In this document: one piece after another, positions 1-34,679 of the stretch | Numbering within the stretch: position 1 is the first letter of the stretch | Layout: each line of letters starts with the position of its first letter | Source of the DNA: Candidatus Helarchaeota archaeon | GTDB taxonomy: Archaea > Asgardarchaeota > Lokiarchaeia > Helarchaeales > RDOG01 | Reading direction: 5' to 3' | Assembly: GCA_029838215.1 (NCBI GenBank) | Contig: JALGVI010000036.1 | Location: 1-34,679 of the forward strand | DNA: 34,679 bases | The notes under the pieces: generated by a model | Databases searched by the model: none | What the model saw: only the letters and a program-made list of their open reading frames with translations | What the model was told of the DNA's origin: nothing | Translations under genes and position numbers: made by a program

Positions 1-608
1 GAAATAAATAAAGGATTTAGTTGAACAAAAACGTCTTTTGATTTATAATCCATGATGAGGAACATGTTTGGATTGCCGAAATCGGGCTCTTTATCAGGAG
101 AAAGAACTTTCAGCATTTTCTTGCCAACTTCCCGATTTAATTCGGCTTTAATCGATTCGCCGTGTTGTAACTTGTGATTTGCTCTCATCTGGTCTTCTTT
201 CTCAATTATTTCATCGACACCAATGCTTCCAATTAGAAAAGTTTTAAATTCAATTTCCTGGATTTTTTTTCGTGCTATTTGGATGAAGTCATCTAGATTA
301 GTGAACACGTCCCCGCAAATTGAACATGTTTTCATTTCATCTTCTACTTTTTTTCCTAATTTTTCTAACAGGGCTCTTGCAGGCTCATATTTTCCGTTTT
401 TTGCCAAGTTTTCTAGATCGATTATTCCATCCTTGTTATTTGCTCCTTTCAGTTCAAGATCAATTTGGAGACATAATGCACCTTTAAGAGCTTTGCCACG
501 GGTTCCATTATCCAAACCATATCCCAAGAGAGCAAATTGTCTCCCCAAGCAATGGTCACAAAGAGTATAATTCTTCAATAATTCTTTACACTTGTCCAAA
601 ACGTTCAT
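1..608 (-). CDS. pus10: tRNA pseudouridine synthase Pus10 (N-terminal part, cut by window edge)
   Basis: Archaeal Pus10 makes pseudouridine 54 (and often 55) in the T-loop of tRNA. I translated the minus strand from the ATG at 608; an in-frame TAA lies two codons upstream, so this start is well fixed. The first about 202 residues are present and the rest lies beyond base 1. Visible family marks are the N-terminal zinc-binding segment (CDHCLGRQFALLG, then CSICGDVF about 90 residues later) and the THUMP-like region with EFKTFLIGS, EKEDQMRANHKL, GESIKAELNREVGK and QLNPLFI. The catalytic domain is off-window. The gene is transcribed away from its right-hand neighbour, with a TATA-like element about 43 bases upstream. 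Confidence 0.9.
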   Translation of the reverse strand, partial: MNVLDKCKELLKNYTLCDHCLGRQFALLGYGLDNGTRGKALKGALCLQIDLELKGANNKDGIIDLENLAKNGKYEPARALLEKLGKKVEDEMKTCSICGDVFTNLDDFIQIARKKIQEIEFKTFLIGSIGVDEIIEKEDQMRANHKLQHGESIKAELNREVGKKMLKVLSPDKEPDFGNPNMFLIMDYKSKDVFVQLNPLFI

Positions 609-645
609 TTGTTATTCAATTCCATGAGTTGGCATGAAAAATCGT

Positions 646-657
646 CATTTAAATAAC
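646..657 (-). promoter_or_regulatory. TATA-like promoter element for pus10
   Basis: On the minus strand the sequence GTTATTTAAATG is centred about 43 bases ahead of the pus10 ATG. That suits an archaeal TATA box with a short leader. No other gene lies on this strand between it and the start. Confidence 0.45.
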
Positions 658-746
658 TATCTAGCATGCTTTTTTGTGATCATAAGATTTATCTATTCAA
701 ATTTACCTATAAAATCCATGCACAATGCTTTAAGAGGAGATAGTTG

Positions 747-758
747 ATTAAAAATATT
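747..758 (+). promoter_or_regulatory. TATA-like element ahead of the C25-like/ksgA/hemK run
   Basis: An A/T-rich stretch reading ATTAAAAATATT lies about 35 bases ahead of the GTG start at 788 and follows the divergent gap after pus10. It is the best TATA candidate for the three-gene run that follows. The assignment rests on position and composition only. Confidence 0.35.
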
Positions 759-787
759 AGGTTGGTTCATAAAAGATTATTATTTTT

Positions 788-1942
788 GTGCAAATACAGC
801 AAAGACTTATTTCTAATACGAGTCAAGGAGCTTCCTTAGTGCCAAGGACAAAACGGGTTCCTCAAGAAAAAGGAAATCATGCAAAACATCCAAAGCATTT
901 TCCAAGCCAAAAATTATTGGATAAATTATTGATTATTTGGAATCCTGATAATTTTCCTCAACAGAAAATTGAGATAATCAAGCGGTTTTGCAAGAAGAAA
1001 CAATTAAAATGGCAAGAGATAAAAACCAATGAAGTGACAGTTGCAGCAAAACAAATAAGAAGAAGAACAGATGATTTTGAATATTTATTAATCGTTGGTG
1101 ATGAAAAACAGTTTCCCACGTATAAGTTCACGCACGTGGGAATAATTGCGCATACTGACTATATTTATCAAGGAGATAGCCATTTAAAGATAGGGCGAGT
1201 CGTTGGAGGAACAAGAGTCATCACGGAACATCTGAAATGCTGTTGTGGAGATTCGAACTTGACCATTGTCATTGATACCGAACCAACCCGTTCAGAAGAT
1301 GCAATTAAACAATTGGAAAAAATGGGCTATCAAGTGTTTCATTGGCGTGGAATTAACGGACAGTCATTTAAACTCATGGAACCGCTCATAGAAAAGGCAC
1401 AAATGATCTTTCAATACTCTGATGGAACGGCCCGGGATAAGGTTCGTGGTAACGCAAAAGAATGGTATGGCGGAACTCCAGCTCGAGCGTTTTTCACGTA
1501 TAAAGATCTTCGACGAATTCAGTTTATTAACTATCCGTTGATTTTTAGTGAAGCGTGCACTACTGCAAATTTCGGACCATTCGTTCGAGCCATGTGCGAA
1601 GCAAATGCAACTTATATTGGAGCGAGTTGCACCACGTATAATGGTGAAGAACCAGACGTGAGTTGGGAAAACGATCATTCTTGTGATGGAATTAAATTCG
1701 GAATTTTGGATCAACTCGATAAACACCATACCGCAGGAGACATGTTTAGCCACGTTATTAAGGTACTCCGAGAGACGCTCTCATCATCAAGCCAAAAATG
1801 CCTAATGGACATACAAAAAGGAAAACCAATGGAAATCAAGGATACAAAGATAATTTCTGTAATTGAATGGGTTTTATTTGGTAATCCATTAAGAATCCTG
1901 AACAAATCAGCCAAGACTCGTTCTAGGCAGAAAAAGAGATAA
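788..1942 (+). CDS. Gingipain-like (peptidase C25 / clan CD fold) protein, probably lacking the catalytic His
   Basis: This 384-residue protein starts at GTG; no ATG offers a similar length. The central part looks like the C25 cysteine-peptidase fold: EYLLIVGDEKQFP, then TDYIYQGDSHLKIGRVVGG (gingipain-type strand plus SD/D-rich loop), a segment around residues 205-225, and FSEACTTANF with Cys257 in the place of the catalytic Cys, followed by NATYIGASCTTYNGEE and a terminal WVLFGNPLRIL. In clan CD the first catalytic residue is the His of an HG pair. Here the matching place reads YSDG (Asp212-Gly213), so it may be a pseudo-protease or a non-proteolytic relative. There is no signal peptide, so it is likely cytoplasmic. 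It ends 9 bases before the ksgA ATG and probably shares its transcript. The fold call is by motif similarity only. Confidence 0.6.
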   Translation: MQIQQRLISNTSQGASLVPRTKRVPQEKGNHAKHPKHFPSQKLLDKLLIIWNPDNFPQQKIEIIKRFCKKKQLKWQEIKTNEVTVAAKQIRRRTDDFEYLLIVGDEKQFPTYKFTHVGIIAHTDYIYQGDSHLKIGRVVGGTRVITEHLKCCCGDSNLTIVIDTEPTRSEDAIKQLEKMGYQVFHWRGINGQSFKLMEPLIEKAQMIFQYSDGTARDKVRGNAKEWYGGTPARAFFTYKDLRRIQFINYPLIFSEACTTANFGPFVRAMCEANATYIGASCTTYNGEEPDVSWENDHSCDGIKFGILDQLDKHHTAGDMFSHVIKVLRETLSSSSQKCLMDIQKGKPMEIKDTKIISVIEWVLFGNPLRILNKSAKTRSRQKKR

Positions 1943-1951
1943 TACGTGTTG

Positions 1952-2851
1952 ATGACTAATTTGAATCAAGATTTATTTTCACGTACGATATCTCTGCTCA
2001 AGCAACATGGAATACATCCACGAAGGGCTTATTCTCAAAACTTTTTAATCAATCCGCGGCTCATTGACTGGCACGTCCAATTCGCAGAACTTTCTAACAC
2101 AGATGACGTTGTCGAAATAGGTCCGGGACTTGGGGTTCTTACTGAGGCAATAGCTGAAACGGTACAACACGTCACTTGTATCGAGATAGACTCCCGCATG
2201 GTCAAGATTCTACAGGATCGTTTAAAGAGATTTGATAACGTCAATATCGTGCATGGAGATGTTTTAAAGATACCAATTAGCGTCTTTAAAGGAAAAAAAA
2301 TTATTTCCAATACGCCATACAAGATTTCTTCGCCGTTATTATTCAGGATTCTAAACAGTCAATACAGGCTTGGATTATTCACGTTCCAAGAAGAATTTGC
2401 ACGTCGACTGGCAGCACGTCCGGGAGATTCAAAATATGGACGTTTATCCGTAAATGTATCACGGCTTGCCAGGATAAAACTATTAAGACACATTTCTAGA
2501 AGATGGTTTTATCCAAAACCCAAGGTGGATTCGATTCTTTTGAGGGTCGAACCAAATCCGAAATTTGAATCTACACTTTCTCCGATGCTTTTCTCTAATT
2601 TCATTCGAGATCTCTTCAGTTACAAGAATAAAATTTATAAAAATGCATTGAAATTCGTCTTGAAAAAATGGAAATTTAACAAAGAAGAAATTCAAGTGCT
2701 CTTAAAGGATTTACCAAATCTTGAGATCGTCGTCCGGGAATTATCTCCTGAAGAGTTAGAAAAGCAAGCAATAATTCTCTTCGAAAAACTAAAGGACTTG
2801 AATTATCTTGAGAGAATTGGTCTATCGTCAAAAGAGGTTTCTAGTCCCTGA
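1952..2851 (+). CDS. ksgA: 16S rRNA (adenine-N6) dimethyltransferase KsgA/Dim1/RsmA
   Basis: This SAM-dependent enzyme dimethylates the two adjacent adenines of the small-subunit rRNA helix 45 loop late in ribosome assembly. Motifs (numbered from ATG 1952): SQNFLIN near 28-34, motif I VVEIGPGLG around 53-61, acidic motif II CIEID near 76-80, GDVLK near 102-106, and the adenine-binding NTPY (120-123) followed by KISSP. About 299 residues is normal for the family. GTG (1946) and TTG (1949) lie in frame just upstream, and I chose ATG 1952. The 3' end overlaps the next gene by 44 bases, so the two are probably co-translated. Pairing with a HemK-type methyltransferase is a common archaeal arrangement. 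Confidence 0.93.
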   Translation: MTNLNQDLFSRTISLLKQHGIHPRRAYSQNFLINPRLIDWHVQFAELSNTDDVVEIGPGLGVLTEAIAETVQHVTCIEIDSRMVKILQDRLKRFDNVNIVHGDVLKIPISVFKGKKIISNTPYKISSPLLFRILNSQYRLGLFTFQEEFARRLAARPGDSKYGRLSVNVSRLARIKLLRHISRRWFYPKPKVDSILLRVEPNPKFESTLSPMLFSNFIRDLFSYKNKIYKNALKFVLKKWKFNKEEIQVLLKDLPNLEIVVRELSPEELEKQAIILFEKLKDLNYLERIGLSSKEVSSP

Positions 2852-3416
2852 AGATGTTTATGTTCCATCGGATGATAGCTTTCTCCTCGTAGATAACTTA
2901 CAGGTGCAACGTGGGGATCGCGTATTGGACATGGGATGTGGTTCGGGTATATTAGGGGTTTTTGCTGGTGAACGCGCCTCTTTTGTCCTATCCGTTGACG
3001 TATCGCCCAAGGCAATTGAATGTGCACGAAATAACTTCATTCTCAATGAGGTTTCGTGTAAGCATGAGTTTCGAGTGGGAAATCTTTTCACGGTCGTTCC
3101 TGAAAGATTTGACTTGATTCTTTTTAACCCACCTTATCTACCCATTTCAGATGAGGAAAAAAAACCCGAGTTGATTGAACGGGCATGGGATGGAGGTCCA
3201 GACGGTAGAGCAGTTATAGATGTTTTTTTCAAGCAAGTCATGAAGCATTTATCAAGAAATGGAAGGATTCTTTATCTGCAATCTTCACTTGCGAAACCAG
3301 AATTAACATGGTATAAGGGTAAAGAAATTGGTTTAAAATGGAAAATATTAGAAAAAAGGAGCTTCTTTTTTGAAGAATTGATGGCAGTCCTATTTCAAAG
3401 GCTTGATGTATCCTAG
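2808..3416 (+). CDS. HemK2/Mtq2-like N5-glutamine (or related) methyltransferase
   Basis: This is a 202-residue class I SAM methyltransferase. It opens with VYVPSDDSFLLVDNL (17-31), typical of the short HEMK2/Mtq2 group rather than bacterial PrmC, which has an extra N-terminal domain. It then shows motif I DMGCGSG (41-47), VDVSPKAI and the catalytic NPPY (107-110). Family members methylate the Gln of release factor aRF1/eRF1 and some have other protein substrates. The start is TTG inside the ksgA 3' end; a second TTG sits 9 bases later. The 3' end overlaps the protease gene on the other strand tail-to-tail by 27 bases. Confidence 0.88.
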   Translation: MRELVYRQKRFLVPEDVYVPSDDSFLLVDNLQVQRGDRVLDMGCGSGILGVFAGERASFVLSVDVSPKAIECARNNFILNEVSCKHEFRVGNLFTVVPERFDLILFNPPYLPISDEEKKPELIERAWDGGPDGRAVIDVFFKQVMKHLSRNGRILYLQSSLAKPELTWYKGKEIGLKWKILEKRSFFFEELMAVLFQRLDVS

Positions 3417-4103
3417 TTTTTTGGCTCTCCGGGTTCGCAGGTAATCAATAACAAAGATTAAAGCCACGAAAATGATGCCAAAAACGGGTAACGAAATGAG
3501 AAATCCACGAATCGCCACGACAAAATCGTAGGAAATACTCGCCTCGAAAATGCTATTGTCAGTGAAAGAAATGCGACCTTCCAAACTAACGCCACCAAGG
3601 AACAGGTTGATGGAATATTCAGCAGGAATATACGTGCTTAGAACGTCAGTATAAATATAATAGTAACCTCCGCCAATTGGAGTCATGTTAAATTCTTGTA
3701 CCTGACTTCCTGCTAATTCCAAAGTGGCTTCCTTTATTCCATCGGGATCAATTACTTGAACCAAAATTCCTAATCGTTCGAAGCTATCAAATGGATAAAA
3801 ATAGGTCTGCATGAGTGAAATTAAGAAATCTGATGATAAGCCCACTCCGGATGTTCGAAAAAGCGGATAAAAAAGACTTGGAAGAAAATAATCATAATTT
3901 ACATCCAACATCGGTCCAATAGCAAGAATGCCGAAAGTCGGGTAAGAAGAAGGTGAGAAAGCAGTAAGTGCGTGCGAAGATGCAATTGCAAACGGGTGGG
4001 AACCAAGATATTGCGGGGATTCGGGTTGGACAATTTTTATAAAATATTCTCCTGCAGGAAGGATAAACATCAAAGTTATTGGGCGTGCCATCTCCGTAAA
4101 CAC
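3390..4103 (-). CDS. C-terminal part of the S8 protease in the shifted frame (beta domain plus membrane anchor)
   Basis: The genuine continuation of the protease enters this frame near 4061, so the apparent ATG at 4103 is probably not a start. The segment begins ILPAGEYFIKIVQP, a pre-peptidase C-terminal-like strand, and continues through a beta-rich extracellular region. It ends in a hydrophobic helix (LPVFGIIFVALIFVIDYL) and a short basic tail (RTRRAKKLG). The restored protein would be type I membrane anchored, with the protease outside the cell and a cytoplasmic basic stop-transfer tail. Its last 27 bases overlap the HemK-like gene on the other strand. Confidence 0.75.
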   Translation of the reverse strand: MFTEMARPITLMFILPAGEYFIKIVQPESPQYLGSHPFAIASSHALTAFSPSSYPTFGILAIGPMLDVNYDYFLPSLFYPLFRTSGVGLSSDFLISLMQTYFYPFDSFERLGILVQVIDPDGIKEATLELAGSQVQEFNMTPIGGGYYYIYTDVLSTYIPAEYSINLFLGGVSLEGRISFTDNSIFEASISYDFVVAIRGFLISLPVFGIIFVALIFVIDYLRTRRAKKLGYIKPLK

Positions 4104-5709
4104 CGTATAACGATCGTGAATAATAAAGCACGTGTCTATACCACGTGAAGGTCAAGTTGAAATCCTGTTGGGATGATAAAGTAAAACGATAATAGAGGGG
4201 TCGAGAATAAATCACGTTTTCAGATCCCAAAGTGCCAACCGTGATGGCTCCATTATCAAGAAAAGTGTTTAAATGCGCCATGTCGAGATATCCGTAACCA
4301 TACGTTCCATCGGGTCCTGCGGTCCCTCTGTCTTCAGCCGTGTGTATGAGAGCTGCTTTTGCAATGAGTGGATAATAATCGTGAGAAATTTGAGGTTGTT
4401 CCTCTTCCAAATATTGAAACAAGCAAGCCGCTGCACCTGAAACGTGTGGTGTAGCCATTGACGTGCCGCTTAACTCGCGAAATGAAACATTATTGTCGTG
4501 ACGAATGGACCTAATGTTCTGCCCGGGAGCAACCAGATCAGGTTTGATTCTACCATCATAAGTCGGTCCCGTGGAACTACTACTAGCAATGACATCAGTA
4601 CTTCTAATAATATCAACCCCGTTGTCAATGTTTCCAATGCAGAGACAGTTAAACGAATCACCCGGGATGTTGATCTTGTAAGAACCCTCGTTACCTGCAG
4701 CTGATACCCATAAAACATCATAGACATGCGTAAGTGCATCTATGAAAATGGTGAGGGCATTCTGTCCATTATTAATGAGTGAAGTCTGGTCTGGAACTGC
4801 CCCTCCACTAAACGTAATGATATCTGCTTTTTCTTTGGCATTTGTAACCGCCCATTCAGCCCCGATCATTAAATCTGCAGCAATTCCATTTCCAGAACTA
4901 TCCAAGACTTTTACATTTAAGAGTGAAACATTTGGAGCCACCCCAGTATAAAGAGCATTACGACTGGCGACGATCCCTGCCACGTGTGAGCCGTGCTTGT
5001 GATCATCATAAATGTAACCTCCTTGCACGTTGTACCGATCAATCACGCAACCTTGGAGGGCTTGATGATCTTCATTTATGCCCGTATCGCAGATTGCCAC
5101 GACAATATTAGAGCCGTTATATGAAGAGTTCCATGGAGAATAGGGTAAATGTTGGGTTATTGACGGCACGCTGGTATCAAGCCTCGCTTCAATGGGAAAG
5201 TTATATTCAACGCGTGCAATCCCGGGAAGATTGGCAATTGCATTGATGTTTCTTAGGTTAACGCTCCCCGTTAGCATGTTTGAAACGAAGATTTGACGAA
5301 TGCCTTCAACGCCAAGCTTTTTCAATTCTTTCATTAATTTTAATTGACCGGGACGAACTTTTTCTTCAATGAGTTGGCGAATCTGTGAGTATACCTGTTT
5401 AGATTGCTTTGGATGTCCTTGTTTCAGCATGTCCCCGATGAATCTAGACGGTTGGTAATCCAACGTGATTATGATGGAAACAGAAGTATCTTCGGGCAAT
5501 GCTTGTATCATTTCTTGAAGTTGGGGACCAATCTTTTCGTCAAATCGGATATATAAATCGGTTTCAGGGGTATTTCCGTTATTTGAAATGGGAATAACAT
5601 TAATTCGATTTGGAAAAGACATGTTAGGAATCAAGACTAGATAAAAAAGGGATAGGCTTCCAAAAATGATAAAGATTAGAATAAAACAAGTGGTTTTCTT
5701 TCGGAACAT
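3892..5709 (-). CDS. Secreted subtilisin-like serine protease (S8), N-terminal and catalytic part, frame broken downstream
   Basis: The ATG at 5709 begins a hydrophobic signal/anchor segment (about residues 8-28). An inhibitor_I9-like propeptide follows (about 75-175), then an S8 domain with Asp208 (ICDTGIN), His239 (HKHGSHVAG), oxyanion Asn340 (SAAGNEG) and Ser417 (SGTSMATPHVSG). All catalytic residues are present. After about residue 549 (NNFDVY) the frame runs into an implausible, Cys-rich tail ending at 3892. The neighbouring frame carries the natural continuation LPAGEYFIKIVQP. Removing one base in 4059-4062 restores a protein of about 770 residues. This could be a sequencing or assembly error, or a real frameshift. 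It is preceded by a strong TATA box and stands alone on this strand. Confidence 0.9.
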   Translation of the reverse strand: MFRKKTTCFILIFIIFGSLSLFYLVLIPNMSFPNRINVIPISNNGNTPETDLYIRFDEKIGPQLQEMIQALPEDTSVSIIITLDYQPSRFIGDMLKQGHPKQSKQVYSQIRQLIEEKVRPGQLKLMKELKKLGVEGIRQIFVSNMLTGSVNLRNINAIANLPGIARVEYNFPIEARLDTSVPSITQHLPYSPWNSSYNGSNIVVAICDTGINEDHQALQGCVIDRYNVQGGYIYDDHKHGSHVAGIVASRNALYTGVAPNVSLLNVKVLDSSGNGIAADLMIGAEWAVTNAKEKADIITFSGGAVPDQTSLINNGQNALTIFIDALTHVYDVLWVSAAGNEGSYKINIPGDSFNCLCIGNIDNGVDIIRSTDVIASSSSTGPTYDGRIKPDLVAPGQNIRSIRHDNNVSFRELSGTSMATPHVSGAAACLFQYLEEEQPQISHDYYPLIAKAALIHTAEDRGTAGPDGTYGYGYLDMAHLNTFLDNGAITVGTLGSENVIYSRPLYYRFTLSSQQDFNLTFTWYRHVLYYSRSLYGVYGDGTPNNFDVYPSCRRIFYKNCPTRIPAISWFPPVCNCIFARTYCFLTFFLPDFRHSCYWTDVGCKL

Positions 5710-5730
5710 CGTATGTAAGAAAAGAAGCGA

Positions 5731-5742
5731 TCTATATATATG
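5731..5742 (-). promoter_or_regulatory. TATA box of the S8 protease gene
   Basis: The minus strand reads CATATATATAGA, centred about 27 bases ahead of the ATG at 5709. That spacing implies transcription starting at or very near the start codon, a leaderless mRNA as is common in archaea. Confidence 0.55.
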
Positions 5743-5912
5743 TTTTTTTAAATCACTGACTGCTCGTTAATTTTGCATCCGTACCGAAATTGTAATTAAG
5801 GACAAATGGTTTGATCATTGCACGTTTAAGTAAAATATCAATTTAGATGGCACTTATTCATTATAGAATCGGCAACAAGAGCGTAAAAAAATAACAGGAT
5901 CCTGCAGAAACC

Positions 5913-8498
5913 ATGGATGATTATGATTGCGTCATTTTTTTGTCTCAAAAGGATAAGAAGAAAGGAACATTCTTGTTTTACGATCCTTTCACGCGTGATA
6001 AGAAGATTACGATCAAGAACCAATTCGATGTGGAGTTTGATGCAAGGGAAGATGGAGAGTACGTTCCATTAAGGATAAGAGTTGCAGATAAATTCAAGGT
6101 TGGTCCTCAGGATTACATTCAGCATAAAAAGTTTTATGCTATCTTGCGTGACCTTAACATGGTCTATTTCGTGCAATCACAATTAGATAAAGCGGTTCCT
6201 GTCAAGAAACACTTGAAAAGATATCAAATAAAATTTGGAGATGCCGAGTTCTGTCGATTTTGCCTGTTAGAGAATAAGCTGACGCGACTATCTGATGAGC
6301 AATCTTGCAATAATTTTGGTGAAATTATCTGCATTAATTGTGCCATGGACGAGCTTCAACGTGAAATGAAGTACTCGGGGTTCGTACCGAATGCTAAATT
6401 CTTGAATGTCATGCGAAACATCATCAAGCGAATCAAGGATCTCCAGAAAGTCATCCCGATCTTTCAGGGACGATTTAATGCAGCAAGACATAAGGATCTC
6501 ACGCTTTATGATCGACTTGAAGGACGTCCGCAGAAGATCAAATCAAAAAAAGTTGAAGAAGTAGAAATTCCCAATGAATTAAAAGAAATTCTCGAGAAAA
6601 ATGGAATAAATGAGTTTTTACCCATTCAAAATCTTGCGATTGAAAGTGGCTTATTAAGAAGTGAAGACTTACTTGTTGTATCTTCAACGAGCACGGGTAA
6701 GACGTTAATTGGAGAATTGGCGGGTGTTTCAAAAATTTTGCATGAGCGACATCAGGACTTGCCCAACAAGTCGTTGATTTTTTTGAACCCGCTTCGAGCG
6801 ATTTGTAACCAGGAAAAACAGCGATTTCAAGCCCGTTATGGTCCCTTAAAAATTCGCACGGCCATTCGCGTGGGCATGTCACACATTAACGTGAAAAATG
6901 AGGATCTTGTAATTATTGATGATGATTTAAAGCAAGCAGACATCATCACTGCCACCTATGAAGGATTTGATTACGTCTTAAGGCAGGGGAATTTTAGAGA
7001 ACGAATTAAAGAGCCAAATACAGTCGTCATTGATGAAATCCAGACTTTAGGTGATCCCGAGCGGGGTCCAATACTTGACGGACTGATAGCACGCATCAGG
7101 ACTTTTTTTCCGAAAGCACAAATTATAGGGCTCTCAGCTACAATTAAAAACGCCCGAGAAATCGCTCAAAAATTGAAGTTGAAGCCCGTGATCTTTCCAT
7201 CAGATGATCGCCCCGTTCCCATCGATCGACACTTGGTTTTATGCAAGAGCGAATCTGAAAAGATCTACAATATTGCGAATTTAATCAAGGTCGCATATAA
7301 AAAAGGGAAATTCGGGCATTTTGGGACCACGATCGTTTTTACAAATGCTCGTCTTCGGACGCATTTAATATCTCGAGAATTAAGCCAGCGTGGAATCCGT
7401 TCGATTGCTTATCATGCAGGACTCACGTTCTTTGAACGCAAGAGGATTGAACAGGCCTTTGAAAGAGGGCAAGTTCAAGCCATTGTTACGACTTATGCGC
7501 TGGGAGCAGGTTTTGATGCCCCTGCATATCAAGTCATATTCGAGAGCTTGTTCATGGGAATTGAAGAATTGAGTCCTAACATGTTCTTGCAAATGTCAGG
7601 GCGAGCAGGGCGTTATGGAATGCATGAAAAAGGCGAGGTTTACGTGCTTGCTGAAATTGGAAAATCATTACATTCAAAAGATACTGAAGATCAAATCGCA
7701 TTAAAACTCTTGAATAGCGGACCTGAAGATTTGCAAGTGGGAGGGAATCCCGATGAAGTCGCTACTGAAATCCTCGCATCTCTGAGTGCGGGTATTTCTA
7801 ATGACAAGGATTTACCAAGGTTCTATGATAATTTACTTCATGTTGAGGAAGATTTGACGTCCATATTGAAATTCTTCAAGAAAAATGGACTTGTTGATGC
7901 AGCCTTCAAGGTGACTGAATTGGGTAGAGCGGTGAGTCTCTCTTTTTTCAGCATTGAAGAGGCATCAACGATCATTAAAGAATTAAAAAGAGCAGTGGAC
8001 CCGCTTGAAATTGCCATACTTTCAGAATTCTTTGATAATATATATATCACGTCCAAGATGCATTCGGAATTAGTTAGGATTTTTAAAACAAACATTCCCA
8101 CGAAATTTTTTGCGGGAACGATCACTGAATTAACCAATTCTTACAAGAAAAGTAAGAAAAAAATACCCATGCACGTTCAGAAGTTATTTGGCAAGTGGCA
8201 AAATGCCTTTTTTGATTGTGAATGTCCGAAGAAGGAAGAATGCCTGTGCGGTTTTATAAAGACGAATCGGACAATCCTCGAGCTTCGAATGGAAGATAAA
8301 AAGACTCCAAAAGAAATAAGTGATATTTTTAAGAGGGAGTATCAATTAGACATTTATTCGGGAGATCTTCTCAGATTTCTCGATGGAATCAACCATAAGC
8401 TGCGTGGTATTGGGCGTATAGCTTTAGCATTGGGTAAAAAAGAAGTTCTAAAAGAAATAAATAAGATGATAAGGAAAATTGAAGATCCTTATTCGTGA
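5913..8498 (+). CDS. Archaeal Ski2-like superfamily 2 helicase with N-terminal zinc-binding region (DUF5814 / ASH-Ski2 type)
   Basis: An 861-residue protein. The first about 220 residues are an archaea-specific N-terminal region with a four-Cys site (CRFC 114-117, CINC 140-143). The helicase core has motif I STSTGKT (about 258-264), DEIQ (about 372-375), the SAT motif (about 407), and motif VI QMSGRAGRYG (from about 560). A C-terminal region follows with a second Cys cluster, CECPKKEECLC (Cys769, 771, 777, 779). This layout matches helicases annotated with DUF5814, and by my recollection ASH-Ski2, which works with aRNase J and the exosome in RNA decay. That role is inferred. It starts at ATG 5913 with an A/T-rich TATA candidate about 25 bases upstream, and its end converges with the gene cluster to the right (14-base gap). 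Confidence 0.85.
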   Translation: MDDYDCVIFLSQKDKKKGTFLFYDPFTRDKKITIKNQFDVEFDAREDGEYVPLRIRVADKFKVGPQDYIQHKKFYAILRDLNMVYFVQSQLDKAVPVKKHLKRYQIKFGDAEFCRFCLLENKLTRLSDEQSCNNFGEIICINCAMDELQREMKYSGFVPNAKFLNVMRNIIKRIKDLQKVIPIFQGRFNAARHKDLTLYDRLEGRPQKIKSKKVEEVEIPNELKEILEKNGINEFLPIQNLAIESGLLRSEDLLVVSSTSTGKTLIGELAGVSKILHERHQDLPNKSLIFLNPLRAICNQEKQRFQARYGPLKIRTAIRVGMSHINVKNEDLVIIDDDLKQADIITATYEGFDYVLRQGNFRERIKEPNTVVIDEIQTLGDPERGPILDGLIARIRTFFPKAQIIGLSATIKNAREIAQKLKLKPVIFPSDDRPVPIDRHLVLCKSESEKIYNIANLIKVAYKKGKFGHFGTTIVFTNARLRTHLISRELSQRGIRSIAYHAGLTFFERKRIEQAFERGQVQAIVTTYALGAGFDAPAYQVIFESLFMGIEELSPNMFLQMSGRAGRYGMHEKGEVYVLAEIGKSLHSKDTEDQIALKLLNSGPEDLQVGGNPDEVATEILASLSAGISNDKDLPRFYDNLLHVEEDLTSILKFFKKNGLVDAAFKVTELGRAVSLSFFSIEEASTIIKELKRAVDPLEIAILSEFFDNIYITSKMHSELVRIFKTNIPTKFFAGTITELTNSYKKSKKKIPMHVQKLFGKWQNAFFDCECPKKEECLCGFIKTNRTILELRMEDKKTPKEISDIFKREYQLDIYSGDLLRFLDGINHKLRGIGRIALALGKKEVLKEINKMIRKIEDPYS

Positions 8499-8512
8499 AT
8501 CAGTAGGCTGAA

Positions 8513-10177
8513 TCATACTGGAGTCTTTGCCGTTGCCGGAACCGCCATGGCTTTAGCTTTTTTAGTTGCTTGTTTAGGGCGTCTGTATATTTTTGGTCGT
8601 CTTTGAAGCTTGATTATGGAACCAATTGTCGGGAATGCCAGGGCAATGGGTAGTAATAAAATGGTGATCATTTCAGCCGTTTGAAATTCAATACTGTAAA
8701 TAATATCGGGTGGAGGAATCAGGAATAAGAATTGAAAAATATTTGACACGTTCATAATTAGAAAGGTGAGCAAAACCAGCGTGACGATGCGATAGAGAGC
8801 ATTCTTTCCAGCAGTGATTAGAAGTTTTTTCTTTGAAGGCAATGCCGCGCTTGCAGTAAGAGTTGCTCTCGCGTTTTTATCTTGACGATAACGTTCTTCA
8901 ACATAACTATTTAATTGTTGTACTTTCGAGACGTCCAAAATTTCTTCTTCTTCTTCCTCTTTTAATAGAGATAGGATTTTTTGTTCTCTTTTCGTTATTG
9001 ACTTTTTGCGAATATCGGATACTTTTTCCGATTCTTTTCGTTTTTCAATCATTTCCCGCATGTAATCAAATGCTTCGGAGGAAAAGAATTTTCTAATGGT
9101 TACGGACTGTGTTTGCATCATTCCCTCTTCTTGAATTTCTTCTTCAGATTCTTCCAAGAGCTTTTTCTTTTCTTCTTTTAATTTTGCAAGGCGTTCAAGT
9201 TGTTTCATTTGTTCTTCCAAACGTTGACCGCGATATGCAGAAGGTAAGAATACTTCATAAATATAGGAAGTCTGACATGCAACTTCCAAATAGATCAAGG
9301 AAAAAAATACCGCCATGAATACCGGGTTAAAGAAAAACGTGAAAAGTGGATTTCCATAGAAGAGAGTTTTATTATTCACTAAAGGGTTAACCAATTGCGT
9401 AAAACTCTCTAAATCAGAACCAATGGCATTTAGATTTCCTCCTTTCAAAAAGGAATTGAAGAACACCATTGCTATTATAATAATAAAGATATATTGAATC
9501 CATTTCAGTTTTCTTTTAGAAATGGCAGTTCTCAGCTTGAAGAGATATATGAATGCAACGAGAGCAAATGGCAGGGAAAACAGCAGGTTAAATACGGATG
9601 AAAATATATTTAGAAAAGGGACAGACTCATAAAAAGTAATGTATGTTATTAAAGTGCCAATCGTGGGCGTGAAAATGGCTATGAACATGGGAAGAATCAT
9701 GAAAATGAACGAATAAAATGCCCATTTCGTGTCACAATTGATCAAGAAATACGCCATTGAGAGTGTTGCACCCAGAACAAAAAGCGGAAATAATGAGAAA
9801 TAAAATGCCACGAAGAAATCATCGGGAGGAACACCTATCGGAACGAAACCGAATGGAGGAATTAAAAGGTTTGGAGGCGTTAGAAACACGTATGGATTAT
9901 AATAGAAAACGGCATAAACACCCCAGTAGATGAGAATAAATGCATTAGTGAATATCTGTCCTAGTAGCGTTAATAAGCCAACAAACAATGTAAGTAGAGG
10001 ATTTTGAACGTTTGTCGTGCCTGCTCCTAGGAGGACAGGATTCCAAATTCCGACATTGAAGTTCTGAAAGACAGCTATCAATGAGATCGTGAACAGGACA
10101 GCGGTAATAATTCGAAATACATTTATTGTTAATTCGCTGCGAAACCGTCTTCCAACTTCTTCTATTAGGAGTGCCAC
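8513..10177 (-). CDS. Multi-pass membrane protein of the MoxR/DUF58 cluster, unknown function
   Basis: This 554-residue protein starts at GTG only 2 bases after the DUF58 stop and is the last gene of the six-gene cluster. I recognise no named family. By eye it has eight or more hydrophobic segments in the first about 310 residues. A charged, probably coiled-coil cytoplasmic stretch follows (about 325-445, rich in Lys/Glu, such as QMKQLERLAKLKEEKKKLL). Two further hydrophobic helices (about 462-520) and a basic, Ala/Lys-rich tail complete it. The polar middle and tail suggest a membrane platform with a sizeable cytoplasmic domain, perhaps an assembly partner or target of the MoxR-DUF58 machinery. 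That is inference from position. Confidence 0.7.
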   Translation of the reverse strand: MALLIEEVGRRFRSELTINVFRIITAVLFTISLIAVFQNFNVGIWNPVLLGAGTTNVQNPLLTLFVGLLTLLGQIFTNAFILIYWGVYAVFYYNPYVFLTPPNLLIPPFGFVPIGVPPDDFFVAFYFSLFPLFVLGATLSMAYFLINCDTKWAFYSFIFMILPMFIAIFTPTIGTLITYITFYESVPFLNIFSSVFNLLFSLPFALVAFIYLFKLRTAISKRKLKWIQYIFIIIIAMVFFNSFLKGGNLNAIGSDLESFTQLVNPLVNNKTLFYGNPLFTFFFNPVFMAVFFSLIYLEVACQTSYIYEVFLPSAYRGQRLEEQMKQLERLAKLKEEKKKLLEESEEEIQEEGMMQTQSVTIRKFFSSEAFDYMREMIEKRKESEKVSDIRKKSITKREQKILSLLKEEEEEEILDVSKVQQLNSYVEERYRQDKNARATLTASAALPSKKKLLITAGKNALYRIVTLVLLTFLIMNVSNIFQFLFLIPPPDIIYSIEFQTAEMITILLLPIALAFPTIGSIIKLQRRPKIYRRPKQATKKAKAMAVPATAKTPV

Positions 10178-10179
10178 GT

Positions 10180-11514
10180 TTACACCAAACCAGTTCCTTT
10201 TTTCTTAGCTTTTTGATATTCAGTAATGACAATGGGGAAAAAATCCGCAGGACCTACATCTATTATGTCTACGCCGAATTGTCCCGCTTTTTTCTTGAGT
10301 TCTAATCTTTTCTCCCATAACTCTTCACTCACGGCAGTCGTTAGAGCCATGTCGATGTTAGAAAGCTCTTCAGGGCGACCTTCAAACCAGGGTCCAAATG
10401 GACTTATAATGATGCATTGATGCTTGTAAGATCTTGCAATTTTTAATGCTTCAACGAATTCATCTTTCACGTTTTCACAATCCGTGATGATGAAGAAAAA
10501 ACTTGCTTTTGGAATACGTTTCACGGCATAATCTATTGCTTCCATCAAAACTTTTTTACCTTTAGCTTGAACCCGTGAAAGATTTTCCATGATCGTATAA
10601 ACCTGACGATTTCCTGCGGATGGTTCAACAAAATAGTGCGTTTTATTCGAAAAAAGCAACAACCCGACTTGATCCCGTCTTTCCAAGGCAAGATTTGCTA
10701 ACAGAATTGTTGCACGGATGGAATATTCCAGCTTGTCTTCTTCGAATTTCCCACGTGTCATTGTATTTGAAACATCTAATAGTATCAGGACTCGAATGTT
10801 CTTTTCAGATTCGAATTCACGCGTCATTAATTTACGAGTTTTAGCCGTGGCTTTCCAGTCTATTCGGCGAAATTCATCTCCAGAGGTATATTGGCGGATT
10901 CCGTAGAATTCTGCACCCAATCCTTTTTGCTTATGGGAATGAATACCATAAATGATACCCTGTCGTCGTTTTCCTGCAAATGCTTGCATTCTTCTTATGT
11001 CTTGGAAATCAGGATATACTAGAGTTTCGGTAATCACGTCAATTCCAGTATCTTCAACATGAAAACCCAATCGATCACGAACAATTAATTTTGCAGGTCC
11101 TAGGTTATATACGCCTCGGAGTCTTGCCTGAAGGATATAAGAAAACGTGATTTCGCCTCCAGCATCGATGCGCGTTCCCATCCAGTTTTCGCCTAACACT
11201 AAGGTAAAAGCCTGTGGAGGATAAATGTCATACACTTCAATGTAATCGTAATCTCTCGTCCCCACGTTTTTGATTTTTATCGTGATATGAATGAATTCAT
11301 TCACGAATACTTTATCTTTATCATACGTGCGTTCCAAGATGAGATCTTTAGAAACATCGACAGAAGCTTCGAAGAATGGGATGCTGATTACCGAGGCCAA
11401 AATAAAAATTACTCCCAAAAGGATCAAGAAGTAATTACCGGGAAAGTTCCAAAATCCAATGAAAAGGAAGAGAATTCCTCCAAGGATGAAATATCGGGCT
11501 CGTTGGGTGATCAT
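10180..11514 (-). CDS. DUF58 domain protein (vWA-like), MoxR partner
   Basis: A 444-residue protein. Two hydrophobic helices near the N-terminus (about 5-50) anchor it, followed by a beta-rich extracytoplasmic-type segment. The DUF58 signature follows: GAEFYGIRQYTSGDEFR, IDWKATAKT, REFESEKN, then LLDVSNTM near residue 246, whose DxSxT order fits a vWA MIDAS metal site. DUF58 proteins are typically encoded beside MoxR ATPases and are thought to be adaptors or substrates of that chaperone-like AAA+. It starts at ATG 11514, 15 bases after the MoxR stop, with a purine-rich GAGAGAT just upstream. Confidence 0.93.
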   Translation of the reverse strand: MITQRARYFILGGILFLFIGFWNFPGNYFLILLGVIFILASVISIPFFEASVDVSKDLILERTYDKDKVFVNEFIHITIKIKNVGTRDYDYIEVYDIYPPQAFTLVLGENWMGTRIDAGGEITFSYILQARLRGVYNLGPAKLIVRDRLGFHVEDTGIDVITETLVYPDFQDIRRMQAFAGKRRQGIIYGIHSHKQKGLGAEFYGIRQYTSGDEFRRIDWKATAKTRKLMTREFESEKNIRVLILLDVSNTMTRGKFEEDKLEYSIRATILLANLALERRDQVGLLLFSNKTHYFVEPSAGNRQVYTIMENLSRVQAKGKKVLMEAIDYAVKRIPKASFFFIITDCENVKDEFVEALKIARSYKHQCIIISPFGPWFEGRPEELSNIDMALTTAVSEELWEKRLELKKKAGQFGVDIIDVGPADFFPIVITEYQKAKKKGTGLV

Positions 11515-11529
11515 GAATATCTCTCGCGA

Positions 11530-12477
11530 TTAAACAGGTACATCAATATCTTCTAGTATTCTTTGAATGACCTTATCCACGGACAGTCCGCCTAATTCTG
11601 CTTCTGGTTTTAGAATGAGACGATGAAACATCGTATATCGGGATAGAACTTTGACATCATCAGGTATCACGTAATCCCGACCAAGGATTGCAGCTCGAGC
11701 CTTTGAGCTATTCAGTAAAGCCAGGGACACACGTGGTCCACCACCAATGAGGATTTGAGGGTCATTTCGAGTTTTAAATACAAGATTTCGTATGAATTTC
11801 ATGATGTCTTTATCCACGTGGACACCCTTCACAGCCTGTTGCATTGCTACGAGTTGTTCAGGGTCGGTAACTGGAGAGACTTGGGCTTGTATTTTCTTGT
11901 GCTTGCGTTTGATCAATTCTACTTCTTCCTCTTCAGATGGATAGTCCACGATTAGCTTGAATAAAAAGCGATCCGTTTGGGCTTCGGGTAATGGATATGT
12001 TCCTTCCATCTCCAGTGGGTTTTGCGTGGCTAACACCATGAATGGACTTTGAAGCGGGTATGTCGTGCCTTCGATCGTGACCTGTTTTTCAGCCATGCAT
12101 TCCAATAACGCAGATTGTGTTTTTGGTGGTGCACGATTAATTTCATCCGCCAAGATCATGTTGGCGAATATCGGTCCTTGTCTTAATTCGAATTCATTGG
12201 TTTTTGGATTCAATATGTTTGTCCCGATGATATCTGCGGGAAGCAAATCCGGCGTGAATTGAATTCTGTGAAAGCTGCAACCGATTGCAGTAGCAAACGC
12301 ATTCGCCATGAAAGTCTTGGCGACACCGGGCACGCCCTCCAATAACACGTGTTCATTGCATAAGAGAGCAATGAATATGTTTTGAAGGACTTCACCTTTT
12401 CCAACCACTACTTTTCGAACTTCCGTGAGTACTTTCTGTGCGAGATCTCGCACGTCTTCTACTTTATATTCGCTCAT
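11530..12477 (-). CDS. MoxR-family AAA+ ATPase
   Basis: A 315-residue cytoplasmic AAA+ ATPase of the MoxR group. Walker A is GVPGVAKT (48-55), Walker B ends in DEINRAPPKTQ (from 111), then sensor-1 ATQNPLEMEGTYPLPEAQ with the DRF arginine-finger region, and a C-terminal helical lid with GGPRVSLALL. MoxR proteins act with vWA/DUF58 partners in maturation of other proteins or complexes. The neighbours on both sides belong to that association. The start ATG at 12477 is preceded by GGTGA about 7 bases upstream, a plausible ribosome-binding site, and the gap to the preceding gene is 22 bases. Confidence 0.96.
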   Translation of the reverse strand: MSEYKVEDVRDLAQKVLTEVRKVVVGKGEVLQNIFIALLCNEHVLLEGVPGVAKTFMANAFATAIGCSFHRIQFTPDLLPADIIGTNILNPKTNEFELRQGPIFANMILADEINRAPPKTQSALLECMAEKQVTIEGTTYPLQSPFMVLATQNPLEMEGTYPLPEAQTDRFLFKLIVDYPSEEEEVELIKRKHKKIQAQVSPVTDPEQLVAMQQAVKGVHVDKDIMKFIRNLVFKTRNDPQILIGGGPRVSLALLNSSKARAAILGRDYVIPDDVKVLSRYTMFHRLILKPEAELGGLSVDKVIQRILEDIDVPV

Positions 12478-12499
12478 TTATCATTCACCATTTTCATTA

Positions 12500-13915
12500 T
12501 CATGATAGAATTGAATCAGAGATCCATCTCATTTCATAGAAATAATGCATGAAATCATATGGATCCTTAATTTTAAGTTGATTTTTTTCGATTAATTCAA
12601 GCCGCCGAAGGTTGGCTTTTATTCGATTTATGTTTATTCTTGGTTTGACTTTCAGGATTTCTTCAATTATCAAATCTTTATCAAATTCTTTAAGCTCCAG
12701 CCCCGTGATAAGACTTCGTTTCAACCTACGATACAAAAGAGCTAAAGCCTTGTTAAATTGTCTCTTTTCCTTGAACCATTTCATTCGTTCGTAATATATT
12801 GTCTTGCCTTTCTTCTTGTAGAGCTCGGATCTTTTCTGAATTTTTGGCATTTCTGCTTTCGGAATGAATCTCTTGATTGTCCTGAAAATGAAGTAAGGAG
12901 TTATGACGGACAAGACACCTATGGAAGAACAATATACAAACATCAAAATGAAACCGAAAAATGGCGGGACCAATTTGGCTTGATGACCTTCATCAAACAA
13001 TATTTGAGTTGTATCGGCGTCGGCGAGGAAATTGACAATATTCCGCACGAATTGTTTATTATCAACGCCGCTATCGCCATAATTTTCATTTACAAAAATA
13101 TCAGGGTCACTTAAAATGATTATATTGCCGCTACGACCCAAAGCAGCAATAACATGGCTTTCTCCATTTTCATTTGTATCTTGGGCTCCGTTATAATTAG
13201 AATCCAGCCAGCTCATGCTACTGCTTGCCGCAATTGGAATCCACGTGGTAAATCCGAATCCAAAAAATGAGAAACCACCGAATAGATTTACTTGGATTGC
13301 CGCCGCCTGACTCACTTTCACGGTCGTGACCCCAGCTCCCAATACGGGATCAAAATTTTGAATGAGAACATTAGTTGGATTACCATCGTTAAATCCTTCA
13401 TCATAGAGAATTCCGGGTTTTAATTCAGCGCCCAACGGCATTGTTGCAGTACCCCAGGAAATTCCGAATAATCCAACAATTGTTTTCGTGAGATAGTCAA
13501 ACAAGAGATCGAAATCATTTAGGATGCACAGCCAATTTGTAGTGCCAAAATCACCTGCAATCACGATCTTTCCGCCATCTTCAAGAAATGAAATCAATCC
13601 ATAAATTTCAATGGGGTTATATATATGAGCAGGAGCAATTATAAAAAGAATAGACTTTTTATCAGTCTTATTTGTTACCGAGAGTGAAGAAACAAGAGTC
13701 TTGACTTCGAATTGGGGCACTCCGTTTCCATTTTGAAGATCATCACGAAATTGTGACAGTCCCTTGCTTCCCTCATTAAAAATTGAATATTGATTGTAGA
13801 TTTGACCAAAATTTGGATCAGATGCAGAGAAAAGGGATCCTAGCGAATACATCGGAGCAAATATCAGCGGCAATAGACAGATCCCAAATAGAACCATTAA
13901 AGCAACGGATCCCAT
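12500..13915 (-). CDS. DUF4350-like membrane protein of the MoxR cluster
   Basis: A 471-residue protein with a hydrophobic N-terminal helix (about 3-28). An external domain has FLEDGGKIVIAGDFGTTN (about 110-127) and GRSGNIIILSDPDIF (about 260-274), both reminiscent of DUF4350/GldG-type domains. A second membrane helix (about 318-345) and a basic helical cytoplasmic tail complete it. A D-x-N-x-N-G loop (about 238-252) may bind calcium. ATG 13915 is the only standard start after an in-frame stop, but the open frame continues 24 codons further upstream with plausible residues (see findings). DUF4350 is a regular neighbour of MoxR/DUF58 genes. The family call is by motif shape and context. Confidence 0.7.
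   Translation of the reverse strand: MGSVALMVLFGICLLPLIFAPMYSLGSLFSASDPNFGQIYNQYSIFNEGSKGLSQFRDDLQNGNGVPQFEVKTLVSSLSVTNKTDKKSILFIIAPAHIYNPIEIYGLISFLEDGGKIVIAGDFGTTNWLCILNDFDLLFDYLTKTIVGLFGISWGTATMPLGAELKPGILYDEGFNDGNPTNVLIQNFDPVLGAGVTTVKVSQAAAIQVNLFGGFSFFGFGFTTWIPIAASSSMSWLDSNYNGAQDTNENGESHVIAALGRSGNIIILSDPDIFVNENYGDSGVDNKQFVRNIVNFLADADTTQILFDEGHQAKLVPPFFGFILMFVYCSSIGVLSVITPYFIFRTIKRFIPKAEMPKIQKRSELYKKKGKTIYYERMKWFKEKRQFNKALALLYRRLKRSLITGLELKEFDKDLIIEEILKVKPRININRIKANLRRLELIEKNQLKIKDPYDFMHYFYEMRWISDSILS
13160..13204 (-). other. Possible Ca-binding D-x-N-x-N-G loop inside the DUF4350-like protein
   Basis: Residues about 238-252 read DSNYNGAQDTNENGE, a spacing of acidic and Asn residues like EF-hand or thrombospondin type 3 loops. 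It sits in the predicted external domain. No second copy was seen, so binding is only a possibility. Confidence 0.3.
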
Positions 13916-14002
13916 GCCAATCTTTTTTCTCTTCTTGTCCTTTCCTATTGTCTCATCTTGGGTTGATGAAATTGTTCCTCACTCCGATTAATTCTAATAG
14001 AT

Positions 14003-14374
14003 TTATGCTGTAGCGCGCTGACGTCGGCTCCTAGGTTTGGAGCGCATTTCTTCTTCAAGTCGCTTCATCATCTTGTGAGCATCCATGAAGACACTCTGAG
14101 TTCCTTCACGAAGACCAAAACGAACTTCTTCGTAAAGCGTAGTAAATGGATAAACCAGGGATGGATCAAGACCATCCTTCACGAGATCCATCACGAATTC
14201 GCGATAGGTTTTGTGTCTGGGTCGATCTTTTCCAAAATGGTCTTCTGCAAGGTTTATGAATGTTCCATAGCAGAGACAGATTGCTTCACGAATGCGGTTT
14301 CCCTCTTTTAATAGGTCCAAGTTTTTTTCAACTTGTTTCATGTTCACCAATACTCGTCCTCTTGCTCTAGGCAT
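14003..14374 (-). CDS. Small DUF4129-like cytoplasmic protein
   Basis: A 123-residue, all-helical-looking soluble protein. Its core aligns by eye with the cytoplasmic tail of the upstream giant protein: LLKEGNRIREAI vs LLDGGRINEAI, HKTYREFVMDLV vs GKTNREFIEMI, and LYEEVRFG vs LYEEARFS, in the same order and spacing. The R-x-REF helix and the LYEEARF-type helix are marks of DUF4129, common in transglutaminase/MoxR clusters. It is very basic at the C-terminus (RSKPRSRRQR). The start ATG at 14374 has AGGATGAT 6 bases upstream. It could be a free partner that competes with or bridges to the membrane-bound domain (inference). Confidence 0.75.
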   Translation of the reverse strand: MPRARGRVLVNMKQVEKNLDLLKEGNRIREAICLCYGTFINLAEDHFGKDRPRHKTYREFVMDLVKDGLDPSLVYPFTTLYEEVRFGLREGTQSVFMDAHKMMKRLEEEMRSKPRSRRQRATA

Positions 14375-14380
14375 CTTAAT

Positions 14381-14388
14381 ATCATCCT
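14381..14388 (-). promoter_or_regulatory. Ribosome-binding site AGGATGAT of the DUF4129-like gene
   Basis: The minus-strand octamer AGGATGAT ends 6 bases before the ATG. The identical octamer precedes the giant gene at nearly the same spacing, which supports both starts. Confidence 0.5.
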
Positions 14389-14450
14389 TTTACATCATTT
14401 TTCTTTTTTTTCTTTCTTACAAATTTTCTTGTCAATTTAAATTAAATTTT

Positions 14451-17400
14451 TTATTCTGAAATCATGATTTCTTCTCCCGCTACCTGTTCTTGGGCAACCG
14501 GGCTGGCAATTGATTCTTCTTCTTTTTCTTTCAACACGTCTTTATGAGTTAAATTAACGATGGTTTTTGCCAATCGATTATAGACTTTTTCTGCTTTCTC
14601 ATAATCAGCTCGTGTCATTCCATGCTTCGAAAATCGAGCTTCTTCATAGAGATCCAGCAGTAGAAAAGCATCTTTATCATCAATTTTCTCCACCCTGCGG
14701 GTGATCATTTCGATAAACTCTCGATTTGTCTTACCCGTCTTTCGGGTCAATTTCAAATATCCCCTACTGATGTATGCCAGATTGGAAAAGAGAAAGATTA
14801 TTGCTTCATTTATCCGTCCTCCATCAAGAAGGGTTTGAATCTTTTGAGCATTTCCAACTACATCAATAATTTTCGCTTTTATTTCTTGCTGACGTCGATA
14901 TAACTTCAAAGCGATGAACGCACCTACGGCAGCCACTACAGCTACTACTAAAACAAGTAGTAAAGTAATAACAATGGGCGTGATGTCAAATGGTCTTACA
15001 CCCAAATTAACGAAACCGCCTTCTTTTGAAGTTCCATGATAAGTTACCGTGACATTTATCCAATCAGGAATCTGACTTGATAATACTTGCGTGACTGAAA
15101 ATGCACCATTTGTTCCCGTAGTTAATGGAGTGGCAATTGTTGTATCAACGCCACTGAAGTTGGCAATTATTGTCAAATATTTACCAGGAATACCTATCGC
15201 TGGTGCGGCAGCATCAACCAATTGCCCCGAAAACACGGCTACATCCGTGAAATAGTAACTCGGGTTATTACTCGAAATTGAGAGTTGAGGCGTTGTATAG
15301 AAATAAACCTTGAACGAAAATGTTATGTTGTTAATGTATGGATTTGCATCATTAAAACGAATGACGGCATCAAACTCGGTTCCAAGGGAAGCATTGCTTG
15401 CAGTTGGTCTATACGTAAATTGAAAATAGCCGCCTCCATAGGTTACATTAGTAACTGTAAGATTATCATCAATCAGGAGTTCCATGCTTTTTCCATTCCA
15501 GTGATCATATCCACCGTTTTCCGTGAGTCGACCCGTGATGTTAATATATTCCCAACCAACATGAAAGAAATAAGTTTGAGATACAAGACTTTGATAATTG
15601 GATAAGTCATCATTGTAAATTTGTAACTGAGTATAAGTTGACGTGTAATTAACTTCTAGGCTTGCGGGAGTCGAATTTTTTGAATTTAAAGCAACCAATT
15701 CTATAATTACTTGCCATTCACCCATTTCCGCAGGATTTGAAGGAAATGTAAAAGCACCTTGAGCATTTGTCTGAACGGAACCAGCGAAAGATTCAGAATT
15801 ATTGCCAAGGGTCAGATTTTTTATGTATAAATTCACGGTTCGATATTGAATATTGTATATTCCCGATAGGACTACTGACCCGGAGATCACGATATTCTCC
15901 TTGTAGGAGGCTTGATATGGGGGATTTTGACCATTGATCAAGACATTAATTCCAATGTTTGCGATATCAAATACCAATATTGAAGCATCTTGATTTGTTG
16001 CCAAGATGAAATCGGTGCCGTTATATTTCAGATTAACGTTATTCGGACCTATGGTCGCTCCTGCAGGAATATTTGCCTCTATATAGAAGAATCCATTACC
16101 ATCAGTCAAGGCACTTCCTATAGTAATTCCGCCAACGTGGGCAGATATATTATATCCAGAGGAATTGTAATATAATGAATCTCCGCCAAGAATGGAGAGA
16201 TATCCTGTTATATTAACGTTCTCACCTTGCTGAACATTTAAATATGAACTCGAATTTACCAATAAGTTATTAAAAGTGGTCGTAGCATTAACTTGGAGGT
16301 TAAAATTATACGCGTGAGAAGAATTCTTTGCCACGCCTGCCCTAAGCACGGCAGTCACGTTAAATTGACCGAGGTAATTCGTCAGCTCGACGCCCGTGAA
16401 GGATTTGCTGTATGTTCCCGACACGTCAGTTAGTAGAGAATCAAGCAGGAATTCAGAACCATTGCCAAACGTCACGTTTGTAATGTATATATCCACGTAT
16501 CTAGCATAAATGGGATCACTTCCTGAAAGCACGTTTCCCTGAATCGTTATGCCGTTTTCGCGATATTGAGCATTGTATCGAGTGCTTCCGCCAATAGAAA
16601 GAGAAATAGTAAGATTATTCACGTTATTATCGAACACAAAAAACGTGATAATGTCAGATGTAGATGCAATGGAAGTTGTTCCATTGAACAATACAGTTAT
16701 TGTATTAGTTCCTAGGGAAAATAGGGGCGTTACCGTCGTGGTGATTTGAAAAAGACCGTTAGCATCGGTAAATGCGGCACCGAGAGTAATCCCATTGAGA
16801 TGGATTGATATATTTTGATTTGAGAAAGGAGCCGTCCCAGCAGTATTTTTCAAGTACCCCGTAACAACCACGGGTTCACCCATTTGTGCGTAAAAATTCG
16901 TGCTTCCATTCACCAATAATGTAAAGAATTTTGATGAAGTAGTAACATTAAATTCGGTCACGTTATAGGAAGTATTTGAAAATGCACCCATGAACCGGGC
17001 CGTTGCGTTGAAATATCCCAATTTATCGGAAGTGGGTGGATCAAAATCAGTATATGGAGTATAGGTCGTTTGATAAAACCCATTTACTTGGGTGATTACA
17101 GTCCTATTCAGCGTGGAATTCAGGTAAATTTGAACAGTTCGACCGACAAGACCGACACCCCCCGAATCCAATAGAGATCCCGATAACGTGACTTGTTCGT
17201 TCCAATCAAGTGTACTCCTTGATGCGTTAATATTCAATACCGTTCCATTGAAAACATAAATGTCCACTGTAGTTGAGCTATAATTGTAATAGTTTGTTCC
17301 GTAAAACGTGAGCAGTATTTGTTGGTCGCCAAGCAAGGTTGCATTTTCAGGCATGTCAAACGTGATCGTGAAGTCACCATTTGCATCAGTGGTACCACCA

Positions 17401-20400
17401 CCTAATTCCTGCCCTAAAATGGAAGCGTTGACTATCATGTTGGATGATGCATGGCCAGTATTATCCAAGAGCGAACCCGTGATTTCAAGAGTTTCATTTA
17501 ATTGGCAATACATCTTGCTCGTCGTGCCATTCACGAGTGTATTTGCAATGGAAGTAGTGTAATTCAATTCTATTGTTTTATTATACCAGCGAACCACTTG
17601 GATAGGTTGATCACTTGTACTATTAAATATCGACACGTTATACATGTCCGCAATGTCAATATCACTTCTAGGGACGATAAACGTGTGAGTGAACTCGCCG
17701 TTAGCATTTGTTGTATTTTGAGTCGACGAGATCACGGTATCATTAAAAATCACTTCGTAGTTAAAATCAGCAAACCCACCTTGTGGATGAAGGGTTGCAT
17801 TCAATAACGTGACGTTTCCCGATATTGTAATCGATGTGGTTCCAATCGTCGCAACGGAAGGCGTGACGGAGAGAATGTGGATTTCTACAAGATGTGCTAC
17901 GGCAGGATCATGAGCGGATACACACGATCCTCGGCTACTATTTCCACGATAAACGACATACACGTCAACATTACCAACATCATTTAATGGTACTTCATGA
18001 ACGAAACTAAAATTTCCATTGGCATCAGTTTTGACGGAACTCAAATTGAAATCACCAGAGCTGTTTGACCAATGAAGGTCAACATATTCTCCAACGATAG
18101 GTGTCACGCCATCATCTTCGACGAGAGTACCGTTCACGGTTGTATTATGTCCCGCAACGATTGGGAATCCTGGAATATCGCTATAAACGGTCTTATTTTC
18201 AATTGTCGAGCCAACCCAAAGGTTGATTGTATAGTTACCACTCACGTTTTCTGTTCCAGAAATGTAGAGATAATTGGGTAAAATATAATTGTAAGGAACA
18301 GGCCATTCAATTGAAAATGTCCCGTAAAATGCAGCCGTAAGATTGAAATATGCTCCTGCGGGATGAGTAGAAGACACGGAAAAATTCCCTTGGAATCCGG
18401 TTGGTGTTGTATATTGGTTTCCAGATTCAAAGGTACAATTTTGATTAGGACTTGAGATATTAATGTAATATCCATGAGGATAAAGTGCTTGATGCGTGAC
18501 GGGATCTTCGAATAATCCTGATGCCGTAAAATTCTCTCCACGAATTAGGGGGTCTGGAACCACGTTTGATAACGTAATATTGGTTTCACCAGTTAATCCA
18601 ATCGTCGTGGCATTCATGACTGCTTTAAAAGAACCCAAAATGGGATGAGGACCGACAACATCCGAAGTCGTGAAAGTCGTATTTGCTTGCACGTAACCGG
18701 AATCATTAACGGGTTCATCAACAATGATAAAAGTATCATTCACGAGATCATAAAAGCTGATGTTAATTTTTTGATTCAAGAGATTTGTCTTGAGAATTTG
18801 ATTATCACGCCATAGGGAAGCCGTGAATTCGATCCCCGTCCCGCGTGATACAACACTTGAAGAATTAAAGGTAACATTGACATCATAATGCATTGTTCTG
18901 ACTTTTTCATCAGGGATTCGAGCGGGATACCACGTGCCTCCACTACCTTGGGTTTCATTATACATGTATTTTGGAAGGGGAACGGGATCAAATTGTACCC
19001 AGTCACCAAAGCCCAAATCATCTTCAATCCAGACTTCAGCCCAGAAATGCTCGTTACTAATCCATTTATAATTGGAAGGATCTAATTGAATTCCACCATA
19101 TACAAGTCGAGATGATATGCCCAGATCTCTCAAGAACATGACAAATGCAGTTGAGATTTGTGCAGAGGTTCCATATCCATTTTGGAATAGTGCATCAAGA
19201 TCATATCCCGTTCCGTTTAATTCAGGCGTGAAGGAAAAGTTAGTCTTGAAGTATTCCATTACTGCCAAGACGGTATCATTTACCGTGGTAAGTGCAGGAT
19301 GATTGCGAAATTGGTCAATTTCATCACGTATATATTGCGGAATGTAAGATACAGACGTGTAATTAATGCCCGAACCATCATTTGGTGATCCCGGAGAGCC
19401 GATCGCATTCATGTTGCCTGCCCATGCATCGAAATCACCATTATAACTTCCATTGTATGGCACGCTATAGGTTACTTGAAGCCATGTTGGATCGGTTAAA
19501 CTTACAGAACCTCCTATTGACACGTTCCAGTATATAGCACCATAATTCACGTCATAGAGTAGATCGCTTTGATTTATTGTTCCTGAGCCGGACATTTTAG
19601 TAACATTAAAAGAGCCGTCAATCATGTTTGCAATTGGAGATAAGACTGGAAGCGGATATAACGCCGTCCCGTTGGTAATGGCAACGAGATCAATAGTAAT
19701 GTTATATACTTGTGCAGCGGTAACATTTGTAACGTTGGCATAAGTAACGTTGGATTTTGTCCACGTGCTGGAATCAAATTCATCGTAAGAATTCATCTTC
19801 CAGTAGGAACGGTTCGTGGACGTTGCGGGTTCTGCTTCAAAGTGCGTGCCGCTGGGACCGAAATCACCAAAGCCCCACACACCTTCGCCACCTCCAAATC
19901 CAGCACCTGCAACGGTTCCTTCACCATCGCCAAATGCTCCACCTCCGTATTCGCCCGATCCACCCGGATTACCCGGAGGACTCGCATCTAAATCACCATC
20001 GCCTCCATTAAGATCACCCCAAGTATTGTTATCGCTCGTTGGTGGAGTGAATCCCGTAGAACTGGAAGGATCGAATGGCCACCACATTCCATAGGAGGAA
20101 TTTATCGGGAGATATACTTCAGTCCAAGCATGTGCATTCATGAATTTAACAACTTCATAAGTTCCACTTCGGTCTCCCACGGAGAAGCCCGATATATAGC
20201 GTGTTGGGATACCCATTAATCGCAATAATACCGCATGAGCCGCTACGAAATCGTAGAAAATTCCCCATCCCCTATTATACATGAAATCATATACAGCATC
20301 AACACCAGCAGGGACTTCATATACGGAAATTGTACTGCTATATGGGTCTGAAGGGTCAATACCCAGATATTGAAATGGATCATAACTGAATGATTGAGTC

Positions 20401-21317
20401 AAGTTATCAATAACAAATTGAGATTTTTCATATACAGAGGTTCCAGAAGCAGGATCGGCATCTAATTGAGCCGCATAAGTCTGGACGTATGACCAACCAA
20501 TAAGAGGAGTTGTTGGGGTCTGAGTATACTGTGAAATAATACTACTAGGAATTAATGAAGCTGAAGAATTTTGAGCAGAAAGAGGCAGATCCACATCCTC
20601 GAAGATAATTTCGTAATTTGCGAGTAGCTCATGTCCTGTTAAGGGACCCGCTGTTGCAGTAATGGCACCGTATCCATCTTCCTGCAAGATTTCAGTATAA
20701 TCAGGAGCGGGATTAACATATCCTCCACTACTAAAGGAGATCGTGATGTCGTCTATTCCTAAATTACCTGTAGGCTCGTCATGAAGTGGAACAGTCTGTT
20801 CAATCACGTCGGCACTATCGATGTTGCTTTTATTAAAGATAAGTGTTTGAGCATAAGAAGTGCCTGTAGGCGTTGCCAACGTATCATAAGATAAAGAAGA
20901 ATCACTTATCGCCCACGAATTTGTGCCATCATAAACATCCATGATGTATTGACGCCAATAGTGTTCAGGCACGCCTTTAGTGGCATTAAAATATTCTGTA
21001 TCAAATAAATCTAAAAGATCATCAAAATTATCAACATTATCAAGAAGATCTAGAAGAAGATCATCAAAATTTTGTAAAAAATCAAGAAGTCGATTGGGAT
21101 CAATTTCCGGCACGATAGAGCCATTAGGTAAATCTTCCAATCGAACATCTCCAATATTCATATTCAAACTAAGAAACAAGGGAATAGGTAAAAGCGAAAA
21201 AATCATTATTCCAGAAAAACATAAAGAAAATAAAAGAGCAAAAGTAAGATATGGATGACGAATATACCGCTTGCTCGGTGTTTTGCCACCCGAAGAAGCA
21301 CCATCTCTCAAAGACAT
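14451..21317 (-). CDS. Giant surface protein: two transglutaminase-like domains (catalytic Cys lost), Ig-like repeats, membrane anchor, DUF4129 tail
   Basis: A 2288-residue protein. Order: basic cytoplasmic start and membrane helix (about 22-50); first transglutaminase-like domain with LLRLMGIPTRYISGF, His396 (AHAWTEVY) and Asp416 (PFDPSS); Gly/Asp-rich linker (about 430-500); second domain with FLRDLGISSRLVYGG, His757 (EHFWAEVW) and Asp777 (QFDPVP); about 1250 residues of Ig-like/CNA-B-like beta repeats (DANGxF pattern, many N-x-S/T sequons); a membrane helix (about 2112-2138); and a cytoplasmic DUF4129-like helical domain. At the catalytic Cys positions stand Phe354 and Ser718, so both domains should be inactive as transglutaminases or peptidases. 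The protein likely stands on the cell surface with its tail facing the MoxR/DUF58 partners. It is first in the operon, with a TATA element and AGGATGAT ribosome site upstream. Confidence 0.9.
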   Translation of the reverse strand: MSLRDGASSGGKTPSKRYIRHPYLTFALLFSLCFSGIMIFSLLPIPLFLSLNMNIGDVRLEDLPNGSIVPEIDPNRLLDFLQNFDDLLLDLLDNVDNFDDLLDLFDTEYFNATKGVPEHYWRQYIMDVYDGTNSWAISDSSLSYDTLATPTGTSYAQTLIFNKSNIDSADVIEQTVPLHDEPTGNLGIDDITISFSSGGYVNPAPDYTEILQEDGYGAITATAGPLTGHELLANYEIIFEDVDLPLSAQNSSASLIPSSIISQYTQTPTTPLIGWSYVQTYAAQLDADPASGTSVYEKSQFVIDNLTQSFSYDPFQYLGIDPSDPYSSTISVYEVPAGVDAVYDFMYNRGWGIFYDFVAAHAVLLRLMGIPTRYISGFSVGDRSGTYEVVKFMNAHAWTEVYLPINSSYGMWWPFDPSSSTGFTPPTSDNNTWGDLNGGDGDLDASPPGNPGGSGEYGGGAFGDGEGTVAGAGFGGGEGVWGFGDFGPSGTHFEAEPATSTNRSYWKMNSYDEFDSSTWTKSNVTYANVTNVTAAQVYNITIDLVAITNGTALYPLPVLSPIANMIDGSFNVTKMSGSGTINQSDLLYDVNYGAIYWNVSIGGSVSLTDPTWLQVTYSVPYNGSYNGDFDAWAGNMNAIGSPGSPNDGSGINYTSVSYIPQYIRDEIDQFRNHPALTTVNDTVLAVMEYFKTNFSFTPELNGTGYDLDALFQNGYGTSAQISTAFVMFLRDLGISSRLVYGGIQLDPSNYKWISNEHFWAEVWIEDDLGFGDWVQFDPVPLPKYMYNETQGSGGTWYPARIPDEKVRTMHYDVNVTFNSSSVVSRGTGIEFTASLWRDNQILKTNLLNQKINISFYDLVNDTFIIVDEPVNDSGYVQANTTFTTSDVVGPHPILGSFKAVMNATTIGLTGETNITLSNVVPDPLIRGENFTASGLFEDPVTHQALYPHGYYINISSPNQNCTFESGNQYTTPTGFQGNFSVSSTHPAGAYFNLTAAFYGTFSIEWPVPYNYILPNYLYISGTENVSGNYTINLWVGSTIENKTVYSDIPGFPIVAGHNTTVNGTLVEDDGVTPIVGEYVDLHWSNSSGDFNLSSVKTDANGNFSFVHEVPLNDVGNVDVYVVYRGNSSRGSCVSAHDPAVAHLVEIHILSVTPSVATIGTTSITISGNVTLLNATLHPQGGFADFNYEVIFNDTVISSTQNTTNANGEFTHTFIVPRSDIDIADMYNVSIFNSTSDQPIQVVRWYNKTIELNYTTSIANTLVNGTTSKMYCQLNETLEITGSLLDNTGHASSNMIVNASILGQELGGGTTDANGDFTITFDMPENATLLGDQQILLTFYGTNYYNYSSTTVDIYVFNGTVLNINASRSTLDWNEQVTLSGSLLDSGGVGLVGRTVQIYLNSTLNRTVITQVNGFYQTTYTPYTDFDPPTSDKLGYFNATARFMGAFSNTSYNVTEFNVTTSSKFFTLLVNGSTNFYAQMGEPVVVTGYLKNTAGTAPFSNQNISIHLNGITLGAAFTDANGLFQITTTVTPLFSLGTNTITVLFNGTTSIASTSDIITFFVFDNNVNNLTISLSIGGSTRYNAQYRENGITIQGNVLSGSDPIYARYVDIYITNVTFGNGSEFLLDSLLTDVSGTYSKSFTGVELTNYLGQFNVTAVLRAGVAKNSSHAYNFNLQVNATTTFNNLLVNSSSYLNVQQGENVNITGYLSILGGDSLYYNSSGYNISAHVGGITIGSALTDGNGFFYIEANIPAGATIGPNNVNLKYNGTDFILATNQDASILVFDIANIGINVLINGQNPPYQASYKENIVISGSVVLSGIYNIQYRTVNLYIKNLTLGNNSESFAGSVQTNAQGAFTFPSNPAEMGEWQVIIELVALNSKNSTPASLEVNYTSTYTQLQIYNDDLSNYQSLVSQTYFFHVGWEYINITGRLTENGGYDHWNGKSMELLIDDNLTVTNVTYGGGYFQFTYRPTASNASLGTEFDAVIRFNDANPYINNITFSFKVYFYTTPQLSISSNNPSYYFTDVAVFSGQLVDAAAPAIGIPGKYLTIIANFSGVDTTIATPLTTGTNGAFSVTQVLSSQIPDWINVTVTYHGTSKEGGFVNLGVRPFDITPIVITLLLVLVVAVVAAVGAFIALKLYRRQQEIKAKIIDVVGNAQKIQTLLDGGRINEAIIFLFSNLAYISRGYLKLTRKTGKTNREFIEMITRRVEKIDDKDAFLLLDLYEEARFSKHGMTRADYEKAEKVYNRLAKTIVNLTHKDVLKEKEEESIASPVAQEQVAGEEIMISE
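15640..16930 (-). repeat. Duplicated two-domain (A-B-A-B) Ig-like module inside the giant protein
   Basis: Two alternating domain types recur with a period of about 218 residues. Type A carries QMGEPVVVTGYL / QQGENVNITGYL, then ITLGAAFTDANGLF / ITIGSALTDGNGFF and an ending FFVFD / ILVFD. Type B carries YRENGITIQGNV / YKENIVISGSVV and a long YVDIYI / TVNLYI strand. Copies start near 16905 and 16250. This indicates a tandem duplication of a two-domain unit followed by divergence. Confidence 0.6.
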
Positions 21318-21322
21318 ACAAA

Positions 21323-21330
21323 ATCATCCT
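21323..21330 (-). promoter_or_regulatory. Ribosome-binding site AGGATGAT of the giant surface protein gene
   Basis: AGGATGAT on the minus strand lies 5 bases before the ATG at 21317. It matches part of the archaeal anti-Shine-Dalgarno complement and fixes the start. Confidence 0.5.
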
Positions 21331-21365
21331 AAAGTGATTCAACAAACTTTTTTCAAAGATTTCCA

Positions 21366-21378
21366 GTAAATATTATTT
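21366..21378 (-). promoter_or_regulatory. TATA-like element of the six-gene MoxR cluster
   Basis: The minus strand reads AAATAATATTTAC about 55 bases ahead of the first ATG. That would place the transcription start about 28 bases before the start codon and leave room for the AGGATGAT ribosome site. It is the only obvious promoter before the cluster, whose internal gaps are 2-87 bases. Confidence 0.4.
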
Positions 21379-21509
21379 GTAGCTCATAATATAAAATTCT
21401 TAATGAAAATGAATTATCTCATTTTTTTAATGCTTACTGCTGAATTTTTGAATAATCCGCCTTATGAACAGATCAGGAGAAGAAAGTTCATTTTAGTTGC
21501 TTTGACCAA

Positions 21510-21524
21510 TTTAAATATTTAAAA
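21510..21524 (+). promoter_or_regulatory. TATA box of the dTMP kinase gene
   Basis: TTTAAATATTTAAAA is centred about 31 bases ahead of the TTG start at 21548, implying a nearly leaderless transcript. It lies in the 230-base divergent gap shared with the MoxR cluster. Confidence 0.5.
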
Positions 21525-21547
21525 CGATTTGTATTTGGTGAAGAAGA

Positions 21548-22129
21548 TTGTTTCGAGGAAAGTTCATCGTATTGGATGGTATTGACGGAGCTGGGACCAC
21601 CACTCATTGTAGATTACTAGCTGAATGGTTCTCTTCAATGAATTATGAAGTTTTGCTAACGAGGGAGCCAACAGATGGTAAAGTGGGAAAAATCATTCGA
21701 CAAATCCTACAAAAGAAAGAACAAAAAACAAGACCCATATTCGATGCGTTGCTTTTTGCAGCAGACAGACAAGATCATCAGGATCTAATAAAATCAGCAC
21801 TCAAAGAAGGAAAGACCGTAATTTCAGATAGATATCTCGAGTCGAATATATGTTATCAAGGACAATACCTTGATATTGAATTCATCAAGATGATCAACAA
21901 GGACATCATAAATCCAGACGTGACTTTCATCTTGGACATTCCCGTGGAAATCAGCTTTCAAAGAAAGGAAATGAATGAAAAGTTTGAAAAAAAAGAACTT
22001 TTAAAGGAAGTCAGAAAGTGTTTTTTGGAACGTGCAAGGAAGAAGAAGCACATTATCATCACCTCAGAGGGCACCATTGGGGAGACTCAGAGAAAGATTA
22101 GAAATTCGCTCAATCTGGGGCTTTTTTAG
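21548..22129 (+). CDS. tmk: Thymidylate (dTMP) kinase
   Basis: Phosphorylates dTMP to dTDP with ATP for DNA synthesis. The 193-residue length fits the family. Visible are the P-loop region LDGIDGAGTTTH (9-20), TREPTDG (38-44, dTMP-binding), LLFAADRQDH (68-77), the DRY motif (94-96) followed by YLESNICYQG, and the FILDIPVE strand. The Walker A lysine place holds Thr17 (GAGTTT instead of GAGKTT). The start is TTG; no ATG is available upstream in frame. It ends overlapping the radical SAM gene on the other strand by 4 bases. Confidence 0.92.
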   Translation: MFRGKFIVLDGIDGAGTTTHCRLLAEWFSSMNYEVLLTREPTDGKVGKIIRQILQKKEQKTRPIFDALLFAADRQDHQDLIKSALKEGKTVISDRYLESNICYQGQYLDIEFIKMINKDIINPDVTFILDIPVEISFQRKEMNEKFEKKELLKEVRKCFLERARKKKHIIITSEGTIGETQRKIRNSLNLGLF

Positions 22130-23637
22130 AAAAAAGTTGATTTTAACGACTTCAAGACCTTGGTTAGCCATTCTTCCATTGGATCGATGGCAAGCTTTGG
22201 GTGATATTTGGCATAAGTTTCATAGTATTTCCGTTGAATCGTGAGAACTAGGTCGCTATTTTGTATCATTAGTTTTTTCAATTCATTTGCTCGGTTCATT
22301 ATTTCTTTTCTTGTAACTCCTTGCATCTCGTGCGTGATGGCTCTTGTATAATCTCCGTTATTAGAAATTGTCGTTTCGGAAAAAACCATGAATTCTTCAA
22401 ATGATTTGAACTTGGGAGTGATTCCGTATTCTGAGGCTCGCTCATAGAGTTCAAGGGTTGGAAAGATGCAAACAGGCGTGACCCAGCGAGGGATTCCACC
22501 GTTTTCGATGGTTTTAATGATGAATTGTTTTGTTTCTTGCATGTCTTCTTGAGTTTCGCGTGGGAGCCCAACCATCCAGTATGTCACAGGGCGTATTCCG
22601 TTTTTGCACGTGGTGGAGAGAGTCTTGAGAATGGTTTGCCTTGAATACTGTCGGTTCATGCTCCTTAGTAATTTTTCAGAGCCGGTTTCTATGCCATAAT
22701 CAATGGAATCAACACCTGCAAGGGATAAATCATGAAGTATCGTTCCTGATAGGCTTCCAGGAAGCACTGCCAAGTTAAACATGTCGATCTTGTCAATTAG
22801 GCCCTGATGTTTTTGTATTTCCAAGGCATAATCGTGTAGAACCTTCGGTCTGCAATATATGTAATCTTGTATTGCGATTTTGGATACATCTCGCAGGAGA
22901 TATTTGAGTTGAGCAATGATCCAGTCGGGGGAATGGACGGTCAGAGTCGTTCTTGGAGATAGACAACTCGTTGAATACGTGTTTCTATTTCCAATGCAAT
23001 ACTTGCAGGAATAAATGCAGGGACCGCGGCAGGTATTGATCATTCCAAAATCAAACGGTGGCTTTAATTTAGGTTTTACGATTCGTAAGGAGTAAGGAGG
23101 TAGTTGATCTATGTCCTCCACGATTTCGGGCGGTCCTGTATTGATAAGTCTTCCGTTTTCCCGCACAATAATGCCTTTAACGTCCATCAGGGGTTTGCCA
23201 CGTTCTTTTTTTTCCATCACGGATAAAAACGTTTTTTCAGCTTCCCCAATACAGGTTCCATCAATGCACTCATATTTCTTTAAAATATATTCTGCAAAAA
23301 TGGTTTGATGAACGCCACCTAAAAGGATTTTGACGTTAGGGAGAAGTTTTTTTATTTCACTTGCGAGTTGGATGGCTCCTTTCGAAAAGTGCAACCAATT
23401 CAATTCAATTCCAACGACTTGAGGAGATGCCCCTTTAATCATGTCGATGATGTTCTTGGTCGTCAGACCATGCATGTAAAAGGCAGGCATATTCCAGCAT
23501 TCAACGTCGAAGCCTTCGCGTTTAAGAAATGCAGCCACGCTCAACATTCCATAGCCCATGATGATAGTGGACATGAATGAAAGGTTTGCTTTCTTTGGAT
23601 CAAGCGTCGGGGGGGGGTGAAGAAACAACACGTCCAT
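22126..23637 (-). CDS. B12-binding-type radical SAM protein
   Basis: A 503-residue protein of the B12-binding radical SAM class (BchE/MiaB-like fold order). The N-terminal Rossmann-like domain (about 1-150: LFLHPPPTLDP, VVGIELNW, ILLGGVHQT, CIGEAEKTF) lacks the DxHxxG motif, as usual in this class. The radical SAM domain has the cluster motif C-IYS-C-KY-C (Cys207, 211, 214) in GPCIYSCKYCIGNR, then ydYGIETGSEKLL-type and YWMVGLPRETQEDM motifs. The substrate is unknown. A run of nine C bases encodes the early Pro-Pro-Pro. ATG 23637 is preceded by a TATA-like element. It is divergent from the methionine aminopeptidase gene. Confidence 0.88.
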   Translation of the reverse strand: MDVLFLHPPPTLDPKKANLSFMSTIIMGYGMLSVAAFLKREGFDVECWNMPAFYMHGLTTKNIIDMIKGASPQVVGIELNWLHFSKGAIQLASEIKKLLPNVKILLGGVHQTIFAEYILKKYECIDGTCIGEAEKTFLSVMEKKERGKPLMDVKGIIVRENGRLINTGPPEIVEDIDQLPPYSLRIVKPKLKPPFDFGMINTCRGPCIYSCKYCIGNRNTYSTSCLSPRTTLTVHSPDWIIAQLKYLLRDVSKIAIQDYIYCRPKVLHDYALEIQKHQGLIDKIDMFNLAVLPGSLSGTILHDLSLAGVDSIDYGIETGSEKLLRSMNRQYSRQTILKTLSTTCKNGIRPVTYWMVGLPRETQEDMQETKQFIIKTIENGGIPRWVTPVCIFPTLELYERASEYGITPKFKSFEEFMVFSETTISNNGDYTRAITHEMQGVTRKEIMNRANELKKLMIQNSDLVLTIQRKYYETYAKYHPKLAIDPMEEWLTKVLKSLKSTFF

Positions 23638-23666
23638 TTAGACCACGAAAATTTACTAGATGATAA

Positions 23667-23675
23667 GTATTTTAA
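23667..23675 (-). promoter_or_regulatory. TATA-like element of the radical SAM gene
   Basis: The minus strand reads TTAAAATAC about 34 bases ahead of the ATG at 23637, inside the 95-base divergent gap shared with the methionine aminopeptidase gene. Confidence 0.4.
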
Positions 23676-23732
23676 GTCAAAGATTGAACTTTATCCTGAA
23701 TCACGAAAAGATTACTAAAAAGTGAACTTGTC

Positions 23733-24722
23733 ATGACGGAGAACGAAAAGAAAGACGTGGAAGAATCTGCCGAGGAAAAAGAGGAAAAATCGGAAGAAGA
23801 AGAACTTGCTGAAAAGCTTGAGTATCATCGGCTGGCGGGTTCGATTTCGAAGGAAATAGAACCACTTGCACGTTCTTTAGTTAAAGTTGGAGCAAATTTG
23901 ATTGACATTTGTTCCCAAATAGAAGAAAAGATACTGGAGAAAACAGGAACCAAAGGCGGAATGGCTTTTCCCTGTAATATTTCTCTGAATAATATTGCAG
24001 CACATTATTCTTCACCTCCTGGGGACCAAACCGTGATCAAGGAAGGAGATCTCGTTAAAGTGGATTACGGCATTCACATGGACGGGTACATCTCGGATTT
24101 TGCATTCTCCGTCTCGTTTAACCCTGAATATGATAAAATGGTTGAAGTTGCGAGTAAAGCAGTAAAGGCCGTCATTGCAGCTGTAAAGCCGGGCGTCAAG
24201 TCAAATGAATTAGGTGCCATTGCTGAAAAAATCGCAAAAGAAAATGGTTATCGAACAATAATTGACTTGTCAGGTCATTTACTTGAGAAGTGGGAGCTCC
24301 ATGGTAAAAAAATCATCCCGAATTTTTCAACACCATCGGGGACAAAGTTGGAGGAGAATGAAGTCTATGCAATGGAGACTTTTATCACGACTGGCTCAGG
24401 AAACATTCATGACATGAACACGTGTTACATATACCAATTATTACCGATCAGAAGATTCCCACGTTCGGCTCCAGCCCGTAAAATCCTCAAGATCATAGGA
24501 AATAAGTATAAGACACTTCCATTTGCCAAGCGATGGTTAGCCAAGGAAGTCGGGTTCGGCTATAACTTGGGCTTAAGAGAATTAGTCAGACTCCGAGCAT
24601 TGCATGAATTTCATCCACTGGCAGAAGATAAAAGAGATGCCGTAATTGCACAAAGAGAAGTCTCGTTTATCGTGACAAAAGATGGGGCAGAAGTGTTTAA
24701 TTGGGAATTTGATGACATTTAA
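23733..24722 (+). CDS. map: Methionine aminopeptidase, type II, with acidic N-terminal extension
   Basis: Removes the initiator Met from new proteins in the cytoplasm. The 329 residues include a highly charged N-terminus (about 2-30, mostly Glu/Lys) before the pita-bread domain. All five metal ligands are visible: Asp111 (KVDYGIHMDG), Asp122 (ISDFAFSV), His182 (LSGHLLEKWELHG), Glu215 (YAMETFITTG) and Glu309 (AQREVSFIV). The type II insert lies between the last two, with FPRSAPARKIL, a long helix and FHPL. At the last ligand the usual EHT is EVS. The spacing of ligands matches archaeal enzymes. Start is ATG 23733. Archaeal enzymes usually lack such a charged extension, which recalls eukaryotic MetAP2. 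Confidence 0.93.
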   Translation: MTENEKKDVEESAEEKEEKSEEEELAEKLEYHRLAGSISKEIEPLARSLVKVGANLIDICSQIEEKILEKTGTKGGMAFPCNISLNNIAAHYSSPPGDQTVIKEGDLVKVDYGIHMDGYISDFAFSVSFNPEYDKMVEVASKAVKAVIAAVKPGVKSNELGAIAEKIAKENGYRTIIDLSGHLLEKWELHGKKIIPNFSTPSGTKLEENEVYAMETFITTGSGNIHDMNTCYIYQLLPIRRFPRSAPARKILKIIGNKYKTLPFAKRWLAKEVGFGYNLGLRELVRLRALHEFHPLAEDKRDAVIAQREVSFIVTKDGAEVFNWEFDDI

Positions 24723-24738
24723 ACAATCATGCAAGTCG

Positions 24739-26349
24739 TCATCTTAGCTGCAAGTTTAGCATGTTTTTAGCATGGTCAATGATTTTAAGCATGGTATCTA
24801 ACGGGCGCTCGATGAGATCGGGCATTTTTTCATGAAGCACTTGACGCAGTTTTGACCTTGTTTCAGGAGTTAAAAATGAGAAATCGGGAAGCTGAATCAA
24901 ATCCTTATTTATTCGTACTTTTCTTGTAGTGCGTTGCCCATTTTCATCTAAATATGGGCGCAAATGTATGGCATCAGAAAACGGGATGACACCACGTTTT
25001 AAAATCCCGATCATGAACTCAATCGGTTCTTCATATTTTGTTATTACTTCCCAGCTTCCTGCAAAACCGATGTAGGTTTCGAGAGTTGGAGCGCTTATTT
25101 CCATGTTTCTTATATTATAGTCATATTTTATGGGGTTGACGCGACATCTTTTTTCGCCGAAATCTAAAAGAGCAGAGTTTATGTTTTTAGAGGAGATGAC
25201 ACGATTGACCTTGCTTCGATAAATCGTGAGAGACTCGATTAGTTCAGTTGAAAGGTCTATTAGATTATCTTCATTTATTGTCGAGTGATGAAAATCGACA
25301 GCAACCATGTTCGCATTCAAACCGTTTAATAAGAAAATTTCTAAATCAGGTGGAAATTGGAGTTCTCGGGTTAATTCTCGAAAAACTTCACTTAACAGAG
25401 GTTCGAAAAGGATTTCATCACCGTATTTCTGCACTCGTTTAAGAAGAGTCTCGGCACTGACAGATCCATATATTGGAGCTTGAAATGCATCCTTGAAAAT
25501 ATCGGTTCGACTCGTGAACTTCGTATGAAGTAGGTTGTTCCGTCGCAGGACATCCCGGAAAAAGGAACGTGCTATATCCACGGTCCGCTTGTTAATTTCA
25601 TCGTAGATGTCATCAGGATTAAAATGAAATACTGAAAAAACGAGGTTTTCGCTAATCGGAATGGATGCCTGAATCTCAAGAATTTTATTCGAAATCTTAA
25701 TTTCGTCGGACTGTTTTGGTGAATCAAGAGAGACTATCTTTTGATTTAGCATTTCAGTAAGAGCATATTCCTGACTAAAACTCTTTAAAGACTCAATAAA
25801 TCCGAAAATGATTTGATCATCATCACCCTCAGGAAACGAGTAGATATATATGCCGTGTTTTGACCCCAGTATGATTTTTGCTTCCCGTTCTTTGAGGATG
25901 AATCTATTTTTCGTAGGAGGGTTATAATCTTCATCAAAATGACTTATTAGTTGGTCGATTTTTGGCTCGATAAAACGAAGTTGGTCGATCGTCGACACGC
26001 TGCTCAGAAATGTCAATCGTTCTTTCTTTAGTTTCCGCCGGGTTACGAATAGATCCTGCCCTATCTGTAGCCAATCACCGTCAGTAAAGCAGACCCTGAA
26101 GGCATTTCGAATTGTCATGTGAGTGGGTTTTCGTTTCCTGTCGAAATATTTAGGAGTGTAGATATACAACGAGTTATGTTCGTCATCAACTTCAGGAGCA
26201 GATATTTCTTTCAAAGGATTGAAAAAAATGGCACAAATTGGCAAGTATTTCTCGCAAAGATCTTGAAACTCGTATTGATCCATTTTATTCGGTCTCATAA
26301 GCTTGAATCTGTTGTGATAGTGTCCCCTTTTACAGCTTAAATCAAGCAA
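24739..26349 (-). CDS. Uncharacterised 536-residue protein
   Basis: I do not recognise this protein. It is soluble-looking, with no signal peptide or membrane helix, mixed alpha/beta and fairly charged. The TTG start at 26349 gives a short odd leader. Two in-frame ATGs follow (MRPNKMDQYEFQ), and either may be the true start. Notable segments are YTPKYFDRKRKPTHM, DFHHSTINEDNLIDL, FAGSWEVITKYEEP and a C-terminal LRQVLHEKMPDLIERPLDTM, but none forms a motif I can assign. It stands divergent from the transglycosylase-like gene across 200 bases, and converges with the methionine aminopeptidase. Probably a real gene, given its length and even composition. Confidence 0.75.
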   Translation of the reverse strand: MLDLSCKRGHYHNRFKLMRPNKMDQYEFQDLCEKYLPICAIFFNPLKEISAPEVDDEHNSLYIYTPKYFDRKRKPTHMTIRNAFRVCFTDGDWLQIGQDLFVTRRKLKKERLTFLSSVSTIDQLRFIEPKIDQLISHFDEDYNPPTKNRFILKEREAKIILGSKHGIYIYSFPEGDDDQIIFGFIESLKSFSQEYALTEMLNQKIVSLDSPKQSDEIKISNKILEIQASIPISENLVFSVFHFNPDDIYDEINKRTVDIARSFFRDVLRRNNLLHTKFTSRTDIFKDAFQAPIYGSVSAETLLKRVQKYGDEILFEPLLSEVFRELTRELQFPPDLEIFLLNGLNANMVAVDFHHSTINEDNLIDLSTELIESLTIYRSKVNRVISSKNINSALLDFGEKRCRVNPIKYDYNIRNMEISAPTLETYIGFAGSWEVITKYEEPIEFMIGILKRGVIPFSDAIHLRPYLDENGQRTTRKVRINKDLIQLPDFSFLTPETRSKLRQVLHEKMPDLIERPLDTMLKIIDHAKNMLNLQLR

Positions 26350-26530
26350 ATTGAAGGTTTCGTTTTTTCTAAGTACAAAAAATTCTATTCTTTAAGAATA
26401 AAAGATTTATCTCCATCGAGCTGGATTCATTTGATTAGCCCGATATTTACTTCGTTAACGTGCAGATCTTTTCTTTCTAGATGCAGGTTTTTTATCGAGC
26501 ATTAATTTCAACTCGTTGGCATTAAGATAA

Positions 26531-26540
26531 CTTAAATAAG
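26531..26540 (+). promoter_or_regulatory. TATA-like element near the transglycosylase-like gene
   Basis: CTTAAATAAG lies only about 15 bases before the ATG at 26550, which is closer than a usual TATA-start distance. If it is the promoter, translation probably begins at the in-frame ATG at 26601. Confidence 0.3.
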
Positions 26541-26549
26541 ACACTTGAC

Positions 26550-27581
26550 ATGATGTTTTCTATATCAATTACCGAAAATCAGTCATCGAGCAAATATAAA
26601 ATGGATTTTAGATTTATCTCGACTTTTCATGCAAAGGTCAATCAACCAGATCTCACGATAACTGTGGGTTATAATCAAAGCACGCCCAAAATGATTAAAT
26701 TACTCAACGAGTATAAAGGAGATTCCTTCATTCATAGTGGAAATTGGTGGAACATCAAGCCAGAAACAAGAACTCGAGAAGTCGTATTGGAGAAACAGGA
26801 ACAATTATGGATCAAGGGAAAAACGATTGGTTTCATGTCATGTAACATTCCTGCGAGCTTCGAGCGTGCAGATTATTGGAACATGCCCCAAAAAGCGCGC
26901 ATTAAAGCCATCGAAAAGTGTCTTGAGAATGCAGATTGGGCTTTAGAACACGTAAAAAATCAGGTTCCGATTTATTGCTCTCTTGAGGTTTGCACTCACG
27001 ACGAAGCCAGAAAATGGTTCAGAGAAGCATTGGATCGGGGACACACGCATTTCTGCCGTGGAGTTGCAGAGTTTTTGAGCAAGCCGAAATATCGAAAAGA
27101 AGGGCTTCTTAAAGTATTCGAAATCGTCATTGGCGCAAGATCAGTCTTGGGAGATAAGCCATTTCATTTATCGGGAACGGCCAGTCCATATTTGATGCCC
27201 ATTTTCTGTTATTTGGGCGTGAGTAGCATTGACGGTTCGACACCAGTCACTTCAGCTCTTGGGAGAGGAACCGTGTACGACAAGTTTTTTCGAGGGCATA
27301 AAGTCCGCGAGATAAAAGAATGGAGTTGCGATTGTTCATTTTGTTCTCAATTTTCAGAAAAAGAAGTGATAAAAAATTTCAATGAAGATAACGTAGGACG
27401 CATGTTACATAATTTAGAATTATGGAAAAAGAATGTAAAAGAAATACAGGAATGTCATGATAGGACGGAATTGCGACAGTTAATTGAGAATCGAATTGAA
27501 GAAACGGGATCAAAATATTTAAAAAGGCAGTGGGAACGTGCAATTGACCTTCTTACAAAGTTAAATCATGATGTTTCATGA
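26550..27581 (+). CDS. tRNA-guanine-transglycosylase-like (TGT/DpdA superfamily) enzyme, divergent
   Basis: A 343-residue TIM-barrel enzyme of the TGT superfamily, which swaps a guanine for a 7-deazaguanine base. Visible: FHLSGTASPYLMP and YLGVSSIDGSTPV with Asp228 in the place of the nucleophile, and the zinc site C-x-C-x2-C-x21-H (Cys260, 262, 265, His287). The early active-site motif, normally DSG, reads HSG (His62) followed by NWWN. No PUA domain follows, so it is not the usual archaeosine TGT. Candidates are a TGT paralogue on another RNA or a DpdA-like DNA-modifying enzyme. ATG 26550 or 26601 may be the start. It overlaps the next gene by ATGA, so they are translationally coupled. Confidence 0.75.
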   Translation: MMFSISITENQSSSKYKMDFRFISTFHAKVNQPDLTITVGYNQSTPKMIKLLNEYKGDSFIHSGNWWNIKPETRTREVVLEKQEQLWIKGKTIGFMSCNIPASFERADYWNMPQKARIKAIEKCLENADWALEHVKNQVPIYCSLEVCTHDEARKWFREALDRGHTHFCRGVAEFLSKPKYRKEGLLKVFEIVIGARSVLGDKPFHLSGTASPYLMPIFCYLGVSSIDGSTPVTSALGRGTVYDKFFRGHKVREIKEWSCDCSFCSQFSEKEVIKNFNEDNVGRMLHNLELWKKNVKEIQECHDRTELRQLIENRIEETGSKYLKRQWERAIDLLTKLNHDVS

Positions 27582-28339
27582 ATTTAATAATATTGATGTT
27601 TAAAATTCAATCATTAGAAAAAAAGACAATAAAATCGCATGACTTGATGTGCATGTCTTATATAAAAATCTACTTCATCCCGATTGTAGATGAAGAATCT
27701 GGAGAATTGGTTTATTCTTTCGAATTGTTCAAAGAAGTTCGAGTGATAGACGCATTGGTCATTGTCATGCCAAATGAGTTCTCAATTCAATTGGATTTCG
27801 AACCAGAAACCGTCCACCCATCAAAAATCGTCAAAATGACGTTATACGACATTTTACAGACTTTTCCTGTATTGACAAAAGCCAAAAGAATCATCATTTA
27901 TCATGAAGGAGAACTTGATCGTGCAGGCATGGAATTGGGAGGCGTGATAAATGCGCTTTGGGGGCAATACTCCTCGCCAGATAATTCCGATCATGTCATG
28001 GATTCGATCTATATATCACGTGAATTTTATAATTGGTTGAAATTCTTTGCAGCAGAGCTGCAGGATAAGGACCTGTTAGATTCACTTTCAAAATATCATC
28101 AGCGTGAAGGATTGGTCGATTTTGATTTAGATGATGATTTACATGACATTATAGTGCAGCGAATTATAGAGGAACGCAGGCTGATTTTAAAAAACAGGAG
28201 AAGAATAAGAAAGTCCATGGCGAAAGTGAGCATTCCTCTAGAGAAAGCATTCGAGAAAAAAGCATTAAAAAAGTGGGACCGCTTATTCAAGGATGGTATA
28301 ATCTTATATTACAAGCCCGGTGAAAAGCCCATTCTTTAA
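27578..28339 (+). CDS. Uncharacterised protein coupled to the transglycosylase-like gene
   Basis: A 253-residue protein not recognised. It shares an ATGA stop/start with the transglycosylase-like gene, which argues for a joint function. From about residue 26 (MSYIKIYFIPIVDEESGELV) it looks alpha/beta, with IIIYHEGELDRAGMELGG (about 104-121) as the most distinctive stretch. An acidic FDLDDDLHD follows, then a basic Arg-rich helix (RRLILKNRRRIRK), which could touch nucleic acid. In-frame ATGs at residues 24 and 26 are possible alternative starts. Its stop overlaps that of the next gene on the other strand by 4 bases. Confidence 0.75.
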   Translation: MNLIILMFKIQSLEKKTIKSHDLMCMSYIKIYFIPIVDEESGELVYSFELFKEVRVIDALVIVMPNEFSIQLDFEPETVHPSKIVKMTLYDILQTFPVLTKAKRIIIYHEGELDRAGMELGGVINALWGQYSSPDNSDHVMDSIYISREFYNWLKFFAAELQDKDLLDSLSKYHQREGLVDFDLDDDLHDIIVQRIIEERRLILKNRRRIRKSMAKVSIPLEKAFEKKALKKWDRLFKDGIILYYKPGEKPIL

Positions 28340-29517
28340 TTTGAGTTATCAACTTCAGATTTAGATTTAGAATTCAGAAATTTTTGCTTTATTTTTTCTT
28401 CTAACACGTCAAGATCGCTCATTAGTTCATCTTCATTCATGTTTCTGACCGAGCCAGCAAAGATGATCGTATTTTTCGCATTAATGATGAGGTTGCTTCC
28501 AGCCTGAAAGGAAAAGGTTGCAATGCCTTCTTCACGCACTAAAATGGACGTTTTACCTTTTAATTTTGGTTCCCGCTCGCATTCGATTGAGGCATTTATG
28601 AATCCGAGAAAATTATAAATAAATCCTTTATTTCCTTCTACTTCAATGATTTTAGGGAGCGGGTATACGTGCTCCACGATCCCGTACCCGAGATCCTCTA
28701 ACACGTCCATCATTTGCATGTGGATTAGATTGGGGTTTTCTTGAGATGAGATGATGATTTCCTTGAAACCCAGAAACTCGTTTTTTAGTTGAAATCGAGT
28801 AGGGAGACGTGATAATTTAGAAACATCCTTTGCCGGTAACCTGCCATCAGGAGAAGGAGGTTTTCGATGTTTCACGCGATCAAGGATGTAAGGTTCAATG
28901 TCTTCTATTTCTTTTAATTTTTCTAGTAGCGAATCCTTGGATGAAAGATCGGGTGGTTCCGTTGTTGTGGTTTTTGGAGCCATTGTTTCAGGAGTTAATG
29001 TTTCTTCGAAATCCAGCTCTTCTTCTCGTGGTGTTTCTTCTTCCATTTGTTTTTCTTGGCTTTTAAGAGGTTTTTCACGTTCTTCTTTTCGCCGTTTTAG
29101 TTCTTTTTTATCCATGGTTTTTGCAAATTCTTGCAAGAGCTCGAGCAATTGAGGAAGAATTGGAGACGGAACTTGTGTTAAAACGTCCTCAATAGAGCCG
29201 GATGTGGAGAAGACGCTGATCGATAGGTCTTTTGTTAAAAAGTCCAATACTTCTTCATCTTTGATGTATTTATCATTAGTGAATTTGATGATTTTTTTAA
29301 TCAATGCGTGATTTTCTTGGAGTTGCTCTAATTTTTTCATTTCATCTTGGATTTTACCGAGAGTTTCTTTATATGAGTCGAACTTGCGGATGTATTCGAT
29401 GGAATCGATCTTTCCCTTGATGCTTTGATCTTTCAAGATTTCCATTTTTTTTATAAGTGATGTCCGTTTCTGTTGTAAATCTTTCATTTTTTGATGAATT
29501 TCCGAAAGAGTGGTCAT
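28336..29517 (-). CDS. Uncharacterised coiled-coil protein with C-terminal beta domain
   Basis: A 393-residue protein not recognised. About residues 5-80 are a long coiled coil (IHQKMKDLQQKRTSLIKKM and on), followed by a small helical part. A low-complexity Glu/Thr/Pro/Lys linker (about 135-200) leads to a compact C-terminal domain (about 235-385: GFKEIIISSQENPNLIHMQM, LEDLGYGIVEHVYPLPK, FSFQAGSNLIINAKNTIIFA). No signal or membrane segment is visible. ATG 29517 is clear and is preceded by AGGGGA (SD-like). It lies 3' of tRNA-Ile on the same strand. The shape suggests a scaffold or adaptor, but nothing specific can be claimed. Confidence 0.75.
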   Translation of the reverse strand: MTTLSEIHQKMKDLQQKRTSLIKKMEILKDQSIKGKIDSIEYIRKFDSYKETLGKIQDEMKKLEQLQENHALIKKIIKFTNDKYIKDEEVLDFLTKDLSISVFSTSGSIEDVLTQVPSPILPQLLELLQEFAKTMDKKELKRRKEEREKPLKSQEKQMEEETPREEELDFEETLTPETMAPKTTTTEPPDLSSKDSLLEKLKEIEDIEPYILDRVKHRKPPSPDGRLPAKDVSKLSRLPTRFQLKNEFLGFKEIIISSQENPNLIHMQMMDVLEDLGYGIVEHVYPLPKIIEVEGNKGFIYNFLGFINASIECEREPKLKGKTSILVREEGIATFSFQAGSNLIINAKNTIIFAGSVRNMNEDELMSDLDVLEEKIKQKFLNSKSKSEVDNSN

Positions 29518-29547
29518 TAATTAATCCCCTTGAAGCAAGATTATCAG

Positions 29548-29554
29548 AAAAAAA
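29548..29554 (-). terminator. T-tract terminator of tRNA-Ile
   Basis: Seven T residues on the minus strand follow directly after the encoded CCA end, a typical archaeal terminator. Confidence 0.55.
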
Positions 29555-29632
29555 TGGTGGTTCCGGCGGGCTTCGGACCCGCGATCTCCCGGTTATCAGC
29601 CGGGCGCTTTAACCAGGCTAAGCCACGGAACC
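29555..29632 (-). tRNA. tRNA-Ile(GAU)
   Basis: A 78-base gene with CCA encoded and no intron. The acceptor stem GGTTCCG/CGGAACC, anticodon stem CCCGG/CCGGG with loop CTGATAA (anticodon GAT, plus-strand bases 29595-29597) and T-stem GCGGG/CCCGC are all perfect. The discriminator is A. Confidence 0.97.
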
Positions 29633-29712
29633 TAAGACTTCACGACTTGCAGTTACAACTAATTTGATACTTGCATTATCTTTAATTTAGGTTTTTTTAG
29701 GTTTTCGGTTTT

Positions 29713-30315
29713 TCAAGCTTGAATCATTTTTAAAAAGTATTCGTGCAGCCTGACATCATCCAGCAGTTCGGGATGGAAAGTAACTGCAAGCACGTTATTT
29801 TGCTTGATGAACACGGGTTTTTCCTCGAATGAAGCAAGAATCTCTGTTCCAGGGTTGATATTTGTAATGACGGGTGCGCGAATAAACGTGGCTCGGAATG
29901 GTTCGGATCCCAGACAAGGAATGGACAAGTCGGCTTCAAAACTTTCTTTTTGAGGACCGTATGAATTTCGTTCCACGTGAATGTCTAAAACACCCAGAGT
30001 TTCTTGGGCAACTTGTCCGACATTGACGTCAGTGATGTTTTTTGCCAGTATTATGCATCCTGCACACGTGCCAAGAACTACCATGCCGTTTTGGATCTTA
30101 TTCTTTAATAGTTCAAATGTTTTAGCTTGTGTCATCATTGAGCCCATGACAGTGCTTTCACCACCAGGGATAATGATTCCGGTTAGGGGTTCGATTTCGG
30201 ATTTGGATCTCACGATGGAAACGTCAATCTCTTTCTTGAGATTGCGAGCCGCTTTCTTTACGGCTTCAGCATGAAATCTAAAGTCACCTTGATAACCTAG
30301 AATGCCTACTTTCAT
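29713..30315 (-). CDS. pdxT: Pyridoxal 5'-phosphate synthase glutaminase subunit PdxT
   Basis: Class I glutamine amidotransferase that supplies ammonia to PdxS for PLP synthesis. It is 200 residues from ATG 30315 (MKVGILGYQGDF); a longer in-frame TTG/ATG start would run back into pdxS with no family support. Motifs: IPGGEST (49-55), nucleophile Cys84 in GTCAGC, VERNSYG and the catalytic His181/Glu183 in TFHPE. An AGAGG ribosome site sits about 9 bases upstream. It lies 28 bases after pdxS on the same transcript. Confidence 0.96.
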   Translation of the reverse strand: MKVGILGYQGDFRFHAEAVKKAARNLKKEIDVSIVRSKSEIEPLTGIIIPGGESTVMGSMMTQAKTFELLKNKIQNGMVVLGTCAGCIILAKNITDVNVGQVAQETLGVLDIHVERNSYGPQKESFEADLSIPCLGSEPFRATFIRAPVITNINPGTEILASFEEKPVFIKQNNVLAVTFHPELLDDVRLHEYFLKMIQA

Positions 30316-30343
30316 TTTCTTTGCCTCTTTGCTTCGGTCGAGA

Positions 30344-31282
30344 TCATATGTTACTCCCGCGAATTTCCCATCGCGCTTCATCTACGGAAATATCCATGTC
30401 GATTCCGTCCATTGAGAGTTTCTCATTAACCATTTTTTGAGCTTGTAACACGATATTTGGATGATCGTAGAACGTGCATGCAAGCACGACTGCTTGAGCA
30501 CGTACTTGAGGGTCTTCTGATTTGAAGATACCAGAACCAACAAAAATGCCATCGCATCCGAGAGACATCATGAATGCAGCATCGGCAGGGGTTGCAATTC
30601 CTCCAGCGGCAAATATTGTCACGGGGAGACGTCCCAATTCAGCCGTTTTTTTCACGATATCGTAACTCACCTTGAACTCACGTGCATATTTCATGAGTTC
30701 GTGTGGTTCATTCCTTGCGGCGTGTATTTTTCGGAGTTCTTCCTTGATGCGATTGAAGTGAACGATAGCGTGTTTAACATCCCCAGTGCCGGGTTCACCT
30801 TTACTCCGCAACATTGATGCCCCTTCTTCAATTCTCCTAAGAGCACTTCCGAGGTCCGTGCAACCACACACGAAGGGTGTCCGGAAGTCGTGCTTCCAGA
30901 TATGATGTTCGGTATCAGCAGGAGTGAGAACTTCAGATTCATCAATGCAATCGGCTCCTACTTCTTCTATGATCCGAGCTTCACCAACATGACCTATGCG
31001 ACACTTCATCATGATAGGAATTGTAACGTGAGAACGAATTTCCTCGAAGAGAGCACATGATGCCGTTCTAGCAATACCCCCAGACTTTCGGATGTCATAA
31101 GGAAGCTTGTCAAGTAACATTACGGCGACAGCACCCGCTCTCTCGGCGATCTTGGCTTGCTCTACCGTGGTTACATCCATAATGACACCTCTTTCCTGCA
31201 TGTGAGGGAAACCTTTCTTAACGTTCCACGTGCCTTTCGTTCTTCCATTCGATTTGATCTGACCTGCTTCGTATTCTGTCAA
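30344..31282 (-). CDS. pdxS: Pyridoxal 5'-phosphate synthase subunit PdxS
   Basis: Makes PLP from ribose 5-phosphate, glyceraldehyde 3-phosphate and PdxT-supplied ammonia; it forms a (beta/alpha)8 dodecamer. Its 312 residues have RGVIMDVTTVEQAKIAERAG (Asp36), IMMKCRIGH with catalytic Lys93, CIDESEVLTPAD, SKGEPGTGDV with Lys161, and FAAGGIATPADAAFMMSLGC. Several residues are unusual, such as LLDKLPYDIRKSGG for the common ALERVPADIRxxGG. The start is TTG 31282. The N-terminal about 20 residues are longer and more polar than typical. It is first gene of the pdxST pair. Confidence 0.96.
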   Translation of the reverse strand: MTEYEAGQIKSNGRTKGTWNVKKGFPHMQERGVIMDVTTVEQAKIAERAGAVAVMLLDKLPYDIRKSGGIARTASCALFEEIRSHVTIPIMMKCRIGHVGEARIIEEVGADCIDESEVLTPADTEHHIWKHDFRTPFVCGCTDLGSALRRIEEGASMLRSKGEPGTGDVKHAIVHFNRIKEELRKIHAARNEPHELMKYAREFKVSYDIVKKTAELGRLPVTIFAAGGIATPADAAFMMSLGCDGIFVGSGIFKSEDPQVRAQAVVLACTFYDHPNIVLQAQKMVNEKLSMDGIDMDISVDEARWEIRGSNI

Positions 31283-31482
31283 ATTTGGTCATCTTTTCTT
31301 CTTTTTTAGTGATCCCATTAAATAATTAAATCGAGATTGAAAATTAAACAATTGATATATGTCTTTTGCTTAGAAAAAATTTTCTAAAATTTCCTTTGAT
31401 TGCCATCATTCATGCAAAGAAGCGAGAAAGATTTTTTATTTGTTTTAATAATTCATTTTCTAGTTCGTGTGGATGTTTTGAA

Positions 31483-32673
31483 ATGAGAGTAGCACGTCGA
31501 TTGGAATCCTTTGAGTATGCAATTCGTGAAATCAAGGCAGTTGCAAGTGAGCTTGAACGGAAAGGCAAGAGGATTTACAATTTTTCGATAGGGGATCCTC
31601 CTGCATATGGATTCACGACTCCAGAACACATTAAGGCTGCTATTAAAAAAGCCATAAGTGAAGACTATAATTTTTACATCGATTCTTTAGGAGATCCGGA
31701 GCTTCGCGAGCTCGTGGCTAAAAAAGAATCTCAAAAAGCAAAAAGCACGTTTACTTCAGATGACGTGCTCATCACATCAGGCGTGAGTGAAGGCATTTTT
31801 TTTGCGGACGCTGCATTGGTCGAGCCCAACGATGAAATTCTGATTCCGGGACCTTCATATCCACCATTTTCATCCTACGTGAAGTTTTTTGGAGGCCGTC
31901 CTGTTGAATATGCACTTGACTCCAGCCAAGAGTGGCAACCGGATCCTGATGAGATTCGCAAGTTGATAACAAATCGAACCAGGGCCATTGTCATCATCTC
32001 TCCAAATAATCCCACGGGTGCGATGTATTCAAAGAAAAACTTGCAAGCGATCATAAACATCGCTGGCGAGCACGACATACCGGTAATTTCGGACGAGATT
32101 TATGAAAAGTTCGTTTATGAAGGTTCTTTTATCAGCACTGCGAGCCTTTCAAAGGACGTGCCCGTGATCATATTTTGCGGCTTTTCGAAAACGTATCGAA
32201 TGACCGGGCTACGCTTGGGTTACATTGCATATCACGATCAAGAGGGAAAGCTTGAGGAAATGAAAGAAGCAATAAAAAAGATGGCTCGTATCAGATTGTG
32301 CGCAAATGCTCCTGCGCAGAAGGGTGCAATTGCTGCATTGACAGGTCCTCAAGATCACATCGACAAGATGATTTCCGAACTCTTGGTAAGACGAGATTAC
32401 TGCTGTGATCTTTTAGAAGACATACCACAAATTCAATGTCATAAATCCAAGGGTGCCTTCTATTTATTTCCGAAGATTAAATACCAGGGAAGATGGAAAA
32501 ACGATAAGGAGTTTGCTTTAGATCTATTAAATAAGACGGGAGTACTCGTTGTATACGGTTCAGGGTTCGGAGAACATGGAAAGGATCATTTCAGGATGGT
32601 TTTTCTTCCTCCCATGGATGAGATCAAGGCGGGTTTAGAGCGCTTATCGAGTTTCTTCAAACAAGGAAAATGA
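31483..32673 (+). CDS. Class I/II PLP-dependent aminotransferase (AlaT/AspC-like)
   Basis: A 396-residue fold type I aminotransferase. I chose ATG 31483 (MRVARRLESFEYAIREI) because it opens as the family does; an upstream in-frame extension of 39 residues reads as non-coding. Motifs: SIGDPPAYGFTTP, SGVSEGIFF, SPNNPTGAMYSK (PLP-ring region), SDEIYEKFVY and the Schiff-base Lys236 in GFSKTYRMTGLRLGY, then HFRMVFLPP. The archaeal relatives act on alanine, aspartate or aromatic amino acids; the exact substrate cannot be read. It is divergent from pdxS, which makes its cofactor, though co-regulation is not shown. Confidence 0.93.
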   Translation: MRVARRLESFEYAIREIKAVASELERKGKRIYNFSIGDPPAYGFTTPEHIKAAIKKAISEDYNFYIDSLGDPELRELVAKKESQKAKSTFTSDDVLITSGVSEGIFFADAALVEPNDEILIPGPSYPPFSSYVKFFGGRPVEYALDSSQEWQPDPDEIRKLITNRTRAIVIISPNNPTGAMYSKKNLQAIINIAGEHDIPVISDEIYEKFVYEGSFISTASLSKDVPVIIFCGFSKTYRMTGLRLGYIAYHDQEGKLEEMKEAIKKMARIRLCANAPAQKGAIAALTGPQDHIDKMISELLVRRDYCCDLLEDIPQIQCHKSKGAFYLFPKIKYQGRWKNDKEFALDLLNKTGVLVVYGSGFGEHGKDHFRMVFLPPMDEIKAGLERLSSFFKQGK

Positions 32674-32827
32674 GAACCGATTTCCTTTTCTAATTTAAAA
32701 AACTAAAAACATTCATTTCTCATTCAGGAAATTTAATAAGAATGATCTCGAATTACTTAAAAAAATGAAATTCAAATTAAACTAATGTTTTTACATCGAA
32801 AGGATGCCAAATTAAAAAACGTAAAAA

Positions 32828-33196
32828 GTGATTCCTGCATTGACGGACGAATTAATCGAGCGTGGAAAAAAACGCGTTCAGAAATGGCAAAAAAAATATC
32901 AAAAAGGAAAGCCCGCTGAGGGTATCTTGATTTATCCTCATTATCATTGCATCTACTGCAATGTCATGATTGAGAAGGGAGAAGAACATTTAGAAATACC
33001 AACACAAGATAAATCATACCCCGGCGTCGATCACGTCTGTAAGAAGTGCAAGGCAAAAATCAAGGAAAAAGAAGAAAAAAAATCGTGGTATAGGCGTCTT
33101 GGCTCGACCAAAATCATAATGATTGCCGTTGCCATAGTTGCCATTGTCGTGACCATTGCCATCATTTTTTGGTTGAATCCTTTCCTTCCTCCCTGA
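32828..33196 (+). CDS. Small tail-anchored zinc-ribbon membrane protein
   Basis: A 122-residue protein with GTG start. Residues 11-30 are a basic helix (RGKKRVQKWQKKYQKGK). A probable zinc ribbon follows, with CIYC (41-44) and CKKC (71-74), the pairs 26 residues apart. Next is a Lys/Glu stretch and one strongly hydrophobic helix (about 95-116) ending NPFLPP. The order suggests a tail-anchored protein with its zinc domain in the cytoplasm. No named family is recognised. It stands alone between the aminotransferase and the tRNA-Arg genes. Confidence 0.65.
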   Translation: MIPALTDELIERGKKRVQKWQKKYQKGKPAEGILIYPHYHCIYCNVMIEKGEEHLEIPTQDKSYPGVDHVCKKCKAKIKEKEEKKSWYRRLGSTKIIMIAVAIVAIVVTIAIIFWLNPFLPP

Positions 33197-33269
33197 ATTA
33201 TCTGAATGATGAAAAACAATTGAAGGGCTTTGGCGGACGCGGAGTGATTTGAACACCCGGTTTCTTCCT

Positions 33270-33316
33270 TTCTCTCCTTTTTAAAGAAGCCCGGAGGGAA
33301 GCCTTTTTAAAGAAGC
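33270..33316 (-). other. Intron of tRNA-Arg(CCG), canonical position 37/38
   Basis: 47 bases interrupt the anticodon loop between G37 and A38. Without the second copy of the 26-base duplicate it would be 21 bases. Exact ends are inferred from the stem pairing CTTCC/GGAAG and the expected loop CTCCGGA. Confidence 0.75.
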
Positions 33317-33327
33317 CCGGAGGGAAG
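33276..33327 (-). repeat. Perfect tandem duplication, 2 x 26 bp, inside tRNA-Arg(CCG)
   Basis: Copies occupy 33276-33301 and 33302-33327 and are identical. Each holds the 5' half of the anticodon stem, the anticodon and the first part of the intron. Confidence 0.95.
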
Positions 33328-33360
33328 TGCTCTATCCAAGCTAAGCCACGCGTCCAGATT

Positions 33361-33367
33361 AAAAAAA
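33361..33367 (-). terminator. T-tract after tRNA-Arg(GCG)
   Basis: Seven T residues on the minus strand follow the encoded CCA of tRNA-Arg(GCG), only 12 bases before the 5' end of tRNA-Arg(CCG). It may terminate, or leak to allow a joint transcript. Confidence 0.45.
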
Positions 33368-33406
33368 TGGTGGGCACGCCGAGATTTGAACTCGGGATCT
33401 CCTGCT

Positions 33407-33432
33407 TTCTCCATCAATTCAAGCGATTGATT
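33407..33432 (-). other. Intron of tRNA-Arg(GCG) at 37/38
   Basis: 26 bases with an internal hairpin (ATCAAT/ATTGAT around a 7-base loop) between G37 and A38, the canonical archaeal position. Confidence 0.8.
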
Positions 33433-33449
33433 CCGCAGGCAGGCGCTCT

Positions 33450-33481
33450 TTTTGGGATCTAATTGCATGCAAGCAAGGTCA
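33450..33481 (-). other. Non-canonical intron in the D-loop of tRNA-Arg(GCG)
   Basis: 32 bases inserted between GGAT and AGAGC of the D-arm. The flanking exon TTTGG can pair with CCAAA at the intron end and TTGC/GCAA forms an inner hairpin, in line with a splicing-endonuclease substrate. Confidence 0.7.
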
Positions 33482-33523
33482 ATCCAAACTAAGCCACGCG
33501 CCCTTGCAATTCACAACGGCTTT

Positions 33524-33533
33524 CATTTTAAAC
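33524..33533 (-). promoter_or_regulatory. TATA box of the tRNA-Arg pair
   Basis: The minus strand reads GTTTAAAATG, 21-30 bases ahead of the tRNA-Arg(GCG) 5' end, the usual archaeal distance for transcription from the mature end. Confidence 0.55.
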
Positions 33534-33611
33534 GAAAACGTTAATTCCAACAAAATTTTTCTAAAAAAATTAAAGATAAATTTTGCCATTTTTGCTATCT
33601 GAAATCTGATT

Positions 33612-34019
33612 TTAGAAGCTTATCTCAAACTTAGCCGTCATCACTTTTTTGATGGCTTCGATTAAGTCAGCTGCTTTTTCATAATATTCTCTTGTCTTGT
33701 CATTCGAATAAAAAACTAAGACCGCATAATCACTTGTTTCTCGTGCTTCAAATAACTCATTAAGATTTTTACCAATCTTTACGTCGATCAGACCCTCTTT
33801 AATGACTCTCAAACCGAACATTGTGACAGTTCCACTATGGGATTTAGGAGAAAGTCCCAAAAGATATAATAGTCCTCGAGCTGCTAACAATGCAGCATAA
33901 TAGGATCTACTGATTGAATCATCGTAACGGTCTTTATCTAACAGTATCTTGGCACTCAATAATTTTTCTTCTCCTCGCATGACTAATTGTCTTGCAATCT
34001 CCTTTATTTCCTTTTCCAT
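33612..34019 (-). CDS. HEPN-domain protein (UPF0332 type), partner of MNT nucleotidyltransferase
   Basis: A 135-residue all-helical protein. It matches the UPF0332/COG1895 HEPN pattern: SRSYYAALLAARGLLYLLG, KSHSGTVTMFG, and LFEARETSDYAV. In HEPN/MNT pairs the HEPN member is the usual toxin (RNase-like) and MNT the antitoxin. No clear R-x4-6-H motif is visible here, so nuclease activity is uncertain. ATG 34019 lies inside the end of the MNT gene (16-base overlap), as expected for a coupled two-gene module. Confidence 0.85.
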   Translation of the reverse strand: MEKEIKEIARQLVMRGEEKLLSAKILLDKDRYDDSISRSYYAALLAARGLLYLLGLSPKSHSGTVTMFGLRVIKEGLIDVKIGKNLNELFEARETSDYAVLVFYSNDKTREYYEKAADLIEAIKKVMTAKFEISF

Positions 34020-34327
34020 AATTTTTTACCCTCTTTTATTATGTTATCAAAAAACGGTTCTTTCACGTGTTCCAAATCGTTTGGCGTGATGTATTTTGCA
34101 CTAATAACGACAGATGTATCTAAATAAATAGCATACTTGAATTCAGAAAATCGATATCTTGTCTTTTCTATATTGCTAGTTACTAGAAGTAGGTCTATAT
34201 CACTCATTGGAGAAAAATCTCCACGCGCAACTGACCCGAATAAAATTATCGCACTTAGATTTTCATCCGTTTTAGGATATTCCTCTGAAATTTTCCTTAT
34301 TATTTCATTTTTATGAAGCAGTAGCAC
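34004..34327 (-). CDS. MNT-type minimal nucleotidyltransferase
   Basis: 107 residues from a GTG at 34327, chosen because it has GAGG about 9 bases upstream, fits the 100-110 residue family size and follows a TATA-like element. A longer frame to 34462 would run into the aminotransferase gene and begins with an implausible hydrophobic stretch. The active-site motif GSVARGDFSPMSDIDLLLV holds Gly31-Ser32, Asp43 and Asp45, the full nucleotidyltransferase pattern. In known pairs MNT modifies HEPN with AMP and neutralises it. Confidence 0.88.
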   Translation of the reverse strand: MLLLHKNEIIRKISEEYPKTDENLSAIILFGSVARGDFSPMSDIDLLLVTSNIEKTRYRFSEFKYAIYLDTSVVISAKYITPNDLEHVKEPFFDNIIKEGKKLWKRK

Positions 34328-34360
34328 GTTTCTTTCCTCAAATATTTGCCTATAAACAAG

Positions 34361-34370
34361 TAATATATTG
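34361..34370 (-). promoter_or_regulatory. TATA-like element of the MNT/HEPN pair
   Basis: The minus strand reads CAATATATTA about 38 bases ahead of the GTG at 34327, supporting that start and a separate promoter for the pair. Confidence 0.4.
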
Positions 34371-34443
34371 CAAGGATTTAAAATTTTTAGGAGAGAAATG
34401 AAAAAAAAGTATTTATTGGTCGAAAGTTCGCCTACTTTGCTGA

Positions 34444-34679
34444 TTAAACTTTTACAACCCATCTAAAGGGGTCAGTTTCTTCGCATAACTGAATCTTGGT
34501 CAACAAATCATAAAGCTTTTGAGTGATAGAACCTACTTTGAAATCGTTGAATACGTGTTCTTTTCCTTCAAAGGCAATTGAGCCGATTGGCGTGATTACT
34601 GCGGCAGTTCCGGTGCAAAAGCATTCTGATGCTTTAAACACTTCGTCATAAGGGATGTCTCGCTCTTCCACGGTCATGT
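34444..34679 (-). CDS. ilvE: Branched-chain amino acid aminotransferase, C-terminal end (cut by window edge)
   Basis: The last 78 residues of a fold type IV aminotransferase. ECFCTGTAAVITPIGSIAF is the conserved cofactor-phosphate-binding GTA segment. The closing part (QKLYDLLTKIQ then DPFRWVVKV) fits the eukaryote-like BCAT group, where a Trp closes the protein. The frame is open past base 34679, so the N-terminal part with the PLP lysine is missing. It interconverts Val, Leu and Ile with their 2-oxo acids. Confidence 0.87.
   Translation of the reverse strand, partial: MTVEERDIPYDEVFKASECFCTGTAAVITPIGSIAFEGKEHVFNDFKVGSITQKLYDLLTKIQLCEETDPFRWVVKV

Follow-up and report, generated by a model that had tools for sequence, protein, structure and literature searches.

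Transglutaminase-like domains without a catalytic cysteine in a MoxR-operon protein of Asgard archaea

The nearest known counterpart of the protein described here is TgpA of Pseudomonas aeruginosa (PA2873), which has a catalytic triad and displays transglutaminase activity in vitro (PMC3507681). In archaea, a cluster of arCOG01314 (DUF4350), MoxR, and vWA genes has been predicted to encode a system for secretion or membrane remodelling (PMC5898192); neither transglutaminase nor DUF4129 turned up when the text of that paper was searched. The transglutaminase fold can also persist without activity, as in the dead transglutaminase-like eukaryotic proteins EPB42, FBXO21, and Rad4/XPC, where it is used for scaffolding or binding, and papain-like families based on Ser include menin, APC5867, DUF2145, DUF2272, and DUF3750 (PMC10318531). 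The MoxR-DUF58-DUF4350-DUF4129 cluster type, the dead eukaryotic folds, and the Ser-based families are therefore already known. What is new is that a single conserved operon shows the loss of the catalytic Cys throughout a phylum, and that members of this operon with an intact triad provide an internal comparison. Our search of the open-access literature turned up no earlier account of such a loss in Asgard archaea.

The window, the whole stretch of DNA analysed, comprises 34,679 nucleotides from a Candidatus Helarchaeota genome whose assembly is 94.3% complete with 6.2% contamination. The genome encodes an actin (E 3.7e-132), which, taken with its gene content, indicates an Asgard archaeon. 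An intact open reading frame on its minus strand (14451-21317) encodes a predicted membrane-anchored surface protein of 2288 amino acids. By hydropathy scan, the protein begins with a hydrophobic segment that could be a signal anchor or a transmembrane helix (residues 22-53, 21159-21254). Two units follow, delimited with alignment A2, each combining a beta-sandwich with a transglutaminase-core domain: unit 1 (residues 105-430, 20028-21005), in which the profile places the domain 1 core at residues 292-425, and unit 2 (residues 490-789, 18951-19850), with a Gly-rich linker read in the sequence between them (residues 435-492, 19842-20015). A similar linker lies before the single unit of a relative (L035/G002). 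Beyond unit 2, weak Pfam matches (CarboxypepD_reg, DUF1416, Big_6, MG2, and Big_1) mark a stretch of Ig-like or carboxypeptidase-regulatory-like repeats (residues about 840-2100, 15018-18800), after which come a C-terminal transmembrane segment detected by hydropathy (residues 2105-2141, 14895-15005) and a DUF4129-like, presumably cytosolic tail (residues 2190-2244, 14586-14750) whose Pfam score of 20.4 bits falls below the 24.8 cut-off (E 5.6e-4). Because there is a hydrophobic segment at both ends, and because the protein contains 91 N-x-S/T sequons and the long Ig-like stretch, most of it probably lies outside the cell with the tail inside, the transmembrane topology being read from hydropathy.

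The whole protein scores 95.7 bits with Pfam Transglut_core (PF01841), for which the cut-off is 23; the match covers two stretches (20067-20303 and 18984-19286), and each domain alone exceeds the cut-off in a whole-genome search. AlphaFold2 models built on 21-row alignments, which left out relatives from the genome searches, for residues 270-440 (domain 1, mb791aae109f5) and 650-805 (domain 2, mfffe8f9ac155) have mean pLDDT values of 78.8 and 79.3 and pTM values of 0.76 and 0.75, respectively, and both adopt a transglutaminase/papain-like fold with a core helix and beta strands. For both models, Foldseek ranks the periplasmic TgpA domain first among PDB structures (6G49; E 8.3e-7 for domain 1 and 7.6e-5 for domain 2); Rad4 is a weak fold match of the domain 2 model. 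TgpA (6G49, 6G4H) is likewise the top PDB sequence match for both domains, and it too is a membrane protein with a beta domain before its extracytoplasmic transglutaminase domain. In contrast to TgpA, which has the triad and several N-terminal transmembrane helices, the window protein lacks the Cys, has two units and a long Ig-like stalk, and begins with a single hydrophobic region instead of a multi-helix TgpA_N domain (the Pfam TgpA_N match, at residues 493-554, scores 24.2 bits, under the cut-off of 30).

A preliminary description, made from the sequence alone, had claimed that both domains lost the catalytic Cys while keeping His and Asp, and our analysis confirms this. The triad positions, checked on the sequence, are Phe354 (20256-20258), His396 (20130-20132), and Asp416 (20070-20072) in domain 1, and Ser718 (codon TCT, 19164-19166), His757 (19047-19049), and Asp777 (18987-18989) in domain 2. 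When aligned with 19 bacterial and haloarchaeal domains, the two window domains are the sole exceptions to a nucleophile column that is Cys in all 19, whereas the His and Asp columns are invariant throughout. The models agree with the alignment: Phe354 (model residue 85) and Ser718 (model residue 69) are each the first residue of the core helix (85-98 and 69-82, respectively), at the helix N-terminus where an active transglutaminase or cysteine protease has its Cys, with the His in the central strand (126-135 in domain 1 and 107-116 in domain 2) and the Asp directly after the next one (141-146 and 122-127). No other Cys can take the place of the nucleophile, since the entire protein has only four, at residues 33, 961, 1132, and 1271, leaving residues 34-960 Cys-free. 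Close relatives do not keep the Cys either, as the three nearest with a match carry Ser, Ser, and Asn.

The loss extends well beyond this protein. With a survey profile built from 18 domains, 192 of the phylum's 228 genomes yielded a match, and from these we read 121 distinct domains of 113 genomes in 19 families, orthologous or related. The Cys is absent in 112 of these domains and kept in nine, which belong to family f17, the first domain of f10, and one sequence (G081) of f6. In place of the Cys we found Pro (44), Ser (22), Trp (17), Gly (8), Phe (7), Tyr (7), Ala (6), and Asn (1). As to whether the replacement is fixed, most families hold to one residue (Pro in f8, Gly in f15, Ala in f26, and Ser in f24 except for one Ala), but many different residues occur across the phylum. 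Decay has gone further than Cys loss in two families, because other catalytic positions are also gone: all 28 f8 rows have Pro and lack both His and Asp or Glu, and f4 rows have Trp, Phe, or Tyr at the nucleophile position and Tyr for His. The only Cys-His-Asp sequence in f6, G081 (L048), groups inside f17 and comes from a genome flagged as 9% contaminated, and contamination or gene transfer is its likely source. Tandem domains were also seen in f10 (L043 7807-12537, L292 5967-10742), where in the four genomes read domain 1 is Cys-His-Asp and domain 2 is Pro-His-Asp, apart from one genome with Tyr for His in domain 1; by these residues the pair is apparently one active and one dead domain.

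Transglutaminase-core domains in several control sets behave differently. Among the phylum's other transglutaminase-core proteins, found with an unbiased Pfam profile, all 47 that were read keep the Cys. With the survey profile, it is kept in 28 of the 29 bacterial and haloarchaeal domains and in 33 of 36 domains from bacteria and the phylum of a Halobacteriales locus, a set whose loci are partly shared with the 29. Fisher tests of the Cys contrast between survey and controls give p values of ~6e-33 and ~3e-22, which are illustrative only because related sequences are non-independent. The missing Cys does not stem from misalignment, since in 28/29 outgroup domains the survey profile aligns a Cys at that position. 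Search bias was tested with the unbiased profile, which recovers the phylum's other proteins with their Cys in every one read. A single-sequence search of the genome contigs with P0002 found no relative, and a contig search with alignment A2 matched only bacteria and haloarchaea, which served as controls.

Sporadic loss does occur outside Asgard archaea. In the phylum of a Halobacteriales genome, the nucleophile is replaced by Gly, Ser, and Asp in L245, L266, and L272; the Ser and Asp cases belong to open frames 2033 and 3607 amino acids long. A gammaproteobacterial protein of 1171 amino acids (L169 3313-6825) has Val there with His and Asp kept, and adjoins a Cys-bearing homologue.

The gene also has a conserved genomic setting. 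In the window it heads an operon on the minus strand, followed by genes for a small DUF4129 protein (123 amino acids, 14003-14374; 28.2 bits against the Pfam cut-off of 24.8, adjoining the gene in relatives), a DUF4350 protein (471 amino acids, 12500-13915), a MoxR-type AAA+ ATPase (315 amino acids, 11530-12477; AAA_3, 1e-65), and a DUF58/von Willebrand A protein (444 amino acids, 10180-11514), the last three assigned by both Pfam and synteny. At the DUF58 end lies a gene for a 554-amino-acid protein with hydrophobic stretches and no Pfam match (8513-10177), which occupies the same place in relatives; it is conserved across the phylum and looks like an undescribed subunit. Adjacent MoxR and DUF58 genes are the mark of TgpA-type operons, and an operon that joins genes for Ig-like surface proteins to those for DUF4350, a MoxR ATPase, and vWA/DUF58 recalls the arCOG01314 system, to which the pseudo-transglutaminase subunit is an addition made here. 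The operon order is kept around the orthologue in families f1, f2, f3, f8, f9, f10, f12, f15, f17, and f18, with the operon cut by a contig end in some of these relatives and the small DUF4129 gene not always present. In f4 (G035), too, the gene is followed by the complete cluster, and parts of it are seen in f5, f6, and f21; it was not found beside the gene in f24 and f26 or in the examined pieces of f7, f25, and f28. The complete Cys-His-Asp sets of f17 and the first f10 domain sit within the same operon type.

Despite the missing nucleophile, the domain is not decaying, because pairwise dN/dS between near Cys-less relatives is about 0.02-0.38, well below 1; Gly, Arg, Trp, and Glu columns within it are 95-100% conserved. 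To follow its history we used a tree of the whole unit (330 columns) in place of a domain-only tree (118 columns) that was too poorly resolved. In it, domain 2 forms a group (support 98/96) with G001, G002, and G003, which belong to the same family or order and have Ser, Ser, and Asn at the nucleophile position; domain 1 is a long branch without firm placement. Because Ser is common to single-domain relatives of the same order, the Cys of domain 2 was probably lost before the 2288-residue protein arose. Thus, the parallel loss in two tandem domains put forward in the preliminary description stands insofar as both lack the Cys, but finds no support as a local event. A tree with all Cys-bearing rows on one side was rejected (AU p = 0.003), which implies either repeated loss of the Cys or loss followed by regain. 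Neither a duplication in this lineage giving rise to domains 1 and 2 (AU p 0.165) nor a grouping of domain 1 with f4/f6 (AU p 0.43) was rejected. A single base change can turn a Cys codon into one for Phe, Trp, Tyr, Ser, or Gly, and two are required for Pro, Ala, and Asn; these distances fit a stepwise loss, possibly via Ser. Within f1 the Ser codons differ, TCT in one sequence and AGC in the other, which hints at repeated origin of Ser or selection for it.

We consider it likely that both transglutaminase folds are pseudoenzymes that form a non-catalytic binding or scaffold part of a MoxR-driven surface complex, an enzyme fold having probably been converted to serve in binding or scaffolding. 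Absence of the Cys in 112/121 domains, set against its retention in the controls (47/47, 33/36, and 28/29), supports this reading, as do the further decay in f8 and f4, the low dN/dS and conserved columns of the Cys-less domain, the kept operon, and the TgpA-like fold of both models. The 2288-residue protein would be the Asgard version of the TgpA/transglutaminase-core member of the MoxR-DUF58-DUF4350-DUF4129 operon. Its former active-site cleft would most likely serve, with no acyl transfer, to bind a peptide, a glycoprotein, or a partner subunit. A long, glycosylated stalk of Ig-like repeats would display the domains outside the membrane, where they would catch or retain a partner at the surface. 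On the inner side, the DUF4129 tail could couple this capture to the MoxR ATPase and DUF58, which may in turn assemble or remodel a surface or secretion complex; we infer the binding role and the extracellular topology, and gene order is what points to the MoxR coupling. A binding or structural role had been suggested at the outset, and it is borne out in part, as the best-supported reading of a fold that is under purifying selection without its Cys. The eukaryotic EPB42, FBXO21, and Rad4/XPC offer a parallel in that they have a transglutaminase fold without activity, which here is predicted from sequence, though they belong to other lineages, cellular places, and partners, whereas the loss described here is phylum-wide in one operon. 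Two points run counter to a wholly non-catalytic interpretation. Members with Cys-His-Asp (f17, the first f10 domain, and G081) occur in the same gene type, and some may still be enzymes; in addition, the Ser-His-Asp of domain 2 is a chemically possible triad.

Alternatively, domain 2 may be a serine-type hydrolase or acyltransferase (Ser718-His757-Asp777) with domain 1 as its inactive regulatory partner, which we regard as unlikely. Ser718 had been proposed as a conceivable nucleophile, and domain 2, unlike domain 1 with its Phe, does resemble the Ser-based papain-like families in having Ser for Cys with the other two active-site residues kept; PMC10318531 lists such families, menin and DUF2272 among them, as possibly active. 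Ser is found in 22/121 domains of nine families, with His kept in 21/22 and Asp or Glu in 22/22, and both Ser codon sets (TCN and AGC) occur, even inside f1. However, His and Asp are equally retained where the residue is Gly (8/8) or Ala (6/6). Retention of His and Asp therefore tracks a small residue and not a nucleophile, and since some Pro lineages also keep both, intact His and Asp are no argument for residual catalysis. Ser is one of several replacements and is not fixed across the family, giving way to Ala in G145 inside the Ser clade f24 and to Asn in G003, which has lost the His as well. Thus, a nucleophilic Ser718 is conceivable but disfavoured. It is similarly doubtful that several Asgard lineages possess a MoxR-driven surface Ser-His-Asp acyltransferase or hydrolase in which domain 2 would be catalytic and domain 1 regulatory.

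It is more improbable that the domains are relics without a role of their own, so that only the Ig-like stalk, transmembrane segment, and DUF4129 tail matter. The absence of all three catalytic positions in f8 would suit such a history, as would the varying number of transglutaminase domains among relatives, but low dN/dS across the domain in many lineages, its near-invariant Gly, Arg, Trp, and Glu columns, and its presence throughout the phylum argue against it. Activity through a rearranged site, with a nucleophile from elsewhere in the domain or from a partner protein, has precedent in the active-site migrations of the papain-like superfamily (PMC10318531), yet we give it very little credence given the Cys-free residues 34-960, the position of 354 and 718 at the start of the core helix in both models, and lineage-specific replacements among which we noticed no compensating conserved residue. 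Finally, removal of the Cys by misalignment or an error in this incomplete metagenome-assembled genome can be practically dismissed, because the frame is open and independent genomes of the phylum repeat the pattern, with a conserved Gly-x-[nucleophile] motif.

The non-catalytic reading bears on how such conversions are studied. The change from enzyme to non-catalytic protein is usually described for single proteins, and here it can be traced across an archaeal phylum in a syntenic operon, where triad lineages (f17 and the first f10 domain) are comparable with Ser, Gly, Ala, Pro, and aromatic ones. The finding suggests that the putative MoxR complex can do its work without catalysis, and makes the role of the transglutaminase fold in the MoxR operon testable. 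Automatic annotation as "transglutaminase" is probably wrong for most of the phylum's proteins of this kind.

Two further observations concern the neighbourhood of MoxR-type clusters. In the window, a subtilase gene (Peptidase_S8, 3892-5709) lies on the operon's strand, near the operon and past an oppositely oriented helicase gene. In family f21, a divergent transglutaminase-core protein of ~1040 amino acids is encoded between MoxR-type clusters (G101, L221/L275 8679-11798; G108, L223/L276 8532-11645), with either Ser or Ile at the nucleophile position and Tyr for His in both cases.
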